A DNA stretch of 64,000 bases from Balneolaceae bacterium (GTDB taxonomy: Bacteria; Bacteroidota; Rhodothermia; Balneolales; Balneolaceae), in contig JAXHMK010000009.1 in assembly GCA_034521495.1 (NCBI GenBank), positions 799,001 through 863,000 of the forward strand, in the 5' to 3' direction. Made by a program: the position numbers and the translations under genes. This document shows, piece after piece, positions 1-64,000 of this stretch. Within the stretch, counting starts at the first letter, position 1. Each line of letters opens with the position of its first letter. The notes beneath the pieces were generated by a model. The model did not search any database, was not told the origin of the DNA, and worked only from the letters and a program-made list of their open reading frames with translations.

Positions 1-237
1 GAAGAGTTGGAGTTCAGTGGCTTTATTTGGCCCTTCGACAATTACCAATGCATCCACATCTACTTCGTTTAAGACTCCGGCCAGCGATTCCCGGCGATCT
101 TTCACAGTTGGCCTGTTGCTTGATCCAAATGGATTCGGACCGCGCACTTTTTGATCATTATCTTTGAAAGCAGGACCGTCGGTAAACAGGTCGTTCATCC
201 ATTCCATATTCCATACGCCAAATCGAATCTGTGCCAT
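1..237 (-). CDS. Endonuclease/exonuclease/phosphatase-family protein, N-terminal part (cut by window edge)
   Basis: Only the first 79 codons lie in the window; the gene runs off the left edge. The start ATG at 237-235 follows an AGGTGA-like ribosome site. The N-terminus reads MAQIRFGVWNMEWMNDLF, then a segment ending DVDALVIVEGPN. This resembles the opening strands of EEP-fold enzymes, where an early N-x-E and a later E near a beta strand bind metal (here N10/E12 and the E of VEGPN). The family covers nucleases, phosphatases and phosphodiesterases, so the substrate cannot be named from this fragment. The assignment is by fold pattern only. Confidence 0.5.
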   Translation of the reverse strand, partial: MAQIRFGVWNMEWMNDLFTDGPAFKDNDQKVRGPNPFGSSNRPTVKDRRESLAGVLNEVDVDALVIVEGPNKATELQLF

Positions 238-383
238 TGTTCTCACCTTGTTTTTTTGAAATTAACATTGAATCGGCGGGCATTGGTTCTTCGGCTGTTT
301 CCCTCCATCGCATTATGAACCTCTCCCAAAAGATTATAGAAAATTAATATGATTGATGCAGAGTCAATTCAACGACATCAAAA

Positions 384-1742
384 TTATCCCCCAAAAATAT
401 TTTCGCGGACAAACGTATTGCGGAATTTGCCATTTGGATCGTACTCAGAAATCAGTTCCCGAAAATCACCCATTCGGGGATAAACCGACTCCAGCTGCGA
501 GGGACTCATCGTAAACATTTTTCCCCAGTGCGGGCGTACATCAAACGGGCGGAGTTTTTCTTCAATTACAGGTAGCAGCTTTCTCAGCTTTTCCCAGTTT
601 TGTTCGCAGGTAAAATGAAATGCAACAGAAGGGCGGCCATTTGCGGTGCTTATCCATAGGTCGTCTTCTGCAATGGTTCGAATTTCAGAGATCATCAGAA
701 GTGGTTCAATTTGAGACTTCATACTGTTGATGATTTGATAGGCTTCAACAGCATGCTCCTGTGGTACAAAGTACTCGGCCTGGAGTTCTTGTCCGCTGCT
801 TGGGGTGAACTCCAAACGAAAATGGGGGAGTCGATTATACCAGGGACCGGGAATGCCCATCTGCCGGGTGCAATTTTCTGCAGAAATGTCAATAATCGGG
901 TGGACGTGCCTCTCTGCAAGGCGGGCACCAAAAAAATCAGATTCAGGTTCTGGAAGATCCGTTTCATCTTCAATCTTTTGTTTGATCCAAACCTGGTTTA
1001 CCATATCGGATTGGTAGTCTGTAAAAAGGCTCACACTATATCCGGCTGACATAATCTCCTCAAAGTTGTTTTCTAACTCTGAAACCGGCAGATCTAAATA
1101 CACAAATTGCCGCATTTGATAAGTCGGCTGAACATCCAGTGTTAATTGGGTAACAACTCCCAGGCTACCAAGTGCTACAACAGCTCCATTAAATTTGTCT
1201 CCGTCGCTTTCTCGAGAAAGGGAATGCAGTTCGCCATCTGCATCAATAAATTCTATTTCTTGCACGGCCGTTGCCAGGTTCCCGTTGTTTATTCCCGATC
1301 CGTGAGTGGCCGTTGCGCATGCACCCACCACAGAAATATGGGGAAGAGAGGCCAGGTTGTGCAGGGCATATCCGCGTTTATCAAGAAATGGACCGAGTTC
1401 CCCGTATGTAATGCCGGCACTAATCGTTACGGTTTGAGCCTTTTCATTCAGCTCCATAAAGTGATTCATCCGATCAAACGAGATCTGATTTTCCGTACTG
1501 TCGGCCACAGTATTAAAGCAGTGCCGTGTACCAAGTATTCTCAGTTTTTCAAGGTTTGATACGAGTTCTTGTAGTTCATGGATTGTACGCGGGCGATAAA
1601 AATTGGAGGCACTGTATTCCAGGTTACCAGCCCAGTTGGTTCGAACTTCTTGCAGGTTTTGAGGGATCATCTGCTTAAATGGCGTTAAAAAACTGCCCGC
1701 TACGAGCGCTGAAGATGTTTTGAGAAAGGTTCGTTTATTCAT
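384..1742 (-). CDS. FAD-linked alditol oxidase / D-arabinono-1,4-lactone oxidase-like protein
   Basis: 452 residues. The N-terminus (NKRTFLKTSSALVAGS) looks like a Tat or Sec export signal, suggesting a periplasmic enzyme. An FAD-binding-4 domain covers about residues 45-190. It carries GTRHCFN at 71-77, the motif in which alditol/xylitol oxidases attach FAD covalently to the histidine (H74). The C-terminal ALO domain keeps the RPHWGK motif (H405 region) and ends in a typical NTF-VRE-type tail. These enzymes oxidise a sugar alcohol or sugar lactone with O2 or another acceptor. The exact substrate is not readable. The next gene upstream on the same strand is a methyltransferase 76 bp away with no obvious functional link. 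Confidence 0.8.
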   Translation of the reverse strand: MNKRTFLKTSSALVAGSFLTPFKQMIPQNLQEVRTNWAGNLEYSASNFYRPRTIHELQELVSNLEKLRILGTRHCFNTVADSTENQISFDRMNHFMELNEKAQTVTISAGITYGELGPFLDKRGYALHNLASLPHISVVGACATATHGSGINNGNLATAVQEIEFIDADGELHSLSRESDGDKFNGAVVALGSLGVVTQLTLDVQPTYQMRQFVYLDLPVSELENNFEEIMSAGYSVSLFTDYQSDMVNQVWIKQKIEDETDLPEPESDFFGARLAERHVHPIIDISAENCTRQMGIPGPWYNRLPHFRLEFTPSSGQELQAEYFVPQEHAVEAYQIINSMKSQIEPLLMISEIRTIAEDDLWISTANGRPSVAFHFTCEQNWEKLRKLLPVIEEKLRPFDVRPHWGKMFTMSPSQLESVYPRMGDFRELISEYDPNGKFRNTFVRENIFGG

Positions 1743-1818
1743 ATCAGGTGGTGGAATGTAAAAGAATGCTTTAATATGATAAATTCGGGAGGTTTCTCAA
1801 AGTTTGGCTATGGCTTCT

Positions 1819-2547
1819 CTATTCCTCACCCAAGTGATATTTCGAATAGAAAAGGTTGGCTTTCACAAAGAAATGATTTCCCGATTTTATTAATGACTCT
1901 TTCAGTTTTCTGAATGGATTTTCAGTTTCAAATTTTTTAGCGATCCTATTATATCGATTAGGATCAGACAGCAAGAGATGAGCCAACTGAGCTCCGGTGC
2001 ATTCAATATTAATCTGATCCTGTTTGTTTACGATCTCTTTAAATCCATCAACGCCGGAAAAATTAACCGTATGATCGTACTCTTTTTTAGTTGTTTGATG
2101 ATCCAAACCAAGCAGAGCTAAAGTTTCATTCAACTGAATTTTAAAATCATAGGGAATAATAACAGCCTCTTTTCTGCAAACCCTTCGAATTTCTGAGGCT
2201 GCTTTATTCAAATTGATGTAAAACAGAGAACCCGCCAAAGTGACGATATCAATTGAATCATCCGGCAATGGAATCTCTTCGCCGGAACCCTCTACATACT
2301 TGACGTTTGGATATTCGGTCGCCCGATCCAACATCGACTGACTGGGATCGATTCCAATTACATTCGAGCAGTATTTCGCCAATGCAAGTGTAGAGTATCC
2401 TGTTCCACATCCCACATCCAATCCCTTTAAGAACATTGGATCCTCAGGAAGCACCTTTTCCAAAATAGTGGAATGCAGCGATGGCCGGTATGCAGCGTAG
2501 TGAGCGGCAATTGCATGATTGTAGGCATGATTGTAGTCAGTTTTCAT
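1819..2547 (-). CDS. Class I SAM-dependent methyltransferase
   Basis: 242 residues with a Rossmann-type methyltransferase core. Motif I is GLDVGCGTGYST at about residues 39-50, followed by VIGIDPSQSML (the acidic residue that binds the ribose of S-adenosylmethionine) and a VEGSGEEIPLPDDSID segment (motif II/III of the Methyltransf_11 group). The C-terminal third has no motif I recognise, so the methyl acceptor is unknown. It sits 34 bp downstream of the small membrane protein gene and is probably in the same transcript as that gene and the phosphatase. Confidence 0.8.
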   Translation of the reverse strand: MKTDYNHAYNHAIAAHYAAYRPSLHSTILEKVLPEDPMFLKGLDVGCGTGYSTLALAKYCSNVIGIDPSQSMLDRATEYPNVKYVEGSGEEIPLPDDSIDIVTLAGSLFYINLNKAASEIRRVCRKEAVIIPYDFKIQLNETLALLGLDHQTTKKEYDHTVNFSGVDGFKEIVNKQDQINIECTGAQLAHLLLSDPNRYNRIAKKFETENPFRKLKESLIKSGNHFFVKANLFYSKYHLGEE

Positions 2548-2581
2548 ATTGATCTAATTCTTATCAATGTAATACTGAACA

Positions 2582-2959
2582 TCAATTTAATTTTTCAATC
2601 TTTCGAATCATCATAAGAATTGTCCAGCCTAAAAGAAATGATACACTTGCAAAGGCGAGGCTAACAAGGGGCATCGGTGGTCCCCACACTAAAGCTGAAA
2701 GAGCGGCGGTTCCGATAAAAGAGATAATCCATGCCAGGCGAATAAGCCGAGCCGAATCCTGCCAGCAAAAGAGAGTACCAATCATTAAAAAACTCAGGAT
2801 TCCACTACAGAACTGAACAACTGTTTCAATTTGTTGGCCGAATGTGTCGGAATGAGTCCATTGGCGAATGCTGCCTTCAATTGCCCACCATGCAAATATC
2901 GTAAGAAACAATATTACTATAGCTGAGAGAAGTAGTTTTATAACTTTTTTTTGCTCCAT
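2582..2959 (-). CDS. Small four-helix membrane protein, unknown function
   Basis: 125 residues with four predicted membrane segments (about 7-27, 45-65, 73-93 and 97-117), connected by short loops, and a basic C-terminus (RKIEKLN). No family motif is recognised. The start is only 9 bp after the stop of the SpoIIE-type phosphatase gene, which suggests co-transcription and perhaps translational coupling. A link to the phosphatase's own membrane region is possible but is inference. Confidence 0.6.
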   Translation of the reverse strand: MEQKKVIKLLLSAIVILFLTIFAWWAIEGSIRQWTHSDTFGQQIETVVQFCSGILSFLMIGTLFCWQDSARLIRLAWIISFIGTAALSALVWGPPMPLVSLAFASVSFLLGWTILMMIRKIEKLN

Positions 2960-2968
2960 TCAATTTGG

Positions 2969-4378
2969 TTAGCTTTTGTATCTGAAGCTCACAAACGTAA
3001 TATCATCATTCTGTTTTGAAGTCCCCCGCCATTGCCGCCCAGCCGTGAAAAGACTTTCCACAATTCCATTTACCGATTTCTCGATATTTTTTGAAAACGT
3101 TTTTTTGATTCTGTCCATCCCAAATGATTTTCTCTCCTCATCAAACAGTTCGGCCAGCCCGTCAGTCATCAATAGTATAGTATCTCCATCATTTAATTCT
3201 GTTTCCATAGTTTGGTAAGGAAAAAATTCCAAAGAACCCAGTGGCATTCCTTTAATTTTGAACTCCTCAATCTCACCTGTTTCCTCACGGTAAATCATTA
3301 ATGGCGGTATACCGGCGGATGAGATTCTAAGTTGATTGCCGTTAATTTTCACAATCATCAAAGCCATAAATAGATTTTTTAGTTTCATCTGCTTGATGGT
3401 TTTCGAACAGTGATTCAGGAACTCTGTAATTTCCAATTGATCAATATGGGAGATAAAAAGACTTTTCATAATTGAAACCATCATTCCGGCCTTCATTCCG
3501 TGATTGGTGGCATCTCCAATGGCGATTGAAATCTCTCCGGATTCAGAAATGGAGTAGTCATAATAATCCCCGCCGACCTCGGTAGCCGGGTGCATTTCAA
3601 AACAAAAATCATAATTCTGCAGGCCGGTAATACACTTCGGCAGGAGAGAGAGTTGAACCTCTCGCGCTTCCTGCAGCTCCAGGGCTTTTCGTTGATCTTC
3701 GGCCTCCAGAACTTTTCGTTTGATCTCCATCTCCCTGGCTTCCCGCTCTTTCTGTAGTATGGTTCTGTTTGCTCTCGAAAAATCTCTCGCCAGGTAGATG
3801 GAAGCACAAAGCATCAGGCCCATAAATCCAAATGGGTAGCCGTTCACAATTCCCGCTACGGGCGAGATGAGATTCATGTCCATAAACACATCATACGATG
3901 AGAAGATAAATAAAAGAATAAACCCAGTTGTGATGATCCAGGCATCATTTTTTTTAAGTTTGACAGCCGATATTAAGATCCGTATTCCTTCTGCAATAAC
4001 CACCAACAACGGAATTTGCACGAAGATGAAATAATGAATCGGCTCGATAACGGCAAGAACTCCCGTAAATACAAGTGCGGCGGTAAGTCCCCAAAAATAT
4101 TTGGGAATGTTAAGATCAAAAGCATTATACAGGAATAGCAATGCAAAAAGAGAATTATAAGGGATCACCAATCGGTGCAAACGTAAATAGAATAGATGAT
4201 GCTCCTGTACTGAAATAGATGATTGGTAATCGAAGAAAATGTTTAGTGCAAACAGAAACAGAAAAATAGAAAGATATAAGTTACTCTTGAATTTTCGGTT
4301 ATAGAGATAGAGTATGATGTGTAACATCCCAAAGGATGCCGCCAATGTTGTAAAAAATATTTGTTGAGCGAATTCCAT
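2969..4378 (-). CDS. Membrane-anchored SpoIIE-type (PP2C) serine phosphatase
   Basis: 469 residues. Residues 1-200 hold about six or seven hydrophobic helices, 205-245 a charged coiled-coil linker, and 260-465 a PP2C/SpoIIE catalytic domain. Metal-binding motifs are visible: VGGDYYDY, AIGDATNHGMKAG (the usual form is GDVSGHG), LMTDGLAELFD and a terminal QNDDITFV. The protein probably senses a membrane or extracellular cue and dephosphorylates a cytoplasmic serine/threonine target such as an anti-sigma-factor antagonist. No partner kinase or STAS-domain antagonist is encoded nearby, so the target must be elsewhere. Confidence 0.85.
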   Translation of the reverse strand: MEFAQQIFFTTLAASFGMLHIILYLYNRKFKSNLYLSIFLFLFALNIFFDYQSSISVQEHHLFYLRLHRLVIPYNSLFALLFLYNAFDLNIPKYFWGLTAALVFTGVLAVIEPIHYFIFVQIPLLVVIAEGIRILISAVKLKKNDAWIITTGFILLFIFSSYDVFMDMNLISPVAGIVNGYPFGFMGLMLCASIYLARDFSRANRTILQKEREAREMEIKRKVLEAEDQRKALELQEAREVQLSLLPKCITGLQNYDFCFEMHPATEVGGDYYDYSISESGEISIAIGDATNHGMKAGMMVSIMKSLFISHIDQLEITEFLNHCSKTIKQMKLKNLFMALMIVKINGNQLRISSAGIPPLMIYREETGEIEEFKIKGMPLGSLEFFPYQTMETELNDGDTILLMTDGLAELFDEERKSFGMDRIKKTFSKNIEKSVNGIVESLFTAGRQWRGTSKQNDDITFVSFRYKS

Positions 4379-4553
4379 ACGTAAAATGCTGTTTGAAATA
4401 TTTTCAGTATACGTGTTTATAGAAGCTTGTATTCAAAATTGGATAAAAAAATGAATGTACGAGCAAAGTTTATAAAATATACAAGCTAACCTATTGAAAT
4501 AGGTACTTTCGAGAAACCGCTTGTTCCGACAGGGCCTCCGTTTATTCTTCGCA

Positions 4554-4901
4554 TTAAAGAGAGTTTACTGATATGGATGAATATATCAGAAATTGGTACT
4601 TGTAAAGTTTATAGATTCCAGCTTCTTGCAGTTCTGCTCGAGCTATTAAATCATCAAATGATATCAGTCCATTGTTAAATCTGATGGTTTCGGAATGCAA
4701 GTCTAATACTTCAAGACGTTTGTAATTGAATGCTCCATTTTCAATAATATCTTTGGATGTACGGAGTAATTGGTGTATATGATTGATGATTTCACAGCTG
4801 GTTTTTGCTCATTCAGGCACCAATTGCCTAGGAACGTCTTTAGAAATCATCGCAAAATTGTCCCTTGCTTCGTGAACGTGATTCAGGATCTTGAATACCG
4901 G
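4554..4901 (-). pseudogene. Remnant of a TolC-family outer-membrane efflux protein (C-terminal part)
   Basis: On the minus strand one frame reads from about 4901 to a TAA at 4556-4554, interrupted by TGA at 4811-4809. The conceptual product contains NHVHEARDNFAMISKD and later RFNNGLISFDDLIARAELQE, the amphipathic long-helix pattern of TolC proteins (F-N-G-x-I-S-x-D-D-L-I near the C-terminal repeat). An in-frame TAG lies just upstream (4904-4902). No start codon, signal peptide or N-terminal half is present. I read it as a decayed fragment, not an expressed gene. The family match is by eye. Confidence 0.55.
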
Positions 4902-4904
4902 CTA

Positions 4905-5243
4905 TAAAGGCAATGAGATTGCTAAAGTTCAGTTGACCGAATAACTAGCGGTTTTTTGAATGCTCTGCCATTAGTCTTGATGATCTGATTATTCTGAATT
5001 CGATAAACTATAGCGATAAATGTATGTCTTAGGCTGATGTTTTTTGGGAGACATTAGTTTATTATTGAGTTGTAAGTTGGCTTAAATATAAAAAGCTCTG
5101 TAGACGACTGAGCTATTAAAAATTGTAAGTTACTCGGACTAAAACGGAAATCGAATATGTTGGTTTCGACATTATAGATCTCGATATCGGGTATATTGAT
5201 TTGAATAATTTATCATCGAAAATCTACAAACCTAATGATAGAA
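4905..5243. other. AT-rich intergenic stretch without a gene
   Basis: No open frame of convincing composition is present. It contains a direct repeat of TTGTAAGTT (about 5069 and 5124), a weak AGCTC/GAGCT stem near 5090-5114, and a 14-mer CGGAAATCGAATAT at 5145-5158 that recurs exactly at 7075-7088 inside the inverted heptad element there. It is probably eroded sequence between the TolC remnant and the cytochrome gene. Confidence 0.5.
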
Positions 5244-5750
5244 TCACTGCGATGCGTAATAATCACGCAGAAATTCGTAGACAGCTCTTGCCTCATCTTC
5301 AGAAACATCTCTGTAGGGCATCTCTACATTATGTTCTGCTAAGAGGTCCAACCCAACGGGGTGATTTAATACATTTTCTCCAGGGTTTAGCATAAAATTC
5401 ATGATAAACTCAGGGCTTCTTCGGTTTACAACATCACCAAGGGAAGGACCAACTTCATCTTGCTCCAACGAGTGGCAGTCGATGCATTTCATCTCAAAGA
5501 TTTCACGGCCCCGCATTACCATTTCTTGATCAATTTCATTGCTAATCTCAATTCGTTCTGTTATCGGGCCAATTCCATGCTCCTGTTCAAAAGGTGTCAA
5601 TCTCTCTTGGAACTGTTCAAGATATGGATCCATATCCTGTTCTTGCTCCGCTGTTGAATCATCTCCATTGCCTCCGCAGCCTTGAAGCGAAAGTGAAATT
5701 AAAATAAAAGCCGGTAGTAAAAGTGTGAGTAAGAATGGATACTTTTTCAT
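5244..5750 (-). CDS. Mono-haem c-type cytochrome lipoprotein
   Basis: 168 residues. A lipoprotein signal (hydrophobic core then SLQGC, C25) anchors it to a membrane on the periplasmic side. One haem-binding motif, CIDCH, lies at residues 89-93, followed by VGPSLGDV and a later methionine-containing stretch (NVEMPY) that can supply the axial ligand. Residues 28-80 are acidic and low in complexity. It probably shuttles electrons. The Crp/Fnr regulator begins divergently 263 bp away, so redox- or oxygen-linked control is plausible but not shown. Confidence 0.85.
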   Translation of the reverse strand: MKKYPFLLTLLLPAFILISLSLQGCGGNGDDSTAEQEQDMDPYLEQFQERLTPFEQEHGIGPITERIEISNEIDQEMVMRGREIFEMKCIDCHSLEQDEVGPSLGDVVNRRSPEFIMNFMLNPGENVLNHPVGLDLLAEHNVEMPYRDVSEDEARAVYEFLRDYYASQ

Positions 5751-5828
5751 AACAGTCTAATTTTTATTCCTGCTCTCTAATGGATTTTTAGATCTGTATT
5801 GTTAACTCTTTTTAAATTAGTTTCAACA

Positions 5829-5842
5829 GGATTTTAAAATCC
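5829..5842. promoter_or_regulatory. 14-bp perfect palindrome between divergent genes
   Basis: GGATTTTAAAATCC lies in the AT-rich divergent region between the cytochrome lipoprotein gene and the Crp/Fnr regulator gene. It is a candidate operator by position and symmetry only; it does not match the Crp or Fnr consensus. Confidence 0.25.
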
Positions 5843-6013
5843 AAATAGATTTAAATGCAGATTTACGTTTAAAAATAAATGTAACTATTAATTTATATTC
5901 ACAAAAAAAATGTGATTTACCAAAGAATATTTCTCATTGTAAAGTAAAATTACAGTTGTCTGAATCCAGAATTGAAATACTTACATTTAAAATAGATTAA
6001 ACGAAATTTTTTT

Positions 6014-6646
6014 ATGATAAATAAACAGAAGCTTTTGCAAGTATTTCCACATCTGAATTCTGAGCTGATTTCGGAAATTGCAGATAGTGCCATGATGAAA
6101 GAAATTCCCAAGGGCACTGAAATCTTACGTGAGGGACAATATGTATCCGTTGTGCCGATTGTTCTTGAGGGACTTATCAAAGTGTTCAAACAATACGAGG
6201 AGAGAGATTTGCTCTTATACTATATCAAGCCAAATGAAAGCTGCATTATGTCATTTGCGGCCGGTTTGAAAAATGAACCGAGTAATGTATTTGCACAGAC
6301 CGAAGAAAATACTACCGCTTTATTGCTGCCTGTAGAAAAAATCTTTAGCTGGATAAAGAAATACCCGGATCTAAACTCGTTGTTTTATCAACAGTACAAC
6401 CTGCGTTATAGTGAACTGCTTGAGACGATACAACACGTCATGTTCAATAAAATGGATCAACGATTGTATGATTACCTGAGAGAAAAGATTGAATTGTTGG
6501 ATAAAAATCCGTTAAAAATTTCTCACCGCCAAATTGCAAGCGACTTAGGGACGGCAAGAGAGGTTGTCAGCCGGGTCATGAAAAAACTGGAACATGAGGG
6601 AAAGGTGGAGCAGCAGACGAATGGTATAAAAATATTAAAGTGGTGA
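6014..6646 (+). CDS. Crp/Fnr-family transcriptional regulator
   Basis: 210 residues. Residues 1-125 form a cyclic-nucleotide-binding-like beta-roll (GTEILREGQYVSVVPIVLEG), 125-145 a dimer helix, and 150-205 an HTH_Crp winged helix (ISHRQIASDLGTAREVVSRV). There is no N-terminal cysteine cluster, so it is not an Fe-S Fnr of the classical type. Bacteroidota relatives often respond to oxygen, nitrosative stress or carbon signals. The downstream DUF2892 gene starts 144 bp later on the same strand and is a likely co-transcribed or regulated neighbour. Confidence 0.9.
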   Translation: MINKQKLLQVFPHLNSELISEIADSAMMKEIPKGTEILREGQYVSVVPIVLEGLIKVFKQYEERDLLLYYIKPNESCIMSFAAGLKNEPSNVFAQTEENTTALLLPVEKIFSWIKKYPDLNSLFYQQYNLRYSELLETIQHVMFNKMDQRLYDYLREKIELLDKNPLKISHRQIASDLGTAREVVSRVMKKLEHEGKVEQQTNGIKILKW

Positions 6647-6789
6647 CTTAGGTCACTGAATTGAATAGCAACGATGATTAAGTTGGTCGAAGAATGAATA
6701 CGAGTACTGCCTGTTGGAAGTAATGATAAGTATTGTTAACAGGAAGTACTTTTTTATATAAAAACTTAAACACTCAAACCAACAGAACA

Positions 6790-6999
6790 ATGAAAAAGAA
6801 TATGGGTACGGCAGACAGAGTTATCAGAACTATTTTAGCTGTCGTTTTTGGAATACTATACTTTACAAATGTAATTACAGGAACAGTGGGTATCGTTTTA
6901 ATGGTACTGGCGGCTGTTTTTCTGCTTACCAGTTTTATCAGCTTTTGTCCGCTTTACGCACCATTCGGTTTAAAAACCTGCAAAGTGGAAGAAGTGTAA
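6790..6999 (+). CDS. DUF2892 (YgaP-type) inner-membrane protein
   Basis: 69 residues from the ATG at 6790 (MKKNMGTADRVIRTILA). An upstream in-frame extension to 6733 looks like leader sequence and was not used. The family hallmarks are the N-terminal N-x-G-x-x-D-R-x-x-R amphipathic start, two membrane helices (about 11-28 and 33-52), and a conserved SFCPLYAPFG segment between helix end and C-terminus. The biochemical role is poorly known; homologues often accompany rhodanese or redox regulators. A second paralogue lies at 36885-37091. Confidence 0.8.
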   Translation: MKKNMGTADRVIRTILAVVFGILYFTNVITGTVGIVLMVLAAVFLLTSFISFCPLYAPFGLKTCKVEEV

Positions 7000-7070
7000 A
7001 AGGTACTGAATGCCTTATGAGTTGAAGCTCGGTCAGTTATTAGATACAGATCTTAGATCGTTACGTCAAT

Positions 7071-7155
7071 AAATCGGAAATCGAATATCAAATCTCTTGT
7101 AAAACCGTTCGAAACTGTTAATTTCGCGATTTTTGAGATTTCCGATATTCGATTT
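7071..7155. repeat. Cargo-less inverted array of 7-bp units
   Basis: The left arm (7071-7098) is made of heptads AAATCGG, AAATCGA and ATATCAA-like units. The right arm (7128-7155), read on the minus strand, is made of AAATCGA, ATATCGG and AAATCTC-like units, so the two arms form an imperfect hairpin with about 29 bp between them. It lies between convergent genes (DUF2892 and cryptochrome). The 7-bp periodicity matches the arrays that enclose the S23 genes at 39252-39736 and 43256-43799. Confidence 0.6.
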
Positions 7156-7211
7156 AATGATCTTACTATTCAGTAATAAACTGTGCTGCATCCTCTTTAA
7201 GCTTCTCCAGA

Positions 7212-8657
7212 TCAGGAATTCTTATTTCTCAGTCTCTCATAAGACTTTTCCAGATCAATGATCGGCTTCGGATAGTCTACACCAAGAATTACATCATACA
7301 TCTTTAGCTCTTCAGGGTTCTGTCTATGAAACTCAGGGAGCAGTTTACCGGGAATATTATCCAGTTCCGGAAGCCAGTGATGCATATATTCACCATCATT
7401 GTCGTACTTTTTGGCTTGGTTGACGATATGGAAATATCGGTTCCGGCTGTCGGTTCCCACGCCTGCAACATATGCCCAGTTTCCGTAGTTGGAGTACACA
7501 TCGTAGTCAATCAATTGGGATTCAAACCAAGCCGCTCCCCAGCGCCAGTCGATCCCAAAATTTTTAGCCAGAACGGAGGCTACGTTTTGTCGACCCCGGT
7601 TCGACATGAATCCGGTGTGTTTGAGTTCCCGCATATTGGCATCCACAAAAGGGAAGCCGGTGGTGCCCTCTGCCCATCGTTGAAAAAGTTTTGGATCGTG
7701 TTTCCAATCTATATCTTTACCCTGAATTCCGCCGGGATAAAAGATCTGAGGATCATACTTTACAAACAAAAACTTCCAGTAATCACGCCAGATCAGTTCA
7801 AAAATCATCCAGTATGTCGATTGGTTGCTGACCCGTTCATCTTCATATTTTTTCACTTCTTTGTGAATCATTCGCGGAGAAAGTGCTCCAACCGCCAGCC
7901 AGGGAGAGAACTTTGAGGAGTAATTCGCGCCCAGCAATCCGTTTCGGGTTTTCTTGTAATTTTTAAGATGGTCACCCTCCCAGATGTAATTGTTCATTCG
8001 TTTAAGTCCTTCAGTTTCTCCGCCTTTAAAATGGAGGACGGCACGGTCGTCGAATTCGGGTTCTGCATCATATCCCAGATCCTCAAGAGCAGGGATCGAC
8101 TTATCGGACTCAAAATCCGGTGGAAGGGGAGGAATGGATTCAGGTACAAGTAAGGGATCGTGAACATCCGATTGTTTTTCACACTTTTTTCGAAACTGTG
8201 TATAGACATCCGGAATTTCTGAAACTGAAAATGGAATATCACTCAACTGGTATAGAGTAGATCCCCAAAACGAGTGAACATCTACACCCGGTTCAATCTG
8301 TTTCTTGATATTATTTCGAACTGTCTTTTCTTCGTGAGCCGGTTCTGCCTGATGGTAGAGATCAGTTACGTGGTATTTATCAATCAGATCTGGCAGAAGT
8401 TTGGCCGGATCACCCACTAACACATGAAGTTTCGAATTCTGCGATTGCAACTGTTTATCCAAGTCAGTAAGTGTTTCGAGCAGAAACTTGGCTCGCCGTG
8501 CTCCCATCTTTTTAAAACCAAGTGTGGAATGGGGTTCAAACAGTGATTCATCCAATACGAAAACAGGCAGAAGAGTGTCTGAATCCAGGGCTTTTGTGAG
8601 TGGGATGTTGTCGTGGAGTCGAAGATCGTTTCTAAACCAGAGAAGACTGTTTTTCAT
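7212..8657 (-). CDS. Cryptochrome DASH (photolyase family)
   Basis: 481 residues. An N-terminal photolyase alpha/beta domain (LLWFRNDLRLHDN, residues 5-17) is followed by the C-terminal FAD-binding helical domain. The stretch SNYGNWAYVAGVGTDSRNR is diagnostic for the DASH branch, and GRQNVASVLAKNFGIDWRWG belongs to the FAD pocket. Members bind FAD and usually an antenna folate and repair pyrimidine dimers in single-stranded or looped DNA under blue light. The gene stands alone, consistent with a light-exposed habitat. Confidence 0.93.
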   Translation of the reverse strand: MKNSLLWFRNDLRLHDNIPLTKALDSDTLLPVFVLDESLFEPHSTLGFKKMGARRAKFLLETLTDLDKQLQSQNSKLHVLVGDPAKLLPDLIDKYHVTDLYHQAEPAHEEKTVRNNIKKQIEPGVDVHSFWGSTLYQLSDIPFSVSEIPDVYTQFRKKCEKQSDVHDPLLVPESIPPLPPDFESDKSIPALEDLGYDAEPEFDDRAVLHFKGGETEGLKRMNNYIWEGDHLKNYKKTRNGLLGANYSSKFSPWLAVGALSPRMIHKEVKKYEDERVSNQSTYWMIFELIWRDYWKFLFVKYDPQIFYPGGIQGKDIDWKHDPKLFQRWAEGTTGFPFVDANMRELKHTGFMSNRGRQNVASVLAKNFGIDWRWGAAWFESQLIDYDVYSNYGNWAYVAGVGTDSRNRYFHIVNQAKKYDNDGEYMHHWLPELDNIPGKLLPEFHRQNPEELKMYDVILGVDYPKPIIDLEKSYERLRNKNS

Positions 8658-8838
8658 ATGGTCTCATTTTTTTTAATCAAACAGACTTAAAGATGATCAA
8701 CGTTCCTGCTTTTATGGACTTTCATTTCTAAAAAATAAGTAGAGAAAACTCTTTGAATGAAGACTAAATCTAAGTTTTCAAACGGTTATCAAACTGTCTC
8801 GTCTAAACAAAAAACATATAACACTTAGATAAGAAAAA

Positions 8839-8967
8839 ATGGCTACCAACAATAACAACAGAAAGAAAAGCATTCACTATTACATGCGTGTACTTCACCG
8901 GGACGTGGGTTTTTTTATTCTCGGGCTGATCGTTATCTACTCTATTAGTGGGTGGCATCTGTTTTGA
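8839..8967 (+). pseudogene. Truncated 5' fragment of a PepSY-associated membrane protein gene
   Basis: An ATG at 8839 opens 42 codons (MATNNNNRKKSIHYYMRVLH..., then a hydrophobic helix with GFFILGLIVIYSISG) before TGA at 8967. Basic N-terminus, H-R in front of the first helix and the closing S-I-S-G match the first membrane helix of PepSY-TM proteins. After the glycine the frame turns into unrelated sequence shared with the 3' end of the convergent protease gene. The rest of the gene is absent, so this looks like the scar of a deletion or insertion. Confidence 0.55.
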
Positions 8968-9881
8968 ATCGCATCTCTGTCATCATCGGATAGTTTAAGG
9001 CTCTCATCGAGTTGGAACTGCATATTATAGTTCATAATGGATGCGGGATTATCGGTATGGTTCAAGCCGAGAGCATGCCCAAATTCATGAGCAAGTACCA
9101 ATCGTAACTTATTGAGATTTTCGAACTGGTAGATATTAATTTTTTTCTGATTGCCTACATTGATGTAGATACCCTGGTGAAATGTTCTGACCTGTCCAAA
9201 ACGATTCCTGTATTGGTAGATAAATTCATTCACCTCATCCGCATAGGCGTTTAATTTCTCAGAAAGTTGGTTGAGCTTTCCCTCTTCCGTATTTAACTTT
9301 TCCTCGAGAGGATTTAGTTTTTTTTCAAGGAACTCCATCTGTTTTTTCAGGTTTTTAAGCTTCTCATCATCATTCCGTGATACGATACCCGAATTCGTTA
9401 ACCTGGATAGCCGGAGGTTGTATTCATTTACGATTTCAGCATACTCTGAGAAGATTTGGTTGTACGATTTCAGTTGGCGCTGAAATTCAACAGATCTCCT
9501 CTGATACTTTGTACGCATGGAGAAATAGTTATGCCTCATCTTCTTAATCTGCCCGGATAGTTGTTGTTCATTCTCTGTGAACTTTTGATTTTCACTGTAG
9601 ATCAGGTTGATAGCCACCTCACCGCTGTCGCTATACTGTATCAACGTACGGTTGGCTGCATCTGACCAAAGATTCCGTACATCTTTCATGATCCTTCGCA
9701 GATCATCTTTATTCAGGTCAAAACGCTGATCAATAGAACCAATTCTCCAGGTGATGGGCTCTGAACAATCGGAAGATGTTGAATCATTCGGAGAAGAATT
9801 GATTCCTGCTGCAGAAGGATCGGCAAAAAAAAGACCCGACCAGGCAAATAAACCAATGAATATGATGAACAAATAATGCAT
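8937..9881 (-). CDS. Secreted metzincin (matrixin-like) zinc protease with coiled-coil insert
   Basis: 314 residues: an N-terminal signal peptide (about 1-20), a long heptad-rich coiled coil (about 100-215), and a C-terminal protease domain. The zinc site HEFGHALGLNH puts ligands at H265, H269 and H275, and NPASIMNY supplies the Met-turn (M283). The substrate is unknown. The final residues and stop codon lie inside sequence complementary to the PepSY fragment, so the original C-terminus may have been replaced, although the catalytic core is intact. No neighbour suggests a pathway. Confidence 0.8.
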   Translation of the reverse strand: MHYLFIIFIGLFAWSGLFFADPSAAGINSSPNDSTSSDCSEPITWRIGSIDQRFDLNKDDLRRIMKDVRNLWSDAANRTLIQYSDSGEVAINLIYSENQKFTENEQQLSGQIKKMRHNYFSMRTKYQRRSVEFQRQLKSYNQIFSEYAEIVNEYNLRLSRLTNSGIVSRNDDEKLKNLKKQMEFLEKKLNPLEEKLNTEEGKLNQLSEKLNAYADEVNEFIYQYRNRFGQVRTFHQGIYINVGNQKKINIYQFENLNKLRLVLAHEFGHALGLNHTDNPASIMNYNMQFQLDESLKLSDDDRDAIQNRCHPLIE

Positions 9882-10095
9882 CTGATTTCTTCTCGCTTGA
9901 GTTTGTTACTTATATCAATATAACGAATTGAATAAAGCGGATTTGTTTTGTTTGATGCCGGGGGAGTAGCTTTGGGTTTTTGGGTCTTTAATGTTGTAAT
10001 TCACCGATTGAACCACCCCTAAATGAAGCTGTCCAAAGAGTCTTTTTATCAATAATGATACCTTATTAATTTAGGTTTTATTGTTTCCATCAAAT

Positions 10096-10128
10096 AGACC
10101 TCCAAGGTTTCTAAAACCTTGGAGGTCT
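10096..10128. repeat. 15-bp-stem palindrome (dispersed Bacteroidota-type repeat)
   Basis: The left arm AGACCTCCAAGGTTT (10096-10110) is exactly complementary to 10114-10128 around a 3-base loop. Palindromes of this ACCTTGGAGGTCT type are familiar as multicopy intergenic elements in Bacteroidota genomes. It lies between two minus-strand genes and lacks a following T-tract, so it is better called a repeat than a terminator. Confidence 0.6.
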
Positions 10129-10134
10129 TAGCCT

Positions 10135-10170
10135 AAAATCTTTACGTTTTCGAAACGTGTTAAAGATTTT
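10135..10170. repeat. Second, imperfect palindrome next to the first
   Basis: AAAATCTTTA (10135-10144) pairs with TAAAGATTTT (10161-10170), and the inner CGTTT pairs with AAACG. It follows the 10096-10128 palindrome by six bases, so both may belong to one composite element. Confidence 0.45.
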
Positions 10171-10353
10171 TTGAACAGCCTCACTTCCAATGAATACATT
10201 TGATAAATGATGAATCGAGATCAGATTCAAAGAGTCTTGATTGGAAGAGTTACTATAGATTTTTGTACCTGTTTTTATTGCTTGATCAGCAACCCATCCC
10301 TGTTATAAATAGGAGGGAGATCCGTTTTCGATGGAAAGGTTAAAAGATTTCGT

Positions 10354-11781
10354 TTAAATGACTGTCTCCGCTTTCTCCTTATAATGATCTACAAGTCTGT
10401 CGCGTTTTTCTTTTAGCGCTTTTGAGAGGCCGATTTTGTAGATATGAGGATTTTCAAATCGTTTAAATTCGTACGGCAGTTTGTCCAGTTGGGTACGGCT
10501 AAATTCAGCAATTTCATTCAAATCTTTAGGTTCAGTTTGTCGGTCCCCATTTTTTACAACTTTACTCAACAAGGGTTCTTTTTCAAACTGATCAAGACGA
10601 ATTGATTTTGTAGAATCGGATATATGGTGCATAGTTTTGATATCATCTTTCTTCTCATCAGCAAAAGCGACTACATCCCCACCGTAAAACTCGCCATTTT
10701 TTATGAGTCGATACACCTTTTTCTTCCCTGGCAGATTTATTTTTTCAACATTCTCAGACAGTTTTAGACGGGGTTTAGAATTGGCATAAGACAGTTTATA
10801 AACGCCATCGAGCGCTGCATCGGGACGGCCGGTTACCAAGCTGGTACCCACGCCAAACAGATCAATAGGAGCGCCTTGATCCAGAAGGCTTTTGATTACA
10901 TATTCATCAAGTTGGTTAGATGCGGCAATTTTCACATAATCCAGTCCGGCGTCGTCCAGCATTTTCCGGGATCGCTTGGCAAGCCATGCGAGGTCACCGC
11001 TGTCCAGACGGATACCTTTCATCTTTTCACCCCGCTCTTCCATCTCTTTTCCAACTTTTATAGCATTGGGCACTCCGCTTTGAAGCGTATCGTAGGTATC
11101 TACAAGTAGTACGCAATCATCAGAACGAACTTCAGCAAAATCGCGGAAGGCAGAAAGTTCATCATCATATCGCTGGATAAATGAATGAGCCATGGTTCCG
11201 GCAATGGGAATATCGTAATCACGCCCGGTTCTCACATTACTCGTTGCGTCATAGCCGCCAATGATAGCCGCCCGGCTTGCTGAATATCCGCCAAGTCCGG
11301 GTGCCCGCCTGAGCCCAAAATCTACCAGCTTTTTATCATCCCCGGCTGATAACCGCATGCGACTTGCCTTAGTGGCAATGAGCGACTGATAATTCAAAAT
11401 ATTGAGTACCATCGTTTCCAGGATCTGTGCTTCCGGTAGCGGGGCTTCAACACTAATAACTGGCCGGTTTGGAAAAATCAGGTCGCCTTCTTTTGATGCA
11501 TAGATATCCCCGCTAAACTCAAATGATTGCAGATATTCGATGAACTTATTATCAAAGTTTTTCCTCTTCAGAAATTGAATATCCTCATCTGTGAATTGAA
11601 AATCTTCAAGAGCTTTTAGAAGGTCTTCCAGGCCGGCGAAGATAGCATAACCGCCGTCAAAAGGCAGTTTTCGAAAAAAATAATCAAATATAGCAGTTTC
11701 ATCTCTCAACCCTTTATTAAAATAGACTTGCGCCATCGTCAGTTGATACTGATCGGTATAGGTGGGTGTATAATCAATCAT
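10354..11781 (-). CDS. pncB: Nicotinate phosphoribosyltransferase
   Basis: 475 residues. The enzyme joins nicotinate and PRPP to nicotinate mononucleotide with ATP hydrolysis (NAD salvage, cytoplasm). The N-terminus YTPTYTDQYQLTMAQVYF and the FRKLPFDGGYAIFAGLED segment are typical. MAHSFIQ contains the conserved histidine that is phosphorylated, and GIRLDSGDLAWLAKRSRKML forms the phosphate/nicotinate pocket. The length fits the long bacterial class. A phosphoribosyltransferase gene lies 16 bp upstream in the same orientation, suggesting a small nucleotide-salvage operon. Confidence 0.95.
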   Translation of the reverse strand: MIDYTPTYTDQYQLTMAQVYFNKGLRDETAIFDYFFRKLPFDGGYAIFAGLEDLLKALEDFQFTDEDIQFLKRKNFDNKFIEYLQSFEFSGDIYASKEGDLIFPNRPVISVEAPLPEAQILETMVLNILNYQSLIATKASRMRLSAGDDKKLVDFGLRRAPGLGGYSASRAAIIGGYDATSNVRTGRDYDIPIAGTMAHSFIQRYDDELSAFRDFAEVRSDDCVLLVDTYDTLQSGVPNAIKVGKEMEERGEKMKGIRLDSGDLAWLAKRSRKMLDDAGLDYVKIAASNQLDEYVIKSLLDQGAPIDLFGVGTSLVTGRPDAALDGVYKLSYANSKPRLKLSENVEKINLPGKKKVYRLIKNGEFYGGDVVAFADEKKDDIKTMHHISDSTKSIRLDQFEKEPLLSKVVKNGDRQTEPKDLNEIAEFSRTQLDKLPYEFKRFENPHIYKIGLSKALKEKRDRLVDHYKEKAETVI

Positions 11782-11797
11782 GATTTTCTCTATTTCA

Positions 11798-12418
11798 TTA
11801 TAAATAGTTATTCTTCATTTCCAGAATATGTTGGTACAGATCCGGATCAATGGTAAGCTTATATTTTTTCCTAAGGTGATTTAGTGCTTTTTCTTCAGGG
11901 ACATCCAGCATATCGTCTTTATTCAAAAATTCAAGGATATCTTCCGTCACAGCCCATTGATAGATCAGCCATTTCCATTCCTTTAGGTACTCTCCAACAA
12001 AATCAGCTTTTATTTGTGTGTTCTCTTTCTCGTGTATAACAGCACTTTTTAAAAGGGCAGGTTCAAGTGATTTGATTTGATCCGTAGCAGCTGAAAGTGT
12101 TTTACCGGAATCGTTTACATCGTCAACCAGTAGCACATTCTTATCCCGGATATTTACACCGACCGGATCTGTTATTTTAACGTCCTCAAGTTGCTGAGCG
12201 CCACTGGTGTAATGGCGAATTTGAAGAGAAGTGAGGGTGTCGACATTTAAAAAATCACAAAAAAGTCGTGCAGGAGTTACTCCGCCCCGGGCAATTCCCA
12301 CAACAACATCAAATGAGATTGAGCTGTCGGTGATTTGACGGGAGATCTTTTGGCTTAGATCATAAACCTCGGTGAATGTGACAATTTTTGCTTGAAAATC
12401 TTTCTTTTCATGTTCCAT
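11798..12418 (-). CDS. Purine-type phosphoribosyltransferase (xanthine/hypoxanthine-like)
   Basis: 206 residues with a type I PRTase fold. VVGIARGGVTPARLFCDFL is the early strand/loop, and VLLVDDVNDSGKTLSAA is the PRPP-binding signature. A C-terminal helical extension (about 140-206) is not part of the core. The IARGG loop resembles Gpt-like xanthine-guanine enzymes, but base specificity cannot be read. It precedes pncB, so both probably recycle bases with PRPP. Confidence 0.75.
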   Translation of the reverse strand: MEHEKKDFQAKIVTFTEVYDLSQKISRQITDSSISFDVVVGIARGGVTPARLFCDFLNVDTLTSLQIRHYTSGAQQLEDVKITDPVGVNIRDKNVLLVDDVNDSGKTLSAATDQIKSLEPALLKSAVIHEKENTQIKADFVGEYLKEWKWLIYQWAVTEDILEFLNKDDMLDVPEEKALNHLRKKYKLTIDPDLYQHILEMKNNYL

Positions 12419-12489
12419 AACTATATAAAAACAGTTCAGAACAGATATCCATTCATTAGGCAGGAATTACGAATCATCAGGTCATAAGA

Positions 12490-13458
12490 TCAGGGGTTTC
12501 CACCTAACTCATCATACCGTTTTCTCACATTTTGAACGTCTTCCCATGCAGGTCGTTTCCATTGTGGATTTCTGAGAAGAGCCGCCGGGTGGTAGGTAAC
12601 TGTCAGTTCAGCATTTCGAAACGGATAAAATTGTCCTCGTAAATTTCGAAGTGAATCTTCTTTTTTGAGAAGCGTGGTACCGGATACTTTTCCAACACAA
12701 AGAATAATTTTCGGATCGATCAGGTCAATCTGTCTCATCAGGTAGGGGAGGCTTCGCAGCCGTTCATCCGGATTTGGATTTCGGTTTCCGGGCGGGCGGT
12801 GCTTTAAAATATTAGCGATATAAACATCCTCCCGCTCAAATTTGATCGCCTTTAAAATCTTGTTTAACAACTGACCTGCTTTCCCCACAAACGGCTCACC
12901 CTGCCGATCCTCTTCCTGGCCCGGCGCCTCACCAATAATCATTAAATCTGCATTTTTATTCCCAACACCGAAGACAAGATTTGTATTTTCAAGATCAGTT
13001 TTTAGCTCATCAGCTCCTTTACAAAGTTCCCGAAGTTCATCCAGCGAACTGCATGAATTTAGTTTTTCTTCCAGGCTCTTTGGCTTGGTTGATTCTTGCG
13101 TAGTGTACTCCTCTGCTTTTTCCTCTACTTTTGATTCGTTCGAATCCAATTCCAGTTCCTCTTCCTGATCTGTTTGAGGGGAATCTGAAACAGTGAACGG
13201 ACCATAAACTTCCTTCTCATATTCAAGGAAATGAAGAATATCTTCGTAAAGTTTTTTTTCTTTATCGCTCATAGGGAATGGTTTTACAAGAAGGTAAATG
13301 GTGGTGGGAATGGAATCAAGTGTTTTGACCCATTCCCATCTGTTACCCTTTCCCATTCCGCAAAAAATCTGCACGTCACTTTCTAATGGCTGGGATAAGT
13401 CTGAATGACTATTCACAGAGAAAAATAAACAGGAGTTATACCTCTTTTCGATATTCAA
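12490..13458 (-). CDS. Family-4-like uracil-DNA glycosylase, lacking most Fe-S cysteines
   Basis: 322 residues. A variable acidic N-terminal part (1-155) precedes a UDG core with LVFGVGNKNADLMIIGEAPG, DRQGEPFVGKAGQLLNKIL, HRPPGNRNPNPDE and TYHPAALLRNP. It would excise uracil from DNA to start base-excision repair. Classical family 4 enzymes hold a 4Fe-4S cluster with four cysteines. Here the KCRPPGNR cysteine is H220, the later E-x3-C-x-P position reads RSLPYL, and only C146 of the N-terminal CxxC remains. The gene start overlaps the preceding HTH gene by 23 bp. Confidence 0.85.
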   Translation of the reverse strand: MNIEKRYNSCLFFSVNSHSDLSQPLESDVQIFCGMGKGNRWEWVKTLDSIPTTIYLLVKPFPMSDKEKKLYEDILHFLEYEKEVYGPFTVSDSPQTDQEEELELDSNESKVEEKAEEYTTQESTKPKSLEEKLNSCSSLDELRELCKGADELKTDLENTNLVFGVGNKNADLMIIGEAPGQEEDRQGEPFVGKAGQLLNKILKAIKFEREDVYIANILKHRPPGNRNPNPDERLRSLPYLMRQIDLIDPKIILCVGKVSGTTLLKKEDSLRNLRGQFYPFRNAELTVTYHPAALLRNPQWKRPAWEDVQNVRKRYDELGGNP

Positions 13459-13645
13459 GAATGTCTCCGGGCTGACAATCGAGAGCCTCGCAAATTGCTT
13501 CCAGAGTAGAAAATCGTATGGCTTTGGCCTTACCTGTTTTGAGAATGGAAAGATTTGAAATCGTAATGTCTACTTTCTCAGAAAGTTCGGTAAGAGACAT
13601 TTTTCTTTTTGCAAGCACTACGTCAAGATTAACGATAATAGCCAT
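13436..13645 (-). CDS. Small XRE/Cro-C1 helix-turn-helix regulator (YozG-like)
   Basis: 69 residues forming almost only an HTH domain: KMSLTELSEKVDITISNLSI, with the recognition helix around residues 26-36, and CEALDCQPGDILEY at the C-terminus, typical of the small YozG group. These proteins usually accompany a DUF2975 membrane protein, as here (the upstream gene ends 2 bp before this start). It probably controls the pair's own operon. Its 3' end overlaps the glycosylase start. Confidence 0.85.
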   Translation of the reverse strand: MAIIVNLDVVLAKRKMSLTELSEKVDITISNLSILKTGKAKAIRFSTLEAICEALDCQPGDILEYRKEV

Positions 13646-13647
13646 CT

Positions 13648-14277
13648 CTATACCGTTAATTGTTGTTCCTGATAAATGCGATGACCTTCCTTAAAGACGT
13701 AACCGATTACAATAATCATAATTCCTATAAATAGAGAAATATAAAAATTATCCGGCGTTCGTATCAGTTCAAATGGTTCTGATGAGAACGCATCGAAGGT
13801 AAGCCATTCAACGTAAAATGCCCGTCCTAAAGCAATAAGTTCAGCCAGAATAAATATCCATCCTAAAATAAAGAGTCTCTTATAATTGCTCTCTGAAAAA
13901 GGTTGATCTCTTGCAACAGCTCTGAATATTTGCCAAACCAAAAAGGCGCAATAAATAAACATACCGCTCTCTATGATTTTTAAAAAGATTAGAAAAAGTG
14001 AGTGGATATCCGATCCATTCTCTGCTTCCAATATTAGCAATCGACCTTCTTGTTGCTGATCAAGTACCAGCGTCATTCTGTAAGTTTCTCCATTTACTAA
14101 ATGAGTGCCGAGTTGATTAGAGTTCTCAACAGAATATTTAACTGGGAATTCCATACCAAATGAAGAGGATAAGTAGATCTGAATTATTAGTTGAATTCCT
14201 AAAAGAACTGCAGTAATTGCAGCTATGTAAGAAATGAAGTGAGCTAACGTCCAGTCATTCTGCAATTTTGTTTTCAT
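13648..14277 (-). CDS. DUF2975-family membrane protein
   Basis: About 209 residues from the ATG at 14277 (MKTKLQNDWTLAHFIS). The longer TTG-started reading adds six residues without support. Four hydrophobic segments are visible (about 13-33, 92-112, 126-146 and 172-192) with an extracytoplasmic loop between the first two. The family has no firm function. Its consistent pairing with a small XRE regulator, seen here 2 bp downstream, suggests membrane-signal control of that regulator. Confidence 0.75.
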   Translation of the reverse strand: MKTKLQNDWTLAHFISYIAAITAVLLGIQLIIQIYLSSSFGMEFPVKYSVENSNQLGTHLVNGETYRMTLVLDQQQEGRLLILEAENGSDIHSLFLIFLKIIESGMFIYCAFLVWQIFRAVARDQPFSESNYKRLFILGWIFILAELIALGRAFYVEWLTFDAFSSEPFELIRTPDNFYISLFIGIMIIVIGYVFKEGHRIYQEQQLTV

Positions 14278-14497
14278 ACAAATAACATTTATCAATTGAT
14301 TTATCCTAAAAACGGTAAAAATTTGTTGATAAACAATAAATATTATCTGTTTAAAGAAAAAGTAATTAAATATTTTAATTTCTTTTTCTGAAAAAACGGA
14401 ACAAAGAAGTGGAATTTTTCAGATTATTATCGAATGACTTAAAAACCCCTCCTTGTTTCAGCAGTGCATTCCTGTTGAAATAGGGAGGGGTTGGGGC

Positions 14498-15009
14498 TGA
14501 CATTACCCATAAAATCTCAATTTTTGAGATGATATCTTTACCAAAGTTTATTGGAAAGGTTGAGTATCATTCATAATAATAGGCTATCAATCGTAACATT
14601 CATCTTGTTCATTTTGTCTTGAAACAAAAGAACCAAAAATTCAAGGCGGTGAAAGAATTGGCGGCGGTCACTGAATCTCTGCTACCTTTTATCAATGGTC
14701 CACCGCGTTTATAGCTTGTTAACATCGTTAAGAGCCGGTATGATAAAAGGTCTCCGCAGATCTTCAGGCTCCCTCAATCCGCCAATTCTTTCGAGGCCGG
14801 AGTTGTTCTGACCCTAAAATAAATCAACTCTAAACAGCATGAATGATGTTGAAGCACCTATTATTCTTCTTTAAAAGCGTATTGCAAATCTATTTTTAAA
14901 ATGATAAACAGATATTTTTCGAAAATATACCTAACAGCTTTAAGTCAATCATTACCAATACTTTACATAGACTAAATTAGTCATATTTGAAATTACATGG
15001 GTAATGTCA
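14498..15009. repeat. Region bounded by a 13-bp perfect inverted repeat
   Basis: TGACATTACCCAT at 14498-14510 is the exact reverse complement of 14997-15009. The 486 bp between them contain the long palindrome at 14651-14792 and no gene. The layout resembles a non-autonomous element or a recombined remnant, but no target-site duplication was identified. Confidence 0.45.
14651..14792. repeat. Long imperfect inverted repeat (possible structured element)
   Basis: GAAAGAATTGGCGG (14651-14664) pairs exactly with 14779-14792. Inside, CTGAA and TCTGC-type patches pair, and ACCTTTTATCA (14684-14694) pairs with 14741-14751. The arms are about 45-65 bp with a GC-richer loop. It could be a dispersed element or a structured RNA. 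Confidence 0.5.
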
Positions 15010-15144
15010 GGGGGTTGGGGTGGGTCCGAATAAAGGCAAGACAAGGATGTTTGCGTCATCATCAGGAAATTCGGTAATGAACAAGTGTCATCCCCTTGGA
15101 TCAACTTTATTGATTCTTTCCCCTTCGAAGGGGGATTCTTTTTA

Positions 15145-18100
15145 TCAAGGTAGCGATTCCTGTTCCAGTCGTCTCAATCGTTCAAAATATTGCTCGATAA
15201 GCCTCTGGTATTTTTCTGAAAAGCGGGTGAAATTTGGATCTTGCATTCGCGCCCGAATCTCCTGCCGCAGCTCTTCGAGGGTCATGTCCGGTGGCAGGAT
15301 ACGTTCAAATTCTGAGGCACTCGTGCCTTCGCGCTGATCTTCCTCTCCACGTTGCTGAATCGCATCCTCGGCATTCAGCATCCGGGATAAAATATTTTGC
15401 TGCCGCTCTATCATAAGAGGATCCGTCACTCCCCCTCTCATATCGTTAATAGAATCTTCCATATCCTCCATCATACGTTGCAATTCACTAAGCATCTTGT
15501 CTCCCTGCTGTAATGCACCGCTTCTTTGAAGTTCTTCAAGCTGTTTCCGGATTTCATTTTGCTGTTTTGCCATCTGGTTCAATCGCTCCGACTGCTCTCT
15601 TGACAACCGGTCGCCCTGCACATCATTAATCATCTCCTGGAGCTGTTGATTAAGCTGCTGTTGGTTGCCCGACATCTGTTGCAGCTGCTGAGTCATCTGC
15701 TGCATTGTCATTCCGCTTCCTGCTCCCCCACCACCTTGCTGATTCATCAACTGATCGAGCAAAGAAGCAATCATCGAGGTCAGATCATTAATTCCGCCCA
15801 GCGCTTCCCTGGAAGCAACAGTTGAACCACGTTGACTCCGTTCCACCATCTCATCTATTGTTCGGTTTAACTTGCGTTCAACATCCTCTTTTTTTCGGTT
15901 AATCTGGTTAGGAATCCCCGGGATTTCGGATGAAATTTCAAAAAGAGTGTCAGCCACAGCGGTAAACTGATCGTTAACGTTTTGCTGAACTCTGGCGAGA
16001 TCCACAAAGCCCTGGCTTCGGCTGCGTGTATCGGTTGCCGTTTGTGCCAAATACTCTTCCATATTTGAAAGTTCAAGAAGTGTATAGAGAGATCGCTGCA
16101 AGGCAAGAATATTTACCTGTATCTGTTGCCCGCTCATTTGCTGAATGGACGATCGGAATTTCTCAGATTCCTTCTGCAGAGTTTCGCTGATCTGCTGCTG
16201 TTGTTGTTGCATCTGCTCGTTAGGCGAAGTTTGTTTCTCCTGCATTTCGCTTTCACTCTGTTCCCGCAGTTTTTTCATATCCTGCCTTGTAGAGTCCAGT
16301 TGTTGTTGTGAGCTTTTCTTCAGCTCTTGCAGCCGTTCTTTGGCATTATCAGGCGGATTGCTGTCCAGTTGTTCCAGTTGTTCTTCGACCGATTCCATAT
16401 CCTCTTCAACAGTCTCCATCTCGTTTTGAAGTTGTTCAATGGAACTATCCTCTCTTGGCTGCATGCGTTGGGCCATATCCTCATACTGCCGGGCCAGTTT
16501 ATCCAGGTCACTGTTCATCTTCAGGCGTTTAAACAGCTCAACTGTACGTTTTAGTCGCTCCTGATATAAATTTTCATTGAATTCTACATCCTCCAGGGCT
16601 TGCTCCAGCTCTTCAGGAGAGAGATTTTCCATCGCCTTCTGCAACTCCTCCATTGCTTCCTGCAGGGCGGGGTCATCCAATTCTTCCATCAATTGTTGAA
16701 GCTCCCTGTACGCCTGTTGAGTTTCATCAGATACCTGGTTGCTTTGTTCCATTTCGTTTCGCAGTTCCCGGAATTTCTCATTCAGATTTTTTACAGTTTC
16801 GTCAATCTGTTTTTGCCTCTCCTGAACTTCTTCCAGCATCTGTTGCTCTTCAAATCCACCCTCGGGGTTTTGCCGCAACTTGTCCAAAAATTCCTGGTAC
16901 TGGTTCTCCATATTCTCAAACTCACGGGAAACATCCTCCAGTTCATTTTGAACATTCTTTTCCTGTTCATCCAGTTCATCAAAATATTCTGTAAGAGAGG
17001 GTATCTGTATAATCACTTCAGATGATTCACTCATTTTTGCTCCTTCAATCTGATCGTTATCCCACACTTGAATGCTAAATGTCAGTTGATCGCGAGGCTT
17101 CAGATCAAACTGTTCCAGATCCCATTGATACCGGGTCACTTTCCCGTTTGATGGTTTAGAGAGCCGGAGTGATCCTGTTTGAGGTTCTTCTGTAAACGCC
17201 TGCTGATAACTCCAGGTCAGATCTGCCCGCGATAAACCAAAATCATCCGTAGCCTGGAAGATAATTTCCAGCTCGGCAGGATCTGTTTTCATTACAGTCC
17301 CCGTCGGTTCCTGGATAACAATGACAGGGTATTGATCCTGCTGTACGTTTAAAATTGTTCGAAATGGATTTCTGTTTTGAAGTCCCTCCTCATCGGTCAT
17401 TGCAAAGGTCAACGTATCGGTTTCATCCGGTTTGATGGAGACTGAAAATTGGTTGTCAACAGTATCCGCTCGTTGTAAATCTAATGTATCATTCACTGAA
17501 TTCATTTTGATAAACTGAACAGGCTTATTTGTGACCCCCTGAAAGTGTACATCTGACCCGGGATAAAGATTGATTTCAGAAAATGGATATTCATATTCAG
17601 AATCAGGTAATCCGGTGTAGGAGGGAGGCGTCACTGAAGCGACAAGATGATCGAAACGAGGTTGAAGCTGTACATCTATTCTGTACTGCTCACTCTCAAA
17701 ATCATCCATAATTACGCGGTAGGAAATATCGTTTGTAAGTTCAATTTCGGATGACCGAAACAACCCATTCTCCATTTGTTGCATCTGTCTCTGACGATAA
17801 TTTTCTTCAACATCTGTTTTAAATTCAAGAACCGATTCATGGGGTAAATTTCCGTTTTGGTACTGAATTGATACAGCAGCTTCGGAGCCGTGTTCGATGG
17901 TTGTATCTGCAGGAGTGATAGTAAATGTAAAGGGATTCGGCTGCTCATAACCATTCCAGAAATGGAGAGTCCGAACACTTTCAGATGGCAGTGAAAGAGC
18001 AATAATCACTGCAAAAACGGACGCGACTCCACCAGCGAGTAAACTGATCTGAGAGTATTTATGATGCCGTGACTGGCTGACATAATCGTCCAGTTCGGAT

Positions 18101-18519
18101 TGCAAGTTTGCCGTTTTAACATCTTTCAAATTGGCATTAATAGCCGCATTGTAAAATCTCGATTTTTTCTGTTTTTCATCGAGATACATGTCAATGGCGC
18201 TTAATACTTCGTCTCGGTCATAAGTATGAAAAAAATCTTCAATAAATGGTTTGAACGGTACCGTCTTCATTAATTTTGACAGACTGTACACAGCAATCGA
18301 AGAGCCTGCAATGAAAACCAAAAACAGAATAGATTTTACAAAAGCAGACAGATAAAAATTACTTTCAAACAAAATCAGGATCGACAGAGCACCCAATAAA
18401 GATGCAGCAAAAACGGCAATCTGGGTTAGTCGTTTTTTGGTGCTAAGTTTTCGGTGATACTTCCGAAGAAGGGATACCACCTCACGCGCCTTGAATTCTG
18501 TTTGATTTTGATTGTGCAT
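15145..18519 (-). CDS. Very large DUF4175-like membrane/coiled-coil protein
   Basis: About 1124 residues from the ATG at 18519 (a GTG three codons earlier is possible). Two membrane helices (about 37-55 and 60-80) and a third near 160-178 are followed by Ig-like extracellular repeats (residues about 195-510). The rest (510-1110) is Gln/Glu-rich coiled coil with runs such as EQMQQQQQQISE. This matches large DUF4175-type proteins of Bacteroidota and Gemmatimonadota, whose role is unknown; a cell-envelope or surface structural function is inferred. It stands 63 bp downstream of the MBL hydrolase gene. Confidence 0.65.
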   Translation of the reverse strand: MHNQNQTEFKAREVVSLLRKYHRKLSTKKRLTQIAVFAASLLGALSILILFESNFYLSAFVKSILFLVFIAGSSIAVYSLSKLMKTVPFKPFIEDFFHTYDRDEVLSAIDMYLDEKQKKSRFYNAAINANLKDVKTANLQSELDDYVSQSRHHKYSQISLLAGGVASVFAVIIALSLPSESVRTLHFWNGYEQPNPFTFTITPADTTIEHGSEAAVSIQYQNGNLPHESVLEFKTDVEENYRQRQMQQMENGLFRSSEIELTNDISYRVIMDDFESEQYRIDVQLQPRFDHLVASVTPPSYTGLPDSEYEYPFSEINLYPGSDVHFQGVTNKPVQFIKMNSVNDTLDLQRADTVDNQFSVSIKPDETDTLTFAMTDEEGLQNRNPFRTILNVQQDQYPVIVIQEPTGTVMKTDPAELEIIFQATDDFGLSRADLTWSYQQAFTEEPQTGSLRLSKPSNGKVTRYQWDLEQFDLKPRDQLTFSIQVWDNDQIEGAKMSESSEVIIQIPSLTEYFDELDEQEKNVQNELEDVSREFENMENQYQEFLDKLRQNPEGGFEEQQMLEEVQERQKQIDETVKNLNEKFRELRNEMEQSNQVSDETQQAYRELQQLMEELDDPALQEAMEELQKAMENLSPEELEQALEDVEFNENLYQERLKRTVELFKRLKMNSDLDKLARQYEDMAQRMQPREDSSIEQLQNEMETVEEDMESVEEQLEQLDSNPPDNAKERLQELKKSSQQQLDSTRQDMKKLREQSESEMQEKQTSPNEQMQQQQQQISETLQKESEKFRSSIQQMSGQQIQVNILALQRSLYTLLELSNMEEYLAQTATDTRSRSQGFVDLARVQQNVNDQFTAVADTLFEISSEIPGIPNQINRKKEDVERKLNRTIDEMVERSQRGSTVASREALGGINDLTSMIASLLDQLMNQQGGGGAGSGMTMQQMTQQLQQMSGNQQQLNQQLQEMINDVQGDRLSREQSERLNQMAKQQNEIRKQLEELQRSGALQQGDKMLSELQRMMEDMEDSINDMRGGVTDPLMIERQQNILSRMLNAEDAIQQRGEEDQREGTSASEFERILPPDMTLEELRQEIRARMQDPNFTRFSEKYQRLIEQYFERLRRLEQESLP

Positions 18520-18582
18520 GATTTGCACAGATTATTTGGGGATTGAAGTTAACTTCACGTCACTAACGGGAAAGATGCGATT

Positions 18583-19464
18583 TTATGAGAGATCGGCAAG
18601 TGATAGAGTATCCTTTAACAAAAATTTCCCGTTTTCTTTTTGGACTGTAATTACTTCATGCGTGGCATCATGTTCTAAAAACAGGTACCAATTCTCATCT
18701 ACAGCCTGATTCAGAAACGACTCTTTCTCCTTCAGCGTTTGAATGGGTTTCATATCGTATCCCATCACCCAGGGAAGCGGGAGGTGAGCGAATGTGGGAA
18801 TCAAGTCGGCTGCATAGATCATGGTTGTTTCGCCATCACTTAAAACCGGTAGTTGCTGACCCGTGGTGTGGCCGTCCATCGGGAGAGTTTCAAATCCGCG
18901 TTCAAATTTGTGATGATCATCCACAAGATTCAGGCGCCCGCTTTTTTTAATAGGATCAATATTCTCTGAAAAGAAACTTGCTTTTTCTCGTGCATTTGGA
19001 TTTGTGGCGGTTTGCCAATGCCGTTTGTTTATATGATAGGTTGCATTCGGAAATCTCTCCTCAATTTCACCGCTCTGGTTATACGAAGTGGTTCCTCCGC
19101 AGTGATCGAAATGAAGATGTGTAAAAACCATATCGGTAATATCAATCGGGGTCACTCCGCACTTTTCAAGGGATGAGAGAAGATCGCTGTGGTCGTAATC
19201 CAGCCCGTATATAGAAGACATTTTATCGCTGAATTTATCCCCGCTGCCGTTATCAACAAGATAAATTTTTTCCGTTTCTTTTGATTTGATGAGCAGGCAC
19301 CGCATTCCCATTGGAATACGATTTTTTTCATCGGCCGGAATTTGTTTACTCCAGAGTGTTTTGGGAACAACGCCGAACATGGCGCCACCGTCTAACATAA
19401 ATCGTCCGGCTTCAATGGGATAGAGTTCAAAATTCCCAAAAACAGTAGGTTTGATATCAGGCAT
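18583..19464 (-). CDS. Metallo-beta-lactamase-fold hydrolase (lactonase-like)
   Basis: 293 residues. The metal site FTHLHFDHCGG (HxHxDH) lies near residue 115; later ligands are the histidine of MDGHTTGQ, the aspartate of YAADL, and the histidine of LFLEHDAT. The N-terminal extension and spacing resemble N-acyl-homoserine lactone lactonases and related hydrolases. The substrate cannot be fixed from sequence. It is transcribed away from the respiratory terminator just upstream. Confidence 0.8.
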   Translation of the reverse strand: MPDIKPTVFGNFELYPIEAGRFMLDGGAMFGVVPKTLWSKQIPADEKNRIPMGMRCLLIKSKETEKIYLVDNGSGDKFSDKMSSIYGLDYDHSDLLSSLEKCGVTPIDITDMVFTHLHFDHCGGTTSYNQSGEIEERFPNATYHINKRHWQTATNPNAREKASFFSENIDPIKKSGRLNLVDDHHKFERGFETLPMDGHTTGQQLPVLSDGETTMIYAADLIPTFAHLPLPWVMGYDMKPIQTLKEKESFLNQAVDENWYLFLEHDATHEVITVQKENGKFLLKDTLSLADLS

Positions 19465-19535
19465 AGCTATTTAAGTGTTTTTTAATTCATCAAACAAAAT
19501 ACAAAAACTTACTCTTGAATTTATTTACGGTAATA

Positions 19536-19575
19536 AACAAAAAAAGCCAGTTTCATTTGAAACCGGCTTTTCTGA
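19536..19575 (-). terminator. Intrinsic terminator of the respiratory operon
   Basis: On the minus strand an AAAGCCGGTTTC-type stem pairs with GAAACTGGCTTT around a 4-base loop and is followed by a run of seven Ts. It lies 62 bp after the CoxD stop and before the MBL hydrolase start, so it should end the Act/Cox transcript. Confidence 0.85.
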
Positions 19576-19636
19576 AAATTATTAATCTATATAAGATCAA
19601 CCCAGCCCCGGTGGAGAGCCTTGAGCGCGAGCATTG

Positions 19637-19945
19637 TTAGAATGATGGAATCGGATCTGTTCTGTACATCGTATCCAGGAGTGTAATGCCAATCAATAAC
19701 ATAAAGAATATGATCGACATGATCAGCAGCATCCCGTTGAATTTGCTATCCCAGTAAAGATTCATAAAAAAGGCAGCTACCAGAGTTGCTTTCACAACAG
19801 CAATTGATATTGCTACTACAATATTCCATGGTGCTGGGAAATGAATGTAGGTTACGGCAACGGTTATAACTGTCAGGATAAAGAGGGCAATACCGATTCC
19901 CCATAAAAATTTGGCTGATGATATGTGATGGTCGTGTCCGGACAT
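19637..19945 (-). CDS. coxD: Cytochrome c oxidase subunit IV
   Basis: 102 residues from ATG at 19945 (MSGHDHHISSAKFLWG); the TTG two codons earlier is less likely. Three membrane helices (about 14-34, 42-62 and 72-92) and a His-rich N-terminus fit the prokaryotic COX4 family. It is a non-catalytic small subunit thought to stabilise the oxidase core. It is the last gene of the respiratory operon, 20 bp after coxC, and is followed by the strong terminator. Confidence 0.88.
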   Translation of the reverse strand: MSGHDHHISSAKFLWGIGIALFILTVITVAVTYIHFPAPWNIVVAISIAVVKATLVAAFFMNLYWDSKFNGMLLIMSIIFFMLLIGITLLDTMYRTDPIPSF

Positions 19946-19965
19946 AATCAAATATAGTTTTTCAG

Positions 19966-20625
19966 TTAGTCAATTAAGTATAAGAGTGGAAACAGGAAGA
20001 TCCAGATGATATCCACAAGGTGCCAGTAAAGTCCCGTAATTTCTACCGGTGTATAATAACCACTGTGAAAAACTCCTTTTTTGGCTTTAACAACCAGCCA
20101 GATCATCAGGCCAATTCCAATGGTTACGTGAAGGCCGTGAACTCCGGTCATCATGTAATAGATGCTAAAGAAAATATTGGCTTTTTCGTGTGCAATCCCT
20201 TCATATGTATAATATTCGCCTGGATATATGCCGAGATGGAATTTATGACTGTATTCGAAGAATTTAATCACCATAAAAACCAAAGCGAGTGCAATGGTTA
20301 TATACAGGTTATAAATCAAACCTTTGATCTGATTCAACTGTGCTGAGCGAATTGCCATGGCAACAGTAAGTGAACTTCCAATCAGAACTGCGGTGTTAAC
20401 AGCCCCCCAAAGTGTGTTTAACTCTTCGGAAGCCTGAACATATAGGTCGGGATACCAGGCTCTGTAAACAATGTAGGCACAGAAAAGTCCGCCGAAGAAA
20501 AGGATCTCCGTTACCAGGAAGATCCACATGCCAAGTTTAGCGGAATCAAATTGTTGATCGGAGTCGATAAAATGGTGCTGAAGATGATCAAGTCGTTCTT
20601 CAGCTGCTGCAGAAGTTCCAGCCAT
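19966..20625 (-). CDS. coxC: Cytochrome c oxidase subunit III
   Basis: 219 residues with five hydrophobic helices. LGMWIFLVTEILFFGGLFCAY near the N-terminus and MMTGVHGLHVTIGIGLM, then YWHLVDIIWIFLFPLLYL at the end, are the standard heme-copper oxidase subunit III signatures. Length matches the short bacterial form without the first two helices. The role is structural and proton-supply support for subunit I. It starts 12 bp after coxA. Confidence 0.95.
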   Translation of the reverse strand: MAGTSAAAEERLDHLQHHFIDSDQQFDSAKLGMWIFLVTEILFFGGLFCAYIVYRAWYPDLYVQASEELNTLWGAVNTAVLIGSSLTVAMAIRSAQLNQIKGLIYNLYITIALALVFMVIKFFEYSHKFHLGIYPGEYYTYEGIAHEKANIFFSIYYMMTGVHGLHVTIGIGLMIWLVVKAKKGVFHSGYYTPVEITGLYWHLVDIIWIFLFPLLYLID

Positions 20626-20637
20626 GATATTTTTCGT

Positions 20638-22380
20638 TTATGCTTTTTCTTTTTCGGTTTCAGCAACGTCCACATGCTCTTCTGCGTGGTGGCCGTGCCC
20701 GTTGTGTGATGTAGCAATTCCCAGTTGAAATTCCGACATCGGTTTGTGATAGTCGTAAGGTCCGTTAATAATTACAGGGGTATGTTCGAAATTATGAAGA
20801 TCTGGAGGAGATGATGCCTGCCATTCTAATGCCCGACTATTCCAGGGATTTGATGGCGCTTTTTCTCCCCTGAGAAGTGAGTGCAACAAGTAAGCAGCCA
20901 TAATCAAAAAACCAACTCCCATTACATAAGCTCCCATCGTGGAGAATTGATGGAAGGGTTGGAATTGATCGATGTAGTTGAAATACCGCCGCGGCATTCC
21001 CTGAGACCCCATGATAAATTGAGGCAGGAATGTCATGTTAAATCCGACAAAAATGATAGCAGCTACTATTTTACCCCAGAATTCACTGTACATTTTTCCA
21101 AACATTTTTGGCCACCAGTAGTGTAATCCTCCGAGGAACGCCATCACCATACCGCCCATCATTACATAATGGAAGTGAGCGACAACATAGTACGTATCGT
21201 GGAGGTGAATATCGACGGAAAGTGCACCGAGCATGATTCCTGTAAAACCACCAATCGAGAAGAGAAACAGGAAGATCATAATATAGAGCATAGGGGTTTT
21301 AACATCTATTGACCCCTTGTACATCGTTGCCAGCCAGTTAAATATTTTAATGCCGGTTGGTATACCCACGAGAAATGTAAGGAATGAGAAGACCATATTG
21401 GCCAGGGAAGATTGACCGGCTGTAAACATGTGATGCCCCCAAACCAGGAAACCAATAAAGGCAATAGCCAATGATGAAAGCGCAATTGCCCAGTATCCAA
21501 AAATCACTTTTTTGGAGAATGTGGAGATCACTTCTGAAACAATTCCAAAACCCGGTACAATCATTATATAGACCGCGGGGTGGGAGTAAAACCAGAAGAA
21601 GTGTTGATATAAAACCGGGTCTCCACCAAGTGCCGGATCAAAAATTCCAATTCCAAGAACTCTCTCCATCGTAAGAAGAAGAAGGGTAATGGCAAGTACA
21701 GGGGTTGCAAGAATCTGGATTAAACTGGTTGCATATAATGCCCAAAGATTAAGAGGAAGTTTATCCCATGTAATACCGGGTGATCGCAATTTGTGAATTG
21801 TTGTGATAAAATTAAGGCCGGTTAATATGGATGAGAATCCAAGAATAAAGACTCCGAGTGTCATCATAGCCACACTGCCGCCCGTTGTTGAACTGTAGGG
21901 TGTGTAAAATGTCCATCCGGTATCAACACCGCCTGTAAAAATCGCTGTAATAGTAAAAAGAGCTCCGATCACGTAAATGTAAAAACTGGCGAGATTTAAG
22001 CGGGGGAAGGCTACATCCTTAGCACCTAATTGAAGAGGTAAAACAAAGTTACCCAAAGCCGCCGGAACCGACGGAATCAAGAAAAAGAAAATCATGATTG
22101 CACCGTGCAGGGTAAATACCTGGTTATAAATATCGGCCGTCATGAAATTTCTGGCAGGTGTAAGAAGTTCCGTTCTTAAAAGAAGGGCGAGAACTCCGCC
22201 AATAAAGAAAAAGAAAGCAACGGACATGAGATACATCAGGCCGATCTTCTTGTGATCAACCGTAGTGAGCCATGCCCAGAGTCCTTTTTCCTGGTTTAAA
22301 TAATGCTTTTCAGGATACTCTTCCGGCTTGAACCGTTTAACCTGAATTTTACGAGTTGGTGTTTCTTCTGTGGTAGCCAT
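20638..22380 (-). CDS. coxA: Cytochrome c oxidase subunit I, A2-type (caa3)
   Basis: 580 residues, twelve or more helices. Haem and copper ligands are visible: H92 (low-spin haem), H267 with Y271, H316/H317 (Cu-B), H402 and H404. The helix VI motif reads YSHPAVY (265-271), not GHPEVY. The missing glutamate and the Tyr-Ser pair mark the A2 subfamily described for Thermus and Rhodothermus caa3 enzymes, which move protons by an altered D channel. The C-terminus is His/Glu-rich. It follows coxB by 7 bp. Confidence 0.97.
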
Positions 22381-22387
22381 GTGCTGC

Positions 22388-23329
22388 TTATTCTATGGTT
22401 TTGATATACTCTATAATTGCATTGATCTGGTCATCGTCCAGAGTACCGGCAAAGGAAGGCATAACAGGTTGAAAGCCTTCATGAATTTTTGCCTGGGGTT
22501 CTAAAATACTTTCGCGAATGTAATTTTCATCAACTGTTACTGTTTCGCCACTTTCAAGTGGGGCATCAGACCCAAACAATCCCTGGAAGGAGGGGCCTTG
22601 CAATACTGTTCCGTCAAGTGAATGACATGTCGTGCAAGCGTTTCGTGTGGTTAACTGTTCACCCAGTTCAACAGGACTGAGGTTGTCATCAGCAGATCCC
22701 GCTGTTTCAAGCCAGGTTTCAAAATCTTCTTGGGTGTGTACGATCGCTGTGGCCATCATATTCGAGTGAGCCGATCCGCAGTACTCGGTACAAAATATTA
22801 CGGACTCGCCCGTATCAGTTGCTTCAAACCAAAGAGATGTGTATCGATTGGGAAGTACATCGTGTTTTACCCGGTAATCAGGAATATAAAGCGAGTGAAT
22901 TACATCGGTGGAACTCATTACAAGTTTTACAGGTCTGTCTTCAGGCACGTGCAGTTCACCAACACTTACATATCCATTTGGATAGTGGAATTCCCAGAGC
23001 CAGCTTTTTCCTACCACACGAACTTCATAGGAGTTATCAGGAGCAGTGGCTTTATTCATATAACCTGTAAATCCCCATGTAAATACAATGGTTACTAAAA
23101 TGAGTGGAATTATCGACCAGGTAATTTCGAGCTTGCTATTGTGGGTGATAACCGGTGTAACGTCATTTTCAGATCGGCGTCTGTATTTCCATGCAAAATA
23201 TATAATTGCAAAGGTAATACCGATGAGGAAAACAAGGCTTGTTACATTAATAAAGTTGAATAGTGCATCCGTTTGTCCCGCCAGTGTACTTTTAGCAGGG
23301 GGGAGCATAAAATCACTAAGGCTATTCAT
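22388..23329 (-). CDS. coxB: Cytochrome c oxidase subunit II with fused cytochrome c (caa3)
   Basis: 313 residues. Two membrane helices (about 25-47 and 68-90) precede a cupredoxin domain with Cu-A ligands H145, C180, E182, C184, H188 and M191. A C-terminal cytochrome c domain carries CTTCH at 232-236. The fusion defines a caa3 oxidase, so electrons enter through its own haem c. The gene overlaps the Sco gene by 4 bp (ATGA). Its haem domain closely resembles the extra domain of ActE upstream. Confidence 0.96.
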
Positions 23330-24168
23330 CGATCAATTTCAATTTTTGGTGGTTGGGAAGAGTTCCGCTCGCGCTTCCAGAAAACGCCCAGAAATATACC
23401 CAGAATAATGACGGTAGCCAAGCCACCGAGCTTCATAATGTTAAGTGCAACGGGTACATAACTGTTGGAATCCGGATCGTACGAGAAACAGTATAAAACC
23501 ACTTTGTCGACTGCAGAGCCGATTTTTCCGTCGGCCGCTTCGTAGAGTGCATTTCGCAGATTGAATTCACTGAAATTTGCACCGTAAAGATACCGGGCAA
23601 TCTCGCCTTTAGGGCTGAGAAGCATGATACTTGCAAGATGGTAATATTGGTCTTTTGTTTCGTCGTATTTGTAGCGAAAGCCGATCGCTTCCGTTAGTTT
23701 ATCTATAGATTCTTGAGGTCCTGTTAAAAAGTGCCAGCCTTCTTCCGCACCGGGTCTGTTCAAATCGCCTAAATAGTTTCTTTTAGATTCAGCGGCGATG
23801 GCTGGTGTTTCATCAGGATCAATACTAAATGAAATAATTGTGTAGTCGGTGCCGGGTGTCCATTGAAGTTCATCAACGACTTCAAAAACTGCATCAAGCA
23901 CAACTCCGCAAAGTATAGGGCACTCGTAATACAGAGGATTTAACAATACAGGTTTTTCCTCCTCAATAAGATCGCCAATACGAACCGAATCACCTTCAGA
24001 GTTTACAAACCGGAGATCTAATGGAATTGGTTCTCCAAGATTTTCATCTACGCCAATCTCTTCGAGAATGGCAGGTTTGCTCTTATTTAATTGCGCATGT
24101 GAACTATCAAAAAGAAAAAACACTGAAACGAACGTTAGTATGCTCAGTGCCAGGTGTTTCATCTTCAA
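23326..24168 (-). CDS. Sco1/SenC-type copper chaperone
   Basis: 280 residues. A signal peptide (1-25), a thioredoxin-like domain with the copper-binding CPILC motif in PLYYECPILCGV (about residues 78-90) and a downstream conserved histidine in QYYHLASIML, then a C-terminal membrane helix (about 250-270). It should deliver copper to the Cu-A site of CoxB or reduce its cysteines. The position directly before coxB, with a 4-bp overlap, fits this. The C-terminal anchor replaces the more common N-terminal one. Confidence 0.9.
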   Translation of the reverse strand: MKMKHLALSILTFVSVFFLFDSSHAQLNKSKPAILEEIGVDENLGEPIPLDLRFVNSEGDSVRIGDLIEEEKPVLLNPLYYECPILCGVVLDAVFEVVDELQWTPGTDYTIISFSIDPDETPAIAAESKRNYLGDLNRPGAEEGWHFLTGPQESIDKLTEAIGFRYKYDETKDQYYHLASIMLLSPKGEIARYLYGANFSEFNLRNALYEAADGKIGSAVDKVVLYCFSYDPDSNSYVPVALNIMKLGGLATVIILGIFLGVFWKRERNSSQPPKIEIDR

Positions 24169-24177
24169 TATTAAACT

Positions 24178-24681
24178 CTATTCATTTGCAATTTCTGTAA
24201 TTGCACTGTCTATGGGTATTCTGTAAATGCCTGATTCGGCATCTACAATACCAAAAGAATTCAATGTCTCCTGGTCGTTCTGCTTTAATTCGTCAATATT
24301 GTAAAACTGACTTTGCTCCGACCGAAGTTGCACTGTCGATGATGTTGTATAGTCATGAATAAAAATTATAGACTGCACAAAAATCAAAATCACTGCTACT
24401 CCAAAAATGCTCCAAAATATCAATCGTTTGTAATTGAGGTTATCAAAATTGGCTCCAAAGTTTACAGATGCAATGAAATCATCGGATGCGTCTAAAGAGA
24501 CTTCTTCTTCCTTCTCTTTAACGGGCTTAACACCTGTTTCGCGTATCCAGTTCCTAATCTCCTCTTCAGAGATTTTATGTTTTTCAGAAAGTTCTTTTAC
24601 AGCCTCATCACCACCGGATACAGCCTTTAATGCAATGCTGTTTTTTTCTTCATCAGTAAATTTTTTTTGCTTCTTACTCAT
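24178..24681 (-). CDS. Single-pass membrane protein with transposase-type HTH N-terminus
   Basis: 167 residues. Residues 7-50 (FTDEEKNSIALKAVSGG, then EEEIRNWIRETG) look like the small helix-turn-helix found at the N-terminus of IS3-family OrfA proteins. A membrane helix at about 86-108 follows, then a 55-residue periplasmic tail ending in DSAITEIANE. No enzymatic motif is visible. It lies between actF and the Sco gene with 10-24 bp gaps, inside the respiratory operon, so it may help assemble or regulate ACIII/caa3. Function is unknown. Confidence 0.6.
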   Translation of the reverse strand: MSKKQKKFTDEEKNSIALKAVSGGDEAVKELSEKHKISEEEIRNWIRETGVKPVKEKEEEVSLDASDDFIASVNFGANFDNLNYKRLIFWSIFGVAVILIFVQSIIFIHDYTTSSTVQLRSEQSQFYNIDELKQNDQETLNSFGIVDAESGIYRIPIDSAITEIANE

Positions 24682-24704
24682 AGAGGTAAAGTTACAAATG
24701 GTAA

Positions 24705-25904
24705 TTATTGGTGATAGGTTTTGTGCAGTGAATCCTGAAGTTTCGGATCATTCACAGGTACCAAATTGTGTTTTTTGAGGCGCTGGAAAAAGAGCCCCAT
24801 AAAAATTCCTCCAAGACCGATCAGCGTAGCAAAATCGAGCCAGCTAACGGCAACTCCGTGGTGGTGTAACGTTGGCATTACAATCCAGTAAAGTTCAATA
24901 ATATGCATCGCTATCACCAGGATGGATACAAATGTCAATACTTTGTGATTGTGTTTCGTATCGCGGTTTAGAAGAACAATAAATGGAATGGCAAAGCGGC
25001 AAATAATCAATGAGTAACTGATGTATGCCCAGCTTCCTTCCAGCCTGTGATAAAACCACAATGTTTCTTCCGGAATATTTGCATAATAGATCAGTAAGAA
25101 TTGGCTGAATGCTATATATGCGTAGAAAATGGTAAATCCGAAGAACCAGGCTCCAAGATCGTAAACATGTGATTTCTGTATTGTATTTTCGAGAATTCCT
25201 TTGCGGTGCAGCCAAAAGATCAACAGTATTAAAATAGGGAAGAGAGCCTGGAAACTCATTGCAAAAAAGTAGACTCCAAACATGGTTGAAAACCAATGAG
25301 GATCGAGTGACATCAACCAGTCAAAACTTGCAAATGCCACGGTTAAAGCAAAAATTAAGATTCCCGGTGCACTAAGTTTCTTGAGAAGCTCCATGAGCCC
25401 CCAATCGTTTGTTCTGTCCATCTGTACGGATACTTTATGCAGTCTGTATCCTAAGTAACCCCAGATGGCAAAGTAGATAATTTGTCGTATCACAAAAAAC
25501 GAGGTATTCAGGTACGCTGTCTTACCCGTTAAAATGGGGTCGCCCGCTACGGCATCAGCATGCGTCCAGTGGTATAGTGTATGCATTCCCAGCAAAATTG
25601 GAATGATAAAAATGGACCAGATCCAGATGTTGGAAGCAAATGCTTCAGGAATTCTGCGAATCACAACTCCCCAGGATGATTGGGTGATGTGATGAATCAT
25701 CAACAGTATAAGGGATGCTAATGCTATACTCGTAAAAAAGGCAAAACTGGTGAGATATGAGAAGAAAAACTGTTCAGCATTTAGAAAATATCCCACACCA
25801 CTGGCAATTAAGCCCACTGCACCGAAACCATAGAATGTTTTTGTTACATCCAGATTTTCGGGAAATTGGAGTGAATCAGTAATTTTTGGACTTGTTGAAG
25901 CCAT
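24705..25904 (-). CDS. actF: Alternative complex III subunit ActF (quinol:cytochrome c oxidoreductase)
   Basis: 399 residues with about ten membrane helices, matching the ActF membrane subunit, a shortened relative of NrfD/ActC. Recognisable parts include GMHTLYHWTHADAV and the segment ALTVAFASFDWLMSLDPHW. In the complex ActF sits beside ActC and contributes to the membrane arm; its own quinone site is uncertain. It begins 28 bp after actE, and the order ActE-ActF is the usual one. Confidence 0.88.
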   Translation of the reverse strand: MASTSPKITDSLQFPENLDVTKTFYGFGAVGLIASGVGYFLNAEQFFFSYLTSFAFFTSIALASLILLMIHHITQSSWGVVIRRIPEAFASNIWIWSIFIIPILLGMHTLYHWTHADAVAGDPILTGKTAYLNTSFFVIRQIIYFAIWGYLGYRLHKVSVQMDRTNDWGLMELLKKLSAPGILIFALTVAFASFDWLMSLDPHWFSTMFGVYFFAMSFQALFPILILLIFWLHRKGILENTIQKSHVYDLGAWFFGFTIFYAYIAFSQFLLIYYANIPEETLWFYHRLEGSWAYISYSLIICRFAIPFIVLLNRDTKHNHKVLTFVSILVIAMHIIELYWIVMPTLHHHGVAVSWLDFATLIGLGGIFMGLFFQRLKKHNLVPVNDPKLQDSLHKTYHQ

Positions 25905-25931
25905 TTATTCTAAAATTATTTTTGATCTAAA

Positions 25932-26918
25932 TTATTCCTCAGATACTGATTTTATAAATTCAATAAGTGACTGTACTTCACCTTCACTCAGATAATCGTA
26001 TGGAACCATCGCATTTTGGTAACCTTCAACAACTTGCGAACCTGGTTCTCTTATAGATTGAGTGATGTATGCTTCGTCTGCCACTCTGGTTGATCCATCG
26101 GTAAATGTTCTTTGTCTACCAAATAATCCCTGGAAAGACGGCCCCACTAAACGACTTCCGTCAAGCGAGTGGCAAGTTTGGCAAGCATTTTGTGCATAAA
26201 GTTGTTCGCCTCTTGCAGCCGATATTTCTTCTTTACCACTTGCTGCTGCCCGTTCTTCTTCAAGCGCGGCCAGCTGTTCCTGTTCAGCCTGGTATTCGGC
26301 TTGTATCTGAGCCAAATCTACATCATACTGTTCCATTTCCGATTCGGGAACATTCTGACTTCGCTGTAGCGCACGAATGTAGGAAACAATTGCCCACCGA
26401 TCTTCCACTTTTATTTGTGTTGCGTACGAAGGCATATTTCTAATACCGTTCGTAATGGCTGAGTAGAAGTGTCCATCCGGCATTTGGCGGATGTTATCTG
26501 TGTGGAATGACGGAGCTGGTACATAACCATACTGACCAGTCATAATTACACCGCGTCCGTCACCAACTCCACCATGGCAAACGCTGCAATAAATATCATA
26601 TCGTTCTTTTCCCCGATAGATAAACTCTTTGGTTACTTCAACCGGAATCTCTTCAACCAGGTTACCGTTTTCATCAAGTCCTTCATAATAAGCATCATTT
26701 TGTTTGAGCTTACCTCGTGCAATAGTTCCTTCAACAGGTGCTCTCATAGCCATATTGTTTTCAAAGAAGGAGTTTGTTTCCTGGGCATTGAACCGATTCT
26801 GGAAATCCATATTCAGATTTGGGTGAACGGGTGGTTTTTCAGAAATCTGTCCCCGGCACGATAGCATAAAAAGGCCGGTTAGGAGTAAAACACTAATATT
26901 TGTTTTCGATAATTTCAT
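25932..26918 (-). CDS. actE: Alternative complex III cytochrome subunit ActE with an extra C-terminal haem domain
   Basis: 328 residues from the ATG at 26918. A longer frame to 26963 runs into actD and lacks a signal peptide at its start. A lipoprotein signal ends at C21. The first haem site CSVCH (111-115) with its downstream methionine region (NGIRNMPSYA) is the ActE domain. A Glu/Ala-rich linker leads to a second cytochrome c domain with CQTCH (246-250). The second domain resembles the haem tail of CoxB (shared GPSFQGLFG and CHSLDG), suggesting electron transfer to caa3. Typical ActE has one haem. Confidence 0.9.
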   Translation of the reverse strand: MKLSKTNISVLLLTGLFMLSCRGQISEKPPVHPNLNMDFQNRFNAQETNSFFENNMAMRAPVEGTIARGKLKQNDAYYEGLDENGNLVEEIPVEVTKEFIYRGKERYDIYCSVCHGGVGDGRGVIMTGQYGYVPAPSFHTDNIRQMPDGHFYSAITNGIRNMPSYATQIKVEDRWAIVSYIRALQRSQNVPESEMEQYDVDLAQIQAEYQAEQEQLAALEEERAAASGKEEISAARGEQLYAQNACQTCHSLDGSRLVGPSFQGLFGRQRTFTDGSTRVADEAYITQSIREPGSQVVEGYQNAMVPYDYLSEGEVQSLIEFIKSVSEE

Positions 26919-26928
26919 AGTTGAGAAA

Positions 26929-27480
26929 CTAATCGTCGTAAATGGTTTCGATGTTGGTGGCACCGCTATCTTTTAAAAATCTGGCTACTTTCTCTTCCTC
27001 GAATTGAGGATCATTGGATTCGATGCACACAAAAAATCCGTCGTCAGTAGCTTTTTTGAAATTATCTGAGCTAAAGAGCGGATGATTGAGTTTCGGGAGT
27101 CCGTTTAAAAAGAACATTCCAAATACGGCACCAAAGGCGGACAAAAGTACTGTTAATTCAAACATGACAGGTACCCAGGCCGGAATATTGAAAAAAGTTT
27201 TACCACTAATATTCATCGGGTAATCTACAGTCATCATAAAATAGATCATAGCAAAGGCACCTGCTAAACCCAAGAGGCCATGCCCGGCAACAATCCATCC
27301 AAGTTTGGATTTCTTCAGATTCATTGCTTTATCAATGCCATGTATTGGAAACGGGCTAAAAGTGTCGAAATGTCGATACCCGCTTTCCACAATTGCTTTA
27401 GAGGCATCTGTTAATTCTTTTGGATTCCTGAACTCAGCAAGAATACCGTAAACAGCCTTTTCTGAATCTTCTTTCTTCAT
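26929..27480 (-). CDS. actD: Alternative complex III subunit ActD (DUF3341)
   Basis: 183 residues. The N-terminal cytoplasmic DUF3341 part (AEFRNPKELTDASKAIVESG) precedes FSPFPIHGIDKAM, a family hallmark, then two membrane helices (about 64-84 and 101-123). Function within ACIII is structural. It starts 5 bp after actC ends. Confidence 0.92.
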   Translation of the reverse strand: MKKEDSEKAVYGILAEFRNPKELTDASKAIVESGYRHFDTFSPFPIHGIDKAMNLKKSKLGWIVAGHGLLGLAGAFAMIYFMMTVDYPMNISGKTFFNIPAWVPVMFELTVLLSAFGAVFGMFFLNGLPKLNHPLFSSDNFKKATDDGFFVCIESNDPQFEEEKVARFLKDSGATNIETIYDD

Positions 27481-27485
27481 GACTT

Positions 27486-28919
27486 TTATTGATTCGTCTG
27501 ATTTTTATAGGGTTCAGGTACTTCAACTTTTGATGGTACAAATTCGCCATCTTCATCATAATTGTGCGGATCGGCTTGCGGCAATACACCCTTCAATTCA
27601 GCGACTGCTACCATAGGGAGGAATCGCAGGAAGAGAAGGAAAAAGGTAAAGAACAAGCCAAATGTGCCGATGTATGTGGCCATATCCCAAATGGTGGGAG
27701 AGTAGTAGCCCCATGATGAAGGCAAAAAGTCTGTTGAAAGCGATGATACTGTAATTACAAATCGCTCAAACCACATTCCGATGTTAACAACAATTGAAAT
27801 AATGAATGTAAATGTAACGTTTCGTCGTAATTTTTTAGACCAGAAAAACTGGGGAGAAAATACATTGCAGGCAAACATAATCCAGTATGCCCAGGCGTAG
27901 GGCCCGGCAGCCCGTAGCATGAAAATTGCTTTTTCATATTCAACACCGCTGTACCATGCCATAAATTGCTCCATGACGTATGCAAAACCAACCATCGTAC
28001 CGGTTACAAGTACAATCATATTCATTTTTTCCATATGGTCGATGGTCATAATATCTTCAAGCCCATAAATTTTCCGGCAGATAATCATCAGCGACAATAC
28101 CATTGCAAAACCTGAAAAAACAGCTCCGGCCACGAAATAGGGTGGAAAAATTGTGGTGTGCCAACCCGGAATGATCGAAACGGCAAAGTCGAACGATACA
28201 ATAGTGTGTACAGAAAGTACAAGCGGAGTGGCAAGGCCGGCCAAAATCATGTAGGCTTTTTCATAATTCCACCAGTGCCGGTTACTTCCTCTCCAGCCGA
28301 GTGCGAAAGTTCCGTAAACTACTTTTCCGATTTTGCTTTTAATTCTGTCTCGTACGGTAGCCAGGTCGGGTACAAGTCCTACATACCAGAATAATAAGGA
28401 TACCGTGAAGTAAGTGGATACAGCAAAAACATCCCAAAGCAGTGGACTATTAAAATTCGGCCACATCAACATCTGATTGGGGAGTGGAAACATCCAGTAA
28501 ACAACCCATATACGACCTACGTGGATGGCCGGAAAAACGCCCGCACACATCACGGCAAAAATGGTCATGGCCTCTGCAAAACGGTTAATTGCTGTTCTCC
28601 AGCCCTGACGAAACAGGAAAAGAATAGCTGAAATAAGCGTTCCGGCGTGACCTATACCAACCCACCATACAAAGTTTATAATTGCCCAACCCCATCCAAC
28701 GGGAGAGTTCAGCCCCCAGATTCCGGTACCTTCCCAAACCAGGTATCCAATGGATCCAAGCAGTACTAATAAGAGTAAATTGGCAATACCGAACGCAATA
28801 TACCAACCCTGTGGGGTGGGACGGATATTGATATCCGTAATCATTGCGGTTATATCCTTAAAATCATGGTTGCCCTTCACGAGAGCGGGCTCCGGAACGT
28901 ATTCGTACGTTTTACTCAT
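27486..28919 (-). CDS. actC: Alternative complex III quinol-binding membrane subunit ActC (NrfD/PsrC-like)
   Basis: 477 residues with about ten helices and NrfD-family features: [39 protein letters not shown] and [10 protein letters not shown]. ActC carries the quinol-oxidation site near the periplasmic side and passes electrons to the Fe-S clusters of ActB. The length and the C-terminal proline-rich cytoplasmic tail are normal. It lies between actB and actD with gaps of 5-6 bp. Confidence 0.94.
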
Positions 28920-28925
28920 GTTTTA

Positions 28926-31979
<3,054 letters not shown>

Positions 31980-32035
31980 TCTTTACAGAATATTTTGTTT
32001 AAAACTCATAATTATTCGGGAGTGAGCCAATATGT

Positions 32036-32683
32036 TTAGTAATGACATCCCTGGCAGTATGTGGGTGCACTGATGTTGTGTTTGGCAACCAGATCAATGC
32101 CAACTTCAATTTGATTTTCAACTTCATACCCCATTGTTGTTACTTCCGAAACCGGACGCAGATGTTTTTCAGGTTCTCTGTGGCAATCCAGGCACCAGCC
32201 CATACTCAATGGCTCGGCCTGGTAAACTTTTTCCATTCTGTCTATTCGCCCATGGCATGATTCACAACCAACTCCAACATTTACGTGTGCAGAGTGATTG
32301 AAATAGGCATAATCGGGAAGCATATGAACACGAGTCCATTCAATTGGTTCACCAGTCTCCCAGCTCTCCAGAATTAATTCAACATTTTCCGGATTTGGAA
32401 CCTGAACCTGATTATGACAATTCATACAAGTTTGCGTTGCCGGGATGTTTGCATAACGGGATTCATCTACCTGGGAATGGCAATATTTACAATCCATACC
32501 CAACTGCCCGGCATGAATTTTATGGCTGAAAGGAACCGGTTGTTCAGGTGCATAGCCAACATCCGTAAATTCAGGAGAGAAAAAGTACCAAACGCCAAAA
32601 ACAATGGCATTTAATAATATAATAGAACCTAATAAAATTCGTCGGGGTGCGTCGTTTGTCCACTTAGGAAAAATCTGAGCCAT
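32036..32683 (-). CDS. actA: Alternative complex III pentahaem cytochrome ActA
   Basis: 215 residues with one N-terminal membrane anchor (about 15-35) and five CxxCH haem sites: CKYCH, CMNCH, CESCH, CLDCH and CQGCH. Histidine-rich spacing (PVPFSHKIHAGQLG and NHSAHVNVG) supplies axial ligands. This is the standard ActA architecture and the first gene of the respiratory operon. The 350 bp upstream hold its promoter, which I could not place with confidence. Confidence 0.96.
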   Translation of the reverse strand: MAQIFPKWTNDAPRRILLGSIILLNAIVFGVWYFFSPEFTDVGYAPEQPVPFSHKIHAGQLGMDCKYCHSQVDESRYANIPATQTCMNCHNQVQVPNPENVELILESWETGEPIEWTRVHMLPDYAYFNHSAHVNVGVGCESCHGRIDRMEKVYQAEPLSMGWCLDCHREPEKHLRPVSEVTTMGYEVENQIEVGIDLVAKHNISAPTYCQGCHY

Positions 32684-33167
32684 AAATGAAATACGTGTTA
32701 CCAGTTACAAAAAGATGCCTTGGCATTTAGCGTGAAAAGGTACCGAATATATTGAAATCTGCATACCTGTTTGTTGGTCAAATGCAATATTTAAAATGAA
32801 TCTAAATAACTGCGTTGAAATCCAGATGAACCAGATTTTGTAGCGGAAGTAAGATAGGGGACAGCACAGATAATTGCTTATAAAACAGGAAATTTTTTTA
32901 CTGAAATCTGAAACCAATTTCAGTAGCTAAATTTAAACATGGCTATCTTCCTAAAAATACTGAATGATAAGAATTTAGCTTTCTGTACGTGTGGAATGAT
33001 TTAACTATTCTGAAATGTTTTGTCCTCTTATATGATGTAAAATTAGCAGTTTCAACCAATCAATACGTTCAAAAATTAGTATTTTTGTGCGTAGAAAAGC
33101 CAACCCGAAAAGTTTTAACACAGGCAGGTCTGCAGGTCTGCATGAGCCACAGATAATTATTATTTGA
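32684..33167. other. Divergent regulatory region between actA and the DUF420 gene
   Basis: This 484-bp gap separates the respiratory operon from the divergently transcribed CtaM-like gene and should hold both promoters. I could not place a -33/-7 Bacteroidota promoter with confidence. A short direct repeat CAGGTCTG occurs twice near 33124-33140. No gene is supported. Confidence 0.5.
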
Positions 33168-33737
33168 ATGAATAGAACTCCAAACGAAGAATTAACAGTA
33201 CAGTTTTTAAAAGAGGTAAGTGTAAAAAAAGCGATTACCACAATTTTAATCGTTAGCGGGATAGCTTTTCTATTTTTGCTTTACCTAATCTATGTGAATG
33301 ATTCTGGCGAAACCTATGCAAGTTGGGTTCAGGAACTCCCGGCACTAAATGCATTCTTAAATAGTGTTACCACGGTCCTGATTTTGTCGGGATATATGGC
33401 CATCAGAAAGAAGAAATTCAAAGTTCATATGAGATTTATGCTGACAGCTTTTATAACCTCGAGTTTATTTTTGATCAGCTATCTTGTTTATCATCATTAT
33501 GCCGGAGACACCCCTTTTCCAGGCCAGGGATTCATTCGCCCGATCTATTTTACAATCTTGATTTCTCATATAATTCTCTCTGCCTTTGTGGTTCCCCTGG
33601 TATTAACAAGTTACTATTTTGCATTTTCCGGAAAATTTAAATCACACCGCAAAGTATCGAAGTGGACGCTCCCGATCTGGCTGTATGTTTCGGTAACAGG
33701 TGTGATAATATACTTTATGCTGAATGCTTACACGTAA
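33168..33737 (+). CDS. DUF420 (CtaM-like) cytochrome oxidase assembly protein
   Basis: 189 residues with five membrane helices (about 22-42, 58-76, 86-106, 126-146 and 164-184). The family pattern is visible in LNAFLNSVTTVLILSGY, KKFKVHMRFMLTAF, and HIILSAFVVPLVLTSYYFA, with conserved histidines (HMR, YHH, SHI, SHRK). DUF420 proteins such as CtaM of staphylococci are needed for maturation of heme-copper oxidases. Its divergent position beside the ACIII/caa3 operon supports this role. Confidence 0.82.
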   Translation: MNRTPNEELTVQFLKEVSVKKAITTILIVSGIAFLFLLYLIYVNDSGETYASWVQELPALNAFLNSVTTVLILSGYMAIRKKKFKVHMRFMLTAFITSSLFLISYLVYHHYAGDTPFPGQGFIRPIYFTILISHIILSAFVVPLVLTSYYFAFSGKFKSHRKVSKWTLPIWLYVSVTGVIIYFMLNAYT

Positions 33738-34044
33738 ATCGGTCCGCTGAACCGATAAGTTGTTATTCACAATTTGGGTCTTAAAAGAGATCTGAAGACA
33801 ATTTAATACCCTTGAATGGAGGTTTTTCAATTCAGGAGAGCAGCTTAAAAATAAATCATCGGATGAGTGAGTAAGCTTGAAAAATTTTACTCGTAAGTAC
33901 TCACCCGATGAATAATATAAACGTCAGTTTCGAGCGCAGCTCATGAGTGAAAGCGAATGAACGAAGTCGAGAACTTCTCGTCTCCATTCCGTTGCGCTTG
34001 AAGTGACGGTAGTATTGTTGTTAAAGTGTGGTTGATTCAGGTTT
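33738..34044. other. Intergenic stretch with dispersed-repeat sequence
   Basis: No gene is seen. An inverted repeat spans 33858-33909. The sequence after it (about 33925-34010) contains TTTCGAGCGCAG and GAGAACTTCTC followed by GCGCTTGAAGTGACGG, similar to a repeat common between genes in Bacteroidota. Confidence 0.5.
33858..33909. repeat. Imperfect inverted repeat
   Basis: ATCGGATGAGTGAGT at the left end pairs with the complement of AGTACTCACCCGAT at the right end with two mismatches. The loop is AT-rich. It lies between convergent genes and may act as a bidirectional terminator, though no T-tract follows. Confidence 0.4.
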
Positions 34045-34752
34045 TCAGTCACCCAAAAACTGTTCACCCGGTTTGGGGATAGCCACATCCGAGTCACTGT
34101 ATTCTTTTACAAATTTCTGAAACTCTTCAGCTTCACCGGTTAAAACTGGAAATGTATCATAGTGAATGGGAACAGCCAGTTTTGGATTCAACATCTCAAT
34201 ACACATTGCAGCTTCCTGCGGACCCATTGTGTAGTAGTCTCCCATAGGTGCAGCAACTACGTGAGGTCCATACATTGTAGCATATAATTCGAGATCGGTA
34301 AAAATATTGGTGTCTCCCATATGATAGAAACAGATATCATCCTCAAAAGAGAGAACAAGTCCCCCGCACTCACCTGCATATTCGCCTCCAAAAGATGAGC
34401 TGTGATTTGCGTTTACAAGCGTAACGGAGAAATCATCGAAGTGGATTGAACCGCCTTTGTTAAATTCAACCGCCTGGTCATCGCTCAGCCCTTTTTTCTT
34501 TAACAGACCGGAGAGCTCAACGTTCGAAACAACTTTACACCCGGTTTTTTCTGCAAGTTCAATTGTGTCTCCTACATGATCTTCATGTCCGTGCGTCAAT
34601 AATATAAATTCAATATCGTCCGGATTTTTTTGATCGTCGGGGGTTGAAGGGTTTCCCGATAAAAAAGGATCGATATAGATCACTTGCCCATTTGGAGATT
34701 CTAACCGAAATGCTGAGTGACCTAACCACCACGCTTTAATTTTTGTTTCCAT
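34045..34752 (-). CDS. UPF0173-family metal-dependent hydrolase
   Basis: 235 residues from the ATG at 34752, which has an AGAGG site 7 bp upstream; the longer reading lacks one. MBL fold with LTHGHEDHVGD as the main metal motif, GHSAFRLES near the N-terminus, ANHSSSFGG, YHMGDTNIF and AVPIHYDTF supplying further ligands. The length and the HSAF and HYDTFP features fit UPF0173 hydrolases, whose substrate is unknown. Confidence 0.88.
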   Translation of the reverse strand: METKIKAWWLGHSAFRLESPNGQVIYIDPFLSGNPSTPDDQKNPDDIEFILLTHGHEDHVGDTIELAEKTGCKVVSNVELSGLLKKKGLSDDQAVEFNKGGSIHFDDFSVTLVNANHSSSFGGEYAGECGGLVLSFEDDICFYHMGDTNIFTDLELYATMYGPHVVAAPMGDYYTMGPQEAAMCIEMLNPKLAVPIHYDTFPVLTGEAEEFQKFVKEYSDSDVAIPKPGEQFLGD

Positions 34753-34928
34753 CCTAAACCTCTTTTTTGTTATCATTAATTCAACTTTCTAACACAAAAA
34801 TTTAATGAATCGTTGGAATGAAAGCAGATTTAGTTCTATGCAGCACACACGCTTATGGTACTTTTCTATGCATTTCAGTTCAACTGTGAACATACACAAA
34901 TCTTATCAAGTAAAAACGGAAGGTATAT

Positions 34929-35606
34929 ATGGCAAAACGAATAAAAATTCATCCCGAGAATCCACATCGCGCTAAAATATTTGAGATCAGTGACGATTTA
35001 AGAGAGGGAGCTGTAGCAATATTGCCAACGGATAGCCAATACGCACTGATCTGTGATTATCAGAATAAAAAGGGGATGGATCGTATTCGTAAAATTCGAC
35101 AGATGGGTAAGAAAGACCATTTAACGGTGATGTGCCATTCGCTCGAACATGTATCTACATTTGCACATCTGAATGATGATAATTTTAAATTGATCAAACG
35201 GCTCATTCCCGGGCCATACACTTTTATTTTACCGGCAACGCGCGAAGTACCCCGCCTGCTTACCCATCCAAAAAAACGAACGGTTGGTATTCGTGTACCC
35301 GATTACCCGATCTGTCTTGAACTAATTCGGGAACTGGGACGGCCGGTGCTGGCTATTACGGCAAAACTGGACGGAGTTGAATATGGCCATCCGGAAGATG
35401 GAGACAGAGAGATGTTTCTAAGCCGGTTCGACAAAATTGTGGATGTGATTTTAGACAATCAGGAGCCACTGCATGCTAATGAAACCACTATTTTAGATCT
35501 CACTGACCAACCTTCAAAGTTAATTCGCGAAGGATTGGGGATGGAGCGGTTGGAAGAGGCCCTGGCTTTGGAAGCCCGAGAACTTCTTGTTACCGATAAT
35601 CTCTAA
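34929..35606 (+). CDS. YciO/Sua5/YrdC-type threonylcarbamoyl-AMP synthase-like protein
   Basis: 225 residues covering one YrdC domain: AILPTDSQYALICDYQN, IPGPYTFILPATREVP and TVGIRVPDYPICL, with PVLAITAKL near the end of the core. YrdC/Sua5 proteins make threonylcarbamoyl-AMP for t6A37 tRNA modification. The KKDHLTVMC segment replaces the K-R-P-x-x-K/P-L motif of true Sua5, closer to the YciO branch, whose activity is weaker or different. A GGAAGG-type site precedes the ATG. The 3' end overlaps mtnA by 4 bp, tail to tail. Confidence 0.82.
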   Translation: MAKRIKIHPENPHRAKIFEISDDLREGAVAILPTDSQYALICDYQNKKGMDRIRKIRQMGKKDHLTVMCHSLEHVSTFAHLNDDNFKLIKRLIPGPYTFILPATREVPRLLTHPKKRTVGIRVPDYPICLELIRELGRPVLAITAKLDGVEYGHPEDGDREMFLSRFDKIVDVILDNQEPLHANETTILDLTDQPSKLIREGLGMERLEEALALEARELLVTDNL

Positions 35607-36655
35607 TTAAGAAGTTTCTCAAAATTTTCTTTGAACTCCGGCTTGATAATTCCTTTTTCGGTGATGAAAGCCGTAATCAGATTATGAGGTGTGATATCGA
35701 AAGCGGGATTGTAGACATCCACTTTATCGGGGGCAGTTCCTTTATTAGCGAAGTGAGTTACCTCTTCCGGTTCTCTCTCTTCCAGCTCAAAATCGTCACT
35801 GTCTTTGAGTTCCATATCTACTGTGGATAAAGGAGCCGCTACATAAAATGGGATATCGTGTGCATTTGCTAAAACAGCAAGGCTATACGTTCCAATTCGG
35901 CTAAAGGTATCACCCAGGCTTGAAATTCGGTCGGCGCCGACAATTACCAGGTCTATTTCATTATTTTTCATAAGGTTAGCTGCGGCCGAATCGACCTGTA
36001 AACGTTGCGGTACTTCTGTTTTTTTAAGTTCCCAGGCTGTTAATCTGGCTCCTTGCAAAAGCGGACGTGTCTCGTTTACCCATACCATTTTTAACTTGTC
36101 TTCTCCGTGAGCATGTAATATTACCGACAAAGCAGTGCCATATTCTCCTGTTGCAAGACCGCCGGTGTTATCATGGGTAAGAATTCCGGCATCTTCAGGA
36201 ACCAGATCAACTCCATGTTCACCAATTGATTTGCAGGTTCGCCGATCTTCATCGTGAATAGTGATGGCTGTTTCAAGCATTTTATCTTTAATGTCTGAAA
36301 TTGGATCCTCTTTCAGTGCATAAATCGTTGTAAGCATCCGCTTTAACGACCAAGATAGATTCATCACTGTTGGCTGCGCCGATTTAATGTAATCGGCAAT
36401 GCGTTGAGTCTCACTGTAGAATGTTTGAAACGTTGAATCGGGCAAATCCTGAACTCCAAAATAGAGACCATACGCTCCTGCAATTCCAATCACCGGTGCC
36501 CCCCGGACTTTCTGTTTTTTGATAGCATCCCAGACCTGGCCAACGGAATCTAAATCAATATAAACTTCTCGATCGGGTAAGAAGGTTTGATCGAGAATAG
36601 TGAGGTGATCTTCTTCCCAGCGAATGGATTGAAATGAGGTTTCTTCCCGGCTCAT
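35603..36655 (-). CDS. mtnA: S-methyl-5-thioribose-1-phosphate isomerase
   Basis: 350 residues. This eIF2B-alpha-like enzyme converts methylthioribose-1-phosphate to the ribulose form in methionine salvage. KVRGAPVIGIAGAYGLYFG, LTHDNTGGLATGEYGTALSV, VNETRPLLQGARLTAWEL and GADRISSLGDTFSRIGTYSL are all present. The catalytic cysteine seen in most homologues (T-H-C-N-x-G) is D in HDNTGG here, which may alter activity or reflect a paralogue. No other salvage gene is nearby. Confidence 0.88.
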   Translation of the reverse strand: MSREETSFQSIRWEEDHLTILDQTFLPDREVYIDLDSVGQVWDAIKKQKVRGAPVIGIAGAYGLYFGVQDLPDSTFQTFYSETQRIADYIKSAQPTVMNLSWSLKRMLTTIYALKEDPISDIKDKMLETAITIHDEDRRTCKSIGEHGVDLVPEDAGILTHDNTGGLATGEYGTALSVILHAHGEDKLKMVWVNETRPLLQGARLTAWELKKTEVPQRLQVDSAAANLMKNNEIDLVIVGADRISSLGDTFSRIGTYSLAVLANAHDIPFYVAAPLSTVDMELKDSDDFELEEREPEEVTHFANKGTAPDKVDVYNPAFDITPHNLITAFITEKGIIKPEFKENFEKLLN

Positions 36656-36884
36656 AAAACAATTATTTCCTTAAATATTAGTGTTTATTAAACATAAGTA
36701 ATTCAGAAGAGAGTATCGGAATATTCCTTACACAGTTATAAGGCGAACCCTTAATATTTCATCAGGTTTCATCTTTCTATCTTCACAATAGTATTGAGTA
36801 GATTATATATAAGAATAAAGGGAAGCACTGAGTTATCAGAGATGATGATATTCAACGAGAAGGAAACATACCGAGGTGATCACC

Positions 36885-37091
36885 ATGATCATGAAGAAAA
36901 ACGTAGGATACTGGGATTCAATATTCAGAACTATTGTGGGTGCCGCTATAGTGAGCATTGGAATGTTTTACGATAATGTTTGGGGATTACTCGGACTGAT
37001 ATTGGTATTTTCGGGTGTTGTATCGTTCTGCCCGTTTTACCGAATATTCAAATTTGCTACTGTGCATACAAACATAGAAAGAGAGAATTGA
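36885..37091 (+). CDS. DUF2892 (YgaP-type) membrane protein, second copy
   Basis: 68 residues from the ATG at 36885, which has GAGGTG six bases upstream. A GTG start at 36876 is inside that site and a later ATG at 36891 is possible. Two membrane helices with the family's FRTIVGAAIVSIGM and SFCPFYRIFKF segments. It is shorter at the N-terminal motif than the 6790 copy (no D-R pair). It is followed by a strong terminator. Confidence 0.75.
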   Translation: MIMKKNVGYWDSIFRTIVGAAIVSIGMFYDNVWGLLGLILVFSGVVSFCPFYRIFKFATVHTNIEREN

Positions 37092-37155
37092 GAGAAAACA
37101 TGTTTGGCCTGTTTGAAGCCAAACAATTCATAACCTGAGTTCAGTCAGAACTATA

Positions 37156-37186
37156 GGGAGCCGGACACGATTCGGCTCCCTTTTTT
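37156..37186 (+). terminator. Intrinsic terminator after the DUF2892 gene
   Basis: GGGAGCCG (37156-37163) pairs with CGGCTCCC (37173-37180) across a 9-base loop and is followed by six Ts. It lies 65 bp after the stop codon on the plus strand. Confidence 0.88.
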
Positions 37187-37209
37187 AATAAGGGCCTATT
37201 AGCACTTTT

Positions 37210-39249
37210 TTAACTATCAATATCCAATCGATTCTTACGTTTTACAAGAGTTAAAATGGTGTATTCAGCAACCAAATCATTCATCTGATTGGTTACCTCC
37301 ACATTCCACCAAACCATTCCAAAGGGATGTTCATCTTCTTCTCGCTGCTGACGAACAGTTTTTCGTTTCACAATCAATTTGGCCTGGATGGTATCGCCGG
37401 GTTCAACAGGTGCTGTGAATCTTAAATCTTCCAGACCGTAGTTGAGAAGAACGGGTCCCGGATCGGGATGAACAAACAACCCGGCTGTGATTGAAAGTAC
37501 CAAATAGCCATGAGCTACCCGTTTCCCGAAGAGAGATTTTTTTGCAGATTTATCATCCGCATGGGCATAAAAATGATCGCCGGTCAGTTCGGCAAATTCT
37601 GTGATATCTTCATTTGTGACAATTCGCTCCCCGGTTGTCAATGATTCTCCAACTTCTAATTCTTCAAAATACTTTTTGAAGGGGTGAATATCAGCTTCTT
37701 TGGTTTTGGCTCCACTGATGTGTTGACCAGTTATATTCATCAAAGTTGTTGGCGAACCTTGCAGCGCGACTCGCTGCATATGATGTAAAACAGCCCGTGC
37801 TCCACCCAGTTCTTCACCACCGCCTGCGCGACCGGGACCGCCATGAACCAGAGATGCAATCGGAGAACCATGGCCTGTTGATTCGTCAGCGCTATCCCGA
37901 TTGATTACCATGAAACGTCCATGATAAGGAGCACAGCCGAGTGTAATTTTTTGAGCGATTTCATCGTCAGCCGTAAAAAGAGATCCGACCAGTGAACCAT
38001 CTGCTTTATTGGCGATTTCGATCGCTTCATCTACGGTTGAGTAGGGCATGATGGTTGTCATTGGGCCGAAGGCTTCGATGGTGTGAACCTCATCAATTTC
38101 TAATGGTTTGTGGCACTGTAGGATTCGTGCTTTTGAGTAGGCTCCCTTCAAATCTTCGCTTTGATATTGATAAACCGAATCTGTGACCTCCTCCAGTTTT
38201 TGAAGCTGAATTTCAAATCGTTCGGCCTGAAATGAACTTGCAAGCGGACCCATTTTGGTTTTTTCATCAGCAGGATCTCCAATTACAACTTCAGAAAGCT
38301 GATTTTTTAGAGCGTCAATCACTTCATCCGATTTTTCAACGGGAACAATCACACGCCTGATCGCTGTACATTTTTGGCCGGTTTTTACGGTCATTTCATT
38401 GGCCACTTCATTGATGAACAGATCGAACTCCGGCATATTGGGGGTAACGTCAGGTCCCAAAATGGAACAATTCAGGGAATCAGCTTCCATATTAAACCGA
38501 ACATTATTGCCAATAATATTGGGATGGCTCTTGAGTTTTCGTCCCGTTTCTGCTGATCCGGTAAAATCAACACTATCCTGGCTGGTCAAATGATCCAAAA
38601 GATTTCCGGGTTTATCTGCTGCAATAAATTGAACAGAGCCCTCGGGAAGTATTTCTGATTCGATAATATCTTTAAAAACTTCAAAGGCCAGGTACGAACC
38701 AAGAGGGGAGGGTTTAATAATGGACGGCATTCCGGAGATAAAAGCCGGAGCCAGTTTTTCCAGCATATTCCAGACCGGGAAATTAAAAGCATTAATTTGG
38801 ATGGCCACTCCACGTCGCGGTACACAGATATGCTGTCCTGTAAATGTTCCTTTTCGTGATAATGTTACTTGATCACCTTCCACATGCCAGGGCAGATCGG
38901 AGAGGTTTTGCCGAGCCTGGCTCGAAATACCAAAGGCTGTTATAATACCACCATCAATATCAATCCAGGAATCTCTCTTTGTAGCTCCGGTATGAGTCGA
39001 TATTTCGTAATATTTCTTTTTACGCTCTAAAAGATGCTTCGCAAGAAACTTGATTTTAAACGCCCGCTTGTGAATTGACATCTCTCGCAATTTCGGTCCG
39101 CCAACCGTTCGGGCATATTCGCACATGGCTTTGTAATCCAGATCGGCTTCAATCAGCTTGCCCACGGTCTCCCCGGTAACTGCACTAATCAGGTCAGATT
39201 CGGTTCCGGTAGTGATCCATTTGCCTTGGGAGTAGCTTGTGACTTTCAT
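37210..39249 (-). CDS. paaZ: PaaZ-type bifunctional aldehyde dehydrogenase / MaoC hydratase
   Basis: 679 residues from the ATG at 39249; the longer reading runs through the repeat arm and is not supported. Residues 1-520 are an aldehyde dehydrogenase with INAFNFPVWNMLEKL, the glutamate in FNMEADSLNCSI and the catalytic cysteine in TGQKCTAIRR. Residues 540-675 are a MaoC hot-dog domain with ELTGDHFYAHADD. PaaZ opens the oxepin-CoA ring of phenylacetate catabolism and oxidises the aldehyde. A PaaY-like and a PaaJ-like gene lie upstream, but no PaaABCDE genes are here. Confidence 0.9.
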   Translation of the reverse strand: MKVTSYSQGKWITTGTESDLISAVTGETVGKLIEADLDYKAMCEYARTVGGPKLREMSIHKRAFKIKFLAKHLLERKKKYYEISTHTGATKRDSWIDIDGGIITAFGISSQARQNLSDLPWHVEGDQVTLSRKGTFTGQHICVPRRGVAIQINAFNFPVWNMLEKLAPAFISGMPSIIKPSPLGSYLAFEVFKDIIESEILPEGSVQFIAADKPGNLLDHLTSQDSVDFTGSAETGRKLKSHPNIIGNNVRFNMEADSLNCSILGPDVTPNMPEFDLFINEVANEMTVKTGQKCTAIRRVIVPVEKSDEVIDALKNQLSEVVIGDPADEKTKMGPLASSFQAERFEIQLQKLEEVTDSVYQYQSEDLKGAYSKARILQCHKPLEIDEVHTIEAFGPMTTIMPYSTVDEAIEIANKADGSLVGSLFTADDEIAQKITLGCAPYHGRFMVINRDSADESTGHGSPIASLVHGGPGRAGGGEELGGARAVLHHMQRVALQGSPTTLMNITGQHISGAKTKEADIHPFKKYFEELEVGESLTTGERIVTNEDITEFAELTGDHFYAHADDKSAKKSLFGKRVAHGYLVLSITAGLFVHPDPGPVLLNYGLEDLRFTAPVEPGDTIQAKLIVKRKTVRQQREEDEHPFGMVWWNVEVTNQMNDLVAEYTILTLVKRKNRLDIDS

Positions 39250-39251
39250 TT

Positions 39252-39279
39252 CTGGATACTGGTTTCTGGTTGCTGGATA
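39252..39279. repeat. Left heptad array of S23 cassette A
   Basis: Four consecutive 7-bp units beginning CTGG; the first and last are CTGGATA. The array begins two bases from the paaZ start codon, so paaZ's own leader is replaced by it. It is the mirror of the array at 39709-39736. Confidence 0.75.
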
Positions 39280-39292
39280 CTCGTTACATGGA

Positions 39293-39655
39293 TCAGTTAT
39301 TTTTTTCGACCGATTGAATAAAAAGATTAAGTTTTTTCCCAACTATATCACAAAGTGAAACTAATTCATGATATAACCTTTGATCTTTTAAGGACTTAGT
39401 TTCGAAAAGGGAATCCAAATGATCGCGGGTCTCATCGTTTGATGCCTGGGCAAAAACTAAAAATCGGATGTACTCCTGCTTATACCGCCTTCTGCCATAG
39501 CCTTCGACTATATTTGATCTCACTGACTTTGCCGAACGTCTGATTTGACTCCCAGTTTCATACATTTCGAATTTAGGAAGGGTAAGTGACATAGCATGTA
39601 TTTTATTTGATTGTGCTCTCGCTAATTTCCAGATTTCCTGATTCCTGTAACTCAT
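39293..39655 (-). CDS. S23-family four-helix-bundle protein (cassette A)
   Basis: 120 residues. [20 protein letters not shown], the central [18 protein letters not shown] and [19 protein letters not shown] define the S23/four-helix-bundle family (TIGR02436), known from 23S rRNA intervening sequences and related to the Avd protein of diversity-generating retroelements. The likely role is nucleic-acid binding; it is not enzymatic. It is not inside an rRNA gene. Inverted heptad arrays enclose it (39252-39279 and 39709-39736). By my count the first 72 residues differ from the 43397 copy at about 13 sites. Confidence 0.85.
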
Positions 39656-39708
39656 GATGATTGATTTTATTCAGGTTTGATACAAAATCTAAAGGATCCA
39701 ATGATTAC

Positions 39709-39736
39709 TATCCAGTCTCCAGTCTCCAGTATCCAG
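39709..39736. repeat. Right heptad array of S23 cassette A
   Basis: Four 7-bp units ending CCAG; the outer two are TATCCAG, the exact complement of the left array's outer units. It ends two bases from the stop codon (39741-39739) of the PaaY-like gene. Confidence 0.75.
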
Positions 39737-39738
39737 AA

Positions 39739-40335
39739 TCAATTTTTCTTCTTCTCTCTCCAAGTCTCATACTCCCTCTCCTGCTCTTCTCTATTCTTCG
39801 GAACCTCCCGCAACGGTTCACACTCTTTCCACTCGTTTTTCATATCTGATGGTAATTTCTGATACCAGGCTGTTCCCTCCGTTTTCCACTCCAGCATCTC
39901 ATCGGATACATCTTTGATGATTTTTGCCGGATTTCCTACAACTACTTTTCGATTGGGAATCTCCATCCCTTCGGACACAAAAGTCAGAGCACCTACGATG
40001 CATTCATCTCCAAGATTTACATTGTCCATCACCACGGAATTCATTCCAATTAAACAATTCTTACCAATGGTTGATCCATGAATGATTGCTCCATGTCCGA
40101 TATGGGCTGACTCTTTCAGTGTGACTGTCACTCCCGGAAACATGTGGATCGTACAATTTTCCTGAACGTTACAGCCATTCTCAATCACAATTTTTCCCCA
40201 ATCTCCCCGAATGGCCGCGCCGGGACCGATGTAGACATCTTGTCCAATGATTACATTTCCGGTTACGGCCGCTTGTGGGTGGATGAATGCACTTTCATGA
40301 ATAACTGGTTTATATCCTTTGAATTCGTAGATCAT
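39739..40335 (-). CDS. PaaY-like gamma-carbonic-anhydrase-fold (hexapeptide repeat) protein
   Basis: 198 residues. Residues 10-160 are left-handed beta-helix hexapeptide repeats (AAVTGNVIIGQDVYIGPGAA, AHIGHGAIIHGSTIG) with gamma-CA metal histidines in TIHMFPG and HIGHGAIIHG. A helical tail (160-198) follows. PaaY homologues hydrolyse CoA thioesters that accumulate during phenylacetate breakdown. Its length and its position beside the PaaZ-type and thiolase genes favour this over a plain carbonic anhydrase. The thioesterase role is inferred. Confidence 0.82.
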   Translation of the reverse strand: MIYEFKGYKPVIHESAFIHPQAAVTGNVIIGQDVYIGPGAAIRGDWGKIVIENGCNVQENCTIHMFPGVTVTLKESAHIGHGAIIHGSTIGKNCLIGMNSVVMDNVNLGDECIVGALTFVSEGMEIPNRKVVVGNPAKIIKDVSDEMLEWKTEGTAWYQKLPSDMKNEWKECEPLREVPKNREEQEREYETWREKKKN

Positions 40336-40356
40336 AAAAAATGGATTTTATAAATA

Positions 40357-40581
40357 TTATTTTAATGAATCAATGTATCGGTCATGTTTCGAGGCACCAT
40401 CCTGAACTCCTGTATTTATGGAATTTTTTCCGAATTGGTCGACGGGATCTGCTCCCTCGTTGGATAGAGATTCCAAATGCTTTTCAACCATCTTTGAAAT
40501 GCTCCTAACGTGCTTTTTTGCATAAAGTTTGGCATTTTCAATTACCTTTTTATCGATCGATAATGTAATTTTTTCTTTTAT
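40357..40581 (-). pseudogene. DUF6364-like ribbon-helix-helix antitoxin without a usual start codon
   Basis: One frame reads 74 codons to TAA at 40359-40357, with the classic antitoxin opening KEKITLSIDKKVIENAKLYA and RSISKMVEKHLESL. The codon where Met is expected, just before K-E-K, is ATA (40581-40579), and a stop lies a few codons upstream with only ATT/ATA between. It either uses a rare start or has lost its ATG. No matching toxin is adjacent. Confidence 0.5.
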
Positions 40582-40593
40582 ACAAATTATTAC

Positions 40594-40885
40594 TTATAAC
40601 CTGTATTTATCATTCAACTCAATTCCCTGCCGTATCAAATCCAGTGATTTTTCCAGGCGTCTTTTTTGGTTGCATCCCATTTAGCCGATTCAATGTGTTC
40701 GATGAATTCCTTTTTCTTATAATCGGTAAAATTTTCGAATTTGGCTTTTGCATCAGAATCATTTGATAACGCTTTAGCCAAAAGATCGGACGTCAATTCT
40801 TTCTTTTCTTCTTTATCCGCGATTTCTAATTCCTCATCAATCTCCCGGTATTTAATCGCCTCCCGTATCGAATCATTCTGCCCTG
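40594..40885 (-). pseudogene. YdeI/OmdA-family C-terminal fragment with a frameshift
   Basis: On the minus strand the frame reads LTSDLLAKALSNDSDAKAKF and KKKEFIEHIESAKWDATKK, the C-terminal pattern of YdeI/OmpD-associated proteins (D-L-x-x-A-L, then F-I-x-x-I-x-x-A-K). After an A6 run (T6 on the plus strand, 40662-40667) the frame closes at TGA (40637-40635). The shifted frame continues correctly as KSLDLIRQGIELNDKYRL to TAA at 40594. The N-terminal domain is missing. Confidence 0.5.
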
Positions 40886-41071
40886 GTCGAATCCGGTGAT
40901 TATCAGAATGCCAGTGAAGCAGTCCGGGATGCGATTCGGTTTCATCAGATCTACAGAGATAAAATTGTTGAAGATTTGAGGAACGAAATTGAAAAAGGAT
41001 GGGACGGCCCCGAGAGTTCCAGAAAAATTCAGGATATTATTTCCGCCAAGACCGAAGAAGGCGTTCATTAA
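40880..41071 (+). pseudogene. ParD antitoxin, 5'-truncated
   Basis: In frame up to the TAA at 41069-41071 one reads ALVESGDYQNASEAVRDAIR, then RNEIEKGWDGPESSRKIQD. This is the C-terminal two thirds of a ParD antitoxin. The upstream ribbon-helix-helix half is absent and the frame meets a stop near 40853. It sits directly before the ParE remnant, as in an intact parDE locus. Confidence 0.6.
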
Positions 41072-41377
41072 ATGGCTTCTCCAAAAGTGTATATACTTTC
41101 GGCTGAAGCCGACAGGGACTTTGAAGAGATTTTTGATTATATCGTGGAAGAGTTCGACTTGGATCAGACGGTGAGATATCTTACGGAATTGGAATCAATC
41201 ATTTTGAAATTAACAGATACTCCCGAAATCGGCAAGAATCGTGATGAAATTAAACCCGGCTTAAAAAGTTTTCCCTTCTCGTCTCAGATTCTATTTTATT
41301 GAGTGAATAAAGATCACATTCGGATTGTACGGGTTCTGCATGCAAGGCGAGATATTCTCAGATTTTTCGAAAAGTAA
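41072..41377 (+). pseudogene. ParE toxin with a premature stop
   Basis: The frame begins MASPKVYILSAEADRDFEEI and reads QILFY before TGA at 41300-41302. After the stop the same frame continues VNKDHIRIVRVLHARRDILR to TAA at 41377. Normal ParE proteins have F-Y-R-V here, so the stop is easily explained by a CGA-to-TGA change. With ParD truncated too, the locus is dead. Confidence 0.65.
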
Positions 41378-41471
41378 CTTTTTAAGGTTGATGGAACTCC
41401 CAGCGAGGGCCAATTCCAAAAACCAACACAATCAAATAGGCAGAGCTTATTAAGGACTATCTGTTTTACTT

Positions 41472-41735
41472 TCAACCTTCTTTTATCATCCGTTCATATT
41501 CATCGTGAGTGCCAATCCAAACCCATATAAAATCATTTCCATCTTCGACGGCAAGGGCTCTATAATTAATTCCTACTCTTGCCGACCAAAAGTTCCCAAC
41601 TTTTTTAAAATGAAGTGAAGGATGGCGTGGATTAGCTTTTAAAAGCTCGAAATTCTGTTTTGCCAAGTTTTGAATTGAGGTAGGAAGTTTATCAAAGCAC
41701 TTCCAAAATCGGTTTGTGGTTTTATGAATCTTCAA
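41472..41735 (-). CDS. RelE/ParE-superfamily toxin
   Basis: 87 residues of the compact RelE/ParE fold: FWKCFDKLPTSIQNLAKQNF, SLHFKKVGNFWSARVGINYR, and the end WVWIGTHDEYERMI, a shape typical of ParE-like toxins that follow a small acidic antitoxin. The start overlaps the antitoxin stop by 4 bp, so translation is coupled. Likely target: ribosome-bound mRNA or gyrase; not decidable here. Confidence 0.8.
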   Translation of the reverse strand: MKIHKTTNRFWKCFDKLPTSIQNLAKQNFELLKANPRHPSLHFKKVGNFWSARVGINYRALAVEDGNDFIWVWIGTHDEYERMIKEG

Positions 41736-41932
41736 AGATTTTTGAGTTCTGAATGTCTTTTTTCACTCTTGGCTTCCTTAATCAGGAAATCTAACTTGCC
41801 GGCCTTCGAATCTGTTTCTATTTGTTTGTCCCAATCCCGCCAGTCTTTTTCAGAAAACCATTTTCTCAATTCTATATATTCATCTTTCGGAAGAGCTTCG
41901 ATTTCCGATTTAAGCTGATCCATTTTAGACAT
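41732..41932 (-). CDS. Antitoxin of the RelE/ParE-like pair
   Basis: 66 residues from ATG at 41932 (MSKMDQLKSEIEALPKDEYI); three extra residues are possible from an earlier ATG. Largely helical and charged, with RKWFSEKDWRDWDKQIETDS in the middle and a Lys/Glu-rich tail. This matches the small partner encoded in front of many ParE-type toxins. It probably neutralises the toxin and represses the operon. The locus lies between the thiolase gene and the dead parDE. Confidence 0.72.
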   Translation of the reverse strand: MSKMDQLKSEIEALPKDEYIELRKWFSEKDWRDWDKQIETDSKAGKLDFLIKEAKSEKRHSELKNL

Positions 41933-42040
41933 ATTATACACCCATCCTTTTAATTTTTTACCTTAATAGTTTGATTTCTTCTCTATGGAGTAACGCAATG
42001 TTCCATAAATATTTTCTGCAGCCAATCAAATTAATAAAAA

Positions 42041-43255
42041 CTACATCTTCTCCAAAACAGTTGCATACCCCTGGCCAACACCCACACACATGGTAACCAA
42101 TGCATACTTTTTGTTTTGTTTCTGTAACTCAATGCCGGCGGTTTGAAGAATTCGGCCCCCGCTCATTCCCAATGGATGTCCAATCGCAATGGCTCCGCCA
42201 TTTGGGTTGATTCGGGGATCATCATCGTCAATTCCCATTTTTCTGGTACAGGCTAAAACCTGCGCTGCAAATGCTTCATTAATTTCAATGATGTCCATGT
42301 CATTAAGCGTGAGTCCTGCCCGTTCAAGTGCAATTTCTGATGCATATACCGGACCGATTCCCATAATCCGTGGTTCAACCCCGGCCACTCCTGATGAGAC
42401 AATCCGAGCCATCGGTTCTAAGTGTTGATCCTTCACAGCCTGTCCTGAAGCGATCAACATGGCTGCGGCACCGTCATTCAATCCTGAAGAATTTCCTGCC
42501 GTAACACTTCCATCTTTTTTGAAAGCCGGCCTGAGTTTTGAAAGAATTTCAGGAGTGGTATTAGGTTTGATAAATTCATCATTCTCAAAGATAATTGGAT
42601 CAGCTTTTCGCTGGGGGATTTTAACCGGTACAATCTCTTCGGCCAGCCGGCCGGACTCTTGAGCTTTTCCAGCTTTCTGCTGAGACCAGGCTGCAAATGT
42701 ATCCTGATCTTCCCGGGAAATTTCATACTTTTCAACAAGATTCTCGGCCGTGCTTCCCATTCCATCGGTTCCATAAAGTTCTTCCATCTTCGGGTTGATG
42801 AACCGCCAGCCGAAGCTTGAGTCGTGCATTTCGGAGTCGTTCCCAAAAGGTTTAGATGTTTTTGAAATTACCCACGGCCCGCGAGTCATGTGTTCCACTC
42901 CTCCGGTTATAAACAGGTCGCCTTCTCCAACAGCGATGGCCCGCCGTGCATGAATAGCAGCAGACATACTTGATGCACATAAACGGTTTACAGTCTCACC
43001 CGGTACGGTGAATGGTAATCCCGCCAACAGCAATGCCATTCGGGCCACATTTCGATTGTCTTCTCCGGCTTGGTTGGCACAGCCCAAAATCACATCATCA
43101 ATCAAATCCGGATCAATAGACTCATTTCGTTTCAACAATTCTTTAATGGGAATGGCAGCAAGATCATCTGTCCGAATAGGAGAGAGGCTCCCCCGAAAAT
43201 TCCCGACTGGAGTTCGGATAGCGTCGATAATGAAGGCTTGTTGATGGTCAGACAT
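42041..43255 (-). CDS. Acetyl-CoA acetyltransferase / 3-oxoadipyl-CoA thiolase-like
   Basis: 404 residues of a complete thiolase. The nucleophilic cysteine lies in NRLCASSMSAAI, then NEAFAAQVLAC, the histidine in GGAIAIGHPLGMSGGRIL and the second cysteine in CVGVGQGYATVL. The RTPVGNFRGSL N-terminus and overall length fit the PaaJ/PcaF group that cleaves 3-oxoadipyl-CoA. With the PaaZ-like and PaaY-like genes nearby this supports aromatic (phenylacetate) breakdown. Generic acetyl-CoA acetyltransferase activity cannot be excluded. Confidence 0.88.
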   Translation of the reverse strand: MSDHQQAFIIDAIRTPVGNFRGSLSPIRTDDLAAIPIKELLKRNESIDPDLIDDVILGCANQAGEDNRNVARMALLLAGLPFTVPGETVNRLCASSMSAAIHARRAIAVGEGDLFITGGVEHMTRGPWVISKTSKPFGNDSEMHDSSFGWRFINPKMEELYGTDGMGSTAENLVEKYEISREDQDTFAAWSQQKAGKAQESGRLAEEIVPVKIPQRKADPIIFENDEFIKPNTTPEILSKLRPAFKKDGSVTAGNSSGLNDGAAAMLIASGQAVKDQHLEPMARIVSSGVAGVEPRIMGIGPVYASEIALERAGLTLNDMDIIEINEAFAAQVLACTRKMGIDDDDPRINPNGGAIAIGHPLGMSGGRILQTAGIELQKQNKKYALVTMCVGVGQGYATVLEKM

Positions 43256-43318
43256 GAGATATGAGATTTGAGATATTAGATAAAGGTGTGAGGTATGGGG
43301 AGTGGGGTATGCGGAAAC
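43256..43318. repeat. Left heptad array of S23 cassette B
   Basis: Beginning at the base next to the thiolase start codon, nine 7-bp blocks follow one another, among them GAGATAT (twice), GAGATTT, AGGTATG and GGGTATG. Units are degenerate but keep a period of seven and a purine-rich top strand. Confidence 0.6.
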
Positions 43319-43396
43319 TGTTAAATAATTCTATTCTGTAAGGAAATCGATTTTTTGGGTTCATACAATTGTAAACAGTTAAATAATCTTCAAAAC

Positions 43397-43759
43397 ATGA
43401 GCTACAGGAATTTAGAAATTTGGAAACTTGCAAGAAAACAATCGATTCTGATTCACAAAATGTCACTTTCACTGCCGCAGTTTGAGCTTTATGAAACAGG
43501 AAGTCAAATTCGCCGATCAGCGAAATCAATTCGTTCCAATATTGTTGAAGGCTATGGCAGACGACGCTATAAAAGTGAATATATTCGATTTCTGATATTT
43601 TCACATGCTTCGGCTTTAGAAACTCTTGACCATCTTGAAACGCTTGCAGAAACCGGATCTTTAACAGACATGGATCAATATCAAAAAATTTGGAATATTG
43701 TGGATGAATGCGGAAGAAAACTCAATAAATTTATATCGGGAGTGGAGCGTGAATATTAA
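43397..43759 (+). CDS. S23-family four-helix-bundle protein (cassette B)
   Basis: 120 residues from ATG at 43397; an upstream extension to 43355 is not supported. It carries the same family core as the 39293 copy ([55 protein letters not shown]). It lies on the plus strand, opposite to both neighbours. The flanks are heptad arrays of a different sequence from those of cassette A. The proteins are close paralogues while the repeats are cassette-specific. Confidence 0.85.
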
Positions 43760-43771
43760 CTAAATTTTGTC

Positions 43772-43799
43772 CGCTCTCCGCATTCCCCAATCCTCAAAT
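43772..43799. repeat. Right heptad array of S23 cassette B
   Basis: Read on the minus strand from the OstA-like stop codon outward, the sequence falls into heptads such as GATTTGA, GGATTGG and GGAATGC, resembling the left array in inverted orientation. It ends exactly at the stop codon (TAG, 43802-43800). Confidence 0.55.
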
Positions 43800-45278
43800 C
43801 TACGTTTCATTATCCGTTTCCTCAATAACTTCTGATTCCTCAATTGGATCCTCATTACCGCTATCAGCCTCCTGATTTTCCAAAAATTTCAAATACCTTG
43901 GCGGGAGTTCGAATGGGCGTTCTTCGGGTATAGGAGGGAGGCGCGGGATTCGAATTTCAGGCCGGACGGGACGCATATCCGGATTCCATTGGAAATTATC
44001 AAGCTTTCTTTCAACATTAGCAGGATCTTCAGGCAGATATGAACCGTTGATACCTTGCTCAGCTTTAAATTCATCAAATTCACCACTCTCAAAATGCATT
44101 ATTGCCGGACCGGCTGAGATCAATTCAATTAAGCCGTCAGGTTCATCATTTTCATCTCGTTGGTGAAAGATGATCTCTGCATTATTGAAGATACGCAGTC
44201 TCTCCAGTTCTCCACTTTCGAAATAGGCATTGAGTGTGTCCCCCGTCATCTGATGTAAGCGGCCGGTTAGAGAATCTTCCTGAACAAGAATCGGGCGGGG
44301 GTAAGAGGTGAGGAAATCAATAGAACCCTCCTCCATATATGCTTCTGTGTAAGGCCCGCTGAGTTGAATTCTCTCGTGCCAGAGTATTGGTGATGATCGC
44401 AAAATAAACTGCTCAATATCATCGCGATAATTGGCGGTATCTGCAATGGCAGAAAATTCAGATGACCACATACGCACATCTCCAAAAGAATCCATGTAAG
44501 AAACAGTATCGGTTTCAGTGAGTTCAATGGTATCGGCAAAAAGATGGGTTGTGTCTTCTTTCGATTCGCTGATCTCCATCAGCCAGGCATCTTCTTTCAG
44601 CAATCGATAACCTGTAGAATCAGCATAGAGATACTGTCCCGTAAATCGAACGTCATCCTCAAAATCGTTGGCGTACACCTGTCCAAACATCTCATATAGA
44701 TCCTGTTCCCGATTCATAAACAATGAGTCTGCTTCGATATATTGGGTGCTGTCTGATAGCTGCACATCACCGCGAAAAACGGCACTATCTAATTCCTGGT
44801 AGTAGAGACCATTTTGCGCAATTAGCGTACCATCTGCATCCTCAAACCGGACAGGCACGTTAAATGTGGCGATATCAGTTTGCATATTCACATCTATTGA
44901 ATCACTGAACATCATGTTTTGCTCCGATTGAACGATTACACGTCCCCGAAGACGACTTAGCTCAGTTTTCGTGTTGTGGTAGAGTGTATCCGCCCAGATC
45001 ATCTCATTATCCGTTTCGATCTGGATATTATAAGCAGTTAACAAACTGCGCTCTGTGTATTGATAAACACTATCCGTCTCTAAAACCATCTCTTCGGTGG
45101 TTAGAGTAACATTGCCAAGAATTTTGCGAACAGATTCTCCATCAATTGTGATACCCTCCGCTTGGTCGGCTTGGTCGATAATCACCCGATCCTGAGCCTG
45201 GAGATTTTGATGATTAGTAAGAAAGATCCAAAAAATAAATCCAATAAAAGCTGTGTATGTGCCGAGGTTTTTCATCAT
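43800..45278 (-). CDS. OstA/LptA-like outer-membrane biogenesis protein
   Basis: 492 residues. Signal peptide (1-28), then repeated beta-strand units of the OstA/LptA fold across 40-390, with GNVTLTTEEMVLETDSVYQY, ADTLYHNTKTELSRLRGRV and FRGDVQLSDSTQYIEADSLF. A Pro-rich and acidic tail ends the protein. It is longer than LptA and resembles Bacteroidota OstA-like proteins of the LPS or lipid transport bridge. The start overlaps the LptC stop by 4 bp. Confidence 0.8.
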   Translation of the reverse strand: MMKNLGTYTAFIGFIFWIFLTNHQNLQAQDRVIIDQADQAEGITIDGESVRKILGNVTLTTEEMVLETDSVYQYTERSLLTAYNIQIETDNEMIWADTLYHNTKTELSRLRGRVIVQSEQNMMFSDSIDVNMQTDIATFNVPVRFEDADGTLIAQNGLYYQELDSAVFRGDVQLSDSTQYIEADSLFMNREQDLYEMFGQVYANDFEDDVRFTGQYLYADSTGYRLLKEDAWLMEISESKEDTTHLFADTIELTETDTVSYMDSFGDVRMWSSEFSAIADTANYRDDIEQFILRSSPILWHERIQLSGPYTEAYMEEGSIDFLTSYPRPILVQEDSLTGRLHQMTGDTLNAYFESGELERLRIFNNAEIIFHQRDENDEPDGLIELISAGPAIMHFESGEFDEFKAEQGINGSYLPEDPANVERKLDNFQWNPDMRPVRPEIRIPRLPPIPEERPFELPPRYLKFLENQEADSGNEDPIEESEVIEETDNET

Positions 45279-45829
45279 TCAACTATCAACCGGCCTCGTG
45301 GTTCTGTGATGGTGTACGAGGTTAGATCTGTTAATCCGCTGAAACCACGTCCGGAAATACTATCTGTTGGTGTGATAATGGTGACGAACTGAGGCGAGGA
45401 GATCCGGTCTGAATCCTGAATATATTTCAAATACTCCGTAAAAAGTTGGCGGTCATCAACCGTTTGAACCCGAACCGAATCTAATAGTTCAAATTCCCGG
45501 TCATTATCATAGTAGATAGCATCTTTACTCCAGGCTTCGGTTTCTAAGGTTCCGGTTGTATCAAAAAGTTGAACGTATACAGGACCGTCAATAGTGGTGC
45601 GTTTATTTTCTTCGGTTTGATATTGTACGGAGTGGGTACCTTCAATAATCATTCGGGTGCGTCCCTCACGCATGAGTGATATTTCTACATTCCAGCTTTC
45701 GGTCGTTGTGATCAGAGAATCGTTTAAAGCAGCCTGAACCTGTTGGGTATCGTATTCGGAGAGTTCTGTGCAAGAGATTGAAATGAAAACGACCGACAAA
45801 ATCAGCCCGAATCTACGAATGGGTTCCAA
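45275..45829 (-). CDS. lptC: LptC-like lipoprotein of the LPS export bridge
   Basis: 184 residues if translation starts at TTG 45829-45827, giving L-E-P-I-R-R-F-G-L-I-L and a lipobox FISISC. The longer in-frame reading extends into upp and is not credible. The body (TTESWNVEISLMREGRTRMI, DGPVYVQLFDTTG) is the LptC beta-jellyroll pattern. LptC passes LPS from LptBFG to LptA; here it is likely lipid-anchored rather than helix-anchored. It overlaps upp by 17 bp and the OstA-like gene by 4 bp. Confidence 0.7.
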   Translation of the reverse strand: MEPIRRFGLILSVVFISISCTELSEYDTQQVQAALNDSLITTTESWNVEISLMREGRTRMIIEGTHSVQYQTEENKRTTIDGPVYVQLFDTTGTLETEAWSKDAIYYDNDREFELLDSVRVQTVDDRQLFTEYLKYIQDSDRISSPQFVTIITPTDSISGRGFSGLTDLTSYTITEPRGRLIVE

Positions 45830-46451
45830 AATAGCGATCTCCCGCGTCGCCCAATCCCGGAACGATGAAAGCATCATCATTAAGTTTTTCATCCACTGCT
45901 GCTGTGATAATTGGTACATCGGGATATTTTTTTGTGATTCGATCGAGTCCCTCGGGTGCTGAAACCAGGGAGATAAAACGGATATTTTCCGCTCCATTTT
46001 TTTGAAGAAATTTAATGGCATCATCTGCACTTCCTCCGGTTGCCAGCATGGGATCAACCAGAAGCACAAGGGCTTTGTCTAACCCTTCCGGCATGTTTGA
46101 ATAATAGTCAACGGGCTGATGTGTTTTTTCGTCTCTGTACATCCCGAGGTGCCCCACCTTTGCATCCGGCACAAAATCGATAATGGCGTCTACAAGACTC
46201 AAGCCAGCTCGCAAGATAGGAACAATAACAATTTGCTGATCGATCTCATATCCTGTTGTGGTAGTGATGGGAGTTTCCACATCTGTTTCCCGAAGGGGCA
46301 GATCTTTGAGTGCAAAATAAGCCAAAATCGTAGCAATTCTGGCCATAGCAATTCGAAAATCTGCGGTTTTGGTTGTTGAATTACGAAGTATGGTAAGATC
46401 CCTGGAAACAATGGGATGTTGTATAACCGTAGGTTCGTTCGATTTATTCAT
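45813..46451 (-). CDS. upp: Uracil phosphoribosyltransferase
   Basis: 212 residues from the ATG at 46451 (MNKSNEPTVIQHPIVSRDLT). An upstream extension to 46529 lies inside the symporter gene. The PRPP loop LLVDPMLATGGSADDAI and the uracil-binding PGLGDAGDRYFGT end are classical. It makes UMP from uracil. The start overlaps the symporter stop by 8 bp, an unusual partner for a nucleotide-salvage gene. Confidence 0.95.
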   Translation of the reverse strand: MNKSNEPTVIQHPIVSRDLTILRNSTTKTADFRIAMARIATILAYFALKDLPLRETDVETPITTTTGYEIDQQIVIVPILRAGLSLVDAIIDFVPDAKVGHLGMYRDEKTHQPVDYYSNMPEGLDKALVLLVDPMLATGGSADDAIKFLQKNGAENIRFISLVSAPEGLDRITKKYPDVPIITAAVDEKLNDDAFIVPGLGDAGDRYFGTHS

Positions 46452-48093
46452 CGTTTTCTGAATCTGCCATTCGTTTGAAATAATCTTTTGTAGTTCCATA
46501 TACAACACCGGAGAGTGCAAAAAGTGCAATCAGGTTAGGGAAAGTCATCAACCCGAGAGCAATATCTCCGATCGCCCAGATAGTACCCAATGCCGTAATT
46601 GCTCCTATAAAATGCAGTAAAACATACACTGCTTTATAGTAAATAATCGACCGATCACCCAGGAGGTACTGTATGGAACGATCTCCGTAATAACTCCATG
46701 AAATAGATGTTGAGATTGCAAAGAGCAGCACCGAAATAGTAACAATATATTTGCCACCGGGAAAAAGGGGGGCAAGTCCATCTTCAAATCCTTGTGATGT
46801 TAATGTGGCTCCGTTATAAATCTCTTTTCCGTAAACAATGCTGTTTATTTCACCACTTCGTTCATACGTTGCCGTATAATTCTCGGTATTTATTACTCCA
46901 TTAAACAGTTCCGTTTGCTCCATATTGGCAAAAACCGTATCGATAGCAAAATCACTTCTCAGCATTGTTCCATTTTGGATGATACCATCTTCCACAACCA
47001 GAGTATTTGGCTGATCCAGGGTTTCGGAAATCTCAAAATCAATATCGGGAGAACTCAGGTTTACTTCTGTCATATGTTTTGAATCCCAAACACCCGTGGA
47101 TATAATTACAAGGCCTGTCATTGTACAAACCAAAATGGTGTCAATGAAGGGTTCCAAAAGAGCCACAACGCCTTCGCGTACAGGCTCTTCGGTTTTAGCA
47201 GCACCATGAGCAATCGGGGCGGAACCCTGGCCGGCTTCGTTGGAAAATAAACCACGTTTTACTCCCCAAACCATGGTGGTTATGAACAATCCGGAACCGA
47301 CCCCCCATGCACCGGCCTGTGGATTAAATGCATATGAGAATATTGTTCCGAAGGAGGGGAGGATTTGATCATAATTGATCAAGAGAATAATCAGTGCGCC
47401 TAATACATAAATAATAGCCATTAATGGTGTTAAACGAGCGGTTACATATCCTATTCGCTTAATACCACCGATGATTACAATTCCGACAAGAGAAGCTGTA
47501 ATTAACCCGGTAACATAGGGCGGAACGATAATGAAAAAAGAGTTTTCCATTACATCGGCTACGGTGTTCGCCTGGATAGCATTTCCGGTAAAAAAAGAGC
47601 AGATAACAGCAAGGCAAGCAAATACTACGGCCAGCCATTTCCAGTTTGGACCAAGCCCCTTCTCTATGTAGTACATCGGGCCGCCGGATACAGAACCATC
47701 AGCATTTTTAATTCGATATTTTACAGCAAGGGTACATTCTGAATATTTAATGGCCATACCGAAAAAGGCCGTAACCCACATCCAAAATAGGGCCCCGGGT
47801 CCGCCATAGTGAATAGCAATGGCCACACCGGCAATATTACCGATACCAACAGTAGCGGAAAGTGCCGTTGAAAGAGCCTGAAAGTGATTAACATCTCCTG
47901 TGTCATCCGGGTTATCATAAAAACCGCTGACAACCTTGATTCCATGAGTAAAACGCCGAACCTGGATAAATCCCATTCGGAGTGTTATAAAAATACCATA
48001 TCCCAAAAGAAGAATTACCATGGCAGGTAACATTTCGGGGGTATTCCAAACGAGATTATTTAAAAACCCTACGACTCTTTCTACTACTTCCAT
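46444..48093 (-). CDS. AGCS-family sodium:alanine/glycine symporter with enlarged loop
   Basis: 549 residues, about eleven helices. Family motifs: STALSATVGIGNIAGVAIAI, GGPGALFWMWVTAFFGMAIK, SVSGGPMYYIEKGLGPNWKW, and KRGLFSNEAGQGSAPIAHGA. It imports small neutral amino acids with sodium. Most AGCS proteins have about 450 residues; here some 90 extra residues, rich in Asn/Asp/Thr, sit in the loop between TGLVIISTGVW and LFPGGKYIVTIS. Confidence 0.9.
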   Translation of the reverse strand: MEVVERVVGFLNNLVWNTPEMLPAMVILLLGYGIFITLRMGFIQVRRFTHGIKVVSGFYDNPDDTGDVNHFQALSTALSATVGIGNIAGVAIAIHYGGPGALFWMWVTAFFGMAIKYSECTLAVKYRIKNADGSVSGGPMYYIEKGLGPNWKWLAVVFACLAVICSFFTGNAIQANTVADVMENSFFIIVPPYVTGLITASLVGIVIIGGIKRIGYVTARLTPLMAIIYVLGALIILLINYDQILPSFGTIFSYAFNPQAGAWGVGSGLFITTMVWGVKRGLFSNEAGQGSAPIAHGAAKTEEPVREGVVALLEPFIDTILVCTMTGLVIISTGVWDSKHMTEVNLSSPDIDFEISETLDQPNTLVVEDGIIQNGTMLRSDFAIDTVFANMEQTELFNGVINTENYTATYERSGEINSIVYGKEIYNGATLTSQGFEDGLAPLFPGGKYIVTISVLLFAISTSISWSYYGDRSIQYLLGDRSIIYYKAVYVLLHFIGAITALGTIWAIGDIALGLMTFPNLIALFALSGVVYGTTKDYFKRMADSENDE

Positions 48094-48272
48094 CTGCTTT
48101 GGTTAAATTCCAAGTTGAATTCAAAAACGAAGGTATAAAAGATTTGGCAAAATTTTTGAGTAAATTTTCGATTAAAATGAACGATTTAAGGGGGCTTTCA
48201 CATTTCCTCTATAGATTATGTACCGAAAAGCAAAAAAAATTCATCATATACAGTTGATTAATCAGATATACT

Positions 48273-48557
48273 ATGACTAAAGCCGATATTGTAGATGTTA
48301 TTTCATCATCCACGGGACTAACAAAAGTCGAAACCGAAGCTGTTGTCAATGGTTTTATGGATACTGTTATCGATGCCATGAAACGCGGCGAAAATATAGA
48401 ATTGCGTGGTTTTGGAACTTTTAAAGTGGTAAAACGCGCACAACGAGTTGCGAGAAATCCAAAGACCAATGAGGAGGTAATTGTTCCCGAGCAATATGTG
48501 CCTCAGTTAAAGGTGTCTAAGGACTTTAAAGAGCAAGTGAATAAAGCGAATAGCTAA
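48273..48557 (+). CDS. HU/IHF-family DNA-binding protein
   Basis: 94 residues, the full HU length: MTKADIVDVISSSTGLTKVE, the hinge ELRGFGTFKVVKR, the DNA-binding arm with RVARNPKTNEEVIVP, and a helical end. It compacts and bends DNA as a dimer. It stands alone on the plus strand between the symporter and the glucanase gene. Confidence 0.95.
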   Translation: MTKADIVDVISSSTGLTKVETEAVVNGFMDTVIDAMKRGENIELRGFGTFKVVKRAQRVARNPKTNEEVIVPEQYVPQLKVSKDFKEQVNKANS

Positions 48558-48566
48558 TCTCACGAG

Positions 48567-48597
48567 ATCCTCTAAATTTTACAGAGGATAATTGTTT
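48567..48597 (+). terminator. Weak hairpin after the HU gene
   Basis: ATCCTCT (48567-48573) pairs with AGAGGAT (48583-48589) and is followed by AATTGTTT. It is 10 bp after the HU stop codon. The T-tract is poor, so termination may be partial. Confidence 0.45.
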
Positions 48598-48612
48598 GAA
48601 ATGGCAGAACCA

Positions 48613-49401
48613 CTATTTTTGATAGACTCTTACATAGTCTACAACAAATGCCTGCGGAAATTTCGTTGATTCATCCGGGTTAGGTAGAAAATCTCCGCCA
48701 ACTGCGAGATTCAAAATAATGTAGAACGGTGTTGAAAACGGGTTGAATTCGGTTTCTATATCTTTATATCGTATTCGCTGATATACTTCATCATCAAAAT
48801 ACCACAATAGTTCCTCGTCTGTCCATTCAAGTGCGTATGTGTGAAAGCTCTCACTGAGTTTGTCCCCGTCAGTAGTATATTCATCTACTAAAAATTTACG
48901 GCACTCCAGGGTTTCACCTTCACAATCTCCTCTCCAGAAGTGTATAGCGCCACTGGTTGTAAAAGGTTCATTTCCGCGATACTCCATGATGTCAATCTCT
49001 CCGCCTTTTGGCCAACCAATATCCCGAATGGGCATCAACCAGAATGCTGGCCAGAAACCTTTTCCTTCAGGCATTTTTAGTCGGGCTTCAAATCGGCCAT
49101 GTTCCCAACCGATCCGGGTACTGTCTGTAGAGATGCGGGCTGAAGTGTATTCCATACCCCGATAGTGTTCTCTGTGAGCTTCCAAATATAATTTACCGTC
49201 TTTGAGATAAGCGTTTTTATCCCGCGGAGTATAGTATTGAAGTTCGTTATTGTATGCTGGTCCCTCCCAGAAATTCCAAGTGTCTGTATCCAGTGAATCA
49301 CCATTGAACTCATCTGACCAGACTAATTTATAATCCTGTGAATAAGTGGCCTGAACAGTACAGGCAAACAGAAGAACGGTAATAGCTATTATTCTTTTCA
49401 T
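48613..49401 (-). CDS. GH16-family endo-beta-glucanase (laminarinase-like)
   Basis: 262 residues. Signal peptide (1-21), then a GH16 jellyroll with the catalytic GGEIDIMEYRG (E-x-D-x-x-E), W-containing substrate-binding segments (FWPAFWLMPIRDIGWPKG), and the closing strand AVGGDFLPNPD. GH16 enzymes hydrolyse beta-1,3 or mixed-linkage glucans, or related galactans; laminarin-like glucan is the usual substrate for this motif form. It is secreted or periplasmic. No SusCD or other PUL gene adjoins it. Confidence 0.9.
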   Translation of the reverse strand: MKRIIAITVLLFACTVQATYSQDYKLVWSDEFNGDSLDTDTWNFWEGPAYNNELQYYTPRDKNAYLKDGKLYLEAHREHYRGMEYTSARISTDSTRIGWEHGRFEARLKMPEGKGFWPAFWLMPIRDIGWPKGGEIDIMEYRGNEPFTTSGAIHFWRGDCEGETLECRKFLVDEYTTDGDKLSESFHTYALEWTDEELLWYFDDEVYQRIRYKDIETEFNPFSTPFYIILNLAVGGDFLPNPDESTKFPQAFVVDYVRVYQK

Positions 49402-49412
49402 AGTGCATTAAA

Positions 49413-49462
49413 TAAAAAAATCCCAATGACTTGTCTTCTCTAAAGATAGAAGTCATTGGGAT
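49413..49462 (-). terminator. Intrinsic terminator between the barrel-fusion gene and the glucanase gene
   Basis: On the minus strand ATCCCAATGACTT pairs with AAGTCATTGGGAT across an 18-base loop and is followed by seven Ts, 25 bp after the stop of the beta-barrel fusion gene. Confidence 0.85.
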
Positions 49463-49487
49463 ACTTAAAAATTACCGTTAGAAATTT

Positions 49488-52400
49488 TTAGAAATCAATA
49501 CCAATTGTAAAGTAGTGAATTGGATCTCCCTGGAATCCGCCGCGTCCATACGGCCAGCCGATATCATATCTCACAGGCAGACCAAGAAGGATGGTACGGA
49601 GACCGAAGCCTGCACCAATTAAGATATCACCATCTACAAAAGTGGTTTCTAAGTCGCCATCTTGTGGTTGGCCTTCACGTAACATACCCGTTTGCGGGTT
49701 GATGAATTCCGTACGTTTAGTCCCAATTTTTGGATCAAGTTTGGCCTCGTTCTCGTAATAAACGATTGGTTCTCCACTTTGGTCATTAAATCTAAAATAG
49801 GGTACGTCAAATCCCCAGGCCGCACCGGCATCCACAAAAGCCACACCGGTTAAGTTGTAGAGCGGCAATATGGGGAGGGGACCGGGCAAAATTGCAGCAA
49901 ACAGAGGGAACCTGAATTCTGCATTCACCATTGTGAATCGATCTCCGAAAATGGTGTTGAATTCATGCCCCCGGAGTGGTGTGGCCGGCAGGGTAAAGAA
50001 CGTGTCGGCAAGCCTGTCGAACGGAATTTCTGCATCCGACCATTTTTGATTGATCCAACCGAGCATACCGCCCATAAAAAATGTTTGGGAATCGCGGCCA
50101 AAAGATGCCGAACCAGATCCCCTGAGTGCGAATGAGTATCGTGAACCTAAGTTAAAATACTTTCGAAAATCACCGAGAACTGTTGCAAACTGTGGTACTT
50201 CACTGCCTAACGGAGGGCTGCCGGACAATCTCAGTGAATATCGGCTTCCGCCTGCTGGCGTGATGAATCCGGGTATGGTATAGTCTCCCGTAAATGTAAC
50301 TTGTGGATAGAGAAACCAGGTATCTTCATTTCGGGTGTTTTGACCTCCAAAACCAGATACTGTACTGAAATCTCGGGCAATGCCAATAGCGGATATACCA
50401 TAATCAAACCGTTGGTATTTATTTAAGGGGTATTGAAAATCCACTGAACCGCCAAATGTTCGAAATCTCAACAACTCGCCAAGAAAAGTTTGATAATTCC
50501 TGGATTGATGGAAGAACGATGCAAAGAAATTGGTTCTGTTTTTAAGAAATCCGTACTGGAATGTGTAATCACTATTTCGAAGGTCGAACACCAGGTTAGA
50601 ACCAAATGAAATCTGGTGATCGCCAAATAGATCGGTTAATGATACATAGGCAAATGCCGAGGTTCCGTAATACGTGCTTAACTGGCCGGCTGAATAGCTG
50701 AAGTTTGGTGAGAATTCCAGTTTGTATTCTTTAGGCTGGAATAGTCCTTCTTCCGTTAAATTGCCTTCAGGTTCGAAATTACTTGGATCGTCGCGCAATT
50801 CGAGTGTTGAGTCTCTAACCACAGATTCGCCAAACTGGTAATTTCTGAAATCAATTCGGTCTGAGCTCTCTTCATCCGCTGATGTGTCAGGTTCATCAGG
50901 TTGGATATACCTGTTTTGTCCTGATGTGGCTGCATCGGGCAGAAAACGTGATGAAATAGCATTTCCCTGTGGCCTTGCTTCGATCATCTCCTGCACAAAC
51001 CGCACCGCAGGAACGCGGTCTCCGGGACGCTCTTCCGCTCGTTCTCTCGCCCATGTATTTGGTTCCAGGGGAGCTTCTCTTCGTTGAGAAAGCGGAGATC
51101 TCATCATAAAAATGTCAGGGTAGCCCTCGTTCAGGGAGTTAAACGCAAGTCGTGTTCCATCGGCAGATACAGACATCTGCATCACCCCGGATTGCAGGTC
51201 GGTAAGCGGGTATACAGAACGGCTTGCCAAATCATACTCGTAAATATTTGGAATTCCATTCTGATCGGAAACGAAAAGCAACTCGCCATTTCGCGTTAAT
51301 TTCGGATTTTTTTCATTCCAATGGGTATTTGTCAATCGGTCAATCTGACCTTCCTCAATATGAATTGAATAAAGATCATGCTGGAAGAACGTATCATCTT
51401 TCATTCCTGAAAAACCTGCCAGGTATGAATTGGGTTGTGTGTGTCCACCACGGTTCGATACAAAATATACCATTTCAGAATCAGGTCCCCATGCCGCTTG
51501 AATATCCGTAAAAACATCATTGGTTAAATTTATAAAATCACTGGTTTCAAGATTGTAAACAAAGATATCCTGGTAGGGGCCCACATTTCCATCAAATGCA
51601 ATTTTATTTCCATCGGGCGACCATGCTACCGAATTAATGGCATCTACTTTAGGAAAGCGGATTATCTGCGTATCCAGGGTTTCGTAATCAACAATAGCAA
51701 GATTATACGATCCCTGGGATTTACTGGAGAGCGCAATTTGAGATCCGTCGGGCGACCATGCAACATTTGGATTAAGAATATTCAGCTCCTCGAACATTGG
51801 GTTGTCTGCACCACTCACAATCGTTTTTAATCTTTCACCGCTGTTCGCATCCACTACTTCAACATCAAAAACTCCGCGCCGGTTGGTAATCATGGCTATA
51901 CGGTCGCCCCTTGGGGAGATAGATGGACTCGTGTTGTAAGATCCGGACCGGGCCCGGGTTGTAATCTGTGTTGCAACGGCATTCAGTGATTGCCGGTTTG
52001 CAACTTCCGGGAAGTATCGCTGACGGTAATACTCCTGCCACCGTTCAGAGATCTCCTCAATATTTAAGCCCAATGCCTGGACGAAAGACTGTTCGATATT
52101 ACGGGTAGTTTTTATTCTCTGAAGAATCTCAGTGATTTTAGGTCGTCCGTATTGATCGGCAATGTAATACCAAAAAGATTGTCCGCCTCTGTAGGCGTAA
52201 AAGCCCCTAAGCTGTTTGATAGGGGGCAGATAATCGTTCAGGACGGCATCGCGAATGTACATATCGGTTTGTGTGTCCCATTCAAGCGCAAGATATTCAG
52301 CCAGTCCCTCTTCAAACCAAAGCGGGAATACAAGTTGTATATTATTCTGCATCATGGATTGTACAGAACCACCATAGTAAACATCATTGATGTAAGCATG

Positions 52401-52844
52401 TGTTAACTCGTGGTGGATGGTTCTTCTGAAATCAGCATAATCCGCCATAAAAGGCTGGGTCATTCTGTTTTTGTATTTATCGGTCACACCGCCGATACCC
52501 TGCGAATTAACAGGCAGAGCTACAACATTGGTTTGAGAAAAATCGCTGTGTGAATCATAGATAATTACAGGAATACGAGAGGTAATCTGATCCCCATAAT
52601 CCTCATTGAGTTGTTTCAGACTCGACTCTACCGCTTCCGCCGTAAATTGAGCGAGGTGATAATTTTTGGAATCGTAGTAATAAATATCGAAATGGTCAGT
52701 CTCAATAAATCTCCAGTCGAACGTATCGTATTGGACTCGGTTTTTTCCAAAGTTGAAGAACTGGGCATTGAGTTCTTCAGCCGCTGATCCTGCAAACAGA
52801 AAAGCGGCCAAAGTGGTAAGTATAATTTTATAGGTTACGCGCAT
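49488..52844 (-). CDS. Gluzincin-type protease domain, TolB-like propeller and surface-antigen beta-barrel fusion
   Basis: About 1118 residues from ATG at 52844. After a signal peptide (1-28), residues 40-300 hold a zinc-protease-like domain with HELTH at 145-149 and WFEEGLAEYLALEWD as the third-ligand helix. Residues 305-620 carry WD40/PD40 blades (NVAWSPDGSQIALSS, NSVAWSPDGNKIAFDG, SADGTRLAFNS). Residues 700-1118 form an Omp85/D15-like barrel ending YFTIGIDF with a terminal aromatic. It is most likely an outer-membrane protein; function is unknown. It follows rnr by 15 bp. Confidence 0.8.
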   Translation of the reverse strand: MRVTYKIILTTLAAFLFAGSAAEELNAQFFNFGKNRVQYDTFDWRFIETDHFDIYYYDSKNYHLAQFTAEAVESSLKQLNEDYGDQITSRIPVIIYDSHSDFSQTNVVALPVNSQGIGGVTDKYKNRMTQPFMADYADFRRTIHHELTHAYINDVYYGGSVQSMMQNNIQLVFPLWFEEGLAEYLALEWDTQTDMYIRDAVLNDYLPPIKQLRGFYAYRGGQSFWYYIADQYGRPKITEILQRIKTTRNIEQSFVQALGLNIEEISERWQEYYRQRYFPEVANRQSLNAVATQITTRARSGSYNTSPSISPRGDRIAMITNRRGVFDVEVVDANSGERLKTIVSGADNPMFEELNILNPNVAWSPDGSQIALSSKSQGSYNLAIVDYETLDTQIIRFPKVDAINSVAWSPDGNKIAFDGNVGPYQDIFVYNLETSDFINLTNDVFTDIQAAWGPDSEMVYFVSNRGGHTQPNSYLAGFSGMKDDTFFQHDLYSIHIEEGQIDRLTNTHWNEKNPKLTRNGELLFVSDQNGIPNIYEYDLASRSVYPLTDLQSGVMQMSVSADGTRLAFNSLNEGYPDIFMMRSPLSQRREAPLEPNTWARERAEERPGDRVPAVRFVQEMIEARPQGNAISSRFLPDAATSGQNRYIQPDEPDTSADEESSDRIDFRNYQFGESVVRDSTLELRDDPSNFEPEGNLTEEGLFQPKEYKLEFSPNFSYSAGQLSTYYGTSAFAYVSLTDLFGDHQISFGSNLVFDLRNSDYTFQYGFLKNRTNFFASFFHQSRNYQTFLGELLRFRTFGGSVDFQYPLNKYQRFDYGISAIGIARDFSTVSGFGGQNTRNEDTWFLYPQVTFTGDYTIPGFITPAGGSRYSLRLSGSPPLGSEVPQFATVLGDFRKYFNLGSRYSFALRGSGSASFGRDSQTFFMGGMLGWINQKWSDAEIPFDRLADTFFTLPATPLRGHEFNTIFGDRFTMVNAEFRFPLFAAILPGPLPILPLYNLTGVAFVDAGAAWGFDVPYFRFNDQSGEPIVYYENEAKLDPKIGTKRTEFINPQTGMLREGQPQDGDLETTFVDGDILIGAGFGLRTILLGLPVRYDIGWPYGRGGFQGDPIHYFTIGIDF

Positions 52845-52859
52845 ATTCAAAAAATTTAA

Positions 52860-55010
52860 TTAAAAATCAGCAAGCACCAGGTCAATTTGCCTTTTTTCAA
52901 GGTCGGTTCGAGTCACTTTCGCTTTAATGCTGTCACCGAGCCGGAATTTCTTACCTTTTGATCTTCCAACCAGGCAATGCATATTCGGATTATATATATA
53001 ATAGTCGTCCTTCAAATCACTAACGCGAATCATACCCTCGCAGTATATGTCGTCAAGTAAAACGTAAATTCCATTTTCGGTCACTCCGCTAATTGTACCC
53101 TGGAATGTTTCACCAAGACGGTCAGACAGATATTCAACTTGTTTAAGTTTTACTGAATCACGTTCTGCTTCCACCGCATAACGTTCTCTTTCGCTGCAAT
53201 GTTCACCGGCATGTTCCAGCTGTGTGAACGTGTACTCGGTTGAGCCGGAATTGTACCGTTTTAGCAGTCTGTGTACTATTACATCCGGATAACGGCGAAT
53301 TGGACTTGTAAAGTGTGCATAGTTTGAAAACCCAAGCCCGAAATGCCCGATATTTTTTGGCGAGTATTCCGCTTTAGACATCGCCCGGAGAATGAGTCCA
53401 TTAATAATTTTCTCAATCGATGTATCCTCTACCTCTTTCAGCAACTCATTAATTTTTTTGGAAGAGATAGATCCGTCAACCTCAAAATTTATACCTAACG
53501 GTTTAGCAGTTTCGCGAATGTTATGAAGTTTTTCGAGATCCGGTTTATCATGCACCCGGTAGAGGAAGGGGTGGTCGTTTTTGGATACTCTGCCACCTTT
53601 TTTACGGAGTGAGTCTACATGTTTTGCTACTGTTTTATTAGCCATCAACATGCATTCCTCAATCAATTTATGGGCAAAGAGCCGTTCTTTTACAATTACA
53701 TCCACCGGTTTGCCATCATCATCCAGAACAAATTTTGGTTCAGGTGTTTCAAATGCGATGGAACCCTGCCTGAACCGTTTATCGAGCAGGGTATTGGCAA
53801 GAGCTTGCAAAGTTTTTAACTGTGTTTCGTGAGGATGTGATTTCTTTCCATCTAAAATGTCCTGAACTTCATCATACACAAATCGCTCATTGGAGTGGAT
53901 AACTGTCTCTTCGATGGAGTAGTCAACCAGTTTCCCATTTGGAGCAATTTCCATAAAGCAGCTATAAGCCAGTTTGTCTTCCTGCGGGCGGAGGCTGCAC
54001 ATATTATTACTCAACCGTTCAGGCAGCATCGGAATTACACGATCCACAAGGTATACACTGGTGCCACGGTTAAAAGCTTCATCATCTAAAACCGATCCGC
54101 GCGGCATATAATGGGTAACATCCGCAATATGAACTCCCAGGTAATAGTTTCCATTATTCAGCACTTCAATACTCAGGCCGTCATCAAAATCCTCGGCATC
54201 AGCGGGATCGATGGTAAGGACCACTTCGCCCCGCATATCACGGCGCCGCTGGATCTCCTGTTCAGGAATTTTGGCAGGTATACTGTTTGCAAACTCCTCG
54301 ACCTCCGGAGGGAAAGCTGCCTGGAATTGCTTCTCCGCAAGGATTGATAACACATTGGCCTCGTTTGATCCGCTTTTTCCAAGCACCTGTACAATTTCGG
54401 CCTGTGGATATCCGCGGGCATCATCCCACTGTATGAGTTTGCAGGAAACTTTATCGCCCGGCTGTGCACCACTCAAATCATCACCTTCTACAAAAAAATC
54501 AATCCTGGAAGAGTGGGAATCTGTTTTGATGATATAGGTGTTTTTGGCGACCTCTTCAAGCGTACCGACAAACAGCCTGTCAGCTCGTTTTTCAACATTT
54601 TCAATTCGCCCTAATGGTTTATTACTTTTTTTATGATAACCCAGCAGCTTTACGGTTACAATATCTCCGTCGAGTGCCGTGTTCATAAATTTTCTGGCAA
54701 TTTTAATATCCTGATCTCGTCCCTCAACGATTACATACCCATCGCCATGGCTGGTTACATCGAGCTTACCTTTTACAATGTTTTTGTCTTTAACGGCAGG
54801 CTCGTTCAGATGCACTAAATTGCCTTTTGAAACGATAATATGATCGAGTTGTTTAAGCCGGTTTACGGCATTTTTTAGCTTCTGGGTTTCTTTTTTGCTT
54901 GAGAGATCGAGTGCTTCAGCCAGTAAAGGTACAGGGATGGAAGCATCCGGGTAGGAATTCAGGATCTCTATGATTTTCTTTTCAAGTGAACTTAAATTGT
55001 TATTAGACAT
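52860..55010 (-). CDS. rnr: Ribonuclease R
   Basis: 716 residues: N-terminal winged-helix (1-65), cold-shock domains (70-230), the RNB catalytic domain with TIDPADAEDFDDGLSIE (metal-binding aspartates), YLVDRVIPMLPERLSNNMCS and HFTSPIRRYPDVIVHR, and a C-terminal S1 domain (630-715) ending DLEKRQIDLVLADF. It degrades structured RNA 3' to 5'. All catalytic parts are intact. It lies 22 bp downstream of tamB. Confidence 0.96.
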   Translation of the reverse strand: MSNNNLSSLEKKIIEILNSYPDASIPVPLLAEALDLSSKKETQKLKNAVNRLKQLDHIIVSKGNLVHLNEPAVKDKNIVKGKLDVTSHGDGYVIVEGRDQDIKIARKFMNTALDGDIVTVKLLGYHKKSNKPLGRIENVEKRADRLFVGTLEEVAKNTYIIKTDSHSSRIDFFVEGDDLSGAQPGDKVSCKLIQWDDARGYPQAEIVQVLGKSGSNEANVLSILAEKQFQAAFPPEVEEFANSIPAKIPEQEIQRRRDMRGEVVLTIDPADAEDFDDGLSIEVLNNGNYYLGVHIADVTHYMPRGSVLDDEAFNRGTSVYLVDRVIPMLPERLSNNMCSLRPQEDKLAYSCFMEIAPNGKLVDYSIEETVIHSNERFVYDEVQDILDGKKSHPHETQLKTLQALANTLLDKRFRQGSIAFETPEPKFVLDDDGKPVDVIVKERLFAHKLIEECMLMANKTVAKHVDSLRKKGGRVSKNDHPFLYRVHDKPDLEKLHNIRETAKPLGINFEVDGSISSKKINELLKEVEDTSIEKIINGLILRAMSKAEYSPKNIGHFGLGFSNYAHFTSPIRRYPDVIVHRLLKRYNSGSTEYTFTQLEHAGEHCSERERYAVEAERDSVKLKQVEYLSDRLGETFQGTISGVTENGIYVLLDDIYCEGMIRVSDLKDDYYIYNPNMHCLVGRSKGKKFRLGDSIKAKVTRTDLEKRQIDLVLADF

Positions 55011-55031
55011 TAAATTAGATTATAAATTCGG

Positions 55032-58000
55032 TCAGTTATTTTCAGCGATCGTTTCTCGATCATCTTCTTCAGATTTTTCTTTAATTCCAAATAAAGACCG
55101 AAATGCATTAGAAATTCTTGTTTTTAAATCTTGCCAGGTATTGTATTGTACCTGGGCTTCTACACCAACTCCGTTCATCTCCTGGGCTTGTTGTTCCAAA
55201 CCGCTTGTATAATTCAGAGTTGGATCCTGCCTGTGAAAAGCAGTTAGTGAAAATGTTTGGTTGATACGATATGTTGCCCCAATATCACCGATATCGCTCT
55301 GTTCCCCGGTTATCTGCCCTTCGCGCCGAAGAACAATGCGATCATCAAAAAATCGGAGAGCAACTCCCAAATCTACTTCATTAAAAGAGTTCAGGTTTAC
55401 GTCGATATCAAATGTTATGTCGCTTCTCAACAGCGAATTTATCTGGTTTGAAAGTAATGGATTAATCAGTTGGCTCGTCAACAGGGGATTTACAACAACC
55501 GCTGTTCCGGAAAAACTTTCTGTAAGTCCAAGCCCTTGCGTCTGTGAAGGCGGCAAAAAATTACCGCTTAACAAAATACTGGTTGCCTGGATTAATTTCT
55601 CATCCTCATTCTGATTCAAATTACTGATCTGTGTTGCAATGGTTGGATCTACATTGGTTTGTATACCTGTAGGTATGCGGAAAAAGAAATCATTCTCAAC
55701 GGAGGTCATTGTTCCGCCGATTTCCAGTACTAACTCAACAGGTACTCGCTGAGCGGGTCCCTGGTTTGCAGCTTCAGATGTTGCTGCAAGTAAGGTATTA
55801 ATATTTGGCCTCGAACGATAGGTGGCTGTTACATCCAGGTCGGCATCGGTTAAATCACCCGACCAGGTTATAGAACCACCTTCTTCGAGCGAAAATCTTC
55901 GTGTGAATATATCCCCGCTAACAAATTGGTAATTTCCGCTGGTGATATTAAATCGCCCAAACATACTAACATCCTGGTCGGCTAAAAGAATACGCATCTG
56001 ACCGGTACCATTGGCATTGATCATATCGTTGGTCACTCGATCGAAAATCAGTTCCACATTGATCGGGTTACGGGCCTGGAACTGCAGATCCATTGTGAAT
56101 CTTTCCATGAAAGAGAACTCTTCAGATTCTTCATTCTCACCGTTTCCGCCATTTAAATTGTTGGATAAATTACTCCAATGGGGAATATCAAATGAATCCA
56201 CAAAACGAATAAATCTTTGATCTTGCTCATACTCTGTGGTCGGTTCAAGCGGAACTGAAATACTGGAATTTGATGAAACGATGAGTGGGCTCGTAGTACT
56301 TAGAACCGGCGCGAAATTTGTACCGGTAATTTGAGCCTGGCCGGTTCCAAAAATACTGCCATAAAAGGGTATATCGGGATCATACGGATTATTCATGAAT
56401 TGAAGATTGGACAAATCGAGCGTCAGATCAATATCTGTAGTTTCAGAAAAATTGTTCAGATCAACCTGTCCGTTAAGAGCACCACTGCCGCCAAAACGGT
56501 CGGCCAATTGAATATCCCGGAAGAGCAACCCGTCTGATTTGTTGAACCGGATATCGCCATTGAGTGTATATTCTACGTTGGTAAATGCCGGTACACCATA
56601 AACATCGGCAGCATGGAATGTAGCATCAAAATCAAAATTGTCGGTGGTTCCATAGATAACACCGCTCCCCGTAGAACTCCCTTCCATCTCAACAATAATA
56701 TTGGGAACAATAGCTGTAACAATCCACATATCGATCTGCCGGAACTCCGCATCAAAATTAAATAGCTCCTCGTTAGCAGGTGTGTCTTCATCGGGAATTT
56801 TAAAATATCCATTCAGCCGAATATCCTGCCCAATACCGTCGTTCCGGTTATAGTAGCGCTGATATTTTTCGGGATCGGTATAGATGTGTACGTTAGTATC
56901 AAACCGTTCTTCTTCACTGTTAAACGTACTATTAATGGACACATCTCCAATGACGCGACCCAACATTCTGCCCTCTTCAATACTCAGATTTCCCTGAACG
57001 GATGGAATTTGGGTAAGAGTTCGGGTTTGGAAATTTCCATTCAGTAATCCTGAGAAAGAAACCCTGCCGCCAATCAAATTGGATATTCTACTTAAATCGA
57101 GATTTTGAATTTCATAATTCACGGAATCATCAAAATCTCCGCTGTAAGTACCATCAATGGCAATGTAATCTGTATCGCTGATGAGGACGAGGCTATCCAC
57201 CTTAAAACTTTGTTGGCTGGTGTATGCCAGCTGAGGATTGTCTTGTGCAGACCACCTGTAATCGGAACTGCCGATTTCAAACTTATCCAGGGAAACTTTT
57301 ACAGTATCGCTCTGCAATTGACCTGTAAAGGACGATTCTAAAACAAGATCATCCTCGAGACGGGCAAAATTTTGTTGCACACGGAAGGAATCGTCTCTCA
57401 TAGAAAAATCAATGAAACTCTCCTTTAAATTATAATTTCTGAAACCGGCCTCGGCACTGTTTATTTGAAGGTCAATAGTACTGGATGATTTAAGATCTGC
57501 ATTATGGAGCAGGCTGGCTGTAAATGTTGTATTGAAATCATTGGCACGGAGTTGCTCTGTGTGGAAATCCTGGTCGGCAAAATTCCCGGTGATCAAGCAA
57601 CCTGTCCCGCGATGAATTGACCGTTGCATTGAAACGAGCCTGGCTCTCAACCTCCGGAAATTCCGGATAATATTTTCTAAAGAGAGACAGATCCTTCACA
57701 TTCATCTGCACAGATATATCAACAGAACTGCTGTCTGAGCTATTAAAACCGGGAGATGGTAATTCGCCGAAATACCCGGGATCGAATAGAAATTCTTCTG
57801 AGATTCGCTCTTTCAGATATACATTCCAGTATTGAATGTGGCTCCGGATCAGGCGGTGATCGAGGGTCCCCTGCATCTCGCCATCAAAGAAAGAGGAGGT
57901 AAAACGAAATGTACGGGTACCATCGGGATTTGGATTGATGTCTGCATAAAATTGATGAGGCTGAAGTGTATCCGCATCAATAGTGGACTGCTCCATTTCA

Positions 58001-59721
58001 AAACTAATCCGCCCGATCAAATCGTTGAGATCTGATGCTTCAATATCGGCAGAAAATGTACTGGTAAAACTGGTGGAGTCGGCGTGAAAAGCGGGGTAAA
58101 ACTTTTCGATATCCAGGTTCTGAACCGTACCATCTCCCGTGAAAATATGCCGATTTGCATCATTTCTGTAGGATCCGTCTGCCGATACAAAAAACTCCCC
58201 ATCACCACCATTGATATCGTAATCAAGATGCCCGGAATCGTAATTGAAATCAGCAATAAACGAGGACAGGTCAACTCCTAAAAGTGTACTTCTGCTCAAA
58301 TCAACAGAGCTTGCAAACATGGCTTTATTTCCGGTTCCTGTACCATCAAAAGTTACATCTCCCTGGATGATACTGCTCCGGGTTGTATCGTTCGTAAACG
58401 GAGTAATATCCAGAGAATCGACTTGAAATAACAGATTGTAATCCAGCGGCTGTTTCAAAGAAAGTGATCCATTAAGTGCAAAAGAACCTGCCTGTGTTTG
58501 AGCTTCGAAATCACTTGTTAATTCGTTAAGGTTCCCGTCCAGTTCTCCCCGAATAGTACTGAGCTGATAACGCTGAAGATTATACTGACCATCGAAATAA
58601 GTTTGCGAAACCCAATCAAGCATTGAGGGTTGAATTACCACATTGTCTAATTGAGCATGGTAGGAGAAATTATCTGTATTGAGATTTTGTGCGTTCGCGG
58701 TAATTAAAACAGATGTCTCTCCAAGATTAGCCTGGAAACGATCTAAATAGTATTCATTGAGGGTTCCTTCCGACTCAAGTACAAGGTCCAGATTTTCCTG
58801 AAAGGGAGGGTAGTTTTCGGCAAAAAGCTGTATAAATTCAGTAGAAAATGAACTTTCCGTAATTTGAAAACGATATTCAGCATTTTCAAACTGGTGGGGT
58901 AAACTGTCCCCGAACAGGGTTACAGGTGAGGCTTCAAAACTAAAGTCTGCTTCGCCGATATCTGTGCTTACCCGGAAGCGGTTGAGTTCAAAAAATTCAT
59001 CGTCGTTGTAAAACTGGCCGCTCATCTGAAAAAACTCGTACGGTGTACCTGGAATCTCGGCAATAAAATTGGGCAGGTCGAAATAGATTTGTGAATCGGT
59101 AACTTCCAGGAAGAGATCTAAACTGACATTCTCTACATTCAACGGAGCCTGTACATGGAGCTGTTCCGGCAGGCTGATCGATTCATCCACTTCAATTCGC
59201 CCGTTGTTTACAGAAATGGATGGCGCAAAAATATTGATTCGTTGCAACAGGCGAATTTCACCCTCTTCAAATACATTTCTTTCATCCTGGGTTTGCACTC
59301 TTTGTTGACTGAGGGCATGGAAAAAGGAAATTTGGTCATCTGCTTCATTCAGGTAGATAGTAGGCTCGGATACTTCAAACGTAGTAATTGACAGATTTTG
59401 CTGAAGTAGCTCCCAAATATTCACGCGGACCTCTGCTCTTTCAAATGAAAAAACAGGTGATGTTGAATCAGATGGAGCGTATAACCGACCATTGTTTACA
59501 CTTGCTGAGAATGGCAGAAACCCACCGATCTCTCCAAGTTCCAAATTCCCGTGGAATTGCTGATTAAAAGCGGTGATGACTTCCTTTTTCATATAATCCT
59601 GGCTTGCCGGCAATTGCAGTAATCCCAGGAGCACCGGTACCGAAATAAGCAAAACGGCTAAAAGTGCAAACACCGTGCGCCAAAAGAAAATCCAGATTTT
59701 ATGTATATATCTAAGTAGCAA
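55032..59721 (-). pseudogene. tamB: TamB (translocation/assembly module), split by one frameshift
   Basis: Two overlapping frames, 57538-59721 (N-terminal, TTG start, membrane anchor MLLRYIHKIWIFFW) and 55032-57650 (C-terminal DUF490), together give about 1562 residues. The N-terminal frame reads NSSRDRLLDHREF where the C-terminal frame reads GTGCLITGNFADQDF. Removing one base in the short run GATCAAGCAA (57591-57600) joins them as ...DRLLITGNFADQ. The total length is one base more than a multiple of three. TamB forms a periplasmic bridge for lipids or barrel assembly. This may be a true mutation or a sequence error. Confidence 0.75.
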
Positions 59722-59747
59722 TCGAGATCAGAGTCGTTGTTATTTTT

Positions 59748-60839
59748 TTATAATTCGTTAAAAGCTGCATCCCAAGCCTGGTTGATAAGCTCTTTTTCTT
59801 TCACAGTTTTTACTTCTGGTTTTTGCCAGTCATTTAACAGAACAAACTTAATATGTTCATCAGTTCTTTTTTTATCCGACTTCATATATTCGTTGAGCCG
59901 ATCACTGGATAAATCCTCTTTTGAAATTTTGAAGTTATACAAAGAACGATAAGGGGAGAGTTTAGTTGCTTGAAGATTCGAACCTGTTAGGTTTGCTAAC
60001 TTATGAGCGGCAAGCATCCCGAGAAACACTGCCTCGCCATGGCTGATGGTATCGAAATCACATGCTTTTTCCAGGGCATGTGCAAACGTGTGTCCATAAT
60101 TTAAAAAAGCCCTGATTCCACCTTCAAACTCATCCTCCTCAACTACGTCTGCTTTTATCTGAATACATTTAGCAATAAGGTTCACCAGTTTGGTTTGATC
60201 GATGGAATGAAGGTCTGGTTCCAGGAAAATTTGTGCTTCCGAAAAGATCTTTTCATCCCGGATCGCTGCATATTTTAAAATTTCACTGAGTCCGTTCACC
60301 CATTCATTTTTTGGCAGAGATTCCAGGTACCGGGTGTCAGCAATCACTTTATCCGGTTGATAGAATGACCCGATCAGATTTTTTCCTGTTGTGTGATTTA
60401 CACCGGTTTTGCCGCCGATGGAGCTGTCTACCATCGCCAGGATAGTGGTTGGGATGTGAACGAGTGGAATTCCGCGCAGAGCCGTTGCAGCGGTAAACCC
60501 ACCGAGATCTCCGGTTACGCCGCCGCCAATCACAATTAGCGGTATATTTCTGCGCACTCCCTCATTCAAAAGAAAATCGAGAGTTTTACTCCAAAAACGA
60601 AGCGATTTACTGCTTTCACCCTCAGGCACTTCCAGGAAATGAACATGGTTTACGAGGTCAGATAAACTCGCCTGAATTGTTTTCCAGTGATACCTGAATA
60701 CATTTTCATCTATCAGGACAAAGAGCTTATCTGTATGTCTGTCTTTTAGATAATCAGCAAGTTCTTCTTTAAAAATGTTTTTGCCAACGGCAGCTTTATA
60801 ACTGCCTGATGAAGCGTTAATGGTAATTTCGGCCTTCAT
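59748..60839 (-). CDS. aroB: 3-dehydroquinate synthase
   Basis: 363 residues. NAD-binding VIGGGVTGDLGGFTAATALR, the phosphate/carbaphosphonate loop PTTILAMVDSSIGGKTGVNH, and zinc ligands E (DVVEEDEFEGG) with H (LNYGHTFAHALE and SHGEAVFLGM) are all present. It is the second step of the shikimate pathway. The start overlaps aroK by 23 bp, so the two are co-translated. Confidence 0.96.
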   Translation of the reverse strand: MKAEITINASSGSYKAAVGKNIFKEELADYLKDRHTDKLFVLIDENVFRYHWKTIQASLSDLVNHVHFLEVPEGESSKSLRFWSKTLDFLLNEGVRRNIPLIVIGGGVTGDLGGFTAATALRGIPLVHIPTTILAMVDSSIGGKTGVNHTTGKNLIGSFYQPDKVIADTRYLESLPKNEWVNGLSEILKYAAIRDEKIFSEAQIFLEPDLHSIDQTKLVNLIAKCIQIKADVVEEDEFEGGIRAFLNYGHTFAHALEKACDFDTISHGEAVFLGMLAAHKLANLTGSNLQATKLSPYRSLYNFKISKEDLSSDRLNEYMKSDKKRTDEHIKFVLLNDWQKPEVKTVKEKELINQAWDAAFNEL

Positions 60840-61362
60840 AGATCGTCAGTTTTTTCACAATTTCGGTTGTAGTCTCTTCAATAGATTTGTTCTCGGTTTG
60901 AACGGAAAAGTGTGCCTGCTCATAATACTGCATTCGTTCATCAAACAGGGAATCGATCCGCTTGGCCAGCTCATTTGAACTCTCCAGCATGGGTCTTCCC
61001 GACGGATCGCTCAGTCGATTGAGAATCTCATCCATGGATGTATCAATAAATATAAGCCAACCATAGATCTTCAGATGGTCAACAATCTGTTGATTTTGAA
61101 GCGAGCCGCCGCCGAGAGCCAATACACCCTCCATACCTCCGGCCAACTGAATGAGCTGCTTTCGTTCGATTTCCCGAAAACCGGATTCGCCCTTCTGCTC
61201 AAAAATTTCGGGGATGGTCATACCTTCAGATTCTTCAATTACAGTATCTAAATCCGTAAATGGCAGATCGAGTTTGCCGGCCAGTTTTTTTCCGATCGTG
61301 GATTTTCCCGAGCCCATCATGCCACACAAAAAAACCGGATGCGAGGTAACTGGTTGATTCAT
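60817..61362 (-). CDS. aroK: Shikimate kinase
   Basis: 181 residues. P-loop GMMGSGKSTIGKKL, shikimate-binding DLDTVIEE and GGG (LALGGGSLQ), the REIERKQL segment and the LID arginine of PSGRPML. It phosphorylates shikimate with ATP. It overlaps the RqcH gene by 4 bp. Confidence 0.95.
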   Translation of the reverse strand: MNQPVTSHPVFLCGMMGSGKSTIGKKLAGKLDLPFTDLDTVIEESEGMTIPEIFEQKGESGFREIERKQLIQLAGGMEGVLALGGGSLQNQQIVDHLKIYGWLIFIDTSMDEILNRLSDPSGRPMLESSNELAKRIDSLFDERMQYYEQAHFSVQTENKSIEETTTEIVKKLTIYEGRNYH

Positions 61363-62942
61363 GCTGGTATTTTTTGAGGTTTTACCATTTCAACTTCTTC
61401 CTGGTTAACACGGACAGTACCTGCAGGAGCGCCTTTCGGTTTAACGACATATTTACGCTTGGTGATGATGACCGGTGCCAGGCCTGAACCCCTTGCTTTT
61501 GAATTCCAGGCGGCAACTGCGGCCGCTTTTAAAAGTGTTTTTTTGGGCGGCATCTCCTTGTGATTATCCATGCGAATTACAACATGAGACCCGCTTACAC
61601 CGCGAGCGTGCATCCATACATCTTCTTTATGAGCATCAGTTGTCAACTGATCGTTACTTTTTGCATTTTTTCCAACCCAAATAGTGTAGCCGTCAATTTC
61701 AAGAATGCGATAAGGTGGTTTCTTCTTTTGGGTTTCAGCTTTCAGCACGCCTGCTTTAAAAAGTGCATCTTCGTTCTCTTTGTACCAATCCCGGAACTCA
61801 TAGATTTTATCAATTTCATTCAGCGATTGCTGTAATTTTTTCAATTTTTTTAATTTAATTTTGATTTCCCCAAGCCGCCGTTTCGACTCCTCTACATTTC
61901 GTCTCGATTTATTTGCCTTCTCGTAATAATACTGAGCATTTTCAGCCAGTGATAATTTGGGTTTCAACTGTATTTGAACCTTTTCATCAGGATTGTAAAG
62001 ATCGGGAAATGTAACGGATTCATTAAATTCATTTTTTTCGTGGGCATGGGCCATCAATATATGCCCGTACCGTTCATATTTATCGGCTCGTTTTAGTCCC
62101 TTGTCAGCATGTTTTAATTGTTCAATTGTAGACTCGTACTTATTGATAATTCTATCGATTTTAGGTTTAATCGATTGCCTGCGCGACTCAAGCCGTCGTT
62201 CATTCGAAGCTTTATAATAGGCGTGCCGAATGGCGCTGTTGATATTCTCAAACACCTCCAGGTTTTCGGCCGGCAACAGGTCCTCCGGAATCAGGCATAA
62301 ATTGCCGTTATCAAGAACACGAAACTCCGGGCGGTTTAACATGGCTTCAATCAGCGTATTTACAACTTCTTTTATTTCAGGTACTGTTTTTTTCTCTAAT
62401 CCATACTCATCAATAATGAATGGAATGAGGTGACGTGGAAATTTCGGGTCCAGTTTGGTGATGACTCGTTTTGCCGAATCATCCTCCGATGGAGTTTTTG
62501 TTGGTGATGCTTTTCTCGGTTCAGGCGGTGTCTGACCTTCAAAGTCATCGGGAGATTTGAACGATTCAATAATGGTATTATCCCTGATCAAAAAAATATT
62601 CGGCGTATTCCCAAAAATCTGGAACATTAATGAATACTCATTGTCAAATGTAATGGTGATAAATCGATCATTCTCTGCCATGGAAATTTCCTGAACAGAT
62701 TGGCCGGACAAAACCTCGAAAAAAGGTGTGGTGTTTGCTTTTTTGGGAGGGCGGTAGGAATCGATGAAAAGTGCCGTTTCTTCCGGATTTGTTGAAAATT
62801 TTAATCGAAAACGAGAATTATTCTCAGAAAGGTAACAATCCCAAACATCTTTATGCGGTGAAGTACTAAACTGAAAGGTTTTGCCTTTACATTTGTTTTT
62901 TAGTGTCTCCGTTAAATATATTAAAGCATAGAAATTATTCAT
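61359..62942 (-). CDS. rqcH: NFACT-domain protein (RqcH/FbpA-like)
   Basis: 527 residues. NFACT-N at 1-215, a central helical coiled-coil region (250-400), and NFACT-R (DUF814) with EDVWMHARGVSGSHVVIR (about 460-480) and a GTRVNQEE-like end. RqcH binds stalled large ribosomal subunits and adds C-terminal alanine tails for degradation. The N-terminus is shorter than in many relatives. It opens the aroK-aroB operon. Confidence 0.88.
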   Translation of the reverse strand: MNNFYALIYLTETLKNKCKGKTFQFSTSPHKDVWDCYLSENNSRFRLKFSTNPEETALFIDSYRPPKKANTTPFFEVLSGQSVQEISMAENDRFITITFDNEYSLMFQIFGNTPNIFLIRDNTIIESFKSPDDFEGQTPPEPRKASPTKTPSEDDSAKRVITKLDPKFPRHLIPFIIDEYGLEKKTVPEIKEVVNTLIEAMLNRPEFRVLDNGNLCLIPEDLLPAENLEVFENINSAIRHAYYKASNERRLESRRQSIKPKIDRIINKYESTIEQLKHADKGLKRADKYERYGHILMAHAHEKNEFNESVTFPDLYNPDEKVQIQLKPKLSLAENAQYYYEKANKSRRNVEESKRRLGEIKIKLKKLKKLQQSLNEIDKIYEFRDWYKENEDALFKAGVLKAETQKKKPPYRILEIDGYTIWVGKNAKSNDQLTTDAHKEDVWMHARGVSGSHVVIRMDNHKEMPPKKTLLKAAAVAAWNSKARGSGLAPVIITKRKYVVKPKGAPAGTVRVNQEEVEMVKPQKIPA

Positions 62943-62987
62943 TGAGCGGTGGGATAAAATAAAACGTTTTCAAATTTAAAATCGAAA

Positions 62988-63638
62988 ATGAAGTATCCAA
63001 TATTTCAGTCTGTTGTTAATAAGATAAACAGGTCATTAAACAAGAGGAATATAAATGTTGTAAAGTTCAAAACATGGGAAGAATCGAAGATCAATGCAGC
63101 AGGACTTGAAATTCTTATTGACCTTGAGGATTCTACAGAGCATTTAACGCATCTGTCCATCAATTTTGACTGGGATCGTTTCCGCGAAGCTGCTCTTGCC
63201 AATAAATTAGATGGTACGGGCGGTCATCCAATGTTAAAATCTAAACGCCTGATTGAAGCCAACGTTGTTCCCTCTATCGACATTGAATTGGTTTGGCATT
63301 TTGATGTTCAAAGCTGTCAGCCGGCAAACGGAACAGAAGATGATAATTTCAGAATCCAGATGGCCAGTGAATGGATGGACCAGGCCAGCAAGAAGGTCAA
63401 TGAACTTTTAATTTCAGATGATATTATAACACGCTGGCATATTGAGATTGATGGCGATGAATATGGAAAATACCTGACAGCTATCAACTTACTTTCCTAT
63501 TTCCAATTCTCCGTTGGAGAGTTAAACAGCCTGAACGAAGTGCATGAGTATGTTGGCAGGAAGCTTACCCATCTTCTCTTTAAAGCTAACAGAATTATAA
63601 AAATAGCCGACAGTTCTGTTGTGGTTCAGGCAGCATAG
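62988..63638 (+). CDS. Hypothetical protein, 216 residues
   Basis: No family is recognised. The sequence is soluble, mixed alpha/beta and without a signal peptide or membrane segment. Tracts worth noting are LDGTGGHPMLKSKRL, an acidic patch around VPSIDIELVWHFDV, and a C-terminal helical part that ends KIADSSVVVQAA. Divergent from rqcH (46 bp apart) and convergent to the mS38-like gene. A heptad inverted repeat starts at the base after its stop codon. Confidence 0.65.
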   Translation: MKYPIFQSVVNKINRSLNKRNINVVKFKTWEESKINAAGLEILIDLEDSTEHLTHLSINFDWDRFREAALANKLDGTGGHPMLKSKRLIEANVVPSIDIELVWHFDVQSCQPANGTEDDNFRIQMASEWMDQASKKVNELLISDDIITRWHIEIDGDEYGKYLTAINLLSYFQFSVGELNSLNEVHEYVGRKLTHLLFKANRIIKIADSSVVVQAA

Positions 63639-63729
63639 CAGGCCTCAAGTTACAAGTCTCATGATATATGATATGATTCGGGTGCTGATTTTAGTGTCTG
63701 TTAACCTGTATCCTGAAACTTGCACCCTG
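63639..63729. repeat. Cargo-less inverted array of 7-bp units
   Basis: The left arm starts at the base after the stop codon: CAGGCCT, CAAGTTA, CAAGTCT and CATGATA-type heptads to about 63680. The right arm (63702-63729), read on the minus strand, is CAGGGTG, CAAGTTT, CAGGATA and CAGGTTA. Both arms have the CAGG-then-CAAGTT order. Only about 22 bp separate the arms and no gene is enclosed. Confidence 0.6.
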
Positions 63730-63731
63730 AA

Positions 63732-63762
63732 TAAAAAAAAGGGCACAATCAATTGTGCCCTG
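63732..63762 (-). terminator. Intrinsic terminator of the mS38-like gene
   Basis: GGGCACAAT (63741-63749) pairs with ATTGTGCCC (63752-63760) around a two-base loop, and on the minus strand a run of eight Ts follows. It lies 22 bp after the stop codon. Confidence 0.85.
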
Positions 63763-63783
63763 AAATGGTTTAAAGCTGATAAA

Positions 63784-63876
63784 CTACTTTCTCTTTTTAT
63801 GCCTGTTTTTTCTCAGACGTTTTTTTCGTTTGTGTTTCGCGATTTTTGATCGTTTTCTTTTCTTTCCGCTTGGCAT
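63784..63876 (-). CDS. 30-residue basic protein, AURKAIP1/COX24 (mS38-like) ribosomal type
   Basis: ATG at 63876-63874 opens MPSGKKRKRSKIAKHKRKKR, followed by LRKNRHKKRK and TAG. The K-H-K-R-K-K-R-L-R-K-N-R-H-K pattern is the signature of the short bacterial relatives of COX24/mS38, small-subunit ribosome proteins. GGGTGA lies about 7 bp upstream as a ribosome site, and a strong terminator follows. Two thirds of the residues are Lys or Arg. Confidence 0.8.
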   Translation of the reverse strand: MPSGKKRKRSKIAKHKRKKRLRKNRHKKRK

Positions 63877-64000
63877 AAAATCACCCGCCTTGGTTTAATT
63901 TAACTTCTATTTCGTCTGTTATGGGTTGAACTATAACTTCAAACAGACTTCAAAAATACGAAATGTTTTACAGAAATCTATGCTGGGTTGTGAATTTTGA

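Follow-up and report, generated by a model that had tools for sequence, protein, structure and literature searches.

The window analysed here is the whole 64-kb stretch of a Balneolaceae genome of 4.57 Mb (G000:C9:799001-863000, where G000 is this genome). Close to its right end lies a 91-bp feature made of two arms of seven-base units (heptads) that face each other across a short spacer (Table 1). Downstream of the right arm come AATAAAAAAAA and then a terminator-like hairpin, which fits the small basic facing ORF because its T-run is on the minus strand. This ORF, which may be AURKAIP1/COX24-like, matched no Pfam family, and the upstream 216-aa gene matched no Pfam or NCBIfam family. The latter gene is present in 55 of the 58 genomes searched (own genome included). 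Another 39 loci were taken from named or MAG records; among named relatives, Rhodohalobacter sulfatireducens WB101 (L093, 91% protein identity) and R. halophilus (L131, 75%) are the nearest. The S23/IVP family (PF05635), small four-helix bundle proteins, occurs 12 times in this genome, two of them in the window. Rfam gave 0 matches at gathering score in the 64-kb window, and a weak period-7 run (AAATCGGAAATCGAATATCAAATCTC) was seen at window 7071-7096.

Table 1. Features of the 91-bp heptad pair, its neighbours, and the S23 genes of the window (window coordinates)
Feature	Position	Strand	Remarks
Upstream gene, 216 aa	62988..63638	+	Stop codon TAG adjoins the array
Left heptad arm, CAGGCCT CAAGTTA CAAGTCT	63639..63659	+	Begins at the first base past the stop codon TAG (63636-63638)
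Spacer between arms, 42 nt	63660..63701		Without S23 similarity
Right heptad arm, CAGGGTG CAAGTTT CAGGATA CAGGTTA	63702..63729	-	Minus-strand reading, 63729 down to 63702
Whole putative insertion, 91 bp	63639..63729		In relatives, the stop codon leads to AATAAAAAAGGGCAC directly or via other, mostly shorter, filler
Terminator-like hairpin GGGCACAATCAATTGTGCCC	63741..63760	-	Minus-strand T-run; insert-free relatives have it too
Small basic ORF, 30 aa, facing the array	63784..63876	-	From sequence; conserved by eye in relatives
S23/IVP (PF05635) gene between CTGG-flavoured heptad arms	39326..39643	-	Loaded cassette in the window; profile-match coordinates
Second S23/IVP gene, arms of GAGATNN / GATTNGG type	43406..43729	+	Profile-match coordinates

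Both arms were found as originally predicted, with three heptads starting right after the TAG and a complementary arm to which a fourth unit, CAGGTTA, can be added. The further claim that the arms share their unit order holds for the first two units, which are of the same class (CAGG, then CAAG), but not for the third; overall, 13 of 21 positions are identical between the arms. The pair is not a product of chance in this genome, because the pattern CARGNNN x3 occurs 63 times versus 0 times for the same pattern read backward, and because 60 dinucleotide shuffles of the window yielded 0 inverted pairs within 120 nt (single triplets per shuffle: 0 on the plus strand, 0.017 on the minus strand). 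The backward control is less clean elsewhere, as some of the 58 genomes have more backward than forward occurrences (G032, 2 forward versus 122 backward; G043, 3 versus 34). The 91-bp feature has inverted, inward G-rich arms of period 7 at a gene boundary. It and the right arm of an S23 cassette on contig C21 score low in the period-7 measure used below, which misses degenerate arms.

The gene boundary in related genomes

We compared the distance from the stop codon of the 216-aa gene to the terminator A-tract across 24 loci of the genus Rhodohalobacter (L063-L086). In 14 of them this distance is 3-6 nt, in three it is 13-15 nt, in four 22-36 nt, and one locus has no such tract. The distance is 102 nt in a sister genome (G015) and 94 nt in this genome, the latter being 91 bases plus AAT. 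Positions 63639-63729 coincide with the insertion edges drawn from this comparison, which shows the 91 bp to be additional, apparently lineage-specific DNA where most of the genus has an empty boundary.

The same place in G015 holds 100 bp of other sequence. It aligns with the 91 bp no better than expected by chance (178 of 1000 shuffles do as well), and we therefore rejected the G015 insert as a diverged copy of the same insertion. In another genus, Gracilimonas mengyeensis (L119) has an inverted heptad pair of its own at this gene end, TTTTGAGTTTTAAGGTGTGAGTGTTTAG ... CTAACACCTCACACCTAAAACCTCAAAG, as judged by eye.

Miniature inverted-repeat elements (MITEs) and solo-terminal-repeat derivatives are short non-coding inserts with inverted ends that have a loaded form elsewhere. 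The insert resembles them in being short and non-coding, in its inverted ends, and in having a loaded counterpart at another site whose ends are of the same kind. It differs from them in three respects. First, neither a second full copy nor the several near-identical copies expected of a transposon derivative were found in 28 genomes of the genus, where a partial match was an 18-nt identical stretch of the S23-loaded CAGG cassette on C21. Second, the junctions (TAA/AATAAAAAAGGGCAC versus TAG/insert/AATAAAAAAAAGGGCAC) show no clear target-site duplication. Third, the ends vary from copy to copy.

Heptad arms at S23 genes

PF05635 is present in 45 of 58 genomes of a set of relatives and in 232 of 296 of a phylum-wide set (own genome included). 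For the flank, flavour, and orientation counts, we used the best PF05635 matches, which are not a random sample and include orthologous sites. Period-7 runs of at least 10 were found in 42 of 114 S23 flanks, versus 0-7 at periods 4-6 and 8-12; these flanks belong to 57 of 64 loci, the other seven having been dropped for short flanks. The outer flanks of the S23 loci had such runs in 8 of 114 cases. At the level of the phylum, period 7 was seen in 17 of 56 flanks (after removal of one run of N, at L306), versus 5 of 56 outer flanks and up to 7 at period 8.

The sequence flavour of the two arms tends to be matched. Among the 34 of 85 loci in which both arms were detected, the flavour match is 0.70 within loci versus 0.47 between loci, a difference reached in 0 of 10,000 permutations. 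In only 18 of the 34 does the right arm of the locus itself give the best match, and in 7 of the 34 the two arms resemble each other more as direct repeats than as inverted ones. When read inward, G exceeds C in 64 of 74 arms. S23 protein identity correlates with flavour at rho 0.117 (42 of 2000 permutations), and the idea that the type of S23 sets the flavour holds weakly at most.

Arms also keep close to gene ends. For 32 of 45 arms, the outer stop codon is at most 10 nt away from the array edge, versus ~10% of random positions, a null based on gaps between long ORFs that overstates gap length; 35 arms fall within 20 nt and 10 beyond it. In 17 of the 32 near arms the stop is inside the array, since heptads contain stop codons and an ORF that runs into the array ends there. 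The distances refer to ORFs rather than curated genes, with start codons guessed in L045, L050, L057, and L203. Genome G011 has an S23 copy whose CAGG arms abut a TAG on one side and the next ATG on the other. At the L005 site, the G011 copy has a collapsed left arm and has lost half of its S23 gene; S23 loss by deletion hence happens.

Some orthologous sites carry S23 in opposite orientations (L004 versus L191; L001 versus L182 and L183), which may reflect a flip or a separate insertion. The two are indistinguishable because L188, which belongs to a different site, is no more distant from L004 and L191 than those two are from each other. At one site, sister species have different S23 genes with different flavours (L002 versus L202). 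A two-box motif, TGTAAG-(mostly 17 nt)-TTCATA, is present in 23 of 64 loci at no more than 400 nt from S23 and in the outer flanks of 1, and is a possible candidate for a promoter or an S23 operator; L001, L006, L008, L010, and others carry it upstream of S23. The S23 protein of L001 matches a solved structure (2gsc). Against the Avd model of diversity-generating retroelements it scores 33.1 bits, below the cut-off of 80, and a role of S23 with a reverse transcriptase is a lead rather than a result.

S23 matches in a plasmid collection are mostly cyanobacterial (41 records). We analysed 14 of these 41 loci, among which L404 and L405 are near copies. Gaps flanking S23 have period-7 runs in 21 of 28 cases versus 5 of 18 other gaps, and in a comparison of periods, period 7 was found in 19 of the 28 versus 0-5 at other periods. 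The flavour match in the seven loci with both arms is 0.78 within versus 0.58 between loci (10 of 10,000 permutations), and 12 of 14 arms have more G than C when read inward. Some S23 genes, together with their heptad arms, lie inside CRISPR operons of these plasmids, as cas6-S23-cas4 (L394 and L396) and cas10-S23-cmr3 (L400). The short tandemly repeated repetitive (STRR) heptamers of cyanobacteria are degenerate seven-base arrays; arrays like them are found here on both sides of S23 genes, on cyanobacterial plasmids.

Arrays without S23 genes

Manual grouping of the CARG pattern in this genome gave 22 separate arrays: two flank the S23 gene on C21, three are inside ORFs, two make up the 91-bp feature, and 15 are other arrays without S23. 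Thirteen of 16 S23-less CARG sites start at most 10 nt from a start or stop codon in a reading made partly by eye (the exceptions are L044, L046, and L056). Many of the arrays are one-armed, and the inverted pair is not the sole form; long perfect arrays (CAGGTTT x14, CAGGTCT x8) also exist. Besides abutting start codons, arrays enter coding regions, because two similar ORFs, kinase-like by eye, share one heptad stretch, AAAACGCAAAAGGCAAAAGTGAAAAG, with a CCCTCTCCC-type repeat after it (L333, 2942-2967 and 9363-9388). A CARG array also lies in the 3' part of a hexapeptide-transferase gene (L044, 2284-2358); the G011 gene is without it, and the G000 ORF ends at it.

We next sampled 20 stretches totalling 400 kb of this genome, which contain none of the 12 S23 genes. 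They hold seven intergenic period-7 runs at about six sites, compared with 0-4 intergenic runs at other periods (4 at period 12, the rest 0-2). Set against 12 S23 genes in 4.57 Mb, about six sites per 400 kb means that S23-less arrays outnumber S23 genes roughly six to one, an estimate from a small sample of this genome. The original prediction that arrays can exist alone is borne out by this count and by the boundary of ctaA. In this genome, ctaA is bordered by an S23 gene between CAGG arms; its sister G015 lacks S23 there and carries CCAGAAA x6, which abuts the start codon, with a further array visible by eye on the opposite side. Of the remaining loci, 17 are readable, and none of these has a period-7 run above 6.5 in 400 nt; one more locus ends too early. 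This comparison shows S23-loaded and S23-less states of one boundary in sister species. A second candidate for a loaded and solo pair, the G011 S23 gene and the C14 array of this genome, was rejected despite common flanking genes: the G011 cassette starts past the gene's stop codon, and the C14 array lies ~100 nt before the stop, inside the gene.

Three other boundaries (frr-SMC, DUF520, and an isomerase-like gene) have different flavours in different species and several inverted pairs, as judged by eye, and no S23 in the 260 nt read; the DUF520 gene is presumably yajQ. Other small repeats share such boundaries. Several species carry a different palindromic repeat, CATGGTATTTC ... AAATACCAT, at frr-SMC (L283, L286, L289, L296, and L298), and a palindrome close to GGCGCAAGCGTCTCGCTTGTGCC sits between or beside heptad arms in L334, L343, and L349. 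On the level of sequence comparison, array type, orientation, and gene-end position are shown to be alike at S23 loci and S23-less sites; at both, one G-rich heptad extends from either neighbouring gene into the gap. Likewise, arm flavours are matched within a locus, and the same boundary has different flavours in different species.

Origin of the heptad pairs

We tentatively regard the 91 bp as a lineage-specific insertion, that is, a cargo-less, inward-facing heptad pair at a gene boundary and a solo member of a class with an S23-loaded minority, and we give this reading slightly less than an even chance. The arrays would be ends that an insertional process leaves behind or recognises, a process that favours gene boundaries or survives nowhere else. 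Such a process would write the same G-rich heptad on both sides of a gap, and slippage and drift would later degrade the units. S23 would be its cargo or helper, dispensable at individual sites. A process of this kind would explain the gain of 91 bp, the repeated use of boundaries, the matched flavours, and the link to S23. The insertion probably has no effect on its neighbours, as the upstream gene keeps its stop codon and the facing gene its hairpin. Several findings speak against an insertion. The insert comes without a transposase, a clear target duplication, or a second copy, and the site may simply accept filler, given the unrelated sequence in G015. One-armed CARG arrays, the direct-like arms in 7 of 34 loci, the weak tie between S23 and flavour, and the noisy backward control in other genomes point the same way.

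The main rival is neutral growth, which we consider unlikely. A short G-rich seed at a gene end would expand through slippage of the polymerase, and quasipalindrome correction, in which the template is switched between imperfect inverted repeats, would make the arms alike, with no mobile process and no role for S23. Flavours that differ between sites and match within them are what such growth would give, as are single-arm arrays, long perfect arrays, an insert present once, and unrelated filler in a sister species. Slippage is also a hypothesis quoted in the available part of an earlier study of heptamers (PMC4692102). Neutral growth leaves the S23 association in two phyla and the inward G-rich orientation unexplained.

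The original prediction had called the pair an empty form of the S23 cassettes. The insert shares the common CAGG flavour and the 18-nt stretch with the loaded C21 cassette, and S23 genes do decay by deletion elsewhere (the G011 copy at the L005 site), so this pair could be what remains of a cassette that lost its cargo at this very site. We find this improbable. When 49 S23 proteins were compared by tblastn with up to 1500 nt past the stop codon at 69 loci (a set that includes this genome's own locus, has many genomes twice, and contains a few shorter contigs), no match was found, and the proposed check for an S23 gene at this site in relatives thus came out negative. Among these loci, no PF05635 ORF was found between arms at this site, here or in a relative, and the 42-nt spacer has no S23 remnant. 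The 18-nt match consists of common CARG heptads. The insert also lacks the upstream motif TGTAAG-N17-TTCATA, to which we attach little weight since only 23 of 64 S23 loci have it. Because no S23 gene turned up in the 69 loci, nothing shows that the site ever held cargo; because, in addition, the boundary is empty in 14 of 24 genus loci, the phrase "empty form" is apt as a class resemblance but not as a history of lost cargo.

Another suggestion, that the pair is a transcript-end hairpin or terminator for the 216-aa gene, is now disfavoured and in our view very improbable. The pair does sit between convergent genes, directly after a stop codon, and other solo pairs fold well, with best z between -3 and -7.5 in seven of nine regions (-1.3 and -1.8 in the other two). 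The 91-bp pair itself shows no folding advantage over shuffles (z -0.8 and -1.2) and has no U-tract, and so does not offer the stable hairpin plus U-run of an intrinsic terminator. A hairpin with a T-run that would serve the facing gene already adjoins it, and arrays elsewhere abut start codons or lie inside coding regions. Lastly, an action of the pair through G-quadruplexes, as proposed for GGGAATC repeats, is hardly credible: position and orientation follow the same rule as in Xanthomonas and Nostoc (PMC4692102, in the part available), but the arm units have GG or a single G, with one GGG only, in the right arm, and a quadruplex of the type described there is not expected.

The available part of PMC4692102 describes G-rich heptads, GGGAATC or GGGGA(C/T)T, at gene ends in Xanthomonas and Nostoc, including facing inverted pairs. 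Like the heptads here, these are intergenic units near the 5' neighbouring ORF, with a described orientation and many loci per genome. They differ in having one flavour per genome, where we find many, and in forming quadruplexes from a GGG tract in each unit, which the CARG arms do not have. In Xanthomonas, 90% of gene-end heptads lie between the same genes in two species, and their surroundings are more stable than controls; according to the authors, they generally show no association with mobile elements. These findings argue against the insertion reading. The same part of the source has 0 occurrences of S23 and reports no such heptamers on plasmids. TAACTGA direct repeats of Beggiatoaceae, some cyanobacteria, and five Bacteroidetes (PMC4679880, as far as available) are likewise seven bases long and close to gene ends. 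They are one fixed heptamer, with 169 direct sets and one inverted set in the main genome, mostly before start codons, and the available text does not mention S23. In Coxiella, the 23S rRNA intervening sequence has an S23 ORF bordered by inverted repeats able to form a stem and is called a selfish element in the available part of PMC4990558; it differs in lying inside 23S rRNA, with a 28-bp near-perfect stem cut by RNase III. The 91-bp insert has no S23 and lies between protein genes rather than in 23S rRNA.

A wider proposal, to which we assign a low probability, is that heptad arrays and S23 form one insertion system across Bacteroidota and cyanobacteria. It would open gene boundaries and add G-rich heptads to the 3' ends of both flanks in a telomere-like manner, with S23, a presumed relative of the retroelement factor Avd, as a carried helper. 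Solo pairs would be its cargo-less products, and the heptamers of cyanobacteria and Xanthomonas its footprints. The pairing and orientation of gene-end heptads are not new, having been described in Xanthomonas and Nostoc (in the part of PMC4692102 available). What seems new is the matching of flavours, the S23 link in two phyla, and the evidence from empty sites; no paper linking S23 genes to heptad arrays was found in the open-access literature.

Orphan S23 genes and gene-end heptamers, both unexplained, sit together in two phyla. They follow rules that can be tested: period 7 with matched flavour, the G-rich strand inward, and arms that abut a start or stop codon. Neutral growth of the arrays would still leave the S23 link to be explained. 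If they are made by an insertional process, they would represent a new way for bacteria to gain intergenic DNA without harming genes.
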